Source: Porphyromonas pasteri
GTDB lineage: Bacteria > Bacteroidota > Bacteroidia > Bacteroidales > Porphyromonadaceae
Length of the DNA stretch: 64,000 nt
Reading direction: 5' to 3'
Assembly (NCBI RefSeq): GCF_014647755.1
Contig: NZ_BMPU01000001.1
Span: 434,001 to 498,000, forward strand
Made by a program: the position numbers and the translations under genes. Numbering within the stretch: position 1 is the first letter of the stretch; every line of letters starts with the position of its first letter. This document shows positions 1-64,000 of the stretch, in pieces. Below the pieces are notes generated by a model that saw nothing but the letters and a program-made list of their open reading frames with translations, ran no database searches and was not told where the DNA came from.

Positions 1-734
1 TCGTAGCGGAAGTCCTCCAGTCGTGTGATCTCAGGATTGAGACGAAGTCGGGGGAGAGGGCGTGGCTCACGAGTGAGCTGAAGCTCCACCTGCTTCATGT
101 GATCGCGGTAGATATGGACGTCACCAAAGCTATGGACGAAATCGCCCACCTCAAGCCCTGTGACCTGCGCGATCATGTGGAGGAGGAGAGCATACGAAGC
201 AATGTTGAATGGGACCCCAAGGAAGACGTCAGCACTACGCTGATAGAGCTGGAGGCTCAGGCGGCCATCAGCCACATAGAACTGCATCAAGCAGTGGCAA
301 GGCGCCAACGCCATATCATCAATCTGTGCCACATTCCACGCTGAGACGATCATCCGACGGCTTGTCGGATCACGACGTAGCTGGTCGACGACCTGCTGGA
401 TCTGGTCAATATGCCCCCCCTGATAGTCGGGCCAGGAGCGCCACTGATAGCCATAGATCGGCCCAAGAGAACCATCTTCACGTGCCCACTCATTCCATAT
501 ACGCACACCATGTTCCTGTAGATAGTGGACGTTCGTATCTCCACGTAGGAACCATAGAAGCTCATATATGATACTCTTCAGATGTAGCTTCTTCGTCGTC
601 AAGAGCGGGAAGCCCTGACTTAGATCAAAGCGCATCTGATAGCCGAAGGTGCTGAGCGTCCCCGTACCTGTACGGTCGCCCTTGAGATGTCCCTCGGAGA
701 GGATATGACGGAGCAGATCCTGATATTGCTTCAT
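1..734 (-). CDS. thyA: Thymidylate synthase ThyA (C-terminus cut by window edge)
   Basis: Makes dTMP from dUMP using methylene-tetrahydrofolate. The minus-strand reading frame starts with ATG at 734-732 ([12 protein letters not shown]) and stays open to base 1, giving about 244 residues; family members are usually about 264, so only the C-terminal tail lies outside. Visible signatures are the N-terminal DRTGTGT phosphate-binding stretch, FPLLTTKK, the catalytic cysteine in [11 protein letters not shown], the [18 protein letters not shown] block and HIYRDH. A TATCTTTG promoter box lies 23 bases upstream. The identification is very secure. In the visible part it stands alone; its downstream neighbour is outside the window. 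Confidence 0.97.
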
Positions 735-756
735 ATTCTATAATGATATAGGTGCA

Positions 757-764
757 CAAAGATA
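757..764 (-). promoter_or_regulatory. thyA promoter -7 box TATCTTTG
   Basis: The minus strand reads TATCTTTG, an exact match to the Bacteroidota TAnnTTTG -7 element, 23 bases upstream of the thyA ATG. No clear -33 TTTG is seen at the usual distance. Confidence 0.55.
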
Positions 765-838
765 CACAATAGACCTCAGTTAGCCTGCTTTTGAGCTGAG
801 AGTTACAGAGCCCCCACATCAAAATCTCCTCCTCATTT

Positions 839-966
839 GAGACCATTGCGCAAGGCCATCTCTTCACAACTTGCACTTTCCTCCTTCGAACTTCCCAGCC
901 AAAATCTTCCGATTTCCGAGGGAAGAAGGTACGAGTAATGAAGAGGTCGTCTTGCGTAATGGTCTC
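839..966. repeat. Terminal long hairpin of element copy A
   Basis: The left arm GAGACCATTGCGCAAGG (continuing to TCTTC at 865) pairs imperfectly with the right arm 940-966, which ends CTTGCGTAATGGTCTC. The two arms are about 27 bases and enclose about 75 bases. The same hairpin is present intact in copy B (12105-12231), lacks its far arm in copy C, and is mostly deleted in copy D. Confidence 0.75.
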
Positions 967-993
967 ATATATTGGTTGAGTACGTGGGTAGAG

Positions 994-1111
994 CTATGTA
1001 GGATGGTGAAGAAAGCTATATAGCTTTGGACTGATTCCTATATAGCTTTGCTTGGATTCCTATATAGCTTTGCTTGGATTCCTATATAGCTTTCGGTGCG
1101 AAGCTATATAG
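994..1111. repeat. Six-unit CTATATAG palindrome array, 22-bp pitch (copy A)
   Basis: Self-complementary cores begin at 994 (variant CTATGTAG), 1016, 1038, 1060, 1082 and 1104, exactly 22 bp apart. The fullest units read AAGCTATATAGCTTT; middle units read TTCCTATATAGCTTTG. Spacers vary between units. Copies B, C and D have five, three and two units at the same pitch. Confidence 0.85.
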
Positions 1112-1190
1112 CTTTGTGAAGTGACCTCTATTAGTTTGTTGCTCCGCATAGGGATAAAAGTTGCGGACGAGTGGGAGATAAGTTTGGGCT

Positions 1191-1262
1191 ACGTACGTGA
1201 ATCTAATATCTACGTACGTGGATATTTGGACTGACGTACCTGGTCTTTAAGACTACGTGCGT
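1191..1262. repeat. Four-unit ACGTACGT palindrome array, 21-22-21 pitch (copy A)
   Basis: Cores begin at 1191, 1212, 1234 (decayed to ACGTACCT) and 1255 (ACGTGCGT). The 21-22-21 spacing is identical in the arrays at 11828, 20328, 35169 and 54635, although the core bases drift. Conserved spacing with drifting sequence suggests that positions on the helix matter. Confidence 0.85.
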
Positions 1263-1461
1263 AGACAGAGGAAGACCACTACATGAAGACGCTTTTTCCT
1301 TCACGAGAAGGACACTTTCTCCTCCGCTGGATAAGAGGAATACTCGCGATAAGGCGAAGGGCTTGCCTGACCACTTCGGAGAGGTATATCGGGGGGGACC
1401 GGGCGTGTGATGCCTTAGCGCTCTAAATAGAGGACAGGACTCGCGGCAACAGTCTCCATTT

Positions 1462-1784
1462 GCAAGTCGTATTGAAGTAGAGTCGATCGGCAAACGGCTA
1501 TTGCTCTGTCGTTGAATGGCTATTGCTTTTGGGGATAAACATCCATTGTTGCAGCTTTGTACTCACTACTGTTTCGCATACACTCTCTGGTGGCAGTGCC
1601 GTACTCAGTAGGGGAGAGTGTGCCCAAGATACGTACACTTTGATACGGCTGCCTTGGAAGAGTTCCCTCATCGATCAGTACTGGTAGCTTTTATGAGCAA
1701 TAGCTGGGAGATAAAAATCAGCATGCAAGTGCGTAACGGGCTCTCCCGTAAATATTATACGTTTTTCAGGTAATACTTTTTGCC
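1462..1784. other. Gene-free stretch with a two-unit 22-bp repeat
   Basis: No credible coding sequence lies between element copy A and the promoter of the barrel protein. GGCTATTGCT occurs at 1496-1505 and 1518-1527, again exactly 22 bp apart, with a poorer match near 1541. An inverted relative, AGCAATAGCT, is at 1696-1705. Confidence 0.5.
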
Positions 1785-1792
1785 TACCTTTG
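1785..1792 (+). promoter_or_regulatory. Promoter -7 box TACCTTTG for the barrel protein
   Basis: TACCTTTG matches TAnnTTTG. A T-rich GTTTTTC lies about 17-18 bases upstream in the place of the -33 element. The start codon follows after a leader of about 50 bases. Confidence 0.5.
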
Positions 1793-1845
1793 CCAACAAC
1801 CCCTCGATATCACACTTGTGGGGGAATGCATAAATACTATTGAAA

Positions 1846-2535
1846 ATGAAGAAGATTCTGATGACTGTAGCTCTCGCAGCTACCGCGCTTGTCTCCGCAC
1901 AGGCTCAGTCGGAGTTCAAGCCCCTCGCAGGGAGCGTGACGACCGACTTCTCTCTCTTTGCTAATGGGATTTTCAACCAGACTGAATCACCCGTAGCTCT
2001 CGGCTCACACGCTGGTATCAACGCTGGTCTCATCAAGGGCCGCTACTTCCTCCAGGACAACATCGCTCTGCGCCTTTCTCTGGGTCTGAACAACAGCTCC
2101 AGCACGCAGAAGACGACTGACCCCGTGACCGAAGCTACCACGAAGAGCAACGTCTTCACCTTCGGCCTTGGTCTCGAACACCACTTCGGTGGCACGGATC
2201 GCCTCTCTCCCTATATCGGTGCCGAGCTCTTCCTCGGTTCTGCTACGGGCTCTATGAAGAGCGTCAACAGCGCAGCAACTACCATCTCAAAGAATGCTCC
2301 TCGCTTCGTCTTCGGTGGTGACCTCCTCCTCGGTGCAGACTACTACGTCGCTCCTCACGTCTACCTCGGTGTAGAAGCTGGTCTGGAACTTCTCCATGCC
2401 TCTACCGGTAAGACCTCTACGACGGTAACGCCTGCAGGTGGCACGGCTACGACGAACGAATCTAAGTCAACGACTTCTGCTGGTGGCTTCGCTACCGATG
2501 TCAAGGCTGGCTTCAAGGTAGGTTTCGTCTTCTAA
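1846..2535 (+). CDS. Secreted outer-membrane beta-barrel protein, about 229 aa
   Basis: Probably a small OmpX/OmpW-like porin or surface protein. The N-terminus MKKILMTVALAATALVSAQA is a clear signal peptide with an AQA cleavage site. The rest alternates hydrophobic and polar residues with Gly/Thr/Ser-rich loops and ends in a phenylalanine (KVGFVF), as barrel proteins do. An in-frame TTG lies two codons upstream at 1840, but the ATG at 1846 gives the standard signal peptide and is preferred. Repeats of LGVEAGLELLH / LGLEHHFGG type indicate antiparallel strands. Ligand and function are unknown. It stands alone between element copy A and a convergent operon and shares a two-way terminator with it. 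Confidence 0.8.
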   Translation: MKKILMTVALAATALVSAQAQSEFKPLAGSVTTDFSLFANGIFNQTESPVALGSHAGINAGLIKGRYFLQDNIALRLSLGLNNSSSTQKTTDPVTEATTKSNVFTFGLGLEHHFGGTDRLSPYIGAELFLGSATGSMKSVNSAATTISKNAPRFVFGGDLLLGADYYVAPHVYLGVEAGLELLHASTGKTSTTVTPAGGTATTNESKSTTSAGGFATDVKAGFKVGFVF

Positions 2536-2580
2536 ACGAACTTCCATACAAGCTCTTAGGGTAGCTCTTAAGAGCAAAAG

Positions 2581-2619
2581 AAAATCCCCCTAAGGTCTCA
2601 CCGACCTTAGGGGGATTTC
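2581..2619. terminator. Bidirectional terminator
   Basis: AAATCCCCCTAAGGTC (2582-2597) pairs perfectly with GACCTTAGGGGGATTT (2603-2618) around a short loop, flanked by A-rich sequence on the left and T-rich on the right. It separates the convergent barrel gene and the aminopeptidase P operon and should work on both strands. Confidence 0.85.
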
Positions 2620-2651
2620 TATATACGCTCTATAGGAGTGCGTCTGCCACT

Positions 2652-4436
2652 TTAGAGAGGGAGCGTCTTAGAGCGAAGCCAAGCTGCTTCGTCGCTGCTA
2701 AGTAGGGGAGCGATCGTCTGATAGACACGTTCCTGATAAGCATCGTACCAAGCGATTTCCTCTGCAGTGAGGAGGTCCTTACGGACAAGCTGGTTGTCAA
2801 GATAGCACAGAGTCACCGTTTCGAAGCCGAAGAAGCGCCCGAATTCGGTCTCTTCACGGAGCTCGGTGATGACGAGGTTCTCGATGCGGATACCATACTT
2901 ACCCGAGCGGTAGAGCCCTGGCTCGTTGCTGGTGATCATACCGAGTTCGAGTGGCGTGGGATTGACTTCCATGCGGATGTTCTGCGGCCCTTCGTGGACG
3001 TTGAGGAAGAAGCCTACACCGTGCCCCGTACCATGCCCATAGTTCAGGCCCTGCTGCCAGAGTGCATGGCGAGCGAGGATATCAAGCTGGCTACCACGCG
3101 TCCCTTCGAGGTACTGCACCAGAGCAAGCTGAATGTGGCCCTTCAAGACGAGCGTGTAGTCCGTACGGAGTTCTTCCGAAGGAGCGCTGAGCGCTACCGT
3201 GCGCGTGATATCTGTAGTCCCATCGACATACTGACCGCCACTATCAAGAAGGAGTACACCCTCTGGACGTACCGTAGCAGCCGTATCTTTCTGAGCGCTG
3301 TAGTGGACGATAGCCCCGTTGCCGAGGTAGCCACAGATCGTGCCGAAGCTGTCACCGTAGAACTTATCATCTTTAGCACGGAACTCATTGAGACGGATAC
3401 CCAGCTCGTACTCTGTGTAAGTTTCACCACGTCCCAGAGCTTCCTCCAGCCACTTGAAGAAGCGGGTCAGAGAAGCGCCATCACGTGCCATGACCTTACG
3501 GAGGCAAGCGATCTCAGTCTCGTTCTTGATAGCCTTGAGCTGAGTCAGTGCTGAGACTCCCTCGATCTTGCGGCAGTGCGCTGGGATCAGAGAATAGATG
3601 TGGTAGGTGATGCGCTTGGTATCGACCAAGAGGCGGACTTCAGCGGGGAGTGCTGAGATGAAGCTATCCAGTTCCGTGTAGCCCTTAAGGGTCACACCAT
3701 TGGCCGTGAGGTAAGAGCGAACTTCCTCTGGCACCTTAGCTGGATCTACGAAGATGACGGCTTCCTTCTCGCCGATGTAGCCAAAGCCTACAGCTACGGG
3801 ATTGAAGGATACATCATTTCCTCGTACATTGAAGACCCACGCCAGCTCATCGATCATCGTGATGATCGTAGCATTGGCACCCTGAGCGCGGAGCTTGCCA
3901 CGGACTGCCTCGATGCGTTCCTTGGCACTTGCGCCTGAGTATTCCTCGGGATGAAGGAAGAGTGGATGATCGGGGAGAGCGGGACGATCTGCCCAAACAC
4001 GCTCGATAAGATCCTGCGTGAGACGATACTCGATACCGTAGACAGCGAGCTTACGCTCAGTGTCATCGGCTTCAGCGAAGGAGAGGCATGCGCCATCAGC
4101 ACCGACGACCGCACCAGCTGGGAGCTCAGAGGCGAGGAAGCCTTCGATAGTGGGGACGCCAGGGACACCCATCTTGAAAAGCTCGATAGAAGAGTCCTTC
4201 AGCTGCTCGCCGGCCTGCAGGAAGTAGCGGGAGTCAGTCCATAGACCAGCCTTATCTAAGGTCACAACGACGGTACCAGCTGAGCCATTGAAGCCACTGA
4301 TCCATGAACGACTCTTGAAGCGATCGGGCGTGTATTCGCTGAGGTGTGCGTCTGAAGAAGGGATGATGTAGGCCGAGAGACCTGCTGCCTTCATCTCCTT
4401 GCGGAGTAGCGCTAAGCGCTCGATGATTGTAGACAT
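2652..4436 (-). CDS. Xaa-Pro aminopeptidase (aminopeptidase P, M24B), 594 aa
   Basis: Removes an N-terminal residue that precedes proline, using two metal ions. At 594 aa it is the long three-domain form: two creatinase-like N-terminal domains (about 1-300) and a pita-bread catalytic domain. Metal ligands are visible in LLLDSGGQYVDGTTDITR (two Asp), GHGTGHGVGFFLNVHEG (His), TSNEPGLY (Glu) and GIRIENL (Glu). There is no signal peptide, so it is probably cytoplasmic, finishing peptide breakdown for an asaccharolytic lifestyle. It is the last gene of the operon that starts at lepA, 34 bp after the DUF4301 gene. Confidence in the family is high. Confidence 0.93.
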   Translation of the reverse strand: MSTIIERLALLRKEMKAAGLSAYIIPSSDAHLSEYTPDRFKSRSWISGFNGSAGTVVVTLDKAGLWTDSRYFLQAGEQLKDSSIELFKMGVPGVPTIEGFLASELPAGAVVGADGACLSFAEADDTERKLAVYGIEYRLTQDLIERVWADRPALPDHPLFLHPEEYSGASAKERIEAVRGKLRAQGANATIITMIDELAWVFNVRGNDVSFNPVAVGFGYIGEKEAVIFVDPAKVPEEVRSYLTANGVTLKGYTELDSFISALPAEVRLLVDTKRITYHIYSLIPAHCRKIEGVSALTQLKAIKNETEIACLRKVMARDGASLTRFFKWLEEALGRGETYTEYELGIRLNEFRAKDDKFYGDSFGTICGYLGNGAIVHYSAQKDTAATVRPEGVLLLDSGGQYVDGTTDITRTVALSAPSEELRTDYTLVLKGHIQLALVQYLEGTRGSQLDILARHALWQQGLNYGHGTGHGVGFFLNVHEGPQNIRMEVNPTPLELGMITSNEPGLYRSGKYGIRIENLVITELREETEFGRFFGFETVTLCYLDNQLVRKDLLTAEEIAWYDAYQERVYQTIAPLLSSDEAAWLRSKTLPL

Positions 4437-4470
4437 ACGCTTATAGGTTTATGTGAGAAACAGGGTAGGG

Positions 4471-6015
4471 TTAGGCGGGATTCTGATGCTCCGTACGGAG
4501 GAGATCATTGACTTCCTTCACGGGATTGAAGGTATCGAGAGGCACTTCGACAAAGGCGGTGTTCCAGTCATGCATAGCTCCATTCCACAGTCCAGGGAGT
4601 TCAAGAGCCAGAAGTTCGCGACCGCTAAGGCTCTTATGCGAGATGAAGGCGGTCTTAGGGTTGACAAACTTCGTCAAGTCAAAGGGCTGGCCCTTATAGT
4701 CACGTATAGAGCAGACAAGGTCTACTGGGTTGAAGTATCCTCCAGCCTCAAAGAAGGCGCGTTGTCCAGCATCCTCCATATCGATCTGCGAGCTCTCAAG
4801 GATCTGCAGAGAACTGCTGCCGTCATGCTCACGGACGATGAAGGGGCCACCACCGGGCTCACCTTGGTTGCGCACCATACCGCAGACGCGTATGGGGCGA
4901 TTGAGGCGACCTTGGATCCATTTGATGGTACTACTATCCTCCTTATCCAAATCTTCAGGTACAGTGATGGATAGTTGCCCCTCAAGGAAGCCGAGGATTT
5001 CCTCGATCTGTGCGTGTGAGGGCTTGCCCTTTTCCAAGAGGGTGAGGTAGCTGAAGATCTGTCGTCTCAGTGCGATGAGTACGCCTCCGAGGAACTTCTT
5101 ATACATGATCGTTGTGCCCTTATAGGGATCGGGAACCACGTTGTCAATGTTCTTGATGAAGACCACATCGGTAGGGAGCTTCCCAAGGTTATGGATCAAG
5201 GCACCATGCCCACCTGGGCGGAAGAGTAGGTGGCCTGTATCCGTACGGAAGAGCTCTCCATCAGGTGTCAATGCCAACGTGTCGGTAGAAGGGAGCTGTT
5301 CGCTGAAGCTGATGTCATAGCGCACACCATAGAGATCCTCATAGACAGGCTGGAGCGAATGAACAAGAGCTTCAAAGTCTTTGCGGTGCTCGGGTGATAC
5401 GGTGAAATGCAGGCGTACCATACCCTCACGATCACGGGCATAGAGCGCTCCTTCGACGAGATGCTCCTCTGCCGAAGTACGCGGGGCTTCCTTATAGTTA
5501 TGGAAGAGAAGTAGCGCCTTAGGTTTGCTACCATAACCCAGTCCCTTAGGAAGTAGAAGGTTCTCTACAATAGCCTTATACTCCCCAGCTGCGATGAGCT
5601 TAGGGATGCTCTTCCAGTTATTACGGAGACAAGCTTCGTTGAGGCGCTCATAGAAAGCAAACTGATTGATGTGGCTAAAGAAGCGCTCTTCCTCAGGCTT
5701 CTCAGGAGCTGTATAAGGGGCTTCGAGGAAGTTATAGAGCATTTTGAACATGCGTGAAGCAGCTCCTGATGCTGGCACCATCTTGTAGACCGAAGCCTTA
5801 CCTGAGAGAAGATACTCTTCCCAGAGATCCATATAGCCAGCTTCTTCACTGGTCTCTACGCGCAGGATACCCTGCTCAAGTGAGGCTGATGCCAAGATCT
5901 CCAAATAAGGGAATCCCTTGCGGATCTCCTCTACTTGATGAGCTGCCGCCTCAGGAGTAATGCCACGAGCTGCAAGTTCTTCGAGGTCTTGTGGGGTGAA
6001 TAGTCCGTTGTCCAT
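4471..6015 (-). CDS. DUF4301 family protein, 514 aa
   Basis: Resembles the Bacteroidota family DUF4301 at full length. N-terminal FTPQDLEELAARGITPEAA and the Gly/Ala/Ser-rich stretch KMVPASGAASRMFKML are the recognisable family features; the latter resembles a phosphate- or nucleotide-binding loop. A later stretch with FRPGGHGALIHNL and DVVFIKNIDNVVPD recalls sugar-nucleotidyltransferase folds. That resemblance is an inference, and no reaction is established. No signal peptide or membrane segment is seen. It lies 26 bp after the SUI1 gene and 34 bp before aminopeptidase P, so it is co-transcribed with housekeeping genes. Confidence 0.8.
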   Translation of the reverse strand: MDNGLFTPQDLEELAARGITPEAAAHQVEEIRKGFPYLEILASASLEQGILRVETSEEAGYMDLWEEYLLSGKASVYKMVPASGAASRMFKMLYNFLEAPYTAPEKPEEERFFSHINQFAFYERLNEACLRNNWKSIPKLIAAGEYKAIVENLLLPKGLGYGSKPKALLLFHNYKEAPRTSAEEHLVEGALYARDREGMVRLHFTVSPEHRKDFEALVHSLQPVYEDLYGVRYDISFSEQLPSTDTLALTPDGELFRTDTGHLLFRPGGHGALIHNLGKLPTDVVFIKNIDNVVPDPYKGTTIMYKKFLGGVLIALRRQIFSYLTLLEKGKPSHAQIEEILGFLEGQLSITVPEDLDKEDSSTIKWIQGRLNRPIRVCGMVRNQGEPGGGPFIVREHDGSSSLQILESSQIDMEDAGQRAFFEAGGYFNPVDLVCSIRDYKGQPFDLTKFVNPKTAFISHKSLSGRELLALELPGLWNGAMHDWNTAFVEVPLDTFNPVKEVNDLLRTEHQNPA

Positions 6016-6041
6016 AGGTAGTAGTATGTGTAGTGTGTTAG

Positions 6042-6374
6042 TTACTTCGTCTTTGTATAGCCCAGAGAAGGAAGGATCGTGAGGAGCTTCTGGCGCTGAT
6101 CTCCCTGGATGATGATCTCACCGTCCTTGGCCGATCCACCGACGCCACAACGCTGACGTAGTGTCTTGCCCAAGGCCTCAAGATCAGCTGAGCTACCGAT
6201 AAAGCCCGTAATGAGCGTCACCTCCTTACCTCCACGCTGCTTCTTTGAGAGCGAGAGACGGAGGTGCTGCTCAGCGGCTGGTAGTGTCTCTGGTTCAGCT
6301 ACCTCGGCTGTCGTGTATTCAAAGTCTGGGTTGGTGCTGTAGAGCACCCCCAAGCGATTCTTCCAGTCCGACAT
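6042..6374 (-). CDS. SUI1/eIF1-like translation factor (YciH type), 110 aa
   Basis: Small cytoplasmic protein of the SUI1 fold, related to eukaryotic eIF1, thought to affect start-site selection in some bacteria. The C-terminal part carries the family pattern: KKQRGGKEVTLITGF, then LGKTLRQRCGVGGSAKDG and EIIIQGDQRQKLLTIL. The N-terminal 40 residues are a variable acidic extension. Length is normal for the bacterial form. It starts 5 bp after coaD stops, so translation is likely coupled. The family is secure; the exact role in bacteria is poorly defined. Confidence 0.9.
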   Translation of the reverse strand: MSDWKNRLGVLYSTNPDFEYTTAEVAEPETLPAAEQHLRLSLSKKQRGGKEVTLITGFIGSSADLEALGKTLRQRCGVGGSAKDGEIIIQGDQRQKLLTILPSLGYTKTK

Positions 6375-6379
6375 AGTTG

Positions 6380-6853
6380 CTATACCATAGGTGAGACATC
6401 AAGTGAGAAGCCTACGGGCAGGAAGGCTGACACATCCCCTCCATAGTGTAGAAGCTCACGTACAACAGTTGAGCTGATGTGTGTGAAGCGCTGGGAGGCT
6501 GGGAGAAGTACCGTCTCCATATCGGCAATGTGACGATTGAGGTCTGCCAGCGTACGCTCGTACTCCATATCTGTACTACTACGGACACCTCTAAGTAGGG
6601 CCCCGACCTGAAGCTCCTGAGCCAGAGATACGGTTAGTCCTGTGTAAGTCAAGACGCGCACACGAGGCTCACCTGCATAGTAACGAGAGATCTGCAGCAG
6701 GCGCTCCTCTGCAGAGAAGAGGTTGCGCTTCGCATCGTTAGTCCCGATCCCCACGATGACTTCATCAAAGAGACATAGGCCACGTGCCACGATGTCGGCG
6801 TGACCACGGGTAAAGGGATCAAAGGATCCTGCGTAGAGGGCAGTGCGTTTCAT
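6380..6853 (-). CDS. coaD: Phosphopantetheine adenylyltransferase CoaD
   Basis: Transfers AMP from ATP to 4'-phosphopantetheine to make dephospho-CoA, the penultimate step of coenzyme A synthesis. The N-terminal MKRTALYAGSFDPFTRGH contains the nucleotidyltransferase TxGH-type motif, and the C-terminal region carries ISSTVVRELLHYGGDVS. An in-frame ATG three codons upstream (6862) would add MTH; the start at 6853 matches the usual N-terminus of the family, and neither start has a Shine-Dalgarno site. It sits between the M24 peptidase gene and SUI1 with very short gaps. Confidence 0.95.
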   Translation of the reverse strand: MKRTALYAGSFDPFTRGHADIVARGLCLFDEVIVGIGTNDAKRNLFSAEERLLQISRYYAGEPRVRVLTYTGLTVSLAQELQVGALLRGVRSSTDMEYERTLADLNRHIADMETVLLPASQRFTHISSTVVRELLHYGGDVSAFLPVGFSLDVSPMV

Positions 6854-6871
6854 GTGCGTCATCGAGGAGGT

Positions 6872-8038
6872 CTATCGCTGTGTCAAATCAATGATTTCCT
6901 CAGGAGCAGGTGTGAGGTTCTCTATACCCGTCTCTGTAACAAGATAGGTATTCTCTATGCCAACAGCTCCAATATGGGGGAGGACAAACTTGGGCTCAAA
7001 GGCGATGATCATACCTGGTTGCAAGGTATCCTTACTGCGCCCCATCAGTACGGGGAGCTCATTGATCTGTAGGCCCAAGCCATGACCAACGAACTGCGCT
7101 TGTAGCTCTGTCCCCATAAAGTAGGGCCCCGCACCAGCTTCCTCTACCATGCGCAGACTCTCATTGTAGAGATCGGCACACGACGTCCCAGGGGCTGCCT
7201 TCTGCATCACCTGACGATGGATCTCAAGGCTGAGTTCGTGCAGGCGATAGGCCTCATCTGAGAGGTGCCCGATGGAGTAAGTACGCGTCATATCGGTGCA
7301 GTAGACCCCGTAGTTTCCAGCCATATCGACCATCACGGCTTGCCCCTCGCGAAGGGGAGTGCCATTAGAGCCTAAGGGGAGTGCCTGACTACCTGCTCCA
7401 CCGAGAGCGAAGTCATAGGGGGAAGGAGCGCCTGCATTGTCGCCAGTAAGGAGGCTCCCCATATAGATCTCCATCGCTGAGCCGAAGCAGCGGAAGATAC
7501 CAATAGATCCTCTACGACGCATCTCCCGCTCAATCTCGATCTGTAGATCTCGATCGGTCATCCCATCTCGGTAGAGAGAAGGGATCGTAGCATAGGTAGC
7601 GATATGATGACGTGCTCCCTCACGGATCTGCTCCAGCTCAAGTGGAGTCTTCACCATGCGAACCTCACGAAGGAGTGCCGTCGCATTATGTAGCTCAGCC
7701 TTAGGGAAGAGCTTACGCTGTCGCTGGATATCAGAGTAACTCTGCTCATCGAGTTCTAAAGCCACCGAACGTAGGGCAGCGGTATCAATGTACTCTGTGA
7801 TCTGCTCAATCTTGCGTACATAGTGTACCGCGGCACTCTCGGGATGAAGCTGTGGACGGCGGATAAAGAACTGAGGCTCTCCCTCACGAGGGATGAAAGC
7901 AAGACCAGCGAATACCTCTCCGCAGACGTAGAGGAGGTTGACATTAGAGACCACAACGAGAGCCTCAATACCCTGACGCTGAAGAAGCGACTGGAGCTTA
8001 GCTACACGAAGACGATAGTCTGGCTGGAGAAATTCCAT
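6872..8038 (-). CDS. M24 family metallopeptidase (Xaa-Pro peptidase-like), 388 aa
   Basis: A second M24 pita-bread hydrolase, the short two-domain form: a creatinase-like N-terminal domain (about 1-140) and a catalytic domain. Metal ligands are seen in MVDMAGNYGVYCTDMTRTY (two Asp), AQFVGHGLGLQINELP (His), IAFEPKFV (Glu) and GAVGIENTYLV (Glu). It probably acts as a cytoplasmic proline dipeptidase or aminopeptidase; the substrate cannot be told from sequence. It lies 25 bp after dnaB and ends just upstream of coaD in the lepA operon. Together with the 594-aa enzyme at the end of the same operon it doubles the proline-peptide capacity of one transcript. Confidence 0.9.
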   Translation of the reverse strand: MEFLQPDYRLRVAKLQSLLQRQGIEALVVVSNVNLLYVCGEVFAGLAFIPREGEPQFFIRRPQLHPESAAVHYVRKIEQITEYIDTAALRSVALELDEQSYSDIQRQRKLFPKAELHNATALLREVRMVKTPLELEQIREGARHHIATYATIPSLYRDGMTDRDLQIEIEREMRRRGSIGIFRCFGSAMEIYMGSLLTGDNAGAPSPYDFALGGAGSQALPLGSNGTPLREGQAVMVDMAGNYGVYCTDMTRTYSIGHLSDEAYRLHELSLEIHRQVMQKAAPGTSCADLYNESLRMVEEAGAGPYFMGTELQAQFVGHGLGLQINELPVLMGRSKDTLQPGMIIAFEPKFVLPHIGAVGIENTYLVTETGIENLTPAPEEIIDLTQR

Positions 8039-8063
8039 TGTATATCGGAGAATAGAGGGCTAA

Positions 8064-9647
8064 TTAAAATGGGGTTTCATTGGATGGGAGCGATCCGCTC
8101 ATAGGGTCAAAGCCTGCATCAAACCCTGTATCTGAAGGTGCAAGGGGATCAGCTGAAGCATCGGCTCCACGGGCACCTCTACCGAGGCGTCCACCACGAG
8201 CATGCTTCTCATCAGCACCCAGTTGAGAGAGTTCGCCCTTGGGAGCAAAGCGAGCATAGTCTGCCTTGAAGGCCAGGCGCACATCACCGACAGGACCATT
8301 ACGATGCTTAGCGATGATGAACTCACCGACACCTCGCAGGTCTTCCCCTGTCTCAGGATCACTGTAGATCTTGTAGTACTCAGGGCGATGGATGAAGCAT
8401 ACGATGTCGGCATCCTGCTCGATAGCACCTGACTCACGAAGGTCTGAGAGCTGTGGACGCTTGCTATTGGCATCACCTCCCTGCAGACGATTCTCTACGC
8501 CACGGTTGAGCTGCGAAAGGGCGATGATAGGGATGTTCAGTTCCTTGGCCAGCATCTTCAGCGAACGTGAGATAGTACTGACCTCCTGCTCACGGTTGCC
8601 GAAGCTCATACCACTGGCATTCATCAGCTGGAGGTAGTCAATGATGATGATCTTGACCTGATGCTCACGGACAAGACGGCGCGCCTTGGTACGTAGCTCA
8701 AAGACCGAGAGTGATGGGGTATCATTGATGTAGAGTGGGGCACCCTCAAGCGTACCTATACGATTGTTGAGACGTGTCCACTCCTCTTCATTGAGGCGGC
8801 CACTCTTGATCTTCTGCCCATCGATCTCACAGACGTTGGAGAGGAAACGCTTGACGAGCTGTACAGCACTCATTTCGAGGTTGAAGAGCGCGACAGGTAT
8901 CTTGTTATCAACTGCCATATACTTTGCCATAGATACGACGAAGGCCGTCTTACCCATAGCTGGACGGGCAGCGATGATGATAAGGTCAGAGTTCTGCCAG
9001 CCAGAAGTCATCTGGTCAATGTCTCTAAAACCAGTCGTCAGCCCACTAATCCCTTCCTCTCGGTTTGCCGCTATCTGCATTTCGTTGATAGCACCCTTGA
9101 CGAGGGGATTGATAGGTACGAAGTCGCGAGTTGAGTTCTGCTGGGCGATCTCAAAGAGCGAGCCTTCCGCCTGCTGGATCTGCTCCTGCACATCGATGAC
9201 ATCCTCATAGGCACCTTTAAGCGTAGAGGTTGCCATACCGATGAGGCGGCGACTGAGCGCCTTGTTATAGAGCACCTCAGCGTGAGCCTCCAGGCTACCT
9301 GTAGACATCACCTTGGTTGTCAGACCTGCGATGTAGGCTGCACCACCGATCTCCTCGAGGACGCCCATACGACGTAGTTCCTCGGTTACGGAGAGCATAT
9401 CGTTGGGCTGCTGAGCCATAGCCAGCGTTACCATCGCAGTATAGATCAGCTCGTGCGTCTTGACGTAGAAGGTCTCAGGGCGGAGCTTCTCACTGACACG
9501 CGCATAGGCATCCTTCTCAAGGAGGATTGCTCCGAGGACAGCCTCTTCGAAGTCTGGAGCCTGAGGAGGGATGCGTCCGTCCAGCTCCATCGGCACGACG
9601 GGGCTGGGCTTCTTGCTGCTACGCTTCTTTGCCGTTTCTGTGGCCAT
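8064..9647 (-). CDS. dnaB: Replicative DNA helicase DnaB, 527 aa
   Basis: Hexameric ATP-driven helicase that unwinds DNA at the replication fork. The N-terminal domain (about 30-130, PPQAPDFEEAVLGAILLE) and RecA-like domain are complete. Walker A is IAARPAMGKTAF (Lys233), Walker B is IIIIDYLQL, and DLRESGAIEQDAD is the typical DnaB motif 4. The C-terminal 45 residues are a Gly/Ala/Asp/Pro-rich tail beyond the usual core, and the N-terminus has a lysine-rich extension. No intein or insertion is present. It follows lepA by 17 bp. Confidence 0.97.
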   Translation of the reverse strand: MATETAKKRSSKKPSPVVPMELDGRIPPQAPDFEEAVLGAILLEKDAYARVSEKLRPETFYVKTHELIYTAMVTLAMAQQPNDMLSVTEELRRMGVLEEIGGAAYIAGLTTKVMSTGSLEAHAEVLYNKALSRRLIGMATSTLKGAYEDVIDVQEQIQQAEGSLFEIAQQNSTRDFVPINPLVKGAINEMQIAANREEGISGLTTGFRDIDQMTSGWQNSDLIIIAARPAMGKTAFVVSMAKYMAVDNKIPVALFNLEMSAVQLVKRFLSNVCEIDGQKIKSGRLNEEEWTRLNNRIGTLEGAPLYINDTPSLSVFELRTKARRLVREHQVKIIIIDYLQLMNASGMSFGNREQEVSTISRSLKMLAKELNIPIIALSQLNRGVENRLQGGDANSKRPQLSDLRESGAIEQDADIVCFIHRPEYYKIYSDPETGEDLRGVGEFIIAKHRNGPVGDVRLAFKADYARFAPKGELSQLGADEKHARGGRLGRGARGADASADPLAPSDTGFDAGFDPMSGSLPSNETPF

Positions 9648-9664
9648 GGTTGTCTGTGATTAGC

Positions 9665-11452
9665 TTAGTCAAGCTTGAGGACTGCGAGGAAGGCCTTCTG
9701 AGGCACCTCGACCGTACCGATCTGCTTCATGCGCTTCTTACCTTCCTTCTGCTTCTCGAGGAGCTTACGCTTACGGGAGACGTCACCACCATAGCACTTA
9801 GCGGTCACGTCCTTACGTACAGCCTTGATGGTCTCACGAGCGATGACCTTAGCACCAATAGCAGCTTGGATAGCGATGTCGAACTGCTGACGTGGGATGA
9901 GCTCCTTGAGCTTCTCACACATGCGGCGTCCGAAAGCCACGCTGTTATCGACGTGGGTCAGTGTCGAGAGGGCATCCACAGGATCTCCATTGAGTAGGAT
10001 ATCAAGCTTGGCAAGCTTTGAGGGACGGAAGTCACTGATGTGGTAGTCGAAGGAAGCATAGCCTTTCGATACACTCTTCAGCTTGTCGTAGAAGTCGATG
10101 ACGATCTCACCCAGGGGCAGATCAAAGAAGATCTCGATACGGTCGCCCGAGATGTACTCCTGCTTGATGAGCTGCCCACGCTTACCGAGGCAGAGCGTCA
10201 TGATAGGACCGATGTAGGCGGTATTTGTGATGACCGATGCACGGATATAAGGCTCCTCGATGTGGTCAATCGTCGTGATGTCGGGAAGCCCCGAGGGGTT
10301 ATGTACCTCCTTGCAGACGCCCTTCTTGTCGTAGACCTTGTAGGATACGTTGGGGACGGTCGTGATGACATTCATACCGAACTCTCGGTCGAGTCGCTCC
10401 TGAATGATCTCCATGTGCAGGAGCCCAAGGAAGCCGCATCGGAAGCCGAAGCCAAGAGCGATGGAGCTCTCGGGCTGGAAGGTCAGCGAAGCATCGTTCA
10501 GCTGGAGCTTCTCCAGCGAAGCACGGAGGTTCTCAAAGTCTTCGCTCTCGATAGGGTAGAGCCCTGCGAAGACCATGGGCTTCACTTCCTCGAAGCCAGC
10601 GATAGCTTCCAAAGCACCACCATTGACATGCGTGATGGTATCCCCGACCTTAACCTCACGGCTTGTCTTGATACCCGAGATGATATAGCCCACATCCCCC
10701 GTAGAGACCTCCTTGCGTGGCTCCATATCGAGGCGCAGTACGCCGACTTCATCAGCGTCATACTCCTTGCCCGTAGCGATGAACTTCACGTGGTCACCCT
10801 TACGGATCTTACCATTCACCACCTTGAAGTAAGCGATGATACCGCGGAAGGGGTTGAAGACTGAGTCAAAGATCAAGCACTGCAGAGGTCCTTCGGGATC
10901 GCCCTTAGGAGCAGGGATACGCTCGACGATTGCACGGAGGATGTCATCGACACCCAAGCCCGTCTTACCGCTGGCCCGGATGATCTCCTCACGCTTGCAG
11001 CCAAGGAGCTCGATGATCTGATCCTCGACCTCTTCGGGCATAGCACTTGGCAGGTCTACCTTATTGATGATAGGTATGATCTCAAGGTCATGCTCGAGAG
11101 CCATATAGAGATTAGAAATCGTCTGTGCCTGAATACCCTGAGCTGCGTCGACGATAAGCAGGGCACCTTCGCATGCAGCGATAGAGCGGGAGACTTCGTA
11201 GGAGAAGTCCACGTGCCCTGGGGTATCAATCAGATTGAGTACGTAGTCCTCACCATCGAGCTCGTAGTTCATCTGGATGGCGTGGCTCTTAATGGTGATC
11301 CCGCGCTCGCGCTCGAGATCCATATTATCGAGTACCTGCTCCTGAAGATCCTTCCCAGAGACGGTCTGCGTCGTCTCCAGCAAGCGGTCAGCCAGGGTAC
11401 TCTTCCCATGGTCGATATGGGCTATAATGCAAAAGTTACGTATATGCTTCAT
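9665..11452 (-). CDS. lepA: Elongation factor 4 LepA, 595 aa
   Basis: Ribosome-associated GTPase that back-translocates or rescues stalled ribosomes. The G1 motif [10 protein letters not shown], switch [17 protein letters not shown], and NKVD G4 are all present, followed by the LepA-specific C-terminal domain (ending [17 protein letters not shown]). The frame stays open 60 codons upstream, but [15 protein letters not shown] at 11452 matches the family N-terminus, and a TATCTTTG box lies eight bases in front of it. That makes a very short leader and rules out the longer reading. First gene of a seven-gene operon running to aminopeptidase P. Confidence 0.97.
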
Positions 11453-11460
11453 CTTGATTA

Positions 11461-11468
11461 CAAAGATA
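11461..11468 (-). promoter_or_regulatory. lepA operon promoter -7 box TATCTTTG
   Basis: The minus strand reads TATCTTTG, matching TAnnTTTG, eight bases before the chosen lepA ATG. The predicted transcript would have almost no leader. The next six genes have gaps of 5 to 34 bp and show no other clear promoter, so this probably drives all seven. Confidence 0.6.
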
Positions 11469-11634
11469 CTACTAAGACGGGGAAATAGCCCTATACTTAG
11501 GCACATCCACAGAGCTTCCACGGCAAAATCCCCAAGTGACCTCCTACGGGCCTCCTGAGAACTCTTACCGAAAGGGGAATTTTTCCACAAATCGCAGCTC
11601 ACAGCACAAGGCTCAGAGGAGCTAACCCTCAAAC

Positions 11635-12231
11635 GAGACTGTTGCCTTAGAGTCCTGCCCGCTATTTAGAGTGCTAAGGTATCGCACGCCCAGTCCCCCG
11701 ATATGCCCCTCCGAAGAGGTCAAGCAAGCCCTTCGCCTTATCACTAGTATTCCTCTTATTCAGCGGAGAGAGAAGTGCCCTTCTCATAAAGAAAAAAGCG
11801 CCTTCACGTAGTGGTTTTCCTCTGTCTATGCACGTAGATTTAAAGACCAGGCACGTAAATCCAAATATCCACGTACGTAGATATTAGAACCACGCACGTA
11901 GCCCAAACTTATCTGCCACTCGTCCACCACTTTTATCCCTGTGCGGAGCAACAACCTAATATAGGTCACGTCACAAAGCTATATAGCTTCGCGCCGAAAG
12001 CTATATAGGAATCCAAGCAAAGCTATATAGGAATCAGTCCAAAGCTATATAGCATTCTTCGCCATCCTATATAGCTCTACGCCACGCACCCATATACCTA
12101 TTATGAGACCATTGCGCAAGACCACCTCTTCATTACTCGACCTTCTTTCCTCGAAAATCGGAGCCTTTAGGCTGAGACGTTCGAAGGAGAAAAGTGCAAG
12201 CTGCGAAGAAATGGCCTTGCGTAATGGTCTC
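11635..12231 (-). mobile_element. MITE-like element copy B (inverted)
   Basis: Same element as copy A, in the opposite orientation. On the plus strand it starts GAGACTGTTGCC and ends GCGTAATGGTCTC, so both terminal repeats are intact. It holds the right domain (GAAAAAAGCGCCTTCACG), a four-unit ACGTACGT array (11828, 11849, 11871, 11892), a five-unit CTATATAG array (11979, 12001, 12023, 12045, 12067) and the intact long hairpin (12105-12231). The flanks CAAAC and AAAAT do not form a convincing target duplication. It separates lepA from mutS2 and fills this gene-free stretch. Confidence 0.72.
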
Positions 12232-12234
12232 AAA

Positions 12235-12266
12235 ATGTATAGGTTTCGGGCAAGAAACATATACGT
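12235..12266. repeat. Two-unit ACGTATACGT-type palindrome pair, 22-bp pitch
   Basis: Degenerate cores ATGTATAGGT (12235) and ACATATACGT (12257) lie 22 bp apart, directly abutting the end of element copy B. They match the arrays at 34952 and 41094, including the GGTTTCGGGC-type spacer. Confidence 0.55.
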
Positions 12267-12269
12267 ATT

Positions 12270-12318
12270 GTGGCAAGATCGAATACCTGCCATTTAAGCC
12301 AGCATTCGGTCTTGCCAC
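12270..12318. terminator. Long inverted repeat after mutS2, possible terminator
   Basis: GTGGCAAGATCGAAT (12270-12284) pairs with ATTCGGTCTTGCCAC (12304-12318) with one mismatch, 27 bp downstream of the mutS2 stop. No U-tract follows on the minus strand, so it may be an RNA-stabilising hairpin rather than a classical terminator. Confidence 0.45.
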
Positions 12319-12344
12319 AAAAAGGGGAAGGGTAGGGGGCTGAA

Positions 12345-14933
12345 CTATTCCATTTCTACGACCGTGATCCCTGCGCCTCCGAAGCGAACATCCTCATCAC
12401 GGAAGTGCTGGACACCTCGTACTCCGCTCAGATACGTGCGGATAGATTCACGAAGAGCACCCGTACCCGTCCCGTGTAGGATGCGTACACTGCTTACGCC
12501 GAGCTGGAGTGCTTCGTCGACGAAGTAAGCCACAGCATCGACCGCCTCATTGGCACGGAAACCTCTGACGTCGATCTCTTGGCGGAAGGTAAGGCGCTTC
12601 TGATGGATCTGGTCAATGATCCCCGAGGAGCGAACGGCCTGAGTGGGTGAAATCTTCTTGCGATGGCGCTCCGCTTCGGCAGGGGAGACCGCATGAAGGC
12701 GCTTAACGGGAATGGTGGTCTTTAGCTCTCCAAGAGCCACCGTTGCCTCACGTCCCGAGAGGGAGATAATTGTACCAAGAGCTTTCTGTCCTTCAATACG
12801 CACGACACTGCCTTCGGTGAGTGGTGCTGTGAGTAGTGGAGTGGCGGAAGAAGGAGCTTCCTCAGAGGGCTGGTGGAGCTTAGGTAGGGGTTCCTTCCCC
12901 TTGGCCTTGCGGTCGGCATGACGCTGACGGCGTGCAAGGAGACGCTCTACCTCACGCTGCGTCTTCTTAGCCCGTGCCAGAGCCTCGGCTTCCTCTTCTG
13001 CCGAGAGTCCTTCCTTATAGTCAGCAAGGCGCTGACGGATAATACGCGTCTCATCCTTAGCAGCTTCGGCCTCACGGATCTCACGGATCGTGCGCTCGAT
13101 CTGTCCGCCCGCCTCTTGGATAAGGCGCTGGGCTTCCTTCTTCGCTTCGGCGATGATGCGCTTACGCTCCTCAGCGATGCGCGTCATCTCCTCGGTGTAC
13201 TTGCTCGAAGCCTCTTGGAGGAGCTTCTCTTCCTGGCGGATGCTCTGGCGCTTGCTCTCCCAGTAGCGCTTGTCACGTATGACGTCTTGCAGGTACTTGT
13301 CCATGTCGATGTAGTCAGCACCGACCGTCTCGCGGACTTCGCTGATGACCTCCTCGGGCAGACCGATCTTGCGGGCGATCTCAATGGCGAAGGAGCTACC
13401 AGGGCGACCAATAGAGAGGCGGAAGAGCGGGCGCATCTCGTGGCGGTCATAGAGCATCGCCCCGTTGATAAGGCCAGCATGCTCCTCGGCGTAAGTCTTG
13501 AGATTCTGATAGTGCGTGGTGATGACACCGAAGGCACCAGCATCATTGAAGCGATGTAGGAGGGCTTGTGCAATAGCCCCACCGATCGTAGGCTCCGTGC
13601 CGCCACCAAATTCGTCGATGAGCAGCAGGCTTCGTGCTCCGCCCTCACGGACGAAGTGCTTCATATTGCGCAGGTGCGAGCTGTAGGTACTCAAGTCATC
13701 TTCTATAGACTGCTCATCCCCGATGTCGATGTAGAGACGGTCGAAGATACCGACCGAAGAGTGATCAGCCATAGGGACAGGTACGCCGCATTGTACGAGG
13801 TACTGCAGAAGACCGACCGTCTTGAGGCAAACGGACTTCCCCCCAGCATTAGGCCCTGATATCAGGAGGATACGAGCTTCGGGTGCTACCAGTCGGATAT
13901 CCAAGGGCACGACATTGCGTCCTTGAGCACGTAGCGAACGTAGGAGAAGTGGGTGCTTTGCTCCCCACCATTCGACAATGGGGCTGTCCGAGATGCGGGG
14001 ACAGATACCGCCTATATCAGCCGCCCAACGAGCCTTTGCACGGACAAAGTCATAGTGCGCGAGGAGGCTATAGGAGGTGAGGAGGTGAGGGATGTTGGGA
14101 CGAAGACGGCTGGCCACTTCGGTGAGGATGCGGATAACCTCACGGCGCTCCTCACTCTCCAGCTCACGGATATGATTGTTGGCTTCGACCAACTCAACAG
14201 GCTCGACATAGACTGTCTTCCCCGTCGCTGACTCGTCGTGAATGATACCACGGAGCTTACGCTTGTGCATAGGGCTCATAGGGATGACCAAGCGACCATC
14301 ACGTAGGGCAGGCTGTACGTCTTGCTCCACCCATCCCTCACGGCGTGCCGTCGAGAGGATGCGCTGTAGCATACCCGAGAGGCTACGCTCCGTCTCACGA
14401 ATAGTCTGACGGATGCGTAAGAGATCACGCGAAGCATTGTCACGAAGCTTTCCCTCCTCGGTAAGCAGGGAGCGAAGGTGGCTCTCAATCTTAGGGAAGG
14501 AAGGCGTATCCTCAAGCAGCGAGGCAAGGCGAGGATAGGTATAGGCGAAAGTCTCCGCCGCACGCTCGCCCGTCGTATGCTCCTCGAGGAAGAAGCGCTG
14601 GAGGCTATGTAGCGTCTCCAGCATACGCAGTAGGTCAAGGAGTTCCTCCTCTTCGATGAACGTACCCTGCGGACGGATGCGACGCAGTACGTCACGGCAG
14701 TCCACAAGCGCCAAGGAGGGGAGTGAGGATTCACCCGCCATGATGGTGATCATCTCACGGGTCTCATCCAGCGCCCTTACTATATCTTCTTTATCTGCAG
14801 AGGCTTCAAGCGCCTGCATCTCTTCTCTTCCCAGAGAGGATGCACAGTATTCCTCCAGCAGGTGTCTGACCTCACTATAGCCGATCTTCTCAGAGAAGTT
14901 ATGCGGGTAGACGTCTAATCTATTTATCTCCAT
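12345..14933 (-). CDS. mutS2: MutS2 family ATPase/endonuclease, 862 aa
   Basis: MutS-like ATPase without the mismatch-recognition domain; family members act on recombination intermediates or on collided ribosomes. The order is MutS core (about 1-320), ATPase with Walker A SGPNAGGKSVCLK near residue 360, LLIDEFGGGTEP and THYQNLKTYAEE, a long charged coiled coil (about 520-650), a small beta domain (KALGTIISLSGREATVALG), and a C-terminal Smr nuclease domain with DVRGFRANEA and RILHGTGTGALR. Start: the ATG at 14933 (MEINRLDVYPHNF) is preferred over the in-frame ATG at 14945, because a TATCTTTG box overlaps the latter. Confidence 0.95.
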   Translation of the reverse strand: MEINRLDVYPHNFSEKIGYSEVRHLLEEYCASSLGREEMQALEASADKEDIVRALDETREMITIMAGESSLPSLALVDCRDVLRRIRPQGTFIEEEELLDLLRMLETLHSLQRFFLEEHTTGERAAETFAYTYPRLASLLEDTPSFPKIESHLRSLLTEEGKLRDNASRDLLRIRQTIRETERSLSGMLQRILSTARREGWVEQDVQPALRDGRLVIPMSPMHKRKLRGIIHDESATGKTVYVEPVELVEANNHIRELESEERREVIRILTEVASRLRPNIPHLLTSYSLLAHYDFVRAKARWAADIGGICPRISDSPIVEWWGAKHPLLLRSLRAQGRNVVPLDIRLVAPEARILLISGPNAGGKSVCLKTVGLLQYLVQCGVPVPMADHSSVGIFDRLYIDIGDEQSIEDDLSTYSSHLRNMKHFVREGGARSLLLIDEFGGGTEPTIGGAIAQALLHRFNDAGAFGVITTHYQNLKTYAEEHAGLINGAMLYDRHEMRPLFRLSIGRPGSSFAIEIARKIGLPEEVISEVRETVGADYIDMDKYLQDVIRDKRYWESKRQSIRQEEKLLQEASSKYTEEMTRIAEERKRIIAEAKKEAQRLIQEAGGQIERTIREIREAEAAKDETRIIRQRLADYKEGLSAEEEAEALARAKKTQREVERLLARRQRHADRKAKGKEPLPKLHQPSEEAPSSATPLLTAPLTEGSVVRIEGQKALGTIISLSGREATVALGELKTTIPVKRLHAVSPAEAERHRKKISPTQAVRSSGIIDQIHQKRLTFRQEIDVRGFRANEAVDAVAYFVDEALQLGVSSVRILHGTGTGALRESIRTYLSGVRGVQHFRDEDVRFGGAGITVVEME

Positions 14934-14942
14934 GTAGTGTCC

Positions 14943-14950
14943 CAAAGATA
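14943..14950 (-). promoter_or_regulatory. mutS2 promoter -7 box TATCTTTG
   Basis: The minus strand reads TATCTTTG. The box overlaps the upstream in-frame ATG and lies ten bases before the ATG at 14933, which decides the start codon and predicts a near-leaderless mRNA. Confidence 0.55.
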
Positions 14951-15017
14951 GGGGGCAGGTCGGCAGTGCGATCTACCCCCATAGTTGGTTGTATTGCTCT
15001 ATATTAAGTAAGAAGGC

Positions 15018-15599
15018 TCAGCGGCGCTTGGTCTTCTTCTTACGTACGGACCAGCCGAAGTGGCCTATATATTCGCCCAAGCCGAAGTACTCGCCGTGGG
15101 CATAGACCAAGAGACCTGCGCGCTTCATATCAAAGGCCCCCGTCTCAGGATCAATGTACTGCTCGTCAGCTCGTACCCCGACGATATCCGCGAGGAAGAG
15201 ATCATGACTCCCGAGAGAGGTAATCTCACGCACACGGCACTCTAGGCTAATGGGTGACTCTTCGATAAGTGGCACTCCCAGCACTGTGCCTTCTTCCTTC
15301 GTGAAGCCACAGGCAGCGAACTTATCTTCGCGCCTTCCTGATACGACACCACACCAGTCCGTCTCTCGGGCCATCGACACAGTAGAAAGGTTGATACCAA
15401 AGGCACCTTGCTCCTTGATGATGCTGTGTGAGTGACGCTCAGGGCGTATCCCGACGACACACATCGGGGGATTGGTACATGCCGTACTCACCCATGAGGC
15501 GGTCAGGATATTAGCTCCGCCATCCTCCATCGTGCCGCAGCTGATGAGGACAGCGGGTAGGGGATAGATAAGTGTTCCGGGCTTCCAGTCTACTCTCAT
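15018..15599 (-). CDS. Flavin reductase family protein (flavoredoxin-like), 193 aa
   Basis: FMN-binding split-barrel protein of the flavin reductase/flavoredoxin family. The N-terminal GTLIYPLPAVLISCGTMEDGGANILTA block (over two segments) and NPPMCVVGIRPERHS are typical, with GAFGINLSTVSMA in the flavin-binding region. There is no signal peptide, and the C-terminus is strongly basic (RKKKTKRR). It overlaps pyrI by 4 bp (15596-15599) and is therefore translationally coupled to a pyrimidine gene. This suggests, but does not prove, a redox role near pyrimidine synthesis. The substrate is unknown. Confidence 0.85.
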   Translation of the reverse strand: MRVDWKPGTLIYPLPAVLISCGTMEDGGANILTASWVSTACTNPPMCVVGIRPERHSHSIIKEQGAFGINLSTVSMARETDWCGVVSGRREDKFAACGFTKEEGTVLGVPLIEESPISLECRVREITSLGSHDLFLADIVGVRADEQYIDPETGAFDMKRAGLLVYAHGEYFGLGEYIGHFGWSVRKKKTKRR

Positions 15600-16063
15600 A
15601 GTAGCTCGACCTCCTCAGCACGCGTCTTTCGTCCACAGTAGTGACACTCTAAGAGGCACTTCTGATCTGAGTCCTCCTCGGTAGACACATGGAAGCGCGT
15701 CTGCATGGGCTCAGCGTTGGTGATGCACTTGGGGTTGGGGCAGCGAACTAAACCCTTGACCTCACTGGGAAGAGCTACCTGACGCTTCTCCGTGACCTGG
15801 TAGTCACGGATGACATTGAGATGAACCTCGGGGGCGAGTAGGGCGATCTTGTCGATCTCTTGGGAGGAGACGAAGTGGTCAGCCATCTTGATGATCCCCT
15901 TGCGCTTGTGACGGGCACTCATGAGGTTGTTACCAATCGTCACAGGAGTCGTCAGCGCGTCAAGACGGAGAAGTGCCACGATCTTGAAGAGTTTCTCTGC
16001 GGGTATATGGTCTAAGACAATCCCATTACGGATCGCCTCGACGAGCATCTTGTCTTTGTTCAT
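15596..16063 (-). CDS. pyrI: Aspartate carbamoyltransferase regulatory chain PyrI, 155 aa
   Basis: Binds CTP/ATP and controls the PyrB catalytic trimers. The N-terminal effector domain includes VEAIRNGIVLDHIPA and ITIGNNLMS-like sequence (VTIGNNLMSARHKRKG). The C-terminal zinc site is formed by Cys108 and Cys113 (CPNPKCITN) and Cys140 and Cys143 (LLECHYCGR). Length is normal. It starts 28 bp after pyrB, so the holoenzyme is made from one message, and it implies nucleotide feedback on the pathway. Confidence 0.96.
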   Translation of the reverse strand: MNKDKMLVEAIRNGIVLDHIPAEKLFKIVALLRLDALTTPVTIGNNLMSARHKRKGIIKMADHFVSSQEIDKIALLAPEVHLNVIRDYQVTEKRQVALPSEVKGLVRCPNPKCITNAEPMQTRFHVSTEEDSDQKCLLECHYCGRKTRAEEVELL

Positions 16064-16091
16064 AGCTTATCTAATAGGAGGCGTGGGAAGG

Positions 16092-17006
16092 TTAGTCATT
16101 GACCTCAAGGCCGAGGACTTCGCAGAGGATGGACTGACGGACATATAGCCCGCCTTGTGCTTGCTCTACATAGTAAGCGTAGGGCGTGTCGTCCACATCT
16201 TGAGCGATCTCGCCGACACGAGGTAGGGGATGAAGGATACGCAGGTGTTCTCGACAACCCTCCAGCATTGCAGCGGTAAGGACATAAACATTCTTCACAC
16301 GCTCATATTCCTCGAGATCGATGAAGCGCTCTCGCTGTACGCGTGTCATATAGAGGACGTCAACACTTCGGATAACCTCGGGTGTGAAGTCCGTCGTCTC
16401 TGTAAACGGAATACCTGCACGGCGACAGAAGTCCTTGCACTCCTCGGGCATCATAAGCTCAGGGGGAGAGACAAAGATGAAGTGAGGGCGGAAGGGAGCC
16501 ATACCCACAATGAGAGAATGCACGGTACGGCCATACTTCAGGTCACCAACCAATGCAATGGTCTTATCGTAGAGAGTGCCCTGCGTCTTGCGTATCGCAT
16601 AGAGGTCCAGCAGGGTCTGCGAGGGATGCTGGTTAGCACCATCTCCCGCATTGACGATGGGGGCACGCCCGAGCTCAGAAGCATAGAGTGCAGCTCCCTC
16701 AAGGTAGTGGCGCATCACGATGGCATCAGCATAGTTACCGACCATAGAGATGGTATCCTTGAGGGATTCGCCCTTAGCCGAGCTTGAAGTTGCTGCATCA
16801 GAGAAGCCGATGACACGACCTCCCAGGCGATTTACAGCGGTCTCGAAGCTTAATCTGGTCCGTGTAGAGGGCTCAAAAAAGAGGGTTGCGATGACGCGCC
16901 CCTCAAGAAGCTTGCGATTGGGATTCTGCTCAAAGAGAGCTGCTCGATCAAGGAGCCGAAGGATATCCTCTGTAGAGAGTTGGTTGATCGATACTAAGTG
17001 CTTCAT
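16092..17006 (-). CDS. pyrB: Aspartate carbamoyltransferase catalytic chain PyrB, 304 aa
   Basis: Condenses carbamoyl phosphate and aspartate, the committed step of pyrimidine synthesis. The carbamoyl-phosphate loop [15 protein letters not shown] (Ser47-Arg51), [16 protein letters not shown], and HPLPRVGEI are all intact, as is the [11 protein letters not shown] loop that reaches the neighbouring subunit. First gene of pyrB-pyrI-flavin reductase. A TATCTTTG box lies about 50 bp upstream. Confidence 0.97.
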
Positions 17007-17057
17007 AACTCTGTCGTATAGTCCATGGTGCTAATCATGATATGTCTTAGCACCATA

Positions 17058-17065
17058 CAAAGATA
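17058..17065 (-). promoter_or_regulatory. pyrB promoter -7 box TATCTTTG
   Basis: Minus-strand TATCTTTG, 51 bases upstream of the pyrB start. No attenuator hairpin was recognised in the leader. Confidence 0.55.
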
Positions 17066-17286
17066 CTCAGATTATGAAGAAGCCTGCTCATGCTATACTT
17101 GGAAGCAGTAGAGTAGAGACCTCCTTCATGGAGCTTTCCTTGCCAAACAACACCGCCTTCCGAATAAATTAAACATAACACATAGACTGGTGCACACAAG
17201 GCAATTTTAATGAGCAGCTCGGGCTTAGACGATACCTTATATATAGAGGGAAATTCCTCTATGTTGGCCGTATCCTAAAACAGAGT

Positions 17287-18213
17287 TTACGACTTCTTAG
17301 TGATCTGCAGGGCACCAATCAGATCATTTATATCCGTGAAGCCATGGCGACGCATATAGTCCTCGATGCCGTCGACGATCTGAGTGGTTACGGAAGGATC
17401 CACGAAATTGTACGTACCGACTTCGACGGCTGAAGCCCCTGCGAGCAAGAATTCAATCGCATCCTTAGCCGAGGAAATGCCCCCCATACCGATGATGGGA
17501 ACCTTCACCGCCTGAGCCGTCTGCCAGACCATGCGCAGGGCTATGGGCTTCACCGCTGGGCCAGAGAGTCCACCCGTAATAGTCGAAAGTACCGGACGGC
17601 GCTTCTCTGCGTCAATGGCCATCCCCAGGAGTGTGTTGATCATTGAGATCGAGTCAGCCCCTTCAGCTTCGACAGCTCGTGCGATCTCCGTGATGTCAGT
17701 GACATTGGGCGACAGCTTCACGATGAGCGTCTTATCATAGACCGCACGCACCGCACGGACGACAGAGGCGGCTCCAGCACACGTCACACCAAAGGCCATT
17801 CCACCCTCCTTCACATTGGGGCACGATATATTGAGCTCGATAGCAGGGATCCTCTCTAAGTCGTTGATCTTCTCAGCTGTCTCGATATAATCCTCGACTT
17901 GCGAGCCACTGACATTGACGATCATCGCTGTGTCATAGCCTGATATCGTGGGATAGATATGCTCGCAGAAGTAGTCTACCCCCTTGTTCTGCAGTCCGAC
18001 GGCATTGAGCATACCCGAAGGGGTCTCTGCCATGCGGGGATAAGGGTTTCCCTGACGAGGATGTAGCGTCGTTCCCTTGACGAGAACCCCACCAAGACGG
18101 TTGAGGTCGATGAAGTCTCCGTATTCGAGCCCATAACCAAAGGTCCCAGAGGCGGTCATCACGGGATTCTTAATCGTGAGCCCTCTGCCGATATGTACTT
18201 GTGTCTTGAGCAT
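17287..18213 (-). CDS. pyrD: Dihydroorotate dehydrogenase class 1B, catalytic subunit PyrD
   Basis: FMN enzyme that oxidises dihydroorotate to orotate. At 308 aa it has the class 1B features: N-terminal [24 protein letters not shown], and the active-site base Cys131 in [13 protein letters not shown] rather than the Ser of class 2. It begins 2 bp after pyrK, the electron-transfer partner, which confirms the NAD-linked 1B type. Its last residues lie just before a short inverted repeat near 17242-17261. Confidence 0.96.
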
Positions 18214-18215
18214 GA

Positions 18216-18992
18216 TTAGTCTTTCTTGACAAGCTTAGAATTAAAGACGGGGCCTTCGGTACACACGCAAGTATTCCCTTTCCCTTCGAGATCTTCTACA
18301 CAGCATAGGCAAGCTCCGATACCGCATACCATACTGTTCTCCAGCGAGACTTCGCAGTCAATACCGCGCGCCTCAGCCACCTTTGCCACAGCGATCATCA
18401 TGACCTTAGGGCCACAAGTAAAGACGCGGTCAAACGACCCTTCGTGCAGGATCGGATGATCTGTCACGCGACCCTCAACCCCCAGTTCGCCACTATCAGT
18501 CGTGTAATAGACATCGCCAAGAGCCGCAAACTCCTCACGGAGTACAATGTGTCCTGCGGTACGTCCTCCAAGAAGAATCGTAGGACGGACACCTCGCTCA
18601 GCGAAGGTACGAGCCAAGAAGAGCATAGGGGCTATACCGACACCGCCACCGACCAGCAGTGGACGCTCGACGCCCTCTACACTAAAGGTATTGCCCAGCG
18701 GAATAAGCAGATCCAGCTCTGTGCCGTCTGCAAGCCCTGTAAGGATGGAGGTCCCTTGCCCAACTCGCCCGATAAGTAGCCAAAGCTCGCGGCGCTCAGG
18801 ATACACATTACATATAGATATAGGACGACGTAGAAGGACGAAGCCCCTTGGGACCGCAACTTGGACGAACTGCCCAGCTGCCATAGCGGGGAAGGTGCCT
18901 GCGGCCTCGGGAAGTTGCAGCTTCAGCAGGTAATTACCCGCACCCAGAGCCTGAGTGGAGAGAAGCGTAAACCGAAGAGAATACTTTTTCAT
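18216..18992 (-). CDS. pyrK: Dihydroorotate dehydrogenase electron-transfer subunit PyrK, 258 aa
   Basis: Passes electrons from PyrD FMN through a 2Fe-2S cluster and FAD to NAD. The FAD-binding RRPISICNV (about 55-63) and pyrophosphate region [10 protein letters not shown] (114-123) are present. The C-terminal cluster ligands are Cys223, Cys228, Cys231 and Cys242 or Cys244, in [11 protein letters not shown] and NTCVC. Gene order pyrK-pyrD with a 2-bp gap implies a fixed-ratio complex. A TATCTTTG box lies 28 bp upstream. Confidence 0.96.
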
Positions 18993-19019
18993 AGAGTGAG
19001 ATACCGTGACTTAGATACA

Positions 19020-19027
19020 CAAAGATA
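19020..19027 (-). promoter_or_regulatory. pyrK-pyrD promoter -7 box TATCTTTG
   Basis: Minus-strand TATCTTTG between the XRE regulator stop (19050) and the pyrK start (18992), suggesting that pyrKD is transcribed independently of the regulator. Confidence 0.55.
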
Positions 19028-19049
19028 CGCAGAATCCTGTGCCCTACAG

Positions 19050-19487
19050 CTACTCCTCGGTGTCTTTGAAAGTCGCGAAACTATTGTCGTCGTAGAAGAC
19101 AGTTATATGGGCAATTCCCTTCTCTCTACGCTCTCGCACCTCAGCCTTTAGGCGTGCTATCTCCTCTGCTTGAGCTTGAAGTATCGCGCGAAGGGTCTCT
19201 TTTTCCTCCCCCTTCACTCCCGTAGAAGCAAAGAGGTCCCGTCCCGAATCATTTGACACACTAGACACCCCAAAGACAAACTCCTCGGGACTCATAATGT
19301 CGGAGAAGTGCTCAACGATCTTGTTTATTGTCGCCACATTGATCTGTTGCTTCTCATTGAGATTGAGGGATAGCGTCGCAGGAGCAATTCCAGCCTTCAT
19401 CGCAAAGTCTCTTGATGTAAGCCCGCTCCTATCAACGACCTCTTTAAGGCGTTTTGTTATGGCTGATAGGTCTATATACTCTGACAT
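19050..19487 (-). CDS. XRE-type helix-turn-helix regulator, 145 aa
   Basis: Probable DNA-binding regulator. Residues about 8-65 form a Cro/CI-type helix-turn-helix: LKEVVDRSGLTSRDFAMKAG, then PATLSLNLNEKQQINVATIN, followed by KIVEHFSDIMSPEEFVFG. The C-terminal half contains a heptad-rich stretch (ETLRAILQAQAEEIARLKAE, about 100-120), which suggests coiled-coil dimerisation, and an acidic end. The target is unknown. Two palindromes around GATTTAAAT in its own promoter region (19533-19543, 19568-19579) are candidate operators, so autoregulation is possible. No toxin partner was recognised next to it. Confidence 0.8.
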   Translation of the reverse strand: MSEYIDLSAITKRLKEVVDRSGLTSRDFAMKAGIAPATLSLNLNEKQQINVATINKIVEHFSDIMSPEEFVFGVSSVSNDSGRDLFASTGVKGEEKETLRAILQAQAEEIARLKAEVRERREKGIAHITVFYDDNSFATFKDTEE

Positions 19488-19522
19488 AATGACCGCTTGA
19501 ATTATAATTTCGAATTACAAAA

Positions 19523-19530
19523 CAAAGATA
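19523..19530 (-). promoter_or_regulatory. XRE regulator promoter -7 box TATCTTTG
   Basis: Minus-strand TATCTTTG 36 bases before the start codon, in a very AT-rich region. Confidence 0.5.
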
Positions 19531-19532
19531 GC

Positions 19533-19579
19533 GATTTAAATTCAACCGTATGAATATCGCACATTTTGGATTTAAATCC
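19533..19579. promoter_or_regulatory. Candidate operator pair for the XRE regulator
   Basis: GATTTAAATTC at 19533-19543 lies against the -7 box, and a perfect 12-bp palindrome GGATTTAAATCC is at 19568-19579. The two share GATTTAAAT and are 35 bp apart on the upstream side of the promoter. Assignment to the adjacent regulator is an inference. Confidence 0.4.
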
Positions 19580-20128
19580 TTTCAGGTAAGCCCAGCTTCA
19601 TATCCTCAAAACCATGACCATCCTACGCCCAAAACAGCTACAAGCTTTGCTTTACGGAATAACAGCAATCAACTCTTTTACAGGTAGATACAACTACAAA
19701 AACAAAGTGCAATGGAGGCAAAACACGGGCTATCCTCTCTATACCTACACCTACAACTTCACACATCAATACATAATCATTTGATTATTAGCACATAGGC
19801 ATGCACAGTGCAAAGAGCAGCAGCAATCCGCTTTGCTTTCATGAAATATTAATTTGAATATCTGTAGCACTCCCCTACCCATCCTGCGAATTCGTGTTTG
19901 TAAATTAAAATCGAAGAGGGAATTCAACGTGTAGGATTCTCCGTGCGAAGTAAATTTAGACGAGCAAACACAGTGACATATTGACACCACTAAAATTCGT
20001 ACGCAGAGGCATGATCAAGGGGATGGTAAAGGCTGGGTATCATGGGAAGGAAGATCGCGGCTTAGAGGGCTTTTATGGAATTGGCGATTCATACCCAAAG
20101 AAACTTTGCTGAGGTAAAGCATCCAAAT
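19580..20128. other. Gene-free AT-rich stretch
   Basis: Lower GC than its surroundings, and no convincing gene, RNA or repeat is seen. A 56-codon open frame at 19614-19784 (MTILRPKQLQ...) has no recognised family and no promoter, and is not called. Confidence 0.35.
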
Positions 20129-20657
20129 GAGACTGTTGCTGAGAGTCCGGCCCTCTATTTAGAGTGCTAAGGCATCACACGCCCAGCTCACACCGATATG
20201 CCTCTCCGAAGGGATACGCAAGCCCTTCACATTATCATTATCGCGCGCATTCTTCTTATCCAGCGGAGGGAAAAGTATCCTTCTCATGAAGAAAAAAGCG
20301 CCTTCTCGTAGTGGTTTTCCTCTGTCTACGTACATAGTCTTAAAGACCAGGCACGTAAATCCAAATATCCACGTACGTAGATATTAGGACCACATACGTA
20401 GTCCAAACTTATCTGCCGCTCGTCCATAACTTTTATCCCGACGCAGAGAAACAACCTAATAGAGGTCACTTCACAAAGCTATATAGGGATCAGTCCAGAG
20501 CTATATAGCTTTCTTCACCATCCTATATAGATCTACCCACACACCCATATACCGATATATGGGACCATTGAGCAAGCGGACCTCTTCATTACTCGTTCCT
20601 TCTTCCTTCGGAAATCGGAGCCTTTAGGCTGAGAAGTTCGAAGGGGGAATACGTGAA
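20129..20657 (-). mobile_element. MITE-like element copy C (inverted, hairpin end truncated)
   Basis: Same orientation as copy B. It starts GAGACTGTTGC with the conserved right domain, then the four-unit ACGTACGT array (20328, 20349, 20371, 20392) and only three CTATATAG units (20479, 20501, 20523). The first arm of the long hairpin is present (GGACCATTGAGCAAG), but similarity ends near 20657 inside the hairpin, so the outer terminal repeat is lost. It lies about 160 bp upstream of the DUF4476 lipoprotein genes and probably shapes their upstream region. Confidence 0.65.
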
Positions 20658-20819
20658 AAAGCAGCATTCACATCGCCATAGATTTGACTTTTTAACATGA
20701 AACCATCCAAAGTATAGGATATTTGGTAAAGATGATTTAACTTTAGCGACAGATAGAGCACCCTTTGACAGAGGGATCTGCTCGTTTTTGATGTCTCACC
20801 TATATATATTGTATAGCGT

Positions 20820-21527
20820 ATGAAGAAGATCATTGCATTGCTCAGCGCAGCATCGCTTCTCACCCTCAGCTCGTGTGACCTGGCTATGCTGGGTGAAGGA
20901 ACTATGGGACGCCGTGATACACAGCGCATTGAGCGTGGCATGAGCCAAGAGCAAGTATATTCGCTCATGGGACGCCCCACTTACCGTCGATTCGGAGACA
21001 ACGGCATCGAAGAATGGGAATATCATAAGTCAGGCCTCTTCGAAAAGCGGATCACTGTCATCAGCTTTTCCTCTGGACGTGTCGTGCGTATGAATACGTA
21101 CAATGGAGACTACAATGACTCCGATCGTGGACGCTATCCAAGTCAACGGGGGAACTATCCCTACGGCAATGGTGATTATGGAGGCTACGGTGGCAATGGT
21201 GGATACGGAGACTATGATGACTATGGGGACTACCGCAGTGACCGCCAGAATGATCAGTGGTTCAGTCAGGTCTATCGCGAGGTCCAGCGGCAGACATTCA
21301 CAGATGACAAGATCCGCTATATCCGTGATGTGGCCCGTAGGAACCGATTCACGACGCAGCAGACGATCAAGCTACTCCGTCTTTTCAGCTTCGATGAAGA
21401 GAAGCTCAAAGTCTTGGCTTGTGTAGCCTCAGGACTTCGTGATCCACGGAACTCCTATCGTATCGTTGATCAGTTCTCTTTCTCCAGTTCTCAGCAGGAG
21501 GCACGTCGCCTCTTGGGTATCATTTGA
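20820..21527 (+). CDS. Lipoprotein with BamE-like and DUF4476 domains, 235 aa
   Basis: Predicted envelope lipoprotein. The signal peptide MKKIIALLSAASLLTLSSC gives a lipobox LSSC with Cys19. Residues about 30-90 look like a SmpA/OmlA (BamE-like) fold: IERGMSQEQVYSLMGRPTYRR, EWEYHKSG, and ITVISFSSGRVV. A Gly/Tyr/Asp-rich low-complexity linker (about 96-140, repeated GGYGDYDDYG) leads to a C-terminal DUF4476 domain (about 145-235) with FTDDKIRYIRDVARRNRFTT and LFSFDEEKLKVLACVASGL. No function is established. It is the first of a tandem pair with the following gene. Confidence 0.8.
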   Translation: MKKIIALLSAASLLTLSSCDLAMLGEGTMGRRDTQRIERGMSQEQVYSLMGRPTYRRFGDNGIEEWEYHKSGLFEKRITVISFSSGRVVRMNTYNGDYNDSDRGRYPSQRGNYPYGNGDYGGYGGNGGYGDYDDYGDYRSDRQNDQWFSQVYREVQRQTFTDDKIRYIRDVARRNRFTTQQTIKLLRLFSFDEEKLKVLACVASGLRDPRNSYRIVDQFSFSSSQQEARRLLGII

Positions 21528-21641
21528 TGAGCCTATCTTGAGAGCTTCGCCTCTCTTATCCGCAAGGAGCCTCCTCTTTGAGGGCTATCCCATAGAGGGG
21601 GCTCCTCGCATATATACCGACACATCCACACATCATACACT

Positions 21642-23066
21642 ATGAAGACCATTACAAGCCTCGCCGCTACTGTCGGCATCGTCATCACCATCAGCTCTTG
21701 TGGCCTCGGCAAAATACGCCAAGGAGTCAATAAGATCGAGCGTGGGATGACTAAGGAGCAAGTGACCTCACTCTTAGGTGCACCTCTCAATCGTAGTATC
21801 CAAGCCGATCAATCTGAGCTTTGGGAATACAACTTCTCAGACTTCCCAGGTAATTCAATCTCGGTGCATGTGACCTTCGTCAATGATCGCGTGAGTCAGT
21901 TTGATAGCAAGGAAAATGCCCCCTCCCCAGCCCGGACTACCACCTATCCTGAGACAGCGCCCGTCATCATTGCATCCCCCCATCCTCAGCCAACCTATCC
22001 GTATCCCAGCGATAGGCAGTACCCCGACCCAGGGTACTATCCTGGACGAGGCTATAGCGATCCCTACGGAGACGATGCTCGGGCATTTGAGCTCTTCTAT
22101 CGCGATGTACAAGAGCTGATCTTCACGGGGGATCAGATTCGCTTCATCGAAGAGGTAGCTCGACGGAGCTACTTCACTACAGAGCAAGCAGCACGCCTTA
22201 TCAATCTATTCTCTGACACACAGCAGCGACTCAATGTCCTACGCGCCTTAGCTCCTCGCTTACGAGACGTGTACAATTCACCCTACCTACTTGACCTCTT
22301 TCGCTACGGAGATCGTGAGAGAGCAGAGCGTATCCTCCGACAATTCGGACCGACTATTCCCCGCCAGTATGACCCGCGCTATGGGGGGCAGATACCTCGA
22401 GAAGAGGACTTCGAAGAGTTCCTACGAGGGATCAATCGACTATCATTCCCGAAGGATCAGATCCGCTATGTACAAGATGCTGCGCGCTTCAATACCTTTA
22501 CGGTACGCCAGACAGAGCGTATTCTGAAGCAGTTTAACTGGGATGAAGAGCGCTTACAGGTCCTCGAGGCCATAGCTCCACACCTACGTGACGGGTACAA
22601 CGCCTACCGACTCATCGAATGCTTTGACTTCCTGGATGCGCAAGAGAAGGCACGACGTCTTCTCGGTCTCTCACAGAGTGGACGCTACCGAGGCTACCTC
22701 AGCTCATCTCGCAGTACAAGCAATGAGGATTATGGTGCAGGTATCCTCGAGCGCATGCAGCAGAATCAGGATGCCATCATGGATAAGATGACGTGGTATC
22801 AGCCTCTGCTCACCAAGCTGAGCTTGACCTACGAGCAGGGAGAGCGAATTCGCATCCTTCGCTCGGAGCTTACGGGTCACAAGATCAGTATAGAGCAAGG
22901 CGTCGAGCTTCTCTCGCGCTACTTCTCTGGGGATGAACTGCGACTGCAAGCGCTGGAGCTTATCGCCCCCCAACTCAATGAGAGCGAAGCCTCCCGAGCC
23001 CGCTTCTTGGATCTCTTCACTTATGCTGAAGCTAAGTCGCGTGCCAGCTATCTTCTAAGGCTATAA
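21642..23066 (+). CDS. Lipoprotein with BamE-like domain and three DUF4476 repeats, 474 aa
   Basis: Larger paralogue of the upstream gene. Lipobox ISSC with Cys20; BamE-like region about 25-90 (IERGMTKEQVTSLLGAPLNR, LWEYNFSD); a Pro/Tyr-rich linker about 95-145; then three DUF4476 units at about 150-235, 255-345 and 375-474. The repeats share LIFTGDQIRFIEEVARRSYF-, LSFPKDQIRYVQDAARFNTF- and LSLTYEQGERIRILRSELTG-type openings. The third is the most diverged. It follows the first gene by 114 bp and is closed by a strong terminator. The domain triplication is described from sequence; the role (perhaps envelope binding) is unknown. Confidence 0.82.
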   Translation: MKTITSLAATVGIVITISSCGLGKIRQGVNKIERGMTKEQVTSLLGAPLNRSIQADQSELWEYNFSDFPGNSISVHVTFVNDRVSQFDSKENAPSPARTTTYPETAPVIIASPHPQPTYPYPSDRQYPDPGYYPGRGYSDPYGDDARAFELFYRDVQELIFTGDQIRFIEEVARRSYFTTEQAARLINLFSDTQQRLNVLRALAPRLRDVYNSPYLLDLFRYGDRERAERILRQFGPTIPRQYDPRYGGQIPREEDFEEFLRGINRLSFPKDQIRYVQDAARFNTFTVRQTERILKQFNWDEERLQVLEAIAPHLRDGYNAYRLIECFDFLDAQEKARRLLGLSQSGRYRGYLSSSRSTSNEDYGAGILERMQQNQDAIMDKMTWYQPLLTKLSLTYEQGERIRILRSELTGHKISIEQGVELLSRYFSGDELRLQALELIAPQLNESEASRARFLDLFTYAEAKSRASYLLRL

Positions 23067-23091
23067 GGGAGCTACCCCATTCCCTAAAGTA

Positions 23092-23136
23092 AAGAAGCCT
23101 GCCTCACGATAGAATTCGTGAGGCAGGCTTCTTTAT
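23092..23136 (+). terminator. Terminator after the DUF4476 pair
   Basis: AGAAGCCTGCCTCACGA pairs perfectly with TCGTGAGGCAGGCTTCT around a short loop, followed by TTATTT. It may also end the convergent GNAT gene on the other strand. Confidence 0.85.
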
Positions 23137-23166
23137 TTCAAAACCATCTAACGTAGAAGATGCGAC

Positions 23167-23661
23167 CTATCCTTTAAGCGACTTCTGATAAGCTATACGC
23201 GGGCTACCGTCAGCTACATATATCGTTCCACAAGGGACGAAGCTCTCTGCCACGAGAAGCTGACGCATAGGAGCATTGTCTTCATGGGTATCAACTCTGA
23301 TCTCAGAGCAATGCTTAGAAGCAAATGCAAGGCATTCACGAAAGAGGCCTCGCACACGTCCATCGGAGGCTAAGCGATGGATGACGCCATAAGGGTTATC
23401 ATTGAGCCATCGCCCTTCGATATGCTGATAGCTTGGCTCCTCTTCGACAGCAAAGTAAAAGGTGCCGACGAGCCCCGCATACTCGGGAGCCACACAGACA
23501 TAGCTATGGCCACGAGCGATATCCGAGCTAAGCTGTTCAGCCGATGGGTAGCCCTCAGGCCACTGCGAGGGATTGCCGCGCTCAACCATGAATGCTCGCG
23601 CCGCTGCGATAAGACGCAGGATCTCGGGCAGGTCCTCTGGAGTACTCTGACGTATCACCAT
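23167..23661 (-). CDS. GNAT family N-acetyltransferase, 164 aa
   Basis: Acetyl-CoA-dependent acetyltransferase of unknown substrate. The N-terminal VIRQSTPEDLPEILRLIAAA is the typical GNAT opening, followed by YAGLVGTFYFAVEEEPSY and an acetyl-CoA-binding region with VRGLFRECLAFASKHCSEIR. The C-terminal DTHEDNAPMRQLLVAESFV matches the final GNAT helix and strand. It lies downstream of the V-ATPase operon, but a strong terminator (23672-23719) stands just before its start, so it is either separately expressed or reached only by read-through. Confidence 0.87.
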   Translation of the reverse strand: MVIRQSTPEDLPEILRLIAAARAFMVERGNPSQWPEGYPSAEQLSSDIARGHSYVCVAPEYAGLVGTFYFAVEEEPSYQHIEGRWLNDNPYGVIHRLASDGRVRGLFRECLAFASKHCSEIRVDTHEDNAPMRQLLVAESFVPCGTIYVADGSPRIAYQKSLKG

Positions 23662-23671
23662 AGCATAGCGG

Positions 23672-23719
23672 TAAAAAGACCTCAGGGCTACCCCACAGCG
23701 AAGTCGGGTAGCCCTGAGG
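23672..23719 (-). terminator. Terminator of the V-ATPase operon
   Basis: On the minus strand, CCTCAGGGCTACCC (from 23719) pairs with GGGTAGCCCTGAGG and is followed by TCTTTTT, a classic intrinsic terminator. It lies between ntpK and the GNAT gene. Confidence 0.85.
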
Positions 23720-23747
23720 CAGATATTTATAGTGCGATTTCGTTCCC

Positions 23748-24206
23748 TTAGAAGGAGCCTACGATGAGGATCGTCACCAGAAGGGCAAGGATCGCGTAAA
23801 GCTCAGGGAAGACGGCCATGACCATCGTAGCGCTGAAGACGTTCTCACCATTCCCGATAGCCTGGATCCCGTTAGCGCAGACCTGAGCCTGGCGGATCGC
23901 AGAGTAAGCACCTACGATACCGAGGATGATCCCAGCAGCGAGGATAGCCCAAGCGGCATAGATCGATACAGGGCCAGCAGCGACGAGCTTGTCGAGAGCA
24001 GCCTTAGCCATGAAGAAGCCGACGAAGCCGTACAGCCCCTGAGAGCTAGGGAGTGCGGAGAGCCCGATATACTGCCCGAGGGCATCTGGGTTCTTCTTCA
24101 TCGCACCGACAGCAGCGTTACCGCAGATCGTCACACCGATGCTACTACCGATACCCGTCAGACCAACCATCAGCACAATGCCGAGGAAAGATAACATCTC
24201 ATTCAT
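23748..24206 (-). CDS. ntpK: V-type ATP synthase subunit K (rotor ring proteolipid), 152 aa
   Basis: Forms the membrane ring that carries the coupling ion. Four membrane helices make two hairpins. The ion-binding carboxylate is Glu135 in AVFPELYAIL. The first hairpin has SSQGLYGF (Gln56, Tyr59) instead of a second carboxylate, and Gln106/Gln108 lie in the third helix. This resembles the sodium-binding set of Enterococcus NtpK, so sodium coupling is a reasonable inference, not shown. Last gene of the V-ATPase operon, 38 bp after ntpI. Confidence 0.95.
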   Translation of the reverse strand: MNEMLSFLGIVLMVGLTGIGSSIGVTICGNAAVGAMKKNPDALGQYIGLSALPSSQGLYGFVGFFMAKAALDKLVAAGPVSIYAAWAILAAGIILGIVGAYSAIRQAQVCANGIQAIGNGENVFSATMVMAVFPELYAILALLVTILIVGSF

Positions 24207-24244
24207 AATCGTTACTTGTGTTTAAGAGAATATTTAGTTTGTTT

Positions 24245-26074
24245 TTACTTACGTGTGAAAGGGGTGTAGGGCTTACCGCCACCTTCGAACTCACTGTTCT
24301 TGTAGTACTCTACGAAGGTCAGACGTAGTGGGTGTACAAAGGCACCGATCATAGCGATACCGAAGTTGATCCCATGCCCGAAGAGTAGGACGAGGAGTGC
24401 CATGACCCAGCCGATGATGTAGCTGAATACACTTGCACCGCTCCCCGCCTCAGGGACGCATGACATGGCGAGCTGATTGAAGACACTCCCGAGGATACCA
24501 CCCGTCAGACCGATAGCGAAGAGACGGATATATGAGAGCGAGTCCCCGAGAAGACCTGAGGCTGTCTCATAGGTGCTCCAAAGCCCTGAACCGAAGTTGA
24601 TGAAGGGGTTCTTCCCAGGGCTATTGTAGAAGAAGGCAACGAGCACCGAGAGACCAGCTATACCATAGAGAATATAGGTCACAGGCTGTGGAAGTGTGAT
24701 CGATGCCTTTGGCAAGGCGTAGATCAAGCCTACAGCTACGAGCAGGAGTACCCAAGCATAGCCAGCCAAGGAGTGACGCCAGCCCTTCTGAAGACCTTTC
24801 TTATAGGCCCCAATAGTCTTACCAAGGAGGATCTGTACCAAGCCGATGATGACAGAGATCATCATCATATTATCCTGGTTGAAGATGTACGCCTTGTTGT
24901 GAGCCCAGGGCAGCTCGACACCGAAGATCCCCCCCATAAGCATACCGACAACGAAGGCACCACCACCCAGCCATTGGCCAAGGCCCAAGAGGCTTGTGTC
25001 TCCACCTTTGCTACGCAGGCGGAAGTAGGTACATACGGCGAAGAGTAGAAGACCATACCCAGCATCCCCGAAGCACATGCCAAAGAAGAGCATGAAGAAG
25101 GGGGCGATGAGATATGTCTGGTCAATCTCTTGGTAGTTCGGCAGTGAGAAGAGGCCTGTAATGAACTCGAAGCAGCGTGCGAATGCATTATTCTTCAGCT
25201 GGATGGGCACACGCTCCATCTCGGGATCAAAGTCGACTTGACGGAAATAGTAGCCAGCTTCTTCCAGTGCAGCTTCAAAGGCTGGAGCATCGTCCGTAGG
25301 TACAAAGCCCTCCAGCAGAAGGAGCTTCTCATCAGCAAGGCGCTCCCCTTGGAGTCGCGTACGGCCGAAGGTAAAGCGGTTCTCCAGTAGGAGATCATAG
25401 CTGGCGAGCTGATCCTGCCAAAGCTTAGTCTGCTCGGTGAGCTTCTCCAGCTGCTGAGCTCGTGCAGCCTCAGCTTCAGCTACAAGTCCCTCGAGTTCTG
25501 CAATGCTACGTTTGGGAGTGGCAACATGCTCAGCCTCTGGTAGAGTCTGTGAAGCTCCAGCAGCATGTAGATGAACGAAATAGACTCGACCTGAGAGCGT
25601 GGCAACGGGCACGACATCATACTCCGCTTCGAATGCCTCGGTAAAGCGCGCTTGAGGAATCGTGAAGAAGCTAAGAGCGTAGCCAGCTTCTGATAGCTGA
25701 CTAACCGCAGCTAGATCAAAAGCCCCCCAAGGACGGACTTCGGTTGCTTCGAGACGAAGAGCTGCCAGCTCCTCATCTTGGACTGACAAGCGCCTCAGTT
25801 CTCCCTCGATCTCAGATATCAGAGCTTCACCCTCCGCCTCATTTTTGATGGGCTGGGAAAGCTCAGCTGCTTCGTCTGTGATATAGGGACGCAGGGCGCA
25901 CAAGGTATCCTTGATATGGGTACGCTCGGAGAGAATGCTACGTAGCTCCTCGACCTCACGACTATCCTTCTGTTCATTAACATGTAGGACACCCAGGCTG
26001 CGTAGCTTGTGAAGGAAGCCTTCATAGTCCGAATGAAAGACCAGGAAGGCATATTTATTCATTGACCTAATCAT
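24245..26074 (-). CDS. ntpI: V-type ATP synthase subunit I, 609 aa
   Basis: Membrane stator subunit (a-subunit homologue) that provides the ion half-channels and links to the peripheral stalk. The N-terminal half (about 1-320) is soluble with coiled-coil segments (SIAELEGLVAEAEAARAQQ). The C-terminal half has about seven to eight membrane helices, including FFMLFFGMCFGDAGYGLLLF and SYIRLFAIGLTGGILG, with the functionally important arginine in the latter. Its ATG overlaps the ntpD stop (ATGA at 26071-26074), so translation is coupled. Confidence 0.95.
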   Translation of the reverse strand: MIRSMNKYAFLVFHSDYEGFLHKLRSLGVLHVNEQKDSREVEELRSILSERTHIKDTLCALRPYITDEAAELSQPIKNEAEGEALISEIEGELRRLSVQDEELAALRLEATEVRPWGAFDLAAVSQLSEAGYALSFFTIPQARFTEAFEAEYDVVPVATLSGRVYFVHLHAAGASQTLPEAEHVATPKRSIAELEGLVAEAEAARAQQLEKLTEQTKLWQDQLASYDLLLENRFTFGRTRLQGERLADEKLLLLEGFVPTDDAPAFEAALEEAGYYFRQVDFDPEMERVPIQLKNNAFARCFEFITGLFSLPNYQEIDQTYLIAPFFMLFFGMCFGDAGYGLLLFAVCTYFRLRSKGGDTSLLGLGQWLGGGAFVVGMLMGGIFGVELPWAHNKAYIFNQDNMMMISVIIGLVQILLGKTIGAYKKGLQKGWRHSLAGYAWVLLLVAVGLIYALPKASITLPQPVTYILYGIAGLSVLVAFFYNSPGKNPFINFGSGLWSTYETASGLLGDSLSYIRLFAIGLTGGILGSVFNQLAMSCVPEAGSGASVFSYIIGWVMALLVLLFGHGINFGIAMIGAFVHPLRLTFVEYYKNSEFEGGGKPYTPFTRK

Positions 26075-26691
26075 TGTGCAGCCTCCTCTTCTTCTTTCTG
26101 TTTACGCAGCTCGATGTTAGTGCGCATAATCTTCTGCGAGGCCTTCGATAAGCTCTCCTCATCTTCGAGGAAGCGCTTGATCTTACGGATCGCATCCTGA
26201 TAACCAGGGATCTGAACCTTCTCGAAGAGATTTACCTTCTGCGTGGTCTTCTTTCGAGCGTGCTCGAGGTACTCCATCTTCAGGCGGAGAAACTCTGCCT
26301 CGATACCAGTAGTTGCAAGAGTCTTGAGGAGCTCAATACCCTCTGCCCACCAACTTGGTGCATTGAAGATACTGAAGGGGCGTACCTCATAGTGAATACC
26401 ATCAAGCACTGGGAGTAGAACCCCTGCAATCTTCTTCATCGACAGATCCACGCGATCGACAGTGATGAGCGAAGCATCAAATTCGTCCCACAGGCTGACC
26501 ATTCCCTGGTATCCCCGCAGTTCTTGCTCGAGCTTCTCCTCGAGGAGATCCACCTCACGCTTGGTCTGCTTGACCTGCTGACGTAGGGCGCTCTCCTTAC
26601 TCTTGATAGTGGGTAAGGTACGCAGGCGCATCTTCAGCGCCTTCTCCTGTTGTTGTAGTGAGGTCTTATTGTATTGGAATCGTATCGCCAT
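26071..26691 (-). CDS. ntpD: V-type ATP synthase subunit D (central stalk), 206 aa
   Basis: Rotor shaft that turns inside the A3B3 head. It shows the typical opening IRFQYNKTSLQQQEKALKMR (from residue 3), two long helices predicted by heptad patterns at the N- and C-termini, and the family segment ARKKTTQKVNLFEKVQIPG. Length matches the family. It follows the peptidase E-like gene and overlaps ntpI by 4 bp. Confidence 0.95.
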   Translation of the reverse strand: MAIRFQYNKTSLQQQEKALKMRLRTLPTIKSKESALRQQVKQTKREVDLLEEKLEQELRGYQGMVSLWDEFDASLITVDRVDLSMKKIAGVLLPVLDGIHYEVRPFSIFNAPSWWAEGIELLKTLATTGIEAEFLRLKMEYLEHARKKTTQKVNLFEKVQIPGYQDAIRKIKRFLEDEESLSKASQKIMRTNIELRKQKEEEEAAQ

Positions 26692-26713
26692 AAGACGTTT
26701 AATGTCTAACTAG

Positions 26714-27343
26714 TTATTCCTTAGTTATGATGGAGAGCTCTCGGCCCCGGACAATTATCGCCTGATGGTTCGTGATCGGCACGAGAGAGAGCCGGCCTCC
26801 ATACGTAGCGAGTACAGTCTCTCCTATTTCGACGAAGGGGAAGCACTGGTAGTGAGGCAAAGGATACTTCTCAATCAAGCCTAGTGCAGCAAAGGAGGTC
26901 AGCTCGGGAGCAGCCTGAGTCTCATTCATTAACTGAACATACTCAATGCTTGGAGCAAGAATCATCGCCCCAGCCGACTCCCCTATATAGGGCTTCCCTG
27001 TCTCGATCTCCCGCTGGATAAGCTTATCCGCCCCCTTGCGCTTCAGCTCCTGAAGGAGGAAAAAGGTATTTCCTCCTGAAATGTAGATAAGATCCCCACG
27101 ATAGAGTGAGGCCTCAATCTCCTCGGCTGAAGCCTCTGCGACATCCAAAAGTTCGACTCTCAGCCCCAATGTCTCCAAAGCCTCTCGCCCCAGCCCAACA
27201 TACTCAGTATAGGACTCCGGGATGCTAGCTGTGGGGATGAAGGTGACGACCTTCTCTTGCAGCTCCATAGGGCAAGCATGCTCTAGTAGAGGAGCTACAT
27301 CGGCGAAAGAGGAGCAGAGGAACATAAAAATATTTGAGTTCAT
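26714..27343 (-). CDS. Peptidase E-like (S51) protein inside the V-ATPase operon, 209 aa
   Basis: S51 family, glutamine-amidotransferase-like fold; characterised relatives cleave Asp-Xaa dipeptides. The nucleophile Ser123 lies in YIGESAGAM, ISGGNTFFLLQEL precedes it, and His164 (PLPHYQCFPF) is a candidate catalytic His. Start MNSNIFMFLCSSFAD. It lies between ntpB and ntpD in the same direction (80-bp and 22-bp gaps), so it is almost certainly co-transcribed with the ATPase. Whether it has anything to do with the ATPase is unknown; supplying aspartate from peptides to an amino-acid fermenter is a possible reason. Confidence 0.87.
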   Translation of the reverse strand: MNSNIFMFLCSSFADVAPLLEHACPMELQEKVVTFIPTASIPESYTEYVGLGREALETLGLRVELLDVAEASAEEIEASLYRGDLIYISGGNTFFLLQELKRKGADKLIQREIETGKPYIGESAGAMILAPSIEYVQLMNETQAAPELTSFAALGLIEKYPLPHYQCFPFVEIGETVLATYGGRLSLVPITNHQAIIVRGRELSIITKE

Positions 27344-27423
27344 TCTCTGTCTTATTTGACTCTACCAGCTAGACCTATAGGGAGTGATGGCTCCCCATGG
27401 GCAAACATATTATCGCGAGCTTT

Positions 27424-28746
27424 TTAGGCTTTAGGCCAGTAAGTATCGATGAGTGATTGCTTGATATTGACTTCTGCAGGGCGGAAGTACTTACCGAAGA
27501 GTCCCCATGCAGTGTCGAGCATTCCTTCGATATCGACGTTGACGTCGATGGCAAGGAGCTCACGCGAATAGTCCGCAGCGAAGCGAAGTGTACGCTCGTC
27601 GTAGTCCGTTAGGTCGAAACCATTCTCCATCTTCGTCTGAGCACCTGCGGCATCGGAGAAAAGACGGACAGCGGCATTCATCACCTGTGGGTGATCCTCA
27701 CGTGTCTTCTTCCCGATGACAAGCTGCTTGAGTCGAGAGAGCGAGCGGAAGGGGTCAATGATGACCTTACCCACATTGGAGTCACGACGCAGGTAGAGCT
27801 GACCTTCGGTAATGTACCCCGTATTGTCAGGTACAGCATGTGTGATATCACCTCCAGAGAGCGTCGTCACAGCAATGATTGTGATCGAACCTCCATCGGG
27901 GAACTGCACAGCCTTCTCATAAATCTTAGCAAGGTCTGAGTACAGCGAACCTGGCATTGAGTCCTTAGAGGGGATCTGGTCCATACGGTTGGAGACGATA
28001 GCCAAGGCGTCGGCATAGTTTGTCATGTCCGTCAGAAGTACCAGGACCTTCTCCTTCTTTTCAACCGAGAAGTACTCAGCAGCCGTCAGAGCCATATCTG
28101 GAATGAGGAGGCGCTCAACGGAGGGGTCTTCAGTCGTATTGATAAAGCTGATAATACGGTCCAAAGCACCTGCATTGCTGAAGGTATTCTTGAAGAAGAG
28201 GTAGTCGTCATTCGTCATACCCATCCCCCCGAGAATAATCTTATCGCTCTTAGCTCGGAGTGCCACCATCGCCATGACCTCATTAAAGGGCTGGTCAGGG
28301 TCAGCAAAGAAGGGGATCTTCTGACCGGTGACGAGAGTATTATTGAGGTCAATCCCTGCAATACCCGTAGCGATCAGCTCAGAGGGTTGCTCACGACGCA
28401 CGGGGTTCACTGATGGACCACCAATTTCCACCTCACGCCCCGTGACTGCGGGACCACCATCAATAGGCTCACCATAGGCATTGAAGAAGCGTCCGATGAG
28501 CTGATCTCCGACCTGGAGCGAAGGGGCCTTCCCGAGGAAGATCACTTCAGCATTGGTAGGGATCCCTTCTGTACCACCGAAGACCTGCAGTGTTACCTCA
28601 TCTCCCATGATGCGGACGACCTGTGCCAGACGGCCACCAATGGTAGCCAGCTCTTCATTACCTACTCCCGTAGCACGAAGCATACAGGTAGCCTTGGTGA
28701 TGTTTTCTATCTTGGTATAAATCTTTTGAAATGCTTTTGCTGCCAT
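27424..28746 (-). CDS. ntpB: V-type ATP synthase subunit B (non-catalytic), 440 aa
   Basis: Regulatory nucleotide-site subunit of the A3B3 head. The chosen start at 28746 (MAAKAFQKIYTKIENITKAT) leaves 7 bp after ntpA; the frame continues 29 codons upstream into ntpA, but that part is not family-like. Visible family features are LIGRFFNAYGEPIDGGP, GIAGIDLNNTLVTGQKIPFF (no functional P-loop, as expected) and the C-terminal SRLKQLVIGKKTREDH. Confidence 0.96.
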   Translation of the reverse strand: MAAKAFQKIYTKIENITKATCMLRATGVGNEELATIGGRLAQVVRIMGDEVTLQVFGGTEGIPTNAEVIFLGKAPSLQVGDQLIGRFFNAYGEPIDGGPAVTGREVEIGGPSVNPVRREQPSELIATGIAGIDLNNTLVTGQKIPFFADPDQPFNEVMAMVALRAKSDKIILGGMGMTNDDYLFFKNTFSNAGALDRIISFINTTEDPSVERLLIPDMALTAAEYFSVEKKEKVLVLLTDMTNYADALAIVSNRMDQIPSKDSMPGSLYSDLAKIYEKAVQFPDGGSITIIAVTTLSGGDITHAVPDNTGYITEGQLYLRRDSNVGKVIIDPFRSLSRLKQLVIGKKTREDHPQVMNAAVRLFSDAAGAQTKMENGFDLTDYDERTLRFAADYSRELLAIDVNVDIEGMLDTAWGLFGKYFRPAEVNIKQSLIDTYWPKA

Positions 28747-28753
28747 AGCGCTG

Positions 28754-30511
28754 TTAGTTTTTAGCACGTTGGGATACCAGTTCATCGGCCTTAGCCTGCT
28801 GCTTGCGGAATTCGTCACTATCGAACTCTGCATAGTTCATCTGTCGGAAGGCATTGATCAGCTCCTTGAAGAAGTCACCAACCTCGACGAAGCCCTCGAA
28901 TGAGAATTCAGTATGGCAGACCTGCATAACACGACGCACCATGAATTCCTGACGCTCGAGTGAGCAGTTGCAGTCAATGCTATCAAAAGCATCCTGCTGG
29001 CAGATGATGAAGTCGATAAGTTCAGACTTCCAGAAGGTCACGTGATAATCAAGAGGCACACCGTCGTCCCCAAGAATATTGATCTGCTCTGAGATCTCCT
29101 TACCGCGGATGAGCCACTGCTTGAGTTCGCTCACTTGATCAATCCATCCAGCCCCTACTCGCTCAGCGACATAGTCTGCGAACTCAGGGTATTCGAGATA
29201 TTTTGAATAGCTATCGATTGGGTTGATAGCGGGATAGCGTTTGCGGTCGGCACGCTCCTGCTCTAGTGCATAGAAGCAGCGTGCTACCTTCTTAGTGTTT
29301 TCCGTCACAGGCTCCTTGAGGTTACCCCCTGCAGGAGAAACTGTACCGATGAAGGTTACGGACCCCGTCTGACCGTTCTTCAGATGAACGAAGCCTGCAC
29401 GTGCATAGAAGTTTGCGACGATTGCCGAAAGGTCCATTGGGAAAGCGTCAGGACCAGGAAGTTCCTCGAGACGGTTGGACATTTCACGAAGAGCCTGTGC
29501 CCAGCGGGAAGTTGAGTCAGCCATCAGAAGGACCTTAAGCCCCATGCTACGATAATACTCTGCGATAGTCATCGCCGTGTATACCGAAGCTTCACGGGCT
29601 GCCACAGGCATATTAGAGGTATTAGCGATGATGATCGTACGCTCCATCAAAGGACGCCCTGTGTTGGGGTCAAGAAGCTCAGGGAACTCCTTGAAGACTT
29701 CTACAACCTCGTTAGCACGTTCACCACAAGCAGCGATGATCACGATGTCAGCTTCAGCCTGCTTACTGATGGCATGCTGTAGGACGGTCTTACCCGTACC
29801 GAAAGGACCAGGGATAAAGCCCGTACCACCTTCGACGATGGGGTTCATCGTATCGATCATTCGAACCCCTGTTTCGAGTAGCTTATGAGGACGTGGCTTG
29901 TCTGCGTAGCAGGTGATAGGACGCTTGACGGGCCACTTCTGCTTCATCGTGATGGGGTGCTCTACACCAGACTCATCGACGAGGACTGCGATATTGTCTT
30001 CGACAGTATACTTACCCGCAGGTTGTAGACTCTTAAGCGTGTAGATACCCTCAAAGGTAAAGGGTACCATGACCTTGATTGACTGGAAGTTCTCTTCGAC
30101 TTCACCAAGCCAAGCTCCCGCAGTGACGCGATCACCAACCGTAGCTAAAGGCTTGAAGTCCCAGAGCTTCTCCTCATCCAAGGCGTAAGTATAGGAGCCT
30201 CGCTTGAGGAATACTCCATCCATCTTATCGAGGTCATTCTGCAGACCATCATAGTTCTTTGAGAGCATCCCTGGGCCGAGTGTAACCTCAAGCATGTGCC
30301 CCTCGAAGGTGACGGGGTCTCCGATGCGCATACCACGGGTCGACTCGAAGACCTGAGCATAAGCGTTCTTACCATTGACACGGATGACTTCGCTCATCAG
30401 TGGCACACCACCGACGGTGATGTAGCATATTTCGTTCTGGGCGACAGGACCGTCAGCCTCGATGGTCACGAGGTTCGAGACGATACCTTTTACACTACCT
30501 TTTGTTGCCAT
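28754..30511 (-). CDS. ntpA: V-type ATP synthase subunit A (catalytic), 585 aa
   Basis: Hydrolyses or synthesises ATP in the head of the complex. The P-loop is GPFGTGKT (235-242), and the arginine-rich SRWAQALREMSNRLEELPG and the non-homologous insert (about 115-185, FKPLATVGDRVTAGAWLGEV) are typical. The frame extends 18 codons upstream to 30565, but MATKGSVKGIVSNLVTIEAD at 30511 is the family start. It follows the DUF2764 gene by about 80 bp and precedes ntpB by 7 bp. Confidence 0.96.
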   Translation of the reverse strand: MATKGSVKGIVSNLVTIEADGPVAQNEICYITVGGVPLMSEVIRVNGKNAYAQVFESTRGMRIGDPVTFEGHMLEVTLGPGMLSKNYDGLQNDLDKMDGVFLKRGSYTYALDEEKLWDFKPLATVGDRVTAGAWLGEVEENFQSIKVMVPFTFEGIYTLKSLQPAGKYTVEDNIAVLVDESGVEHPITMKQKWPVKRPITCYADKPRPHKLLETGVRMIDTMNPIVEGGTGFIPGPFGTGKTVLQHAISKQAEADIVIIAACGERANEVVEVFKEFPELLDPNTGRPLMERTIIIANTSNMPVAAREASVYTAMTIAEYYRSMGLKVLLMADSTSRWAQALREMSNRLEELPGPDAFPMDLSAIVANFYARAGFVHLKNGQTGSVTFIGTVSPAGGNLKEPVTENTKKVARCFYALEQERADRKRYPAINPIDSYSKYLEYPEFADYVAERVGAGWIDQVSELKQWLIRGKEISEQINILGDDGVPLDYHVTFWKSELIDFIICQQDAFDSIDCNCSLERQEFMVRRVMQVCHTEFSFEGFVEVGDFFKELINAFRQMNYAEFDSDEFRKQQAKADELVSQRAKN

Positions 30512-30594
30512 GTATCCCTTATTATTTTGCATGCGTCCCCTCACTGGTGAGGCAAGGCGCTTCATATGATTATTCTGTTTTCTGAGTATGTAGC

Positions 30595-31575
30595 TTAGCG
30601 TCTCTGAGCCTTCTTGAAGTCCTGGAGTACCTGAGCACTTTCACCCTTAAGCGAATGGACGATATTACGGAAAGTTGCTTCTCCCTTCGTCTCATTGAGG
30701 TTGGCCCAGCGCTCGAGGATTCCAAGTCGGAGATAGTAGCAGAGTACATTGTCAATATCAAAGACTCGTACAAAGGTCCACTCATCCATCCACTGCCACT
30801 TTAGTAGGTCGATCAAGCGTTCTCGGCGTGCGATATCTCGCTCTTCTGCGATCTGAAGGACCTTAGGCAGGTAGGGAAGTTTCTCTCCAAGATCAAAGTC
30901 CTTAGCCTTCGACTGCAAGAGCTGTGTTTCCACCTCACCCTTCCCGACTAGATAACGCTGAGGATCCCAGCCTAATCGGCGACAAGTGAAGACAGCTAAG
31001 ATATTGCGGATATTCTTATTCAAGGCAAACCATTCTGTGAGGAAGGTGCTACTTGAATCAGCGATCGAATCATAGTAGTAGCTGGCGATCAAGTCTTCCA
31101 ATGCTAAGCGATCACTACCGATCTCATCGAAGAGGCGTGGTGCTACAGCTTCAGAGCTATCTTGTTCATCGCTCTTCACCTCACGGTGATAGAGATCATA
31201 GACGAAGCGAGAGATATAGTCTGGGACCACCTTGGGGCGCGGATTACGCTTACCTTGGTTAGCCGCCGCAGACACAGACTGTAGAGCTTGCAGGCGAATT
31301 ATCTCTGGGCTCAATGCCTCCGCGGACTCCCCTGAGTAGTCCACCTCATAGCTTTGCTCAGGCTCTTGCTCTGGTGGGGTAAGCTCTCCTGCGACGATCC
31401 AATTAAGAAGCTCTTTATTCAGTGCTTCTTGACGCAGGACTTCCAGCAACTGGAGATCTTGCTTCGTGAGGATAGGGAGGAGTTCTTCGTAGAAGCTTGC
31501 AGTAGTGAACGGAGGCTTGGGGCTATCTACCGTGATATTGGGTAGTCCAGCGATTAGTGCATAATACTTAGCCAT
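30595..31575 (-). CDS. DUF2764 family protein, probable V-ATPase subunit C substitute, 326 aa
   Basis: DUF2764 proteins occur in V-ATPase operons of Bacteroidota, Chlamydiae and spirochaetes, in the place where other bacteria have subunit C. The opening MAKYYALIAGLPNITVDSPK is typical, and the rest is mainly helical. At 326 aa it is similar in size to subunit C, which has no other candidate here. It lies between ntpE (28 bp) and ntpA. A role as the collar between rotor and head is an inference from position and size. Confidence 0.85.
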   Translation of the reverse strand: MAKYYALIAGLPNITVDSPKPPFTTASFYEELLPILTKQDLQLLEVLRQEALNKELLNWIVAGELTPPEQEPEQSYEVDYSGESAEALSPEIIRLQALQSVSAAANQGKRNPRPKVVPDYISRFVYDLYHREVKSDEQDSSEAVAPRLFDEIGSDRLALEDLIASYYYDSIADSSSTFLTEWFALNKNIRNILAVFTCRRLGWDPQRYLVGKGEVETQLLQSKAKDFDLGEKLPYLPKVLQIAEERDIARRERLIDLLKWQWMDEWTFVRVFDIDNVLCYYLRLGILERWANLNETKGEATFRNIVHSLKGESAQVLQDFKKAQRR

Positions 31576-31603
31576 GAATGCTCTCCTTAATTTATAGCGT
31601 AGG

Positions 31604-32194
31604 TTAGAAGAGCATCTGGTTCATCTCGGGGCGGAGGAAGCTCTTGAAAAGCTCAATAAATTCAGCCTCGCCAAACTGTACCTTGAAGCTACCATCCTTG
31701 GGAGCGATAGAGAAGTCTGTAGGCTTACCAGCTACAGAGCGAATCGAAACGCCCGACTCAAGCAGAGACTTAGCGTGGGAGGTGAAGTAGGAGCGGAGGC
31801 CTTCTGCATCAGCGGTGGAGATCTCTACGCCACGAGTGAGATCAAAGCGTTCTGCGATCTTAAGGATGAAGCTTCGGATGAAGGCGGGGTCAGATGACAG
31901 TGCCTGTACGCTACTCTTAGCGACCTCGCCTTGGATCTGATCGGAGATACTACTCTTGAGGGAATCGACGAGCTGTGCCGTATAGAGGCGAAGCTCTGAC
32001 TCTGTGTTTTTCTTTAGCTCGCTGGCTCGGCGCTCAGCAGACTTGATGATTTCTTCGGCGCGGGCTGTGGCATCTGCCTCTATCTTTCCAGCGCGTGTCT
32101 CAGCCTCAGCGATAAGGCGATCTGCTTCGGCTTGGCCTTGCTTGACGCCTTCGTTGTAGATCTTCTCGGTCAGTTCTTGAATCTTAGCATCCAT
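31604..32194 (-). CDS. ntpE: V-type ATP synthase subunit E (peripheral stalk), 196 aa
   Basis: Part of the peripheral stalk that holds the head still. A long charged N-terminal helix (about 1-85) rich in Ala/Glu/Lys heptads (AEADRLIAEAETRAGKIEAD) is followed by a small C-terminal globular domain ending in LRPEMNQMLF. No subunit G partner was found. First gene of the V-ATPase operon, with a good -33/-7 promoter upstream. Confidence 0.92.
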   Translation of the reverse strand: MDAKIQELTEKIYNEGVKQGQAEADRLIAEAETRAGKIEADATARAEEIIKSAERRASELKKNTESELRLYTAQLVDSLKSSISDQIQGEVAKSSVQALSSDPAFIRSFILKIAERFDLTRGVEISTADAEGLRSYFTSHAKSLLESGVSIRSVAGKPTDFSIAPKDGSFKVQFGEAEFIELFKSFLRPEMNQMLF

Positions 32195-32256
32195 ATCTGA
32201 TTGTGTTTACTTTGTCTACTGGTGCTATGGGTGAAGGGTCCTTCACTCGTGCATAG

Positions 32257-32286
32257 CAAAGTTAAGGAATTTATTTAGATAACAAA
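32257..32286 (-). promoter_or_regulatory. V-ATPase operon promoter (-33 TTTG, -7 TAACTTTG)
   Basis: On the minus strand TTTG (32283-32286) is followed after 18 bases by TAACTTTG (32257-32264), the best full match to the Bacteroidota TTTG / TAnnTTTG promoter in the window. The ntpE start is about 62 bases downstream. Confidence 0.7.
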
Positions 32287-32443
32287 GGCCTTTTAAAGCC
32301 CGTACAAAACAAAGATCAAACGCCCTAAATATGCGGGATCTCAACTCCATTTCTATACCGCTCTAATTACCACATTTTAGCCAATTAACCAGACATATTG
32401 CAAGGCTGCGAGATTAAAATGAGTTAAGTTCGCTAATACAGCA
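32287..32443. other. Short gene-free AT-rich spacer
   Basis: Between the V-ATPase promoter and the terminator of the S46 peptidase gene (the whole gap from 32195 to 32509 is 315 bp). No RNA or gene is seen. Confidence 0.4.
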
Positions 32444-32486
32444 AAGAGGCGCCCCTACCAAGTGGTAAGAGGCGCCTCTTTTATAT
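32444..32486 (-). terminator. Terminator of the S46 peptidase gene
   Basis: AAGAGGCGCC and GGCGCCTCTT form the stem around a loop that itself pairs (TACCAAGTGGTA); T-rich sequence follows on both sides. Confidence 0.75.
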
Positions 32487-32509
32487 TTATAGTTGTAGTA
32501 CCCGTGGGA

Positions 32510-34666
32510 CTACTTGATCGTCATCTCATCGATCAGACGGGAGCACTTGCCCCACTTATCGATGGTGAAGAGGACGTAGCGAATGTCGACTACGATCGTA
32601 CGCTGGAGGTTGGGCTCGAACTCGATATCACCGCTCATAGCTTCCCAGTTTCCGTCGAAGGCCAGACCGAATACGCGACCATTCTTGTCGAAGACAGGGC
32701 TACCGGAGTTACCGCCTGTGATGTCGTTCGTCGAGATAAAGGCTACGTGGAGCTTACCATCCTTCTTGTCTGCCCAACGGCCCCAATCACCCTTCTTAAT
32801 CAGCTCAAGGAAGGAGGGGAAGACGTTGAACTCCGTAGACTCGGGGTTATTCTTCTCGAGGATACCACGGCTAGTGGTGAAGTAGTCATACTCTACAGCG
32901 TCAGCGGGACTATAACCCTTGATCGTACCATAGCTCATACGCATCGTAGAGTTAGCGTCACTGGGCATAGGCTTGGAGGGGTTCTGCTCACGACGGCCAG
33001 CGAAGTAGAGACGGTTGCCACGATCAATAGGTTCGTAGAGAGGCTTCAGCTCGTTAGAGAAGGCCGTATAGATCTCCCACACCTTATTCGAAAGCAGGAC
33101 AGCGGGATCCTTGCTTAGGATTTCGGCTGCATTGGGCTGCTGAAGGGTCGCAAGAAGCTTATCCTTGTAGGGGACGACACTATTAGCGAAGAGCGCATCA
33201 GCATAAGCCTTCGTATCGCCACCATACTCCTTATTAATAAGGTCAAAGATCGGAGCTACGCGATTAGCATCGACGCGCTGACGTACGATGTCAAGCATAG
33301 CAGGCAGGACCTTCTGGTCAAGTGCAGGCACATAGTCCTTGTAGAGATCATTGATCATCTGAGCGAGCTGCTCCTTAGGCTGAGAAGCGAGCTTCTTGAC
33401 CTTGGCGGGATCACCCAGACCACGTGCAGCAGAGACGATCTCCGTACCACCGATGAGGGCTTCGCGCAGATACATAGACTGGCGCTCGATGTTACCAAGC
33501 TTCTTGTATGCACCTTCCATTTCGGAGAGAATGCCCTTGTAGGCCTGAGCCTTCTTGCCCGAAGCAGCTACCCACTCTTCGAAGGAAGCTTCTTCAGCGC
33601 GCTTCTGATCGAGGACGCCAAGCTTGACGAGCGCCTTGTTCATCCCGATAGAGTTCTTCCAATAGTTGGAGCTACGGGCGTACTTAGAGGCATACTTGAT
33701 GCGGGTAGCCTGATCAGCATTCATCGCTGCACGCCAGATATCCTGCTTGATGCCGCGTACCTCGATGCGAGGATCGTTCTGATCCCTCATACGGTTCTCT
33801 ACAGCGAAGGAAGGGATGTAGCGCGAGGTCGAGCCAGGGAAGCCGATAGTCATCGCGTAGTCATTCTTCTCGTGGCCTTCGGTAGATACGGTAGCGTGGT
33901 ACTTGGGCTTGTAGGGGACGTTATCCTTGCTGTAGTTGGCTGGAGCATTGTCCTTGTTCGCATAGACACGGAAGACAGAGAAGTCACCTGTGTGTCGGGG
34001 CCACATCCAGTTGTCCGTATCACCGCCGAACTTACCTACAGATCCTGGAGGAGCGAAGACGAGACGTACGTCGCTGAAGACATCGTAGGTAATGAGATAG
34101 TACTTGTTGTTAGCATAGTAGGGGCGTACCTGTACACGCTTATGCTCGCTCTTGAGGCGCTTGTTCTCAGCGGCCTCAAGGCTCTGACAGATCTTCTGGA
34201 TCTGCGAGAGGCGCTCGATTTCATTCTTAGGCTTCTTGAGCTGAGCCAGGATCTCCTTCGTGACGTCACGGATAGAGGAGAGGTAGCTCACGGTGAGCCC
34301 TTCGATGGGGAGCTCTGCAGAGAAGCTCTGCGAGACAAAGCCGTCACGGAGATAGTCGTGGTCGACGGTGCTCTGCGACTGGATAGCGTCGAAGCCGCAG
34401 TGATGGTTGGTGAAGATAAGACCTTGGCTGGAGACAGTGACCCCGGTACAGCCACGACCGAAGATTACAACGGAGTTGGCCACGCTGGGCTTGTCCAGGT
34501 TGTAAAGGGAGTCAATGGGGAGGCGGAAGCCCAGTTCCTTCATCTGAGCGACGTTCTCTCGCGTGAGCTCGTTGAGCAGCCACATCCCCTTATCAGCCTT
34601 TGCTTGGTAGCCGATAGAGAGGGCGGCGGTCGCCAGCACGAGCCCCTTCTTTAGAAATTGATTCAT
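32510..34666 (-). CDS. dpp7: S46 dipeptidyl peptidase, DPP7-like, 718 aa
   Basis: Periplasmic serine exopeptidase that releases dipeptides from peptides, central to nutrition in asaccharolytic Porphyromonas. Signal peptide 1-24 (ending YQAKA), then GMWLLNE. The catalytic His is in FTNHHCGFD (88-89), an Asp in GDTDNWMWPRHTGDF, and the nucleophile Ser654 in TGGNSGSPVFD. Residue +18 from the Ser is Gly672 (AFDGNWEAM), where the Asp/Glu-specific DPP11 has Arg; this supports DPP7-type preference for hydrophobic residues. It stands alone, minus strand, with its own terminator. Confidence 0.94.
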   Translation of the reverse strand: MNQFLKKGLVLATAALSIGYQAKADKGMWLLNELTRENVAQMKELGFRLPIDSLYNLDKPSVANSVVIFGRGCTGVTVSSQGLIFTNHHCGFDAIQSQSTVDHDYLRDGFVSQSFSAELPIEGLTVSYLSSIRDVTKEILAQLKKPKNEIERLSQIQKICQSLEAAENKRLKSEHKRVQVRPYYANNKYYLITYDVFSDVRLVFAPPGSVGKFGGDTDNWMWPRHTGDFSVFRVYANKDNAPANYSKDNVPYKPKYHATVSTEGHEKNDYAMTIGFPGSTSRYIPSFAVENRMRDQNDPRIEVRGIKQDIWRAAMNADQATRIKYASKYARSSNYWKNSIGMNKALVKLGVLDQKRAEEASFEEWVAASGKKAQAYKGILSEMEGAYKKLGNIERQSMYLREALIGGTEIVSAARGLGDPAKVKKLASQPKEQLAQMINDLYKDYVPALDQKVLPAMLDIVRQRVDANRVAPIFDLINKEYGGDTKAYADALFANSVVPYKDKLLATLQQPNAAEILSKDPAVLLSNKVWEIYTAFSNELKPLYEPIDRGNRLYFAGRREQNPSKPMPSDANSTMRMSYGTIKGYSPADAVEYDYFTTSRGILEKNNPESTEFNVFPSFLELIKKGDWGRWADKKDGKLHVAFISTNDITGGNSGSPVFDKNGRVFGLAFDGNWEAMSGDIEFEPNLQRTIVVDIRYVLFTIDKWGKCSRLIDEMTIK

Positions 34667-35054
34667 AGACTTACGATCTGTAATATCTGTAGGACTTTAA
34701 TACTGCACGCTACAGGTGTGCGGTGTAAAGATACAAATTATAATGGGCGACCCTACATAGAAAGGTGCTCTCACAGTATGATGTACGGCCTTCACAAGGT
34801 CCAAGGGAAGGACCTCCTCCCACCATAGGAAGAGCCGCAAGCGACCCACACGAAGGGCAGAAGCGAAGTTGCTCCTTCTCCTCTTCTATTCCGTTAAAGT
34901 AACGCGACTAAGCACCGTGGTCTGAGGAGGCGAATTCGGCACCTAACCAAGACGTATACGTTTCGTGCCTGAAACGTATACGTTCTGCTCCGAGAGCCCA
35001 TACCGAGTCCTCCCTCCCCTTGCCCTAAGCCCCTCCAGCGAGATGCCGTGCAAA
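34667..35054. other. Gene-free stretch with a two-unit palindrome pair
   Basis: No convincing gene or RNA. ACGTATACGT occurs at 34952-34961 and 34974-34983, 22 bp apart, with a TTTCGTGCCTGAA spacer, matching the seven-unit array at 41094 and the pair at 12235. Confidence 0.6.
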
Positions 35055-35435
35055 GGTCTCATATAGCTTTCTCTTCATTCCTATATAGCTTTGTTAAGTG
35101 ACCTATGTTAAGATTGTTGCTCTGCGTAGGGATAAAAGTTGTGGCCGAGTGACAGATAAGTTTGGACTACGTACGTAGCTCTAATATCTACGTGCGTGGA
35201 TATTTGGATTTACGTGCCTGGTCTTTAAGACTACGTACATAGATAGAAGAATACCACTGCGTGAAGACGCTTTTTCCTTCACGAGAATGGCACTTTTCCC
35301 TCCGCTGGATAAGAGGAATACTCGCGATAAGGCGAAGGGCTTGCGTGTCGCTTCGGAGAGGCGTATCGTGGGGCTGGGCGTGCGATGCCTTAGCACAATA
35401 ATAAATAGAGAGCAAGGGCTCCGCGCAACATCCTC
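35055..35435 (+). mobile_element. MITE-like element copy D (internally deleted)
   Basis: Same orientation as copy A. The hairpin domain is reduced to GGTCTC at 35055-35060, and only two CTATATAG units remain (variant at 35059, perfect at 35081). The four-unit ACGTACGT array (35169, 35190, 35212, 35233) and the right domain are well kept, ending near GCGCAACATCCTC. The pepO promoter begins 46 bp downstream. Confidence 0.65.
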
Positions 35436-35481
35436 ATACGAATACAACACCAAGCCCCGTATAACACGTAGCGAAAAGGTG

Positions 35482-35489
35482 TACCTTTG
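35482..35489 (+). promoter_or_regulatory. pepO promoter -7 box TACCTTTG
   Basis: TACCTTTG, 72 bases upstream of the ATG at 35562. The frame upstream of that ATG overlaps this box, which supports the shorter start. Confidence 0.55.
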
Positions 35490-35561
35490 CAGAGGCACAC
35501 AGCGGTGCTGCCCCTCACACACGGGGCTTCTCTCGCACGACCACTACAATTAATATCCATT

Positions 35562-37619
35562 ATGCAGATCAAAAAGCAACTCATCACGCTTGGTCTCAGC
35601 GCACTCTTAGCACAGGGACTCCTTCCCGCCAGCCTCAGTGCTCAGCAGACCAAGACCGAGAAGGTCCCAGGCATCAACCTCTCCGACATGGACCGAAAGG
35701 TACGCCCTCAGGACAACTTCTACCTCTACAGCAACGGAGGCTGGATACGCAAGAATCCCCTCAAGCCTGCCTACAGCCGCTTCGGCACCTTCGACATTCT
35801 CCGCGACACGGCCACTTCGCAGATCCGCCACATCGTAGAGGAGCTGATCGCTAAGCCTCAGACTAAGGGCACGAACGACTATCGTGTCGCCGTCCTCTAC
35901 AAGCAGTCTCTGGACAGCGCTGAGCGCAATCGTCAGGGCTACAAGCCCCTTATCCCCGAGCTCCAAGCCCTTCAGGGAATCCAAACCAAGGAAGACCTCC
36001 TCAAGCATATCGCTCAGCAGGATCAGGTCTATGGTCAAGGTTGCCTCTTCGGCACGGGCGTCGCAGCTGACGAGAAGAATAGTACCATGAACATCTTCCT
36101 CTTCACGCAGACGTCGCTTGGCCTCGGCTCGCGCGACTACTACGTCGAGTCTACCCCCGAAGCCAAGCAGATCCTCGCTGGCTACGAGGCCTACCTCATC
36201 CGCATCCTCAAGCTCTCGGGCTACTCTGACGCCGAAGCCAGCCGCATCGCCAAGGCTACCATCCGTATCGAGACGGAGCTGGCTCAGTTCTCTTACTCCA
36301 ATACGGAGCTACGTGACTCACAGAAGAACTACAACATCGTGACGATCGCTGACTTCGCTCGTGACAATAAGGGCTTTGACTGGAGCGGCTACCTTCGTCT
36401 GCGTGGCCTTGACATCGCTACGGCGAACTTTATGCAGCTGAACTTCTTCAAGGCCTTCGACAAGTGGTACTCCTCAGCTAAGGTCGAGGATCTTCGTGAC
36501 TTCCTCACAGGGCATACCATCAGCGGTGCTGCCAATTCGCTGAGTGATGACTTCGTCCAAGCTCACTTCGACTTCTTTGGCAAGCAGCTCAGCGGCCGCA
36601 AGGAGATGCACCCACGCTGGAGACGTAGCGTCGATGTCGTGCAGAACGTCCTCGGTGAAGCTCTCGGTGAAGTATACGTCAAGCGCTACTTCTCTCCCGA
36701 AGCTAAGGAGCGAATGATCGACCTTGTGCACAACCTGCAGAAGGCACTCGGCCAGCGCGTCGAAGCCCTCAGCTGGATGAGCCCTGAGACGAAAAAGCGC
36801 GCACAGGAGAAGCTAAGCAGCTTCGTCATCAAGATCGGTTACCCCGACAAGTGGATGGACTACAGCGCCCTCGACATCGATGAGAGCAAGACGTACTATC
36901 AGAACCTCGAAGCAGCTACACGCTTCATGCAGGCAGACAACCTCAAGGATCTCGGCAAGCCCGTTGACCGTACGAAGTGGCTCATGAGCCCTCAGGAGGT
37001 CAATGCCTACTACATGCCCACGACCAACGAGATCTGCTTCCCCGCAGGTATCCTGCAGCCTCCCTTCTTCAATATGGATGCGGATGACGCAGTGAACTAC
37101 GGCGCGATCGGCGTCGTCATCGGTCACGAGATGACTCACGGCTTCGATGACGAAGGATCTAACTTTGATAAGGATGGGAACATGAACAACTGGTGGACAC
37201 CCGAAGACCGTAAGAAGTTCGAAGCCACCACGCAGCGTCTCGCTAAGCAGTTCTCTGCTGTCACGGTTGCCCCAGGTCTCAAGGCCAATGGGGAGCTCAC
37301 GCTCGGAGAGAACATCGCTGACCAGGGCGGTCTCACCATCGCTTACCTCGCTCTGCAGATGGCCAACGAAGGCAAGCAGGTCGCCAAGATCGACGGCTTC
37401 ACTCCCGCTCAGCGCTTCTACATCGCCTATGCTCGCCTTTGGGGGCAGAACATCACGGAGGCCGAAATCCGTCGCCTCACGAAGCTTGACCCTCACAGCC
37501 TCGGTCTGCTTCGCGTGAACCAGGCCCTGAAGAATATTGATCCTTTCTACAAGGCATTCAATATCCGTCCAACGGACAAGATGTACATCGCTCCTAAGGA
37601 TCGTGTCGTCGTCTGGTAG
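35562..37619 (+). CDS. pepO: M13 (neprilysin/PepO) family zinc endopeptidase, 685 aa
   Basis: Secreted or periplasmic zinc endopeptidase. Start MQIKKQLITLGLSALLAQG gives a signal peptide ending near SLSAQ; the frame is open 25 codons further upstream but overlaps the promoter. N-terminal M13 domain contains PQDNFYLYSNGGWI. Zinc ligands are His522 and His526 with catalytic Glu523 (IGHEMTHGFD) and Glu583 in GENIADQGG, with Asp587. The NAYYMPTTNEICFPAGIL substrate region is present, and the C-terminus is VW, as in many M13 enzymes. In Porphyromonas, PepO degrades host and dietary peptides; that role here is inferred. Confidence 0.95.
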   Translation: MQIKKQLITLGLSALLAQGLLPASLSAQQTKTEKVPGINLSDMDRKVRPQDNFYLYSNGGWIRKNPLKPAYSRFGTFDILRDTATSQIRHIVEELIAKPQTKGTNDYRVAVLYKQSLDSAERNRQGYKPLIPELQALQGIQTKEDLLKHIAQQDQVYGQGCLFGTGVAADEKNSTMNIFLFTQTSLGLGSRDYYVESTPEAKQILAGYEAYLIRILKLSGYSDAEASRIAKATIRIETELAQFSYSNTELRDSQKNYNIVTIADFARDNKGFDWSGYLRLRGLDIATANFMQLNFFKAFDKWYSSAKVEDLRDFLTGHTISGAANSLSDDFVQAHFDFFGKQLSGRKEMHPRWRRSVDVVQNVLGEALGEVYVKRYFSPEAKERMIDLVHNLQKALGQRVEALSWMSPETKKRAQEKLSSFVIKIGYPDKWMDYSALDIDESKTYYQNLEAATRFMQADNLKDLGKPVDRTKWLMSPQEVNAYYMPTTNEICFPAGILQPPFFNMDADDAVNYGAIGVVIGHEMTHGFDDEGSNFDKDGNMNNWWTPEDRKKFEATTQRLAKQFSAVTVAPGLKANGELTLGENIADQGGLTIAYLALQMANEGKQVAKIDGFTPAQRFYIAYARLWGQNITEAEIRRLTKLDPHSLGLLRVNQALKNIDPFYKAFNIRPTDKMYIAPKDRVVVW

Positions 37620-37665
37620 CAAGGCTTAGGGGAACTCGCTTCCCCACCCTACCTTGTATATAAAT

Positions 37666-37708
37666 AGTGCCCTCGCACGAGAGTGAATCTCTCCTGCGGG
37701 GGCACTTG
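37666..37708 (+). terminator. Terminator after pepO
   Basis: AGTGCCCTCGCA pairs with TGCGGGGGCACT (one mismatch), with an inner GAGAG/CTCTC helix, followed by TGTCTT. It separates pepO from the chromate transporter genes. Confidence 0.65.
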
Positions 37709-37737
37709 TCTTAACATCCTCTTCCGTCATAAGGTCG

Positions 37738-37745
37738 TATCTTTG
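37738..37745 (+). promoter_or_regulatory. chrA promoter -7 box TATCTTTG
   Basis: TATCTTTG nine bases before the ATG at 37755, predicting an almost leaderless mRNA and deciding the start over an upstream in-frame GTG at 37683. Confidence 0.6.
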
Positions 37746-37754
37746 TGCCGAAAA

Positions 37755-38336
37755 ATGAGTACAACAAACAGACTGACCCGCCAAGAGCTATCGCAGCTCT
37801 TCAGCATCTTCTTCAAGATAGGCATCACGACTATCGGTGGAGGGTACGCTATGATCCCGATGATGGAGCACGAGATCGTCAAGCGTACAGGATGGCTCAC
37901 ACAAGAGGAGTTCCTCGACATCCTGGCAGTAGCACAGGCTACCCCAGGGATCTTCGCAGTCGACATGGCTGGACATATCGGGCATAAGCTCGGTGGGCTA
38001 CGTGGCGCCATCATCGCATCGGTGGCTAACGTCCTCCCCTCGTTCGTCATCATCCTCATCCTCGCGACGGTCTTCCAGCAGTTCAAGGAGCTTCCACTCG
38101 TACAATATGCCTTCCGTGCGATACGACCCGTAGTGGTAGCACTCATTGCGGCTCCCGTCTTCTCGATGGCACGCTCCGCATCACTCTCCCGCTATACGAT
38201 ATGGATCCCTCTCGTAGCAGCCATCCTCATCTATTTCTTCGACGTCTCTCCAGTCTACATCATCCTCATCGCGGGGATCGCAGGGTGGATCTATGGTTAC
38301 CTGCAGAGACGACGCTCTAACACAGATGCCCAATGA
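37755..38336 (+). CDS. chrA: Chromate transporter, N-terminal half (ChrA-type), 193 aa
   Basis: Membrane protein of the chromate ion transporter family, one half of a two-gene pair. It has the ChrA half signature FFKIGITTIGGGYAMIPMME near residues 20-40, followed by AQATPGIFAVDMAGHIG, and five to six hydrophobic segments. Anion export is the known activity of full-length relatives; the natural substrate here may not be chromate. It is followed by a second half-size paralogue and a 23-bp tandem duplication at the junction. Confidence 0.9.
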   Translation: MSTTNRLTRQELSQLFSIFFKIGITTIGGGYAMIPMMEHEIVKRTGWLTQEEFLDILAVAQATPGIFAVDMAGHIGHKLGGLRGAIIASVANVLPSFVIILILATVFQQFKELPLVQYAFRAIRPVVVALIAAPVFSMARSASLSRYTIWIPLVAAILIYFFDVSPVYIILIAGIAGWIYGYLQRRRSNTDAQ

Positions 38337-38359
38337 GCTCTAACACAGATGCCCAATGA
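38314..38359 (+). repeat. 23-bp perfect tandem duplication at the chrA junction with relay mini-ORF
   Basis: The sequence starting GCTCTAACACAGATG and ending CCCAATGA is present twice in direct tandem, 38314-38336 and 38337-38359. The first copy carries the stop of the upstream half (TGA 38334-38336), overlapped by an ATG at 38333. That ATG opens an eight-codon frame (MSSNTDAQ) whose TGA at 38357-38359 overlaps the ATG of the second half at 38356. Two ATGA junctions therefore lie in series. Confidence 0.85.
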
Positions 38360-38943
38360 TCTTCCTCCAGCTCTTCCTCATCTTCTCTAAGATCGGTATC
38401 GTCGGCTTCGGTGGAGGGTATGCTATGCTCTCCCTCATCCAGGACGACGTCGTCACGAAAGAGGGTTGGCTAAGCGCAGCTGAGTTCACCGACATCGTCG
38501 CCGTGAGCCAGATGACCCCTGGGCCTCTAGGCATCAATATGGCCACCTACGTAGGCTACACCTCGGTACTCAACGCGGGGTATCCACCCGCCATGGCTTT
38601 CTTAGGCTCGCTCCTCGCGACCTTCTCCATCCTCTGGCTGCCCTTCATCCTGATGATGCTCGTCAGCCGCTTCCTTCTGAAGCATAAGGATAGTCCCTTG
38701 CTGAAGAGCGTCTTCGGTGCACTTCGTCCTACAGTCGTTGGGCTCGTCTCAGCAGCGGCTATGGTGCTGATGACAGCAGAGAACTTTGGTACACCCGACA
38801 CATCGCTCACACAGTTCATCGTCAGTCTCTCGCTCTTCGCTATAGCCTTCATCGCCGTCTTCCGCTTCCGTGTCAGTCCCTTGCTCATCTTGGCATTGGC
38901 TGGATGCTTCGGCATGGTCTTCTATAGCTTCGTCCCAGCTTAA
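38356..38943 (+). CDS. chrA: Chromate transporter, second half (ChrA-type), 195 aa
   Basis: Partner half of the two-gene chromate transporter. It shows the same signature, FSKIGIVGFGGGYAMLSLIQ, and SQMTPGPLGINMATYVGY, with five to six membrane helices ending at FVPA. The two halves are about the size of the two repeats in a full-length ChrA, and they presumably pair with opposite membrane orientation. Its start codon lies inside the second copy of a 23-bp duplication, and translation is likely reached through a mini-ORF. Confidence 0.9.
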   Translation: MIFLQLFLIFSKIGIVGFGGGYAMLSLIQDDVVTKEGWLSAAEFTDIVAVSQMTPGPLGINMATYVGYTSVLNAGYPPAMAFLGSLLATFSILWLPFILMMLVSRFLLKHKDSPLLKSVFGALRPTVVGLVSAAAMVLMTAENFGTPDTSLTQFIVSLSLFAIAFIAVFRFRVSPLLILALAGCFGMVFYSFVPA

Positions 38944-38961
38944 CACCCGATACCTCTCTAT

Positions 38962-39804
38962 ATGTCTCATCCTACGACACCCGCTCCTATTGGAGTCTTT
39001 GACTCGGGCTACGGCGGGCTCACCATACTCTCTGAGATCTGCCGACAGCTCCCTCAGTACGACTACATCTACCTCGGGGACAATGCACGATCGCCCTACG
39101 GCACACGCTCCTTCGACGTCATCAATGACTTCACGCTCCAGGCCGTGAAGTATCTCTTCGACGCTGGCTGTCCGCTGGTCATCTTAGCTTGCAACACGGC
39201 TTCGGCCAAGGCACTTCGTGAGATCCAGCAGCACTACCTGCCCTACTCCGAAGATCCTACCCGTCGTGTCCTCGGCGTCATCCGCCCTACCGTAGAGGCG
39301 ATCTCTCGCTTCACGAAGAGTCGTCATGTCGGTGTCGTCGCCACACCAGGTACGGTCTCCTCACACTCTTATGCGACCGAGATCGGGAAGCTCTTCCCCG
39401 AAGTCACCGTAGAGGAGCAAGCCTGCCCCATGTGGGTGCCCCTGGTCGAGTACGGAGAGAGCAATGCCCCTGGTGCAGACTACTTCGTAGAGAAGTACAC
39501 CAATGAACTCATGCAGCGTGACCCGAAGATCGATACCATCATCTTAGGCTGCACGCACTACCCGCTCCTGCGTCCGAAGATCAGAGAAGCCCTTCCCGAG
39601 TCCGTCGAGCTCATCTCTCAGGGCGAACTCGTAGCCTCTTCGCTGGCAGACTACCTTCTCCGACATCCCGAGATGGAGCATCGCCTGAGCCAAGGGGGAG
39701 AGATATCCTACCGCACGACCGAGTGCCCCGAGAAGTTCGAAGAATTAGCCTCCATCTTCACGGGAACAGAGGTCCGTGCCACCCGTGTCAAGATCACTGG
39801 ATAG
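38962..39804 (+). CDS. murI: Glutamate racemase MurI, 280 aa
   Basis: Makes D-glutamate for peptidoglycan. The N-terminal PIGVFDSGYGGLTIL, catalytic Cys77 in ILACNTASAKAL and Cys197 in LGCTHYPLL are all present, as is NARSPYG. Length is normal. It follows the chromate transporter by 18 bp and abuts the next gene with no gap (ATG at 39805), in a run that also includes ddl, so cell-wall precursor genes are clustered here. Confidence 0.96.
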   Translation: MSHPTTPAPIGVFDSGYGGLTILSEICRQLPQYDYIYLGDNARSPYGTRSFDVINDFTLQAVKYLFDAGCPLVILACNTASAKALREIQQHYLPYSEDPTRRVLGVIRPTVEAISRFTKSRHVGVVATPGTVSSHSYATEIGKLFPEVTVEEQACPMWVPLVEYGESNAPGADYFVEKYTNELMQRDPKIDTIILGCTHYPLLRPKIREALPESVELISQGELVASSLADYLLRHPEMEHRLSQGGEISYRTTECPEKFEELASIFTGTEVRATRVKITG

Positions 39805-40998
39805 ATGATGACAAAGAAAACCTTTGCTCTCCTCCTTGCAGGTACCCTTTCTTGGGCAGCCTCTGCTCATGCACAAAAGCTCCCCACTCCTGTCACCGTG
39901 GGTGCTGAGCGCATGGAGCTCCTCCTCCCCACCCTCCAGGGTAAGCGCGTCGCGATGATGGTCAATCAGAGTTCGCTCGTCGGCAGCACGGGCACGCATC
40001 TTGTAGATACCCTCCTCTCCCAAGGCATCAATATCGTACGCCTCTTCGTCCCCGAGCATGGTCTTCGAGGCAAGGTCGATGCAGGGAAGAATGTACGTAG
40101 CGGCGTGGACGAGAAGACGGGACTTCCCGTGGTGAGCCTCTACGGACAGCGCAAGCGCCCTACCCCCGAGATGCTCGCCGATATTGACCTCCTTGTCTTC
40201 GACCTGCAGGATGTCGGTACGCGCTTCTATACCTATATCTCCTCGATGCACTACCTCATGGAGGCTTGTGCCGAGGAGGGGAAGACCTTCGTCGTATGTG
40301 ATCGTCCCAACCCCAATGACTTCATTGATGGGCCGATACTGGAGCCCGACTGTCGCTCCTTCATTGGCGTAGATCCACTGCCTGTAGCCCATGGGATGAC
40401 CGTCGGAGAGCTGGCTCTGATGATCGATGGGGAGCGTTGGCTAAGAGGAGGGAATACCTGCCACGTGAAGGTCATCCCCATGGCAGGCTGGTCTCATGGC
40501 GACCCTTACGAATTGCCCGTACGACCGAGTCCGAATCTCCCCAATAGTCGCTCCATCGAGCTCTACCCTTCGCTCTGCTTCTTCGAGGCAACTATCATGA
40601 GTGTGGGGCGTGGTACATCGAAGCCCTTCCAAGCCATCGGCTACCCCGACAAGCGCTTCGGGAGCATCGTCTATACCCCTCAGATCAAGATCGGTGAGGA
40701 CAGCAACCCTCGGCACAAGGGCAAGCTATGCTATGGCACTGACTATACTTCGGTCAGCCTACCCAAGCGGCAGATCGCACTCAGCCCGCTCCTTGACTAT
40801 TACCGCAAGGCTGATAGCCTGGGGCTTCAGCTGATCAATCAGCGCCAACTCTTCGACCTCTTAGCTGGGACAAAGAAGCTCCGACAGCAGCTAAGCTCTG
40901 GCCTTAGCGAAGAGGAAATACGTGCCTCATGGCAAGCAGGTCTCAAAGCTTTCCAAGCCAAGCGCGCTCGCTACCTTCTCTACACCGATTACCGCTAA
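39805..40998 (+). CDS. DUF1343 / NamZ-like exo-beta-N-acetylmuramidase, 397 aa
   Basis: Secreted protein of the DUF1343 family, whose characterised member NamZ removes terminal N-acetylmuramic acid from peptidoglycan fragments. The signal peptide ends at AASAHAQ (about residue 24). Family motifs MVNQSSLV, FVPEHGLRG, DLQDVGTRFYTYISSM, VCDRPNP and VAHGMTVGELALM are present, as is PNSRSIELYPSLCFFE. Gene order murI-namZ-(ddl) fits a cell-wall recycling or precursor role. Muramidase activity is inferred from family membership. Confidence 0.88.
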   Translation: MMTKKTFALLLAGTLSWAASAHAQKLPTPVTVGAERMELLLPTLQGKRVAMMVNQSSLVGSTGTHLVDTLLSQGINIVRLFVPEHGLRGKVDAGKNVRSGVDEKTGLPVVSLYGQRKRPTPEMLADIDLLVFDLQDVGTRFYTYISSMHYLMEACAEEGKTFVVCDRPNPNDFIDGPILEPDCRSFIGVDPLPVAHGMTVGELALMIDGERWLRGGNTCHVKVIPMAGWSHGDPYELPVRPSPNLPNSRSIELYPSLCFFEATIMSVGRGTSKPFQAIGYPDKRFGSIVYTPQIKIGEDSNPRHKGKLCYGTDYTSVSLPKRQIALSPLLDYYRKADSLGLQLINQRQLFDLLAGTKKLRQQLSSGLSEEEIRASWQAGLKAFQAKRARYLLYTDYR

Positions 40999-41019
40999 GG
41001 CCTTTCTCCCTAAATAAAT

Positions 41020-41054
41020 AGCCCCGACATACGTGCTGTGTGTCGGGGCTTTCT
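41020..41054 (+). terminator. Terminator after the DUF1343 gene
   Basis: AGCCCCGACA pairs with TGTCGGGGCT around a 13-base loop, followed by TTCTT. Confidence 0.8.
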
Positions 41055-41093
41055 TATGAAGTAAAATGCCATCTACGAGCGATTTAGAGCAAG

Positions 41094-41235
41094 ACGTATA
41101 CCTTCCACAAGCGAGACGTATACGTTTCGCAGACAAAACGTATACGTCTTACGGTGAAAACGTATACGTTTCGAGCTTAAAACGTATACGTCTTGGGCAT
41201 GAAACGTATACGCTTTGCCCAGACAAGGTATACGT
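41094..41235. repeat. Seven-unit ACGTATACGT palindrome array, exact 22-bp pitch
   Basis: Cores begin at 41094, 41116, 41138, 41160, 41182, 41204 and 41226. The middle four are perfect ACGTATACGT; the outer three are degenerate. Each core is flanked by AAA on the left and TTTCG or TCTTG on the right, while about six central spacer bases vary. It lies between a terminator and the ddl promoter, in a 422-bp gene-free stretch. Related pairs are at 34952 and 12235. Confidence 0.9.
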
Positions 41236-41363
41236 ATCACTCATCCCTATAGCCTCACGCATGCTTAAAGCCATACTGCTTCCCCGTAGAAACCCAGAGC
41301 ATCATTATGCAGAGAAGAGCTACGTCACCACACCACGGGGTGGGTTTTCAGCTGTGAAAGCTG

Positions 41364-41371
41364 TATTTTTG
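41364..41371 (+). promoter_or_regulatory. ddl promoter -7 box TATTTTTG
   Basis: TATTTTTG matches TAnnTTTG, 49 bases before the ddl ATG at 41421; GGTTTTC lies about 14-16 bases upstream as a weak -33. It is about 130 bp downstream of the palindrome array. Confidence 0.5.
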
Positions 41372-41420
41372 TCTTTGCATAATTATTCATTCATATACGA
41401 CCAAGTTGCCCATACACCCT

Positions 41421-42416
41421 ATGGAACGATATAATATCGCCGTTATCGCTGGCGGTTTCTCTGGCGAATACGCCGTATCTCTGCGCAGTGCTGCAGGCCT
41501 TCTCTCGTGGATTGATCGCAGCCGATTTACCCCATACCTCATCGTCATCGAGCGCGATGGATGGTATGTACGACCCGATGGCGAAGAGACGAAGGAGCCT
41601 ATCCTCGTCGATAAGTGCGACTTCAGCTTTACCCTCCGAGGTGAGCATATCAAGCTCGACTATGCTCTGATCACCGTACACGGCACGCCCGGAGAAAATG
41701 GGCTCCTGCAGGGTTACCTTGACCTCGTCGGCGTCCCCTACAATACGGGTGGCACGCTCACCGAAGCACTGACCTTCAATAAATACTACTGCAACCGCTA
41801 CCTCTCCACCTACCCGAACCTGCGTGTAGCAGACTCCGTACGCCTGCTGCGCAATAGCGCTCGCCCCTCCTCTGAGGAGCTTATCAAGCGCCTCGGCCTT
41901 CCTCTCTTTGCGAAGCCCAATGCTGGAGGCTCCAGTGTAGCGACCTCTAAGGTTGAGAGCCTTGAGGCACTGGACAAGGCCGTTGCCCTCGCCTTTGACG
42001 AATGCGATGAGGTCCTCCTCGAGCGCTTCATTGCGGGCACAGAGGTGACCTGCGGATGCTACCGTATTGGTGACACCATCACGGCTCTCCCCGTGACAGA
42101 AGTCGTGCCCAAGAATAGCTTCTTTGACTTCGAGGCGAAGTACAACGGTGCAGTCGAGGAGATCACCCCCGCACGCATTAGCCCCGAGCTCACGGCGCTG
42201 ATACAAGAGCTCACCCGTGAGATCTATCAGCACGTCGATGCCCGCGGTATCATCCGTGTCGACTACATCATCGAAGCCGATGGTCGCCCAACCCTCCTCG
42301 AGGTCAATACCACCCCAGGCATGACCCCCACGAGCTTCATCCCCCAGCAGGTCAAGGCTGCAGGACTAACGATGCAGGACCTGCTGACCGACCTTATCCA
42401 GGATCATCTCTCCTAA
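41421..42416 (+). CDS. ddl: D-alanine--D-alanine ligase Ddl, 331 aa
   Basis: ATP-grasp enzyme that joins two D-alanines for peptidoglycan. The opening MERYNIAVIAGGFSGEYAVS, LPLFAKPNAGGSSVA (ATP-grasp), EVVPKNSFFDFEAKYNG and the metal-binding LLEVNTTPGMTPTSF are present. The frame runs five codons further upstream to a TTG, but the ATG is preferred. It is first in a run with an acyltransferase, a PepSY protein and others. Phe and Tyr choices that decide D-Lac versus D-Ala specificity were not examined. Confidence 0.95.
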   Translation: MERYNIAVIAGGFSGEYAVSLRSAAGLLSWIDRSRFTPYLIVIERDGWYVRPDGEETKEPILVDKCDFSFTLRGEHIKLDYALITVHGTPGENGLLQGYLDLVGVPYNTGGTLTEALTFNKYYCNRYLSTYPNLRVADSVRLLRNSARPSSEELIKRLGLPLFAKPNAGGSSVATSKVESLEALDKAVALAFDECDEVLLERFIAGTEVTCGCYRIGDTITALPVTEVVPKNSFFDFEAKYNGAVEEITPARISPELTALIQELTREIYQHVDARGIIRVDYIIEADGRPTLLEVNTTPGMTPTSFIPQQVKAAGLTMQDLLTDLIQDHLS

Positions 42417-42440
42417 CCCTCACCAAGCACACCATCCACT

Positions 42441-43622
42441 ATGGATCTCAAGAAATACGAAAGCATCCGCCCGCTGGCACCCGAAGAGGTACAGATAGCG
42501 ATCCAGCATCTGACGAGTCTCGAGCCTCTTCGTGCCGTCTACGAGAGTCTACAGCTCGAGCAGTCGTGGGATGAATTGGTCGATGTGCTCAGCGCCTGCC
42601 GTAGCGTCGAAGACTTCAAGCGTGCTGCGAGCTATCACTGGGTCAAGCATATTATGCGCAAGTGCTGTAGCTCTGTCGAGCTTACGGGTACCGACCACAT
42701 CACGAAGGATGGCGCCTACACCTATATCTCCAATCACCGAGATATCATCCTCGACTCAGCTTTCCTCAATGTCCTTGTAGCAGATATCGATGCGAAGTTC
42801 CCCGAGATAGCTATCGGTGACAACCTCATGCTCTATCCTTGGATTGAGACCTTGGTTAAGCTCAATGGGAGCTTCCTCGTGCGACGCAACCTCCAAGGGC
42901 GCGAAGTCCTACTGGCTGCTCGCCTACTCTCCGAGTACATGCACGATGCCATCGCCGAAGGGAAGAGCCTTTGGATCGCACAGCGTGAAGGTCGCTCAAA
43001 GGACTCCACCGACAAGACGCAGCCTGCACTGCTGAAGATGCTTGCCCTCGGTGCAAAGAGCCGCCAGCCTCTTGAAGCCCTTGCGCCACTAAACATTGTC
43101 CCCGTGACCTGCAGCTATGAGTATGACCCTTGCGACTACCTCAAGGCGCAGGAGATGCAGCTCAAGCGCGACGTCGAGGGCTTCAAGAAGAGCCCAGCTG
43201 ACGACGGCATCAATATGCGTACGGGAATCTTCGGCTGGAAGGGTGAGGTCTCCTTCCACATCGGCCGTCCTCTCAATGAGCTGATCGCCTCACGAGGCGA
43301 GACGGCAGAGCATTACAGCACTCCCGAAGCCATCGCTCTGCTCATTGACTCTGAGATCCACAGCCACTACAAGCTCTACCCCATCAACTACATCGCCCTC
43401 GATAGCCTCGAGGGCGGCAAGCGGGGCCTCTATGACTATAGTGCTGAGGACGAAGCCAAGGCCCTCAAGTACATTGAGAGCCGCATCGATCTGATCAAGC
43501 TCCCCGATGGGCTTGCCCTCGACCGCACCTTCCTCCGCCACTGCCTGCTCACCATGTACGCTAACCCCGTACGAAGCATGCTTCAGGCACGGCAGGGTGG
43601 CATAGCTAACTCAGGAGCATAG
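42441..43622 (+). CDS. 1-acylglycerol-3-phosphate acyltransferase-like protein, 393 aa
   Basis: PlsC/LPLAT superfamily acyltransferase, probably cytoplasmic-membrane associated. The catalytic block is YISNHRDIILDSAFL (about 91-105). The spacing His to second Asp is five residues rather than the usual HX4D; a closer Asp also follows the His. The second conserved region is NGSFLVRRNLQGRE, and the third is LWIAQREGRSKD. The N-terminal 90 and C-terminal 150 residues are extra relative to short PlsC proteins. It could acylate lysophosphatidate or an amino-lipid precursor; the substrate is unknown. Confidence 0.8.
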   Translation: MDLKKYESIRPLAPEEVQIAIQHLTSLEPLRAVYESLQLEQSWDELVDVLSACRSVEDFKRAASYHWVKHIMRKCCSSVELTGTDHITKDGAYTYISNHRDIILDSAFLNVLVADIDAKFPEIAIGDNLMLYPWIETLVKLNGSFLVRRNLQGREVLLAARLLSEYMHDAIAEGKSLWIAQREGRSKDSTDKTQPALLKMLALGAKSRQPLEALAPLNIVPVTCSYEYDPCDYLKAQEMQLKRDVEGFKKSPADDGINMRTGIFGWKGEVSFHIGRPLNELIASRGETAEHYSTPEAIALLIDSEIHSHYKLYPINYIALDSLEGGKRGLYDYSAEDEAKALKYIESRIDLIKLPDGLALDRTFLRHCLLTMYANPVRSMLQARQGGIANSGA

Positions 43623-43623
43623 G

Positions 43624-45186
43624 ATGAAGGCAAAGAAGATACACAAATATCTGGGGATCCCACTCTGCTTTCTACTCTTCTTGGCAGCCCTCTCTGGGAT
43701 CATCCTCAACCACCGAGACCTACTACAGAGCATAGACATTCCCCGTGCAGTCCTCCCCAGCGACTATAAGTTCGAGAAGTGGAATAATGGGGCTGTGCGA
43801 GGTGTACTCCGCGCCGACAGCTTAGCCTATATCTATGGGAGCGTAGGCGTGTGGGTGACCGACAGTAGCCTACGACGCGAGGCACGACCACTGCATGCGG
43901 GCTTTGTCCGTGGCGGTGACGAAGCTAAGATCATGTCTATGGCGCGAGATACAACGGGCGGGATATGGGTCGCCTCGCAGTATCGCCTCTATCGCCTGGC
44001 TCCTCAGCGTGACCGATGGATCGAGCAACCCTTACCGAGCTCTGTACGTGGGCGCTTGGCTGATCTACAGATCACGGGCGACTCCGTGCTGCTCCTGAGC
44101 CGCTCCCTACTCTACCGCCGTTCGCTTAGTGATCCCAGCTGGACGACCTACGAGCTAAAGAAGCCCGATGGATATACGGGGAAGATCCTACTCTTCCAGA
44201 TCCTGTGGATGCTCCATAGCGGAGAGTACTTCGGTCTCACGGGACGAATCATCGTCGACATCATAGGGCTCTTCGTCATACTCCTCTCCATCACGGGGAT
44301 CTTCTACACTATCTTCAGCCACCGTCTGATGGCGAAGAAGAACAAGCACGGGACGAAGGAGGCCACCGAGAAGAAGCGACAACTCTCGCGCAAGCTCTCC
44401 ATCCACTTCAAGTGGCATAAGGTCATCGGCCTTCACCTCTACTATATCCTCCTCTTCGTCTTCATCACGGGATGGGTACTCCGTCCTCCGCTGATGATTC
44501 CCTTCATCCTCACGAAGGCGCGTCCGAATACCTTCAGTACCCTCTATAGCGAGAACCCTTGGTTCGACCGTCTGCGTGGTATTCGCGAGGATCACAAAAA
44601 TGGCGGGTGGCTACTCTCGACGAGCGAGGGATTCTTCAAGCTCCGAGACTTCTCGGCTAAGCCGGAGAAGTGGGAGCTCCAGCCCGAGGTCAGCCCGATG
44701 GGAGTCAATGGCTTTGCTCAGCGTCCTGATGGGAGCTGGCTCATCGGCTCCTTTGCTGGGCTCTTTGAGGTCTACCCTGGGGAGAAGGATCCTATACGCA
44801 ACTACTTCACGGGTGAGGTCATCCGTGAGGTAAAGATGGGGCCTCCTATAAGTGACTACCTGGTCTCGGGACTTCTCGCAGGAGACACTCCCAGTGAGGA
44901 CTACGTCTTCCTTCACTACCGAGGTGCCGTACGTAGAGCCTCTGACCACAAGACGGGAGCACAAGACCTCCCCTTCGTCCACCAGCCTGAGGCGCTCAAT
45001 GAGATGCCTTATTCCCTCTGGCAGGCAGCTCTCGAGCTCCATGCTGGACGCCTCTATCGTCCTTTCCTCGGCAAGTGGGGGACGGATCTATTCATCTTCT
45101 TCTTCGGCCTCGTCTCTGTCATCGTCCTCATCACAGGACAGAGGAACCGACGTAAGAAAAAGAAACAAGCTAAGCACGACCGATGA
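43624..45186 (+). CDS. PepSY-associated membrane protein, 520 aa
   Basis: Inner-membrane protein of the PepSY-TM group, often linked to iron or flavin redox. An N-terminal membrane helix (KKIHKYLGIPLCFLLFLAAL) is followed by a periplasmic domain (about 40-185). A central helix is at about 205-230 (VDIIGLFVILLSITGIFYTI), then another after KWHKVIGLHLYYILLFVFIT, a second periplasmic domain, and a C-terminal helix (FIFFFGLVSVIVLITG) with a basic tail. The periplasmic parts resemble beta-propeller-like repeats (GGIWVASQYRLYRL, GSWLIGSFAGLFEVY). The function is unknown. Confidence 0.78.
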   Translation: MKAKKIHKYLGIPLCFLLFLAALSGIILNHRDLLQSIDIPRAVLPSDYKFEKWNNGAVRGVLRADSLAYIYGSVGVWVTDSSLRREARPLHAGFVRGGDEAKIMSMARDTTGGIWVASQYRLYRLAPQRDRWIEQPLPSSVRGRLADLQITGDSVLLLSRSLLYRRSLSDPSWTTYELKKPDGYTGKILLFQILWMLHSGEYFGLTGRIIVDIIGLFVILLSITGIFYTIFSHRLMAKKNKHGTKEATEKKRQLSRKLSIHFKWHKVIGLHLYYILLFVFITGWVLRPPLMIPFILTKARPNTFSTLYSENPWFDRLRGIREDHKNGGWLLSTSEGFFKLRDFSAKPEKWELQPEVSPMGVNGFAQRPDGSWLIGSFAGLFEVYPGEKDPIRNYFTGEVIREVKMGPPISDYLVSGLLAGDTPSEDYVFLHYRGAVRRASDHKTGAQDLPFVHQPEALNEMPYSLWQAALELHAGRLYRPFLGKWGTDLFIFFFGLVSVIVLITGQRNRRKKKKQAKHDR

Positions 45187-46289
45187 CACCTATATATAAG
45201 GTATGGGAAGCCCTCACAGAGAAGCTCCCTACAGCACTACAAGAGAGCTACGACAACTGTGGCTTACAAGTCGGCGATCCTTCGCAGATAGCTACGGGCG
45301 TACTCTGCTGCGTTGACATCACCGAGGCGGTCCTCCAAGAGGCTATCGCCAAGGGATGCAACATGATCATCGCCCACCACCCCCTCCTCTTCAAGGGGCT
45401 AAAGCAGGTCGGCACCTCCAGCTATATCGAGCGCTGCGTATGCCTGGCGATACGTCACGATCTCACGATCTATGCAGCTCACACCAATGCCGACAATGCG
45501 GACGGCGGGCTGAACGACCTCTTAGCCGAGGAGCTGGGACTGGAGTCCGTCACAGCCTTAGCACCAATGTCCGACACGCTCATGGAGCTAGTGACCTTCG
45601 TCCCAGCGAAGGAGCTGAACCAAGTAGCAGAAGCACTTTGGGCCGCAGGTGCAGGCTCGATCGGGGCATACGACAGCTGTAGCTATCGCTGCTCTGGGCA
45701 GGGGACGTTCCGTGCTCTTGACGGAGCTCATCCCTTCGTAGGCGAGGTCGGGCAGCTCCATGTAGAGCCTGAGGAGCGACTAAGCCTCACCTTCCCAGCC
45801 TACCGACAGCGTCAAGTGGAGCAAGCCTTGCTAGCCAGCCATCCTTACGAGACACCCGCCTACAGCATTACCCGACTGCAGAACGTCCATCCACGTATCG
45901 GTGCGGGCGTCATCGGAGAACTCCCCGAAGCAGAGCCCATAGAGAGCTTCCTACGCAGAGTAGCAGTCTATTTCAAGACTGAGCAGCTTCGCTACAGCGT
46001 GACTGAGAAGACCGTCATCAAGCGTGTCGCTATCTGTGGCGGAGCTGGTGCCTTTCTCTGGAAGCAGGCGAAGCAAGCAGGCGCCGATATCCTCATTACA
46101 GGCGAAGCCAAGTACAACGATTACTTTGACTGCGAAGGAGCTCTCATCCTCTGTACGGTGGGGCACTACGAGAGCGAAAGCATTGCGACTCAGCTCTTCG
46201 CACAGATCATCTCAGATAAAATGCCTAACTTTGCGGTCTATCAAAGCGAGTTAGACTCCAATCCTATAAAAGCGTTACAGCATCCATAA
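45183..46289 (+). CDS. Nif3-like dinuclear metal protein, 368 aa
   Basis: Ring-forming cytosolic protein of the NIF3/YbgI family with two metal ions per subunit. Motifs: CVDITEAVLQEAI, MIIAHHPLLFKG (metal His pair), AHTNADNADGGLNDLLAEE, and the C-terminal GHYESE. At 368 aa it has the long form with an inserted PII-like domain (about 135-230). It overlaps the PepSY gene by 4 bp and the zinc-ribbon gene by 1 bp. A GTP cyclohydrolase-like activity has been suggested for the family, but the role is not settled. Confidence 0.92.
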   Translation: MTPIYKVWEALTEKLPTALQESYDNCGLQVGDPSQIATGVLCCVDITEAVLQEAIAKGCNMIIAHHPLLFKGLKQVGTSSYIERCVCLAIRHDLTIYAAHTNADNADGGLNDLLAEELGLESVTALAPMSDTLMELVTFVPAKELNQVAEALWAAGAGSIGAYDSCSYRCSGQGTFRALDGAHPFVGEVGQLHVEPEERLSLTFPAYRQRQVEQALLASHPYETPAYSITRLQNVHPRIGAGVIGELPEAEPIESFLRRVAVYFKTEQLRYSVTEKTVIKRVAICGGAGAFLWKQAKQAGADILITGEAKYNDYFDCEGALILCTVGHYESESIATQLFAQIISDKMPNFAVYQSELDSNPIKALQHP

Positions 46290-47152
46290 TGGCGAAAGAA
46301 ACAACGACAAAGAAGACGACCACCAAGAAGTCAACCAAGGCTAAGGAAGTAGCTACCCCAGAGGTGGCTACGACAGTAGCAAGCCCTGAAGCTAACGTTA
46401 GCTCTGCCGACCGGACGGTAGCAGACAAGCTCATCGCCCTGAGTCGCCTACAGGAGACCTTCACCAAGATCGACCATATCAAGACCCTCCGTGGTGAACT
46501 CCCCCTCGAAGTACAGGACCTCGAAGATGAGATCGAAGGTATGGAGACGCGCCTCAAGCACCTCGAAGAGGACAACAAGCGCCAGGTGCAGGCTGTAGCT
46601 ACTGAGAAGGCTAAGATCCAGAAGGCTGAAGAGCGCATCGAGGAATATAAGGAGCAGCTCAATAACGTCAAGAACAACCGCGAGTACGACAACCTCTCCA
46701 AGGAAATCGAATTCCAAGGCCTCGAGATCGAGCTCTCCCAGAAGCGCATCGCTGAAGGGACGACCGAGATCCAGCACCGCAAGGAGCGTATCGCTACCCT
46801 CAAGGAAACTATCGGTGAGCGCCGTGTAGACCTGGAGGCTAAGCAGGAGGAGCTGGCACGTATCAAGGGGGAAACAAAGCAGGAAGAAGAATCTCTCCGT
46901 GCTGAGGCTATCCGTTTGGAAGAAGGTATCGAGGAGCGTCTTCTCCACGCCTTCACTCGTATCCGCGAAGGAGCCCGCAATGGCCTTGCTGTCGTACCCA
47001 TCGATCGTGATGCTTGCGGTGGTTGCTTCAACAAGATCCCACCCCAGCGCCAGGTAGATCTGAAGCTTCATAAGAAGATCATCGTCTGCGAATACTGCGG
47101 TCGTATCCTCGTCGATCCCGAACTCGTAGAGGAAGCTCACCAGCACAACTAA
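46289..47152 (+). CDS. Coiled-coil protein with C-terminal zinc ribbon, 287 aa
   Basis: Family of C4-type zinc-ribbon proteins usually found beside Nif3-like genes. The N-terminal 40 residues are Thr/Lys/Ala-rich and low in complexity. Residues about 55-235 form a long coiled coil (RLKHLEEDNKRQVQAVATEK). The zinc ribbon is formed by CGGCFNKIPPQRQ and CEYCGRILVD. The start ATG overlaps the Nif3 stop (TAATG). A nucleic-acid or chaperone role is possible but unproven. Confidence 0.88.
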   Translation: MAKETTTKKTTTKKSTKAKEVATPEVATTVASPEANVSSADRTVADKLIALSRLQETFTKIDHIKTLRGELPLEVQDLEDEIEGMETRLKHLEEDNKRQVQAVATEKAKIQKAEERIEEYKEQLNNVKNNREYDNLSKEIEFQGLEIELSQKRIAEGTTEIQHRKERIATLKETIGERRVDLEAKQEELARIKGETKQEEESLRAEAIRLEEGIEERLLHAFTRIREGARNGLAVVPIDRDACGGCFNKIPPQRQVDLKLHKKIIVCEYCGRILVDPELVEEAHQHN

Positions 47153-47160
47153 GAAGGGAG

Positions 47161-48522
47161 ATGCGCTCTCTTCTCGAAGCTCAGGTCGCCACGACCATCC
47201 AAGAGCATCGACTCATAGATAGCGCTACCCAGCGTATATACATAGCCATCAGCGGAGGGGCCGACTCGGTCGCTCTGCTGATGGCTATGCTTGCTTTAGA
47301 CTATGGCGAAAGACTCGAAGCACTCCACTGCAACTTCACACTACGTGGCGAAGAGAGCGACTGCGATGAAGCCTTCGTGCGGGAGCTATGCACGAAGCTC
47401 AGCGTTCCCTTGCAAATCAAGCGCTTCGATACTCGAAGACATGCCGAGGAGAAGGGCATATCTATCGAGATGGCAGCACGTGAGCTACGCTACCAGTGGT
47501 TTTGCTCCTTTACTGAAGGTAGTGAAGGCAGGAAGGTCGTAGCCGTTGCCCACAATGCTGATGACCAAGTAGAGACCCTACTACTCAACCTCTCTATGGG
47601 TACAGGCATCCGTGGACTCAGTGGTATGCCGTTCATCAAGCAGGCAGAAGGTATCATCCGCCCCCTACAAGCAACTCCCCGTGCACTCATACTTGACTAT
47701 CTGAGTGCCCTTGGGCAAAGCTATCGTGAGGATAGCTCAAATAGCGATACCCGCTATAAGCGCAATCTGATTCGCCATCAGCTCATCCCCCTCTTTGAGG
47801 AGCTTAATCCTTCCTTTCGAGCGACGACCTATCGCACGATAGAGCACCTGCGCTCGACGGAGGCCCTCTATATGGAGACGATCGAGTGCTACCGAGCCGA
47901 ACTGCTATCCCCCAATGGCTTGGAGTATAAGCCCCTTGCCACTCATCCCGAGCGAACGACCATTCTCTTCGAGCTCTTACGCCCCTATGGCTTCCAGCGC
48001 CCCGTCGTCGAGGAACTCAGTAAGCATCTCGCAGAGGGGACGGCTGGAGCAAAGTTCTACTCCCCCACCCACCTACTCATCCATGGTGTACAGCTGCTGG
48101 AGTTACTCCCACGTGAGGAGGGAGCAGCAGTATCCCTATCCATTGACATCAGCCAAGACGGGCAGTGCGCACTTCCCTTCGGAGGAGAACTACACTGGGA
48201 GCTCCTTTCCCCTAGTGCTCTAAAGGGTGGCTACCGCACACCTCGAGAGGTCGCAGTCTTTGACTACGATAGGTTAGAGTCCCAAAGGCTTACCATCCGC
48301 TCACGGCGTGAGGGCGACACCCTCCGCCCCTTCGGTATGTCGGGGAAGAAGCTACTCAGACGCATACTCATTGACGGGAAGTTCTCTCACCGCGCACGCC
48401 GTGAAGCCCTTTTGTTATGTCGAGAGGAAGCCCCCATCTGGCTCATCGGTCATGTGGCTGACCGCACCTTCGCACTCTCAGATACGACGCAGACTGTACT
48501 ACGCTTCACCTACCACAAGTAG
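47161..48522 (+). CDS. tilS: tRNA(Ile)-lysidine synthase TilS, 453 aa
   Basis: Modifies C34 of the AUA-reading tRNA-Ile to lysidine. The N-type ATP pyrophosphatase motif ISGGADSVALL lies at residues 30-40, followed by HCNFTLRGEESDCDE and VAVAHNADDQVET. The C-terminal TilS domain carries LTIRSRREGDTLRPFG and KKLLRRILIDGKF. Length is normal. It begins 8 bp after the zinc-ribbon gene and ends the operon before a terminator. Confidence 0.95.
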   Translation: MRSLLEAQVATTIQEHRLIDSATQRIYIAISGGADSVALLMAMLALDYGERLEALHCNFTLRGEESDCDEAFVRELCTKLSVPLQIKRFDTRRHAEEKGISIEMAARELRYQWFCSFTEGSEGRKVVAVAHNADDQVETLLLNLSMGTGIRGLSGMPFIKQAEGIIRPLQATPRALILDYLSALGQSYREDSSNSDTRYKRNLIRHQLIPLFEELNPSFRATTYRTIEHLRSTEALYMETIECYRAELLSPNGLEYKPLATHPERTTILFELLRPYGFQRPVVEELSKHLAEGTAGAKFYSPTHLLIHGVQLLELLPREEGAAVSLSIDISQDGQCALPFGGELHWELLSPSALKGGYRTPREVAVFDYDRLESQRLTIRSRREGDTLRPFGMSGKKLLRRILIDGKFSHRARREALLLCREEAPIWLIGHVADRTFALSDTTQTVLRFTYHK

Positions 48523-48535
48523 CTTCCATACAAAT

Positions 48536-48580
48536 GAAGTCGCCCGCTTGGCATGAGGACCAAGCGGGCGACTTCTTTAT
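48536..48580 (+). terminator. Bidirectional terminator after tilS
   Basis: GAAGTCGCCCGCTTGG (48536-48551) pairs perfectly with CCAAGCGGGCGACTTC (48560-48575), followed by TTTATTTAT. It also lies downstream of the convergent WGR gene. Confidence 0.88.
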
Positions 48581-48600
48581 TTATGAACGATTATGAGCAA

Positions 48601-49365
48601 CTAATTAAGACCGACTTCACGAGCATAGATCTCCAGATCATCACGCTCTTGCAGGAGGAGTTCGACTGAGCAGCGGACAGGTGCTCCGAGACTCTTGAGT
48701 TTGACGAGGCGATCGAGAGAGCGTAGTGCCAAAGCATAGAGTGCCTTGGAGAGGCTACCCGTGATCTTCACCTGCGCAAGAGCCAGCGCCACGATGACAC
48801 GATCCGTACGGCGGAGCTGCTCCAGCAGTGGGCGTCCCTCCAGAGTGAGGTTGCGCTGGGCTTCCAGTTCCTCATAGGTCTCTCCCTTAGGCGGGCAAAA
48901 GGGTAGATGATAGAGCTTGGATATCAATGAGGCTGGGTAATGTGTAAGGTCGGCCTTTGGTCGACGACGTAGGAGGTCACTGAGCTCCCATAGGGCATCA
49001 CTCCCCTCATCATTTCCGAAGGGTGCCGCATCTTGGATACTGGAGTAATAGACCTCTGAGCCGAAGTACTTGCGGAAGGTCGGGTGGCTGGTCAGGGGAT
49101 GTAGCCCCATCTCATCATCGTCATAGTAGAAGGACTGCATCGGATCAAAGCCAGGGAAGTCCTGGAAGCCTGCCTTTAGCTTTGCGTCGACCAACTGCTG
49201 GGCGCGCTCTTCGCACTCCGCGGCGTCGGCAAACGACTTGACCTCATAGCGCCCTGATGTAGATACCTTACCCCAGTTCGTCATAAGGTCCCCCCCCAGC
49301 GTCTCTACACGCCAGTAGCGGTCGGCCTGATGATCTGACAAACGCATTACTCTATTCATACTCAT
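48601..49365 (-). CDS. WGR-domain protein, 254 aa
   Basis: The N-terminal 80 residues form a WGR domain (SDHQADRYWRVETL, TNWGKVSTSGRYEVKSF), a fold found in PARPs and in several bacterial proteins that may bind nucleic acids. The rest (about 85-254) is helical, ends LLQERDDLEIYAREVGLN and has no recognised catalytic motif. No ligase, PARP or MolR partner is adjacent. It stands alone on the minus strand. The start at 49365 is the first of two nearby methionines (MSMNRVMRL). The function is unknown. Confidence 0.82.
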   Translation of the reverse strand: MSMNRVMRLSDHQADRYWRVETLGGDLMTNWGKVSTSGRYEVKSFADAAECEERAQQLVDAKLKAGFQDFPGFDPMQSFYYDDDEMGLHPLTSHPTFRKYFGSEVYYSSIQDAAPFGNDEGSDALWELSDLLRRRPKADLTHYPASLISKLYHLPFCPPKGETYEELEAQRNLTLEGRPLLEQLRRTDRVIVALALAQVKITGSLSKALYALALRSLDRLVKLKSLGAPVRCSVELLLQERDDLEIYAREVGLN

Positions 49366-49551
49366 GCGATCAATTGGTTGGTAGGAGCGCGCTGTATTGT
49401 GGGGTTACGATGGTAAGGCTTCCGGCGACGATGCTCCCTTATGTGGTAGACAAATGTAGTCATTTATAATACAAAAACCTATTTTACCACAAATTTGATC
49501 TCTCCTCTTAAAAAATATGGGTAGCCACACCCTCCCCCTCCTAAAGCGAGC

Positions 49552-49591
49552 GAGAGCAAGGAGACCCTTCGTAGGGCTATTCCTTGCTCTC
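49552..49591. terminator. Hairpin downstream of the CoA-transferase gene
   Basis: GAGAGCAAGGA pairs with TCCTTGCTCTC around an 18-base loop, 45 bp beyond the stop of the minus-strand gene. There is no strong U-tract, so the call is tentative. Confidence 0.45.
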
Positions 49592-49635
49592 TTCTATATT
49601 GTCTGGAGGTATTTCAGCCGACTTGATCAAACGGG

Positions 49636-50940
49636 CTACTCACCGAAGCGCTCACGGATGACCTCCATGAGTCCAGGGCGGAAGTCAGGGTGAGCGATAC
49701 TCGCCAAAGCCAGGGCACGCTCACGAAGGGTCAGACCACGGAGACGCACCACGCCGTATTCGGTAGCGATGTAGTCTACCTCATTGCGCCCTGAGGTCAC
49801 GGTGGCTCCCGATGGCAAGACTGGGACAATGCGCGAGCAAGTGCCATCCTTTGCCGTAGAGGTGAAGGCTAAGATGGAGCGACCGCCACGCGAGCGCTTT
49901 GCCCCACGCAGGTAGTCGACCTGCCCACCCGTGCCACTATATTGGTTGAGTCCGATAGCTTCGGATGCTACCTGCCCGTAGAGATCTATCTCCAGGCAGG
50001 AGTTGATAGAGACCATATTGTCATTCTGCCCGACCATATAGGGGTCATTCGTATGATCGACGGGGTACATCTCGATCATATCATTCTTATTGACGAAGTC
50101 ATAAAGTGCCTTCGTACCCATGATGATGGAGCTGACGACCTTGCGTGGATGCAGGGTCTTCTTCTCGCCCGTCACATTACCAGAGTTGATCATATGCATG
50201 ACGCCGTCGGTGAACATCTCCGTGTGCAAGCCCAGATCTTTCCGCTCTTGTAGGCTCTGAAGCACGGCATCGGGGATCGCCCCGATACCGATCTGAAGCG
50301 TATCTCCGTCGTGGATGAGTTCGGCACACAGCTCACCGATGCGCTCTTCGACAGGCCCGATAGGAGCAAGAGGGAGCTCCACCAAGGGGCGGTCAACGGG
50401 GACGATATAGTCCAGCTTCGTCACATGGATGAGGTTGTCCCCTCCGATGAAGGGCATCTGCTTATTGATTTCTGCGATGACGATCCGCGCAGCCTCTGCG
50501 GCGGGCTTGGTATAGTCACACGATACCCCGAAGGAGCAATAGCCCTCTTCATTGGGCTCGCTCACCGAGATCAATGCGACATCGACAGGATAGATACCAT
50601 TCCTAAAGAAGTCTGGGAGTTCATGGAAGTGACAAGGGAGATAGTCGACTCGCTTATCCAGGTAAGCGGGGCGGCTATTCTTGTCAAGGAAGTTAAGGAC
50701 GGGATGTACATGCCCCACCATCTCTGGGCGGAGGTGCCAAGGCTCGGCAAAGTACAGCATGTGGAAGGCTTTCACGTCCGTGAGGCGCTCGCGATCATCG
50801 TAGAGGGCTTTGGAGAGGCTGCTGGGGGCTGCCACAGCATGGCCAAAGACCAAGAAGTCCCCGCTCTTTACTGCCGATCGCACGGCTTCGAGGGCGGTCG
50901 TAGTATGGCGAGCAATGTGCTCTTTCCAGGTAGTGCTCAT
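49636..50940 (-). CDS. Acetyl-CoA hydrolase/transferase family CoA-transferase, 434 aa
   Basis: Transfers CoA between short-chain acyl groups; in Porphyromonas similar enzymes make butyrate or propionate from the acyl-CoA and acetate. The catalytic Glu region is HTEMFTDGVMHMINSG, preceded by IGIGAIPDAVLQSL, and the C-terminal domain contains GGQVDYLRGAKRSRGGRSI (Gly-rich CoA loop) and ATEYGVVRLRGLTLRERA. The precise acyl substrate is not decided by sequence (acetate, butyrate or 4-hydroxybutyrate). It has its own leader, with a TACCTTTG box 126 bp upstream. Confidence 0.9.
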   Translation of the reverse strand: MSTTWKEHIARHTTTALEAVRSAVKSGDFLVFGHAVAAPSSLSKALYDDRERLTDVKAFHMLYFAEPWHLRPEMVGHVHPVLNFLDKNSRPAYLDKRVDYLPCHFHELPDFFRNGIYPVDVALISVSEPNEEGYCSFGVSCDYTKPAAEAARIVIAEINKQMPFIGGDNLIHVTKLDYIVPVDRPLVELPLAPIGPVEERIGELCAELIHDGDTLQIGIGAIPDAVLQSLQERKDLGLHTEMFTDGVMHMINSGNVTGEKKTLHPRKVVSSIIMGTKALYDFVNKNDMIEMYPVDHTNDPYMVGQNDNMVSINSCLEIDLYGQVASEAIGLNQYSGTGGQVDYLRGAKRSRGGRSILAFTSTAKDGTCSRIVPVLPSGATVTSGRNEVDYIATEYGVVRLRGLTLRERALALASIAHPDFRPGLMEVIRERFGE

Positions 50941-51368
50941 TGATTTAGCTCTTATATGAAAAAGGGCTCCTGTGTAGTATTAGGAGGGCCATCTTCCCAA
51001 GAGACGTAGGCTAACGACCCCAGCACCCTGAGGTACAAAGCTGCGACTCCGATGAAGAAGCCTATCAAAGGTAAGTATTCTACTTTTCCCCAACAATACC
51101 CCCCCCTTCCACTCTTCACCAAAGCTGGCACACAACCGCATACCTTAGTTGGAGTCGAGCGTGCTTCATCCGTCACATTTTGACGATAAGTTGAATACAT
51201 CTAACTTTATCGCAGATATAAGCATTGTGCATTCCGTACATAAGTACTATAAGGAGCTTAACATCTCCAAGAGAAAACGCATCACCATCCACCCAACGCA
51301 GGGAAGCTACCCAAGGATCGCTTCAAAGAACGAACACAGATATCCCACCCATCTTAATTCAAATCAAT
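50941..51368. other. Divergent intergenic region
   Basis: Shared 428-bp upstream region of the CoA-transferase (minus) and the secreted protein (plus). A TACCTTTG box for the minus gene is at 51066-51073. No clear box was found for the plus gene. No RNA or repeat is seen. Confidence 0.4.
51066..51073 (-). promoter_or_regulatory. Possible CoA-transferase promoter -7 box TACCTTTG
   Basis: Minus-strand match to TAnnTTTG, 126 bases before the start codon, implying a leader of about 120 nt. Confidence 0.4.
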
Positions 51369-52082
51369 ATGAAATCACTAACGACCCTACTTATTGCCGT
51401 GAGCATGCTACTCTCGAGCTTCGCTCTGCATGCTCAGAGAACAACAGAGTTCTTTTATCTCGGCAACGTGTACTGCAAGGCTAAGTCCGGAGTCGAGCAA
51501 CGCTTCCCCTATCTACCGGTCTACCTCTCCCTCCAAGATAAGCCCAATGACATCATCGCAGTCACGATGACGAATGCTAACGGAGAGGCTTCATTCAAGG
51601 GCGTCCCGATAGACCCCTACAAGTACCATATCCTCTCGGTACATCTACCGAGTGGTACGTACCGCTTTCTCCGAACCCCTATCGAAAAGAACCCAGGCTT
51701 CAAAGACTACATCAGCACGCATATCCAGCTTGATGCCATGGAGAAGTACCTCACAGTCTCTACGATTGTTCCCAAGAAGGAGGATAGTGATAAGCTGGCA
51801 CTTGACCTGGCGACGAGCGCCATCAAGGGTGCCCATCGGAAGGGGGTGACGATCTCCGATGCAGAAGGGCTTAACTACAAGCTCTTCGTCTCAGGGCGCA
51901 TAGTGCAGGACAAGAAGCTGGCTGATGTACTCCTCAAGATAACGGGAGAGATGCTCGATAAGATCGTCATCACACACCCGACACAGGCGAATGACTACTA
52001 TGCGGGGTCTATAGACTTCATGATTCGAGACATACCCATTCAGAAGGTTGGTCCCACGACCTTTACCTTAGAGCGCCTATGA
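51369..52082 (+). CDS. Secreted protein of unknown function, 237 aa
   Basis: Start MKSLTTLLIAVSMLLSSFALHAQ is a clear signal peptide; the frame is open 48 codons further upstream, but that part is not protein-like. The mature part has a short beta-rich domain (about 30-100; DIIAVTMTNANGEASFKGVP resembles a carboxypeptidase-regulatory-like or fibronectin-like fold), followed by about 130 residues with KITGEMLDKIVITHP. No catalytic motif is seen. It overlaps the next gene by 4 bp, so it is probably a periplasmic or surface partner of that barrel protein. Confidence 0.65.
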   Translation: MKSLTTLLIAVSMLLSSFALHAQRTTEFFYLGNVYCKAKSGVEQRFPYLPVYLSLQDKPNDIIAVTMTNANGEASFKGVPIDPYKYHILSVHLPSGTYRFLRTPIEKNPGFKDYISTHIQLDAMEKYLTVSTIVPKKEDSDKLALDLATSAIKGAHRKGVTISDAEGLNYKLFVSGRIVQDKKLADVLLKITGEMLDKIVITHPTQANDYYAGSIDFMIRDIPIQKVGPTTFTLERL

Positions 52083-54394
52083 GCAGATCATTCCTAATCG
52101 CTCTCCTCTTATTGATTGCCCCCCTTCGTCTCCTCGCTCAGATCGAGGTGCGGGGGCAGGTGGAGGATGCAAAGACTAAGGAGCCTATCGCCCTTGCCTC
52201 CGTCACGCTCGTGAGTGAGCGAGACTCGACACTCGTCCTCAGAGGGGCTACAGACCTGCAAGGGGGCTATCTCTTTAATGAGGTCAAGGTCGGGCGCTAT
52301 CTTCTACGTATTAGCTTCCTCGGCTACAAGCCTCTGGAGCGACGGCTTCGTATCGTGATGCCCAGCCAAGGCTTCACGGTGGAGCTTCTCGATCAGCTAC
52401 AGCAAGATAGTCAGGTGCTGGAGGATGTGGTGGTACAGGCTAAGGCTACGCATCAGCGAGCCGACCGTAGGGTGATCACCTTTGCACCGAAGGATGTCCG
52501 AAAGGCCCTACACAGCTATGACCTGCTCAAGACCCTACCCTCAGTCAGCTTCGATGTGATGAACGACCGCCTCAAGGGGACTATGGGAGGGGAGGTACAG
52601 CTTCTGATCAATGGGATTCGCTCCACAAAGACGGATGTACTTATGCTGCCCAAAGAGAAGATCAAGCGAGTAGAGGTATATGATATCCCGCCTGCTCAAT
52701 ATCGAGCTGTAGAGTGTGTGATCAATATCATCGTCTCCGGACTAGACGACGGCTACATCGCAGGTGGCTCGCTCAATCATGCCTTCACTACAGGCTTCGG
52801 AAATGATGAGGCCTATGCCTCCCTGATCAGTGGACGGCATAAGCTGAGCCTTGAGTACACACTGAACTATCGTGACTATCGTGACCGAGAGTCACTTGCA
52901 CAGTATAGCTATAGTCTCAATCAGCAGGCACTACAGCTCACCTACTCAGACCATGATGCTTTTGGCTATACGACACACAGCCCCGCCCTCAAGTACGCCT
53001 ACGTAGTGGATGAACGCTACCTATGGGAGGCTCGTCTACAGCCGAGAGCTGAGCGACGCTTCTCTGACAATATCGGTGCGGGTCTCTACACTGTAGACGG
53101 CGTCGCTGGAGAGAAGCTGACTACCACGGGTAGGGATAGGACCCAGCAGTTCAACCCTTCGCTTGACCTCTACCATTGGCGTAAGCTTGGAGAGAAAGAT
53201 GAGCTGAGCCTTAACCTTGTAGGGACGCTCTTCTCCACCAAGAGAGAGACCAAGACCCGAGAGCAAGGTGTCGCTACAGGACTCACAAGCTACGAGGACT
53301 TCATGAAGCTGGACAATAGTAAGCGCTCGCTCATCCTCGAGCTAGCACACACCCGAGAGACGGGACGCTTACGGATCAGTTCGGGCTACAGGGGAGAGGT
53401 CTCCTTCCTACATTCACAGGTAGACAATCACTTCGGTGCCCTTGACTATACCAGCCGTACGTGGCAGCACTATGGCTACAGTGAGATCTCGGGGCGTAAG
53501 GGGAGACTACTGTATCGTGTGAGCCTAGGCTTGACCCACACGCACAATCATTCAAGCTACCGCTCCTACAGTAGCCTCGCCTTCACCCCGAAGGTCGTAC
53601 TCGGCTATACCCTCGGTGGAGGTAGTGACCTGCGCTTGATGTACGATGACAAGCCCATCCTGCCTAGTCTGGATCAGCTCAGTAGCAACCGAAGACGAGC
53701 TACCCGTGATATCACTAGCGTAGGTAATCCCCAGCTAGAGAATGCGCATATGCGCCAGCTGACCGCTATGTATACGTATGCTAAGGGGATCTTTGATATC
53801 AAGTTGGTAGGTCTCTATATCCACACACATCGCCCGCATATCCAGGCTATGAAGCGTGAGGGGGCAGGGATCACGTTCGCTCCGATCAATGGAGCATGGA
53901 GTGACGAACTTGTTACGGCTGCTAGGGTGGTCGTCAAGCCCTTTGGTGACAATACCCTGAGCCTAGATACGTACCTCATACCTACGTATAGTCGACTTCG
54001 CTCATCGGAGATTAGTTATGATCGTAGTTCGCTCTATGGTGAGTTTTCGCTGACGGCCCAGCATAAGGGGCTACAGCTCTACTACAAGTACGCCCTCCCG
54101 ACTTATACCTATGATTCGGGCTATGCCTCTCGTATGGAGCCAGAGCATACGGCTTCGCTCTCCTATCGATTAGGGAATTGGAAGTTCTCTGCCTCCATGC
54201 TATTCATCGGGACGCCGGCCTATTATCATGACTATACGCTCGGAGAACGCCTCGTCCAGTGGAGTAGTGAGACGTGGATACACGATAATAAGAATATGAT
54301 CCTGCTTGGGGTGGCCTATCACTTCTCGCGAGGCAAGGACAAGACCTACTCAAAGAACCTTCAGAACGAAGATACCTCATCTCCTACGCTATAA
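52079..54394 (+). CDS. Outer-membrane beta-barrel protein with CarboxypepD-like N-domain, 771 aa
   Basis: Signal peptide 1-20 (ending RLLAQ), then a carboxypeptidase-regulatory-like domain (about 23-100; VRGQVEDAKTKEPIALASVT). A short TonB-box-like LEDVVVQAK follows, then a plug-like region (KTLPSVSFDVMND, VQLLINGIRSTKTDVLMLP), and the rest is a beta barrel ending in HFSRGKDKTYSKNLQ. It matches the OMP_b-brl_3 group of SusC-like receptors without a full plug signature. The substrate is unknown. Its start codon overlaps the stop of the secreted protein, so the two form a unit. Confidence 0.78.
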   Translation: MSRSFLIALLLLIAPLRLLAQIEVRGQVEDAKTKEPIALASVTLVSERDSTLVLRGATDLQGGYLFNEVKVGRYLLRISFLGYKPLERRLRIVMPSQGFTVELLDQLQQDSQVLEDVVVQAKATHQRADRRVITFAPKDVRKALHSYDLLKTLPSVSFDVMNDRLKGTMGGEVQLLINGIRSTKTDVLMLPKEKIKRVEVYDIPPAQYRAVECVINIIVSGLDDGYIAGGSLNHAFTTGFGNDEAYASLISGRHKLSLEYTLNYRDYRDRESLAQYSYSLNQQALQLTYSDHDAFGYTTHSPALKYAYVVDERYLWEARLQPRAERRFSDNIGAGLYTVDGVAGEKLTTTGRDRTQQFNPSLDLYHWRKLGEKDELSLNLVGTLFSTKRETKTREQGVATGLTSYEDFMKLDNSKRSLILELAHTRETGRLRISSGYRGEVSFLHSQVDNHFGALDYTSRTWQHYGYSEISGRKGRLLYRVSLGLTHTHNHSSYRSYSSLAFTPKVVLGYTLGGGSDLRLMYDDKPILPSLDQLSSNRRRATRDITSVGNPQLENAHMRQLTAMYTYAKGIFDIKLVGLYIHTHRPHIQAMKREGAGITFAPINGAWSDELVTAARVVVKPFGDNTLSLDTYLIPTYSRLRSSEISYDRSSLYGEFSLTAQHKGLQLYYKYALPTYTYDSGYASRMEPEHTASLSYRLGNWKFSASMLFIGTPAYYHDYTLGERLVQWSSETWIHDNKNMILLGVAYHFSRGKDKTYSKNLQNEDTSSPTL

Positions 54395-54435
54395 GTAGCC
54401 GAGATACCCTCACCCCTGCGGGCCCATCTCTATAG

Positions 54436-54484
54436 AGCCCCCCTGTATGCTCCTTTTAAGGCGTATGCAGGGGGCTTTCTTTTC
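54436..54484 (+). terminator. Terminator after the barrel gene
   Basis: AGCCCCCCTGTATGC pairs with GCGTATGCAGGGGGCT (small bulge), followed by TTCTTTT. Confidence 0.8.
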
Positions 54485-54634
54485 GGCAAATGCTACGAAG
54501 CATAGAGAAAGCGCTCCCGATCCTATGCATACCACAAGATCAAATAGCTATTGTAAGTAGCTGGATACGCATACAGATAGAGTCGCAGATCTACAGAAAA
54601 GAAGTCCTGCACCAGTAGCTGTAATCCGCTATCT

Positions 54635-54706
54635 ACGTGGGTAGTCCTAAAGTCTACGTGCATAGATGACAAGTTCTCTGTACATAGATTTTAAATCCAC
54701 GTACGT
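54635..54706. repeat. Stand-alone four-unit ACGTACGT array (copy E)
   Basis: Cores begin at 54635 (ACGTGGGT), 54656 (ACGTGCAT), 54678 (CTGTACAT) and 54699 (ACGTACGT): 21-22-21 spacing as in the mobile-element copies, each followed by a TAG. No terminal repeats or hairpin surround it. It lies 246 bp upstream of the TonB receptor gene, in a 557-bp gene-free stretch. Confidence 0.8.
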
Positions 54707-54896
54707 AGATATAACTTTTCTCGTAGAGCTATGAAGGAAATGCTGCTTAAGGATGGAGGAAATGCACCTCGACTTGATATGCTTAATCAATGCTCCAGCA
54801 CCCATTATTAGGTATATAATAGAGGTACTTACATCTACCCTATACCTACATCTATGTATTTTGCAAAGGAGTAAGAGGAGGGGGCTATGAATGGCG

Positions 54897-54904
54897 TATT
54901 TTTG
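54897..54904 (+). promoter_or_regulatory. TonB-receptor promoter -7 box TATTTTTG
   Basis: Exact match to TAnnTTTG, 47 bases upstream of the ATG. TTTTG at 54859-54863 is too far upstream for a standard -33. Confidence 0.5.
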
Positions 54905-54951
54905 CTCACGCGATATAGCAACTTTACTCACTATAAATCATAGTAATAACC

Positions 54952-57702
54952 ATGCGTAAGCTTTACGCCTTCATGCTCTCACTGCAGATCCTTCTGGTCT
55001 CGGCCATCGGTCTCAGCGGTGAGCTGGCAGCACAAGAGCGGCCGACCGATGCCAACATTATTGGGCACGTCACAGATGCGAAGACTGGCGAACACCTCTC
55101 AGGTATCACCATCGCTATCAAGGGGACGACCTTCGGTACGGCTACCGATGCCACGGGGCACTACTTCCTCAAGAACCTTAAGCAGAAGAGCGTGACATTG
55201 GTCATGCGCGGTCTCGGCTACCTCAGCCAGGAGCGTGTCGTAGAGATCAATCCAGACAAGGTCGTCGAAGTGAACTTCGACGCAGAGCCAGACAACATCC
55301 GTATCGATGAGGTCGTCGTCTCCTCCAACCGTCAGGCTACCCTACGCCGTCTCGCTCCGACGCTCGTCACCGTGCTTGACACCAAGCTCTTCGAGAGTAC
55401 CAATGCTACGAACCTCGCCCAAGGGCTGATCTTCCAGCCTGGTGTGCGTGTCGAGAATAACTGCCAGAACTGCGGCTTCAACCAAGTACGTATCAACGGC
55501 CTCGACGGTCGCTACTCACAGATCCTCATCGACAGCCGTCCCATCATGAGTGCGCTGGCAGGGGTCTATGGTCTGGAGCAGATCCCCACGAACATGATCG
55601 AGCGTGTCGAGGTCGTACGTGGCGGTGGCTCTGCCCTCTTCGGCTCCTCTGCTATCGCAGGGGTGATCAACATCATCACGAAGGAGCCTCAGCGCAATAG
55701 CTTCTCCTTCAATGAGAGCCTTGGCTTCTCGGGCTTCAAGGATCTGGACAATAACCTGAGCTTCAATGGCTCACTCGTCAGCGACGACAACCGCGCTGGA
55801 GCTATGGTCTTCGCACAGGCTCGCTACCGCAAGGAGCACGACGTCAATGGCGATGGCTACAGCGAGCTTGGTCGTCTTGACTCCCGCTCGCTCGGCTTCC
55901 GTGGCTACCTCCGCCCCACGGACTACACGCGTCTGACCGGCGAAGTCCATACCTTCAGCGAAGCCCGTCGCGGTGGTGACCACATCGACTGGCCCGAGCA
56001 GGTAGCTGGTGTAGCTGAGTCCATTCGCCACTCCGTATATAGCGGGAACCTGAAGTTCGACGGCTACAGCGAAGACTACAAGCACCACTTCCAGCTCTAC
56101 GGCTCCGCTCAGCACGTCACCCGTAACAGCTACTACGGTGGTATCGGTGAGACGAAGCTCCGCAACAAGGCCGGCGACAAGTACATTGATAAGGATGGCA
56201 ACGAGACCACAGATGAGGGCAAGGCAGTGAAGGCAGGCTCTATCGGTCGCCCCATCCACACCTCTGACTATGGGAAGAACTTCGGTATCACCCGTGGGAT
56301 GACGTGGGTCGGTGGTGCACAGTACACCTATGACTTCGACCACTTCCTCTTCATGCCTGCTCAGCTCCTCGCTGGTGCTGAATACAGCTATGACCGCCTC
56401 GAGGACAAAATGCCTCTGAGAGAATGGGAGACCGAGAAGACCGTCAGTGATGGCTTCGACCTCAGCGCTAACCCCATCTCCCTCTCCCCTGCCCTGCGTC
56501 AGGTCATCCGCAACGCCAGCCAGTTCGCCCAGATCGAATGGAGGAACGACCGCTGGAGCGTCCTACTCGGCACGCGTCTCGATGAGAACTCCGCCGTCAA
56601 GAAGGCTATCTTCAGCCCCCGCGCTACCCTGCGCTACAACCCCACGAAGAATATCAACATCCGCGCTACCTATGCCAAGGGCTTCCGTGCACCTCAGGTC
56701 TTTGACGAAGACCTTCACGTCGGGGTCGTCGGTGGTGAGGCACAGCGTGTGACCAATGCTGAGGACCTTCGTCCTGAGATCTCCCACTCCTTCAGCCTGA
56801 GCAACGACATGTACTTCACCCTCGGTGGTGCACAGGTCAATGTCCTTGTCGAAGGCTTCTACACCCGTCTGCTTGACGTCTTCACGAACTATAAGGACAA
56901 GTCTGAGAACGGGATCTCCTACTACACGCGCCACAACTATGGGATCGATGACAATGGTCATCAGGTCTCCTCGGGCGCCAAGGTCCTCGGGCTGAACCTC
57001 GAGGGTAAGATCGCCTATCGCTGGCTCTCCCTCCAGGCTGGCCTCACGCTCACCAGCAACAAGTACGACGTCAACCAGGAATGGGGCGTACGTCAGAAGG
57101 TCCAGGGTGACCACGATGCGGCCTACTACGAGTCCTTCGTGCCTAAGGCTGACGGCTCTGACTTCGACAATGTCGCTGTAGACAATGAGCCTCAGACCAT
57201 CTCGATGACCTCCAAGGAGATCACTCGCACGCCCTCTACCTACGGCTACTTCACGATCGGCATCAACCCCGTCCGCCCGCTGAACATTGCTCTCACGGGT
57301 ACCTTCACGGGCTCAATGTACGTCCCTCACGTCGTCAAGTGGGGGCAGAACTCCGCAGTCACCGACCGTACGGCTATCGCTGCTGGTCTGCGCACCGAAG
57401 GCTATAAGCTCCCTCTCGTAGATGCTACAGGTGCTGCTATTCTCGAGGATGGCGCACAGAAGGAGGTAGATGTCGAGTGGAACGAGCTGGTCAAGACCAA
57501 GAGCTTCTTTGACCTCGGCGCTAAGATCACCTATGACCTGCGCCTCTTCTCTAAGAGCAACGTCCAGCTCTACTGTGGTATCAACAACCTCTTCAATGCC
57601 TTCCAGAGCGACTACGACTTCGGTCCAGACCGTGACAGCGGCTATATCTACGGCCCCACGATCCCTCGCTCAGGCTACTTCGGGGTGAAGTTCACCTTCT
57701 AA
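54952..57702 (+). CDS. TonB-dependent outer-membrane receptor, 916 aa
   Basis: Imports an unknown ligand, probably a metal chelate, haem or cobalamin. Signal peptide 1-27, CarboxypepD_reg-like domain about 34-112 (GHVTDAKTGEHLSGITIAIK), TonB box IDEVVVSS (118-125), and plug about 135-250 with LIDSRPIM and IERVEVVRGGGSALFGSSAI. A 22-strand barrel follows, ending in YFGVKFTF. Cys171 and Cys174 in the plug (NNCQNCGFNQVRING) form a CxxC seen in a subset of Bacteroidota receptors. No SusD partner follows. It lies just downstream of the copy E palindrome array. Confidence 0.92.
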   Translation: MRKLYAFMLSLQILLVSAIGLSGELAAQERPTDANIIGHVTDAKTGEHLSGITIAIKGTTFGTATDATGHYFLKNLKQKSVTLVMRGLGYLSQERVVEINPDKVVEVNFDAEPDNIRIDEVVVSSNRQATLRRLAPTLVTVLDTKLFESTNATNLAQGLIFQPGVRVENNCQNCGFNQVRINGLDGRYSQILIDSRPIMSALAGVYGLEQIPTNMIERVEVVRGGGSALFGSSAIAGVINIITKEPQRNSFSFNESLGFSGFKDLDNNLSFNGSLVSDDNRAGAMVFAQARYRKEHDVNGDGYSELGRLDSRSLGFRGYLRPTDYTRLTGEVHTFSEARRGGDHIDWPEQVAGVAESIRHSVYSGNLKFDGYSEDYKHHFQLYGSAQHVTRNSYYGGIGETKLRNKAGDKYIDKDGNETTDEGKAVKAGSIGRPIHTSDYGKNFGITRGMTWVGGAQYTYDFDHFLFMPAQLLAGAEYSYDRLEDKMPLREWETEKTVSDGFDLSANPISLSPALRQVIRNASQFAQIEWRNDRWSVLLGTRLDENSAVKKAIFSPRATLRYNPTKNINIRATYAKGFRAPQVFDEDLHVGVVGGEAQRVTNAEDLRPEISHSFSLSNDMYFTLGGAQVNVLVEGFYTRLLDVFTNYKDKSENGISYYTRHNYGIDDNGHQVSSGAKVLGLNLEGKIAYRWLSLQAGLTLTSNKYDVNQEWGVRQKVQGDHDAAYYESFVPKADGSDFDNVAVDNEPQTISMTSKEITRTPSTYGYFTIGINPVRPLNIALTGTFTGSMYVPHVVKWGQNSAVTDRTAIAAGLRTEGYKLPLVDATGAAILEDGAQKEVDVEWNELVKTKSFFDLGAKITYDLRLFSKSNVQLYCGINNLFNAFQSDYDFGPDRDSGYIYGPTIPRSGYFGVKFTF

Positions 57703-57750
57703 TCCCGCCCCCATCGCCCGAGGACAAGACGTCCCGAGTGCGACACGATT

Positions 57751-57800
57751 TAGAGGCTGCCCCTACCTTCTCCTATAGAAGTGTAGGGGCAGCCTCTATA
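57751..57800 (+). terminator. Terminator after the TonB receptor
   Basis: TAGAGGCTGCCCCTAC (57751-57766) pairs perfectly with GTAGGGGCAGCCTCTA (57783-57798). Confidence 0.85.
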
Positions 57801-57831
57801 TATAGGTATATAGACTATGCACCGAATATCT

Positions 57832-57839
57832 TAAATTTG
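57832..57839 (+). promoter_or_regulatory. tsaE promoter -7 box TAAATTTG
   Basis: Match to TAnnTTTG, 52 bases upstream of the tsaE ATG. Confidence 0.5.
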
Positions 57840-57891
57840 CGGGTGAGTATATGCTGGGGCACGTACGCTCTGGCACAATCAAGACAAGCGA

Positions 57892-58344
57892 ATGGACACT
57901 GAGACCACCTACCTCTTAGCCTCCCCAGACACACTGGAGCCCGTAGCGCTCCAGTTCATCGAGGAGGTCCTCCCCTGGGGGGATATCTTCGCCTTCTATG
58001 CCCCCATGGGGACTGGCAAGACGACCTTCATCAAGACCCTCTGCGAAGCCCTCGGCGTGCAGGATGTCATCAATAGCCCGACCTTCTCTATTATCAATGA
58101 ATATCGCGCTGAGCCCTCGGGAGAACTCATCTACCACTTTGACTGCTACCGCCTGGAGAAGCTCAATGATGCGCTGAACCTCGGAGCCGAAGATTACCTC
58201 CAGAGTGGCGCACTCTGCTTCATTGAGTGGCCAGAGGTCATGGAGGACATCCTACCAGCTGACACGGTACGCGTTACTATAGAGGAGATCGAAGGCGGGG
58301 CACGACGCCTCACCGCACGCTATAATAAGACGGAGGACAAGTAA
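57892..58344 (+). CDS. tsaE: tRNA threonylcarbamoyladenosine ATPase TsaE, 150 aa
   Basis: P-loop ATPase needed with TsaB, TsaC and TsaD to make t6A in tRNAs that read ANN codons. The Walker [13 protein letters not shown] (about 38-49), switch region [12 protein letters not shown], and HFDCYRLE are all present. Length is normal. The tdk start overlaps its last base (TAATG). It is probably first in a run that continues to tdk. Confidence 0.95.
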
Positions 58345-58934
58345 TGCTTAATCCATTTGAGACGGGTCAGGCCCGTGTACGCGGTAGCATCGAGGTGATC
58401 TGCGGCTCGATGTTCAGCGGTAAGACAGAGGAGCTCCTTCGTCGCCTGCGCCGCGCCAAGATCGCGGGGCTACGCGTAGAGATCTTCAAGCCCTCAGTAG
58501 ACACCCGCTATGATGAGACCGAGGTCGTCTCCCACGACCGCAATGCTATCGCCTCTACGCCGATAGATAATTCGTCGAACCTTCTCCTCTTAGCTTCGGA
58601 CGTCGATGTCATCGGAATCGACGAGGCACAGTTCTTCGATGAGCACCTTCCCGAGGTCGTCGAGCAGCTGGCAGACCAGGGGATCCGCATCATCCTCGCT
58701 GGACTAGATATGGACTTCCGTCGCCAGCCTTTCGGCCCTATGGCGCAGCTCTGTGCTATAGCAGACTCGGTAGACAAGATCCACGCGATCTGCGTAGGCT
58801 GTGGGAGCTGGGCGAACTACTCCTACCGCCTCGTCTCTGGTGAGCAGCAGGTCATGCTCGGCGAAGCCAAGGAGTACAGCCCGCTATGCCGTACCTGCTA
58901 CCTCAAGCACACACAAACCCACAAGGAATCCTAA
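58344..58934 (+). CDS. tdk: Thymidine kinase Tdk, 196 aa
   Basis: Type II thymidine kinase for pyrimidine salvage. The P-loop GSMFSGKT (21-28), the DEAQFFDE Walker B region, the lid region with [16 protein letters not shown], and the zinc cysteines CVGCG and CRTCY are intact. It overlaps tsaE by 1 bp. It complements the de novo pyr genes and thyA elsewhere in the window. Confidence 0.96.
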
Positions 58935-58947
58935 CCCCACGACGATA

Positions 58948-59811
58948 ATGAATACCAATAAACTCCTCACTCTCGGAGCTTCTACCGCACTATCACTCAC
59001 GCTCCTCTCGAGCTGCGTCATCGCTATTGGCTCAAACAAAGAGCAGAATACGACCTACTCTCCAAGTGGGAAGGTAGCTTATGCGATGAGCCCTACCCTC
59101 GGTGGTAAGCTCTTCTCGGCAGCCTGGATCCAGCGCTCTGCCGAGTACAAGGCACTCTGCCAGCAGGCCTACAATATCGCGACCGAGCGTCTCGTAGCAG
59201 CGACATCAACTCCCTTAGCCTCGGGCGAAAAGCGCTGGGCTATCGTCACCGACATCGATGAGACCATCGTCGACAACACAGCGAACTCCGTCTACCAAGC
59301 ACTCAAGGGCGAGGACTACTCCCAGCCTTCGTGGGACCGCTGGTGCGATCAAGCTGATGCCGTAGCTCTGCAGGGCGCTGTCGAGTTCTTCCGCAAGGCC
59401 GATGCCCTCGGTGTGGACATCTACTACATCTCCAACCGTGATGAGGTCAATCGTGCTGGTACGAAGAAGAACCTACGTGATCTGGGCTTCCCACAGGTAG
59501 AGGATAGCCACTTCATGTTCAAGGACAAGTCCTCCGACAAGACCTCTCGTCGCAATGAAGTCCTCAAGACACACAACATCCTGATGCTCCTCGGTGACAA
59601 CCTGGGTGACTTCGACCACTTCTTCGATGTACGTAACGAGGCCGTGCGTGATCAGGGCGTCTTACGCTTCGCCGCTGAGTTCGGCAAGCGCTTCATCGTC
59701 CTACCCAACCCCAACTACGGTGCTTGGGAGCCTGCGATGAACGGAGGCTATCCCGACCTCAAGACCAAGGACGGCAAGCTCACTACCATCCTTCGCACTC
59801 AGAGTAAATAA
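58948..59811 (+). CDS. Lipoprotein e(P4)-family acid phosphatase / 5'-nucleotidase, 287 aa
   Basis: Surface or periplasmic phosphatase that hydrolyses nucleotides or other phosphomonoesters, helping nucleoside uptake. Lipobox LLSSC with Cys23. The HAD/class C signature is TDIDETIVDN (Asp102, Asp104), followed by PSWDRWCDQADAVALQGAVEF, YYISNRDEVNRAGT, and LLGDNLGDF. The start at 58948 is chosen because it gives the lipoprotein signal; the frame runs 49 codons further upstream through tdk. Placed 13 bp after tdk, it could feed thymidine salvage; that link is inferred. Confidence 0.92.
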   Translation: MNTNKLLTLGASTALSLTLLSSCVIAIGSNKEQNTTYSPSGKVAYAMSPTLGGKLFSAAWIQRSAEYKALCQQAYNIATERLVAATSTPLASGEKRWAIVTDIDETIVDNTANSVYQALKGEDYSQPSWDRWCDQADAVALQGAVEFFRKADALGVDIYYISNRDEVNRAGTKKNLRDLGFPQVEDSHFMFKDKSSDKTSRRNEVLKTHNILMLLGDNLGDFDHFFDVRNEAVRDQGVLRFAAEFGKRFIVLPNPNYGAWEPAMNGGYPDLKTKDGKLTTILRTQSK

Positions 59812-59855
59812 CACACTCCCCTACTACACTACTTACCTTAGACCATCAGAACCCC

Positions 59856-61181
59856 ATGCTTACACCCACACAGATACGACAGATCACTGCTCTCATGCAC
59901 CGTGAAGTCGTACCCGCTACAGGCTGTACCGAACCTGCAGCCGTAGCCCTCGCCGTAGCCTATGCTGCGGCACAGACGACCGCTGAGCCCCGCTCGATAG
60001 AAGTCCTACTCAGCGGCAATATGCTCAAGAACGCTATGGGCGTCGGTATACCCGGCACGGGAACCTTTGGTATCCCCATCGCGATCGCTCTCGGTGCTAT
60101 CTTAGCAGCACCCGAGAAGCAGCTGGAGCTCCTCGACACCTTCACTGATGAGGAGCTTCATCAGGCCCAGAAGCTTGTAGCAAGCGGCTGCATCCAGATC
60201 GGGCTGAAGGAAGGTGACGACGTCGACCGCCTCTACGTCGAAGTACTACTGACCGATACAGAGGGCCGTCTATCGACTGCCATCATCCAGGCTACTCATA
60301 CAGGGCTCACAGCGCTCACCTATGATGGTGAAGACCGCTTCGTGCCACGTACCGCCGACACGCCCTGCACGAAGTGTCCCGAGAGTAAGGACGAAGAGGA
60401 GACGATCGCCTTGAACTTCGACCTCGTCTATGAGTATGCTCTGTATGGCCCGCTGGAGGAGCTTGACTTCATCTACGAGGCCGCACTGCAGAATAAGCGT
60501 GCCAGCGAGTTCTCCTTCACTCACAGCTATGGGCATAGCCTCGGCAAGCTCATCAATAGCGATATGGGACGTCGCTACCTCGGCAATACGCCCCTTACGC
60601 AGATGCTGGCCTATACCAGCTCTGCCTGCGACGCCCGTATGGATGGTGCACCCATCACGGTGATGAGCAACTCGGGTAGCGGCAATCAGGGGATCTCCTC
60701 AATGCTCCCCGTCCTGACCTTCGCCGAAGAGCAAGGCGCAAGTCGTGAGGTCGCCACTCGAGCTATCATGCTCAGTAGCCTCCTCGTTGTCTATATCAAG
60801 CAGCTCTTAGGTCGCCTCTCCTGCCTCTGCGGGATGGTTGTCTCAGGGATTGGCTCCGCCTGTGCTATCACCTACCTCATGGGTGGCACGAAGGAGCAGT
60901 CTATCGGAGCTGTGAAGAATATGATCGGCAACGTCTCGGGGATGATCTGTGACGGTGCTAAGCCCAGCTGTAGCCTCAAGGCTTCGACGGGCGTGAGTTC
61001 TGCACTCATCTCCGCTATGCTCTCTATGCAGGGACACGTCGTCACCGCTACCGAAGGTATCGTAGACGATGATATCGACGTCTGCATCCGCAACCTCGCA
61101 GACCTCGGTCGTGATGGCATGGCCCAGACCGACCTCAAGGTCCTCAAGATCATGACGAGCAAGGGCAAGCGTAATGCTTAG
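59856..61181 (+). CDS. cyuA: L-cysteine desulfidase / serine dehydratase-alpha-like protein CyuA, 441 aa
   Basis: UPF0597 (YhaM/CyuA) family enzyme. Characterised members use an oxygen-sensitive 4Fe-4S cluster to convert L-cysteine to pyruvate, ammonia and sulfide. The signature ATGCTEPAAVALAVAYAA (Cys24) is present; other candidate cluster cysteines are in LSCLCGMVVSGIGSACAI and ICDGAKPSCSLKAS. Length is normal. It is monocistronic-like: the next gene begins 66 bp away, behind a 13-bp inverted repeat. Sulfide formation fits a Porphyromonas-like amino-acid fermenter. Confidence 0.9.
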   Translation: MLTPTQIRQITALMHREVVPATGCTEPAAVALAVAYAAAQTTAEPRSIEVLLSGNMLKNAMGVGIPGTGTFGIPIAIALGAILAAPEKQLELLDTFTDEELHQAQKLVASGCIQIGLKEGDDVDRLYVEVLLTDTEGRLSTAIIQATHTGLTALTYDGEDRFVPRTADTPCTKCPESKDEEETIALNFDLVYEYALYGPLEELDFIYEAALQNKRASEFSFTHSYGHSLGKLINSDMGRRYLGNTPLTQMLAYTSSACDARMDGAPITVMSNSGSGNQGISSMLPVLTFAEEQGASREVATRAIMLSSLLVVYIKQLLGRLSCLCGMVVSGIGSACAITYLMGGTKEQSIGAVKNMIGNVSGMICDGAKPSCSLKASTGVSSALISAMLSMQGHVVTATEGIVDDDIDVCIRNLADLGRDGMAQTDLKVLKIMTSKGKRNA

Positions 61182-61187
61182 TCCCCG

Positions 61188-61260
61188 CTATTTGGGTTCA
61201 CCGATAGTGTCCCGCTCGTCTCACATATGTAATCAGCTACTATTGGATGAACCCAAATAG
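61188..61260 (+). promoter_or_regulatory. 13-bp inverted repeat covering the next start codon
   Basis: CTATTTGGGTTCA (61188-61200) is the exact reverse complement of TGAACCCAAATAG (61248-61260). The second arm covers all but the first base of the ATG at 61247 and the codons after it. In RNA it could hide that start or end the cyuA message. The alternative ATG at 61265 lies just outside it. Confidence 0.6.
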
Positions 61261-63295
61261 AACGATGCACTTTGCGCTCAGCTTCCTGGCAGGATCCCTC
61301 CTGCTATGGGGCTGTGCGAACCAAGGTACACCCGAAGGTGGCCCCTTTGATACGGAGCCACCTCGCCTCCTCCAGGCCTCACCTGCGGTGAAGGCTACGG
61401 GAGTCAATACACGCCACTTCACCCTGACCTTCGATGAGAATGTCAAGCTCTCCAGCCAGACGGACAAGATCATCGTATCCCCACCCCAGCGTGAGGCAGC
61501 ACGTATCACGGCCAACGGGCGGCACGTCTCCATCGTACTCTCCGACACCCTGCGCCCTAATACGACCTACAGCTTCTACTTCGATGATGTCATCGTAGAC
61601 AACAACGAGGACAACCCACTTGAGGACTTCAGCTACCTCATCTCCACAGGTGGGCAGATTGACTCGATGCAGCTGGCTGGTCGCGTCATCGATGCCTTGA
61701 CCTTCGAGCCTGTCGAAGGGCTCATCGTAGGGGCTTATCCCGCCACAGACATCAATGACAGTACGCTCCGTAAGCGCCCTTTCCCCTTTGTCAGTAAGAC
61801 CAATAAGCTGGGCTTCTTCACCATGCGTGGACTTCCCAATAGTACCTACAAGGTCTTTGCGACGAAGGACAACGACGCCAACTATCAGTACAGCGACCGT
61901 AGCGAAGGTCTTGCCTTCTCTCGCGAGAACTTCCAGACGACGCTGCGTGACAGCATGCGTACTGACACGATACGCATCGACTCCATCGTGCGCCGTGACA
62001 CGCTTCACCGCGACTCGCTCGTCACCTATCCCTTCACCTACTACTTCCCTCGCGACATCGCCCTACGCTATTCGGTAGCTAAGGTGCAGCAGTACGGCCT
62101 CGAGCGCCACAGCCGTCCCGATAGCTTGATCTGCCGACTGGAGTTCCTCGCTGAGCCCAAGAAGCTTCCTCGCCTTCGCTCGCTGGACAAGCCAACCGCA
62201 CCAGCCGAATCCCTCTACTGGGCTACGGCTAAGGGCAAGGTCGTCGACCTATGGCTACGAGACAAGGAGCTCCTTGCACGCGACTCGGTGCGCTTCGCTC
62301 TCACCTACGAGAAGACCGACTCACTACTCCGTCTGCAAGAGAAGACCGACACGCTCGTCTTCATCAAGCCACAGGCACGAGCTAAGAAGCACGACAAGTC
62401 TGCTGAAAGAGAGAAGTCTCCTCTACAGATTACACTTACCGGAGCTTCGGGGGCTTTTGCTGGTACCCCAAGTGATAGCCTCTATGTGACGGCCTCACGT
62501 CCCCTTGCAGCCCTCCCCACCTCTGCGATTCGCCTGGAGGTACAGGAGGACTCACTCTACAAGCCTCTGGACTTCACCGTCGTACAGGACTCACTAGATC
62601 ACCTGCGCTATACGCTCCGCTTCCCACGTGCCTATGGCAAGAGCTATCGGGCGCGCATTGATTCGGCTGCCGTACGTGACATCTATGGCGCTGCCTGCGA
62701 CTCTGTCGCCTTCACGCAGCAGATACAGAAGGAGGACGAGTTCGGTCAGCTCACCATCACCCTCCAGGGTATCCGCTCTCACGCCCTCGTCCAACTCATA
62801 GACAAGAGCGATGCTGTCCTCCAGCAGTTCTATGGACATGAGGTCAAGGCGGACACGACGCAGAAAGCACAGCCCACAGCAGCATCTGCCGAAGGCGATA
62901 AGGTGCTCGCCGAGCTACTCTCTAAGCAAGCTCCTCAAGCCGCTAAGGCCGATAGCCTCCCCGAAGCAAAGACTCCCACAGAGTCCTGTCAAGTCTCCTT
63001 CCACGACCTGAAGCCTGGTGAGTACTTCGTCCGACTCATCGTCGATACGGACGACAACGCCGCCTTCACGCCTGGAGACTACCCTGATCGTGCCCCCGAG
63101 GAGGTCTATTACTACCCGCAGGAGATCTCCATCAAGAAGGGCTTCACCTCCGAAGAGCGCTGGGACATCCGCACGCAGTCACCTCTGGGCAGCAAGCCCG
63201 ATGCCCTGCGCAAGGTCAAGCCTGACGAGGCGAAGAAGAAGCGCGAGGATAAGAACATCGAGTACTACAAGCGCTGGGGACGCAAGCGTCGCTAA
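61247..63295 (+). CDS. Ig-like domain lipoprotein, 682 aa
   Basis: Predicted surface lipoprotein of a Bacteroidota family with an N-terminal Big_5-type Ig-like domain. The lipobox is LLLWGC (Cys23), followed by DTEPPRLLQASPAVKATGVN and FTLTFDENVKL, the typical Big_5 opening. A CarboxypepD-like stretch (about 145-215; LAGRVIDALTFEPVEGLIVG) and two more beta-rich segments follow. The C-terminus is highly basic (ARRR-like, ending YYKRWGRKRR). Two starts are possible: ATG at 61247 or at 61265; the second gives a tighter signal peptide. The function is unknown. Confidence 0.8.
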   Translation: MNPNRTMHFALSFLAGSLLLWGCANQGTPEGGPFDTEPPRLLQASPAVKATGVNTRHFTLTFDENVKLSSQTDKIIVSPPQREAARITANGRHVSIVLSDTLRPNTTYSFYFDDVIVDNNEDNPLEDFSYLISTGGQIDSMQLAGRVIDALTFEPVEGLIVGAYPATDINDSTLRKRPFPFVSKTNKLGFFTMRGLPNSTYKVFATKDNDANYQYSDRSEGLAFSRENFQTTLRDSMRTDTIRIDSIVRRDTLHRDSLVTYPFTYYFPRDIALRYSVAKVQQYGLERHSRPDSLICRLEFLAEPKKLPRLRSLDKPTAPAESLYWATAKGKVVDLWLRDKELLARDSVRFALTYEKTDSLLRLQEKTDTLVFIKPQARAKKHDKSAEREKSPLQITLTGASGAFAGTPSDSLYVTASRPLAALPTSAIRLEVQEDSLYKPLDFTVVQDSLDHLRYTLRFPRAYGKSYRARIDSAAVRDIYGAACDSVAFTQQIQKEDEFGQLTITLQGIRSHALVQLIDKSDAVLQQFYGHEVKADTTQKAQPTAASAEGDKVLAELLSKQAPQAAKADSLPEAKTPTESCQVSFHDLKPGEYFVRLIVDTDDNAAFTPGDYPDRAPEEVYYYPQEISIKKGFTSEERWDIRTQSPLGSKPDALRKVKPDEAKKKREDKNIEYYKRWGRKRR

Positions 63296-63317
63296 CCCCT
63301 CGCCTCTCCACCCAAAA

Positions 63318-63365
63318 CAGAAGCGGTACAACTCCCATCGGGAGCTGTACCGCTTCTGCTATTAT
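63318..63365. terminator. Bidirectional terminator
   Basis: CAGAAGCGGTACA pairs perfectly with TGTACCGCTTCTG, extended by CTCCC/GGGAG, around a 4-base loop, between the convergent lipoprotein and AbiH-like genes. Confidence 0.85.
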
Positions 63366-63394
63366 ACCACTATACTATGGTAGGCTGTTTACAT

Positions 63395-64000
63395 CTATCG
63401 CTTGGGGAACATATCCGAGTTAATCGCTACGAAGATCCGGTCATCATACTCCTTTTGATTTCCCTCCAAGCCAAGAGCTTTGATAAGGTGCTGACGCGCT
63501 CGTCTCTCCTTCCGCCTATCAAACTTCAATGCAGAATCGGCAGCTGGATCATAATGGAAGTAGAGCAAGATGACCTCTGGATTATCAAGAAAACGCTTCT
63601 TGATAGCCGTCCACCACATATGATCTGTAGGCCCAAGGGATAAGCCAAAGAGGCAAATCACATCAGCCCCAGCAATGAGACTAAGGCACTCCTCATCGAC
63701 AAGCGTTCCACGACCCTCATTGGCTTGTGGCTTAAGTAAGAGGTCTGCAACATCATCACACCGCCTGCACTGCTCACTTCCGATTTGCTCGCCATGATCT
63801 ACACCAAGCAGAATTCCACCCTGACCTAATGATCCATGCACATGCTTCACTCCTTGATATATCACGGGGTGACCTTCATGCCCTTCCGCATAGGTGTACT
63901 CTCCGACCAACAAAGCATCCTGGCAGAGGCATTCAAATGATGAAGTATAGTTGAAGGAGATGACGTCAATATACCATGCCTGAGCAATAGCCAGAGCACG
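63395..64000 (-). CDS. AbiH-type abortive-infection protein (C-terminal part, runs off the window)
   Basis: The minus-strand frame is open from the edge at 64000 down to the stop at 63395-63397, about 201 codons; the start is outside. The part at the edge reads DVISFNYTSSFECLC, followed by VKHVHGSLGQGGILLGVDHG and VICLFGLSLGPTDHMWWTAI. FNYT...HG...GHG/DHG...FGLSLG is the pattern of the AbiH family of phage-resistance proteins. It is the only recognisable defence gene in the window, and its neighbours on the other side are not visible. The exact biochemical activity of AbiH is not established. Confidence 0.78.
   Translation of the reverse strand, partial: RALAIAQAWYIDVISFNYTSSFECLCQDALLVGEYTYAEGHEGHPVIYQGVKHVHGSLGQGGILLGVDHGEQIGSEQCRRCDDVADLLLKPQANEGRGTLVDEECLSLIAGADVICLFGLSLGPTDHMWWTAIKKRFLDNPEVILLYFHYDPAADSALKFDRRKERRARQHLIKALGLEGNQKEYDDRIFVAINSDMFPKR

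Follow-up and report, generated by a model that had tools for sequence, protein, structure and literature searches.

The window, a stretch of 64,000 nucleotides from Porphyromonas pasteri, contains four mutually homologous copies of an element of about 600 bp, at 839–1456 (copy A, plus strand), 11635–12231 (copy B, minus strand), 20129–20657 (copy C, minus strand) and approximately 35050–35435 (copy D, plus strand). The copies are 83–89% identical to one another in ungapped pairs of at least 220 bases, their BLAST alignments to copy A give 84–86% identity, and only short ORFs, without a transposase, are found within them. An earlier note on this DNA had described four homologous copies, A and D in one orientation and B and C in the other, and this is confirmed in the sequence. 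The imperfect inverted ends of copy A, GAGACCATTGC / GCAACAGTCTC, and the CATTT on both sides of it, which it had also listed, are present as well; the CATTT at 834–838 and 1457–1461 is a 5-bp target duplication.

Copy A is a complete composite of three parts. The leader (839–966) is a 128-bp inverted repeat, each arm of which is 83–84% identical to the right end of an IS5-family IS. It is followed by an internal 22-bp array with the core CTATATAG (967–1131; 3.5 units with 92% matches at 1016–1093) and by a tail MITE (1132–1456), of which the left TIR is decayed and the right TIR is GCAACAGTCTC. A second array with units of 21–22 bp (CTACGTACGTGG) lies inside this tail, from approximately 1189. 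Copy B is also a complete composite (leader 12105–12231, array approximately 11958–12104, tail 11635–11957) without a clear duplication, as three of five bases agree. The LepA ORF listed at 9665–11632 starts with TTG adjoining copy B; since in 24 relatives the match to lepA does not set in before query base 156–196, the true start of LepA is probably further in. The earlier note had called two copies truncated, which holds for C and D, both left-truncated composites. Copy C retains a leader remnant at approximately 20551–20649, an array and a tail at 20129–20457, and copy D has the right end of the leader (35050–35060), about two array units and a tail at 35111–35435. The start of copy D had to be moved to approximately 35050, because the leader ends on its right with GCAAAGGTCTC at 35050–35060. 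Arrays also stand free of the element in the window: 22-bp palindrome arrays with the core ACGTATACGT are present upstream of copy D (34952–34983, two units) and at 41087–41242, and an array of the CTACGTACGTGG type, related to the one inside the tail and devoid of tail ends, is present at 54613–54721. At least 12 weak profile matches similar to the latter occur elsewhere in the same genome.

The genome comprises 2,166,795 bases in nine contigs. Searching it with copy A returned at least 65 BLAST matches, the best 40 of 139 candidates having been scored. A conserved 26-mer of the tail was found at 93 places with up to three mismatches, 50 of them exact, and the reversed pattern, used as a control, gave no match in the same genome. 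With a 132-position profile of the tail, at least 129 matches at E ≤ 0.01 were obtained among the best 130 of 872 candidates; at least 102 of these reach 74 bits or more when counted by hand, and many of the weaker ones span only the middle of the tail. The prediction that four copies in the window would mean many in the genome was therefore right. From these places 94 tails were analysed, namely 93 of the 102 strong profile places and one weaker place. They fall into 14 copies with a leader, three with a leader remnant, 44 with an array and no leader, 28 tail-only copies and five unclassified ones, with one copy (L126) being of the array type by the classification rule and tail-only by eye. 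Composites measure 471–666 bp and tails 317–330 bp, with imperfect 11-bp TIRs. Under a crude ORF model, 81 of the 94 tails are free of overlap with the chosen neighbouring ORFs, and a predicted ORF extends into the element in the other 13.

Outside this genome, the tail profile gave no match in 25 other genomes of the genus, with the best 130 candidates scored in each, and BLAST with copy A returned short pieces of leader or array only, in two of 40 relatives (G021 and G014). An exact 23-mer scan of genome contigs, in which records near this genome were possibly left out, found nothing; viral contigs had no match to an exact 23-mer, and plasmids none to copy A. By lepA identity, G014 (87%), G011 (86%) and G021 (83%) can be placed relative to the P. 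pasteri genome. Both flanks could be found for two of the 94 loci in 763 kb from two relatives, where the intergenic DNA was not alignable. The earlier note had held that hits always at orthologous loci, with no empty sites, would speak against mobility. The distribution found is a different one, as the tail occurs in none of the 25 other genomes and is missing from the only two orthologous intergenic regions of the nearest relative that could be matched by their flanks.

A candidate source of transposase, which the earlier note had proposed to look for, is present in the genome. It is an IS in two copies of 1323–1325 bp with 93% mutual identity, each with an intact ORF of 370–372 amino acids and the TIRs GAGACCATTGC / GCAATGGTCTC. 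Its transposase belongs to the IS5 family (NF033581, E 2.9e-69, with 233.6 bits where the cut-off is 140) and carries the domains DDE_Tnp_1 (PF01609) and DUF772 (PF05598). One of the two copies sits within a 22-bp array and is flanked by a TATAT duplication. The second is found where a broken tail copy ends on its right side (L137 / L105, G000:C3 at approximately 247,000); the tail does not continue in the other flank of this IS copy, which points to an IS-linked deletion or rearrangement. A PF01609 search of the genome returned three hits, the third being a degenerate DDE_Tnp_1 without such ends, and no IS with a tail-type TIR was found in this search of one transposase family. A relative of the IS in G022, with 57% amino acid identity, carries GAGACTGTTGC, a TIR of the tail type, and is flanked by a TATTG duplication; both TIR variants thus occur among related ISs.

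The leader can be traced to this IS. Positions 52–128 of the leader of copy A correspond to the right end of the IS at 84% over 77 bp, and positions 1–48 to the same right end, inverted, at 83% over 48 bp. The match of the left end of the IS to the leader is confined to the 11-bp TIR. As both arms derive from one IS end in inverted orientation, the leader is best understood as a small palindromic IS derivative, and it has a TIR pair of its own. Beyond the IS ends, the leader was found at 18 places in the genome, 17 of which adjoin a tail; the remaining one has no tail nearby and its ends are poor. Between 2 and 10 array cores separate leader and tail in the 17 copies with a leader or remnant, the anchor for L069 being a poor one.

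The tail makes up the right 323 bp of the composite, and it is also found alone, with the TIR GAGACTGTTGC at both ends and with 5-bp duplications. In six leaderless tails (L076, L093, L095, L112, L126 and L133) the left end reads GAGACTGTTGC, with at most one change, and is an inverted counterpart of the right end GCAACAGTCTC. Exact 5-bp duplications flank four of the six (AATAT at L076 and at L126, TACTG at L133, CGTAG at L093); at L112 four of five bases agree, and L095 has none. Two further tail-only copies, L064 and L099, have exact duplications despite a decayed left TIR, a feature that a simple model leaves unaccounted for. TATTAGGTTGTTGC, near an array palindrome, forms the left end of the tail in many other copies.

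Duplications also flank the composite as a whole. Among the 12 composites with both outer ends, five have exact 5-bp duplications (CTTAT, ATATT, ATATT, CCCTT and CATTT) against a mean of 0.58 when flanks were re-paired, with none of 10,000 shuffles as good, and a length of five alone peaks among the duplication lengths. The other seven have no exact duplication, including L057, where four of five bases agree, and L067, which is ambiguous within an AT repeat. For the leaderless copies the count is 6 of 48 against 1.42 under the null, again with none of 10,000 shuffles as good; lengths of two and four also match (11 and 6 cases), as expected of TATA-rich flanks.

The surroundings of the right ends suggest where these elements land. 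An array-type half palindrome lies within a few bases of 31 of the 60 intact right ends, against 93 of 1735 control positions entering a half palindrome, the motif having been written after some of the flanks had been inspected. As right ends meet half palindromes far above the control, arrays appear to be landing sites. When the element and one duplication were removed, an array-type palindrome, taken as 5 of 6 pairs around a central TA, was restored in 7 of the 11 cases with an exact duplication, comprising five of the six leaderless cases and two of the five composites.

The unit of about 600 bp is a MITE by definition: it lies within 50–1000 bp, has no transposase, has TIRs and a target duplication, and a related autonomous IS is found in the genome. 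More specifically, we read it as a chimeric MITE, a non-autonomous composite of the IS5 type, and give this reading, together with the history proposed for it, a probability of roughly 0.7. An IS5 transposase would act on the TIRs of both variants. IS5-type MITEs would land in array palindromes, so that a tail MITE could end up in the same array as a leader MITE. Joint use of the outermost ends would then move the composite with the captured array between them. Recombination between array units within the element and others beyond it could afterwards remove the leader and give rise to leaderless copies. The earlier view of the copies as decaying mobile elements stands insofar as they are MITE-like, lack a transposase, moved in the past with 5-bp duplications and are partly decayed. 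It was incomplete in missing that two MITEs and an array make up the chimeric unit, that the tail has been mobile alone, and that the arrays, which belong to a wider class, are the targets.

Retention of the element for a host function is compatible with mobility, and as an account of the tail it is a doubtful yet serious one. It would make the middle of the tail, with its CTACGTACGTGG array, a protein-binding or promoter block. The 26-mer is exact in 36 of 71 tails against 7.7 expected from the mean divergence and 27.1 from its own site rates; the array region of the tail diverges by 0.066 against 0.088 elsewhere (P 7e-5), and the minimum window has a P of 0.027 by site shuffling. However, site-rate variation or gene conversion could yield equal conservation, so that the lower divergence of the tail middle may reflect selection, site-rate variation or conversion. 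Nor is there a single gene arrangement around the 94 copies, of which 31 lie between divergent genes, 50 between genes in the same direction, 10 between convergent genes and three are one-sided (raw counts from the crude ORF model). A structured RNA was rejected: compensatory changes affect 4 of 80 predicted pairs, no covariation is seen (covariation term −1.83 kcal/mol, 26 tails), and the window has no Rfam match.

It is less probable, and on balance unlikely, that the MITE was ancestrally the full 600-bp unit, as was assumed for BrickBuilt, and that all shorter copies are deletion derivatives. Deletion would give the 44 of 94 copies with array and tail but no leader, and the three that keep only the inner part of the leader. 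The tree of 71 tails does not set the tail-only copies apart either. It is star-like, copies with a leader, array-only and tail-only copies are not grouped in it (19 and 14 changes), and mean pairwise tail identity is 0.865–0.874 in every comparison of classes. The same star shape leaves a single origin of the composite without support, and a single clade for composites was rejected. Allele linkage, compared between tail-only and other copies, showed no significant difference (P 0.31). What counts against an ancestral 600-bp unit is the set of six tail-only copies with the left TIR GAGACTGTTGC or one change, four of them with exact duplications, since deletion would create neither a left TIR nor duplications. 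The leader, moreover, has its own TIR pair and derives from a single IS end. Spread by homologous recombination or gene conversion among the 22-bp arrays, with tail and leader carried along, would suit the many leaderless left junctions seen by eye at the shared TATATAG core of the array units and the scatter of classes across the star tree, but it is very improbable, as conversion does not produce 5-bp duplications and several duplicated insertions have no array palindrome (copy A CATTT, L059 CTTAT, L085 CCCTT, L093 CGTAG). In the preferred reading, that of a chimeric MITE, the burst looks old, given that tails differ pairwise by about 13% and that the closest pair among the 71 compared is 94.7% identical.

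The arrays themselves extend beyond the element. The pattern CCWRTAYWGGT-N10-ACCWRTAYWGG was found at 148 places in the P. pasteri genome, at none in 25 other genomes of the genus and at none in the control. Pairs of ACGTATACGT at a 22-bp pitch are present in 5 of 26 genomes, this one and four others of the genus, and free CTATATAG arrays without leader or tail, 80–85% identical to the array of the composite, occur in G021 and G014. In ten sampled relatives (1.56 Mb), identical 9-mers are found 22 bp apart at 76 places and 23 bp apart at 39, against 3–14 places for other distances between 14 and 31 that are not multiples of three and 29–65 for multiples of three, the last being probably due to coding. 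One of these two pitches is prominent in nine of the ten Porphyromonas relatives, in one of them weakly: 22 bp in G011, G041, G020, G022, G017 and G010, and less clearly in G014 (with 23 equally high), 23 bp in G021 and G013, and neither in G001. Other Bacteroidales (1.01 Mb) show a small rise, with 15 places at each of the two distances and 3–14 at the neighbouring ones. A palindrome arm of at least five was found in 16 of 115 such places of the ten relatives against one in shuffles; palindromes are thus enriched, yet most units are not perfect palindromes.

The cores of the arrays change between species. As judged by eye, G011 holds many arrays (L288–L307) with the core TGAGGGATATCCCTCA at a 22-bp pitch, unlike the cores of the P. 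pasteri genome, and G020 (L333–L337) and G017 (L343–L347) have 22-bp arrays with the core CCACGTGG, along with a TTCCAAGGGAGGAAC type. At the G014 orthologue of L063, where the P. pasteri genome has an array and a tail, there is an array with the core CCTACGGTAGG and a 23-bp pitch. A role of the arrays as terminators between convergent genes was rejected, as one of 20 arrays lies in such a position by the crude ORF model, and so were hairpins with matching spacers (P 0.19 in a strict set of six five-unit arrays). In L310, L311 and L319 the outer spacers are complementary, and the whole five-unit arrays could fold back. No description of such arrays, or of a two-MITE origin, was found in literature that is for the most part outside subscription journals. 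Tentatively, and with the odds below even, these repeats could form a dispersed, undescribed class of Porphyromonas arrays with units of 22–23 bp and, in this clade, palindromic cores, in which the core changes between species at nearly constant pitch and different cores may stand beside the same gene at one locus. They would be putative sites at which a dimeric protein binds DNA along one face of the helix, its specificity shifting between species; IS5-type elements would land in the palindromes and MITEs would capture pieces, a possible source of minisatellite MITEs such as BrickBuilt. Two observations lower the odds: the pitch of the array at the orthologous locus is 23 bp, and strong palindromes are few among the units of the relatives. 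The near-fixed pitch and the changing cores raise a separate question, that of what reads the arrays.

Set against known systems, a number of about 100 copies is large without being exceptional: over 120 copies are given for Correia elements and up to 711 for ERIC in the accessible part of PMC10969869. The closest parallel in plan is BrickBuilt, a MITE of P. gingivalis and P. gulae with 19 copies, a 23-bp repeat of the consensus AGAYCATARTATCCTCTCRTRTG and duplications of variable length and sequence; 22-nt tandem repeats are mentioned in strain W83 (PMC4596501, available sections). BrickBuilt shares with the element the order of leader, tandem repeat and tail, the intergenic location, the many truncated copies, a related genus and TIRs of the IS5 type (GAGACC.../...GTCTC). 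It differs in its 19 copies against about 100 here, and the available sections of that paper do not state a composite origin for it. The earlier note had raised the possibility of one family; this does not hold, as the repeat is of 22 bp here against 23 bp and the sequences are unrelated. The best match of AGAYCATARTATCCTCTCRTRTG has nine mismatches in copy A and seven in the window, whereas as a control it matches 12 times with 0–2 mismatches in one stretch of G041, and copy A matches one BrickBuilt locus over no more than 12–16 bases, so that homology of leader or tail was also rejected. In G041 (L328, 18471–18748), the majority of the BrickBuilt 23-mer units hold GAGACCATAG, near the IS TIR, and the array is self-complementary (263 bp at 71%). 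The P. pasteri element is an IS5-type MITE, composite variant, and not BrickBuilt.

MITEPgRS/MITE464 of P. gingivalis resembles the tail in its TIRs, GAGACTGTTGCA / TGCAACGGTCTC, which are the tail variant, and in having a tandem repeat, but this repeat is of 41 bp, and the comparison with the tail is by description only (PMC4596501, Table 2 and other parts at hand). According to the same portions of that paper, the IS5-family elements ISPg1 and ISPg9 have the left TIR GAGACCATTGCA, identical to the leader end, and ISPg4 has CGCAACAGTCTC, identical to the tail end (PMC4596501). All three are autonomous ISs, unlike the composite, and the IS found here is of the IS5 family as well. Full-length relatives of that IS in G041 are 52–56% identical to its transposase, and broken ones 77–87% in pieces.

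A minisatellite within a Porphyromonas MITE was described in 2015, and no mechanism for the joining is given in the available sections (PMC4596501). What is new here is the composite build and the tie to a wider array class. In P. pasteri the parts are visible apart, as an IS, a leader made of an IS end, a tail mobile alone, free arrays and the chimera, and the origin of a minisatellite MITE thereby becomes testable; the element may illustrate a possible route for minisatellites into mobile elements. Palindromic repeats serve as landing sites in other bacteria too. IS1397 inserts into BIMEs, and the likeness to the arrays here lies in the palindromic target. IS1111 inserts into QMITE2, as described in the accessible part of PMC10969869. 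The difference from both systems is that the palindromes of P. pasteri seem to have been incorporated into the moving unit.
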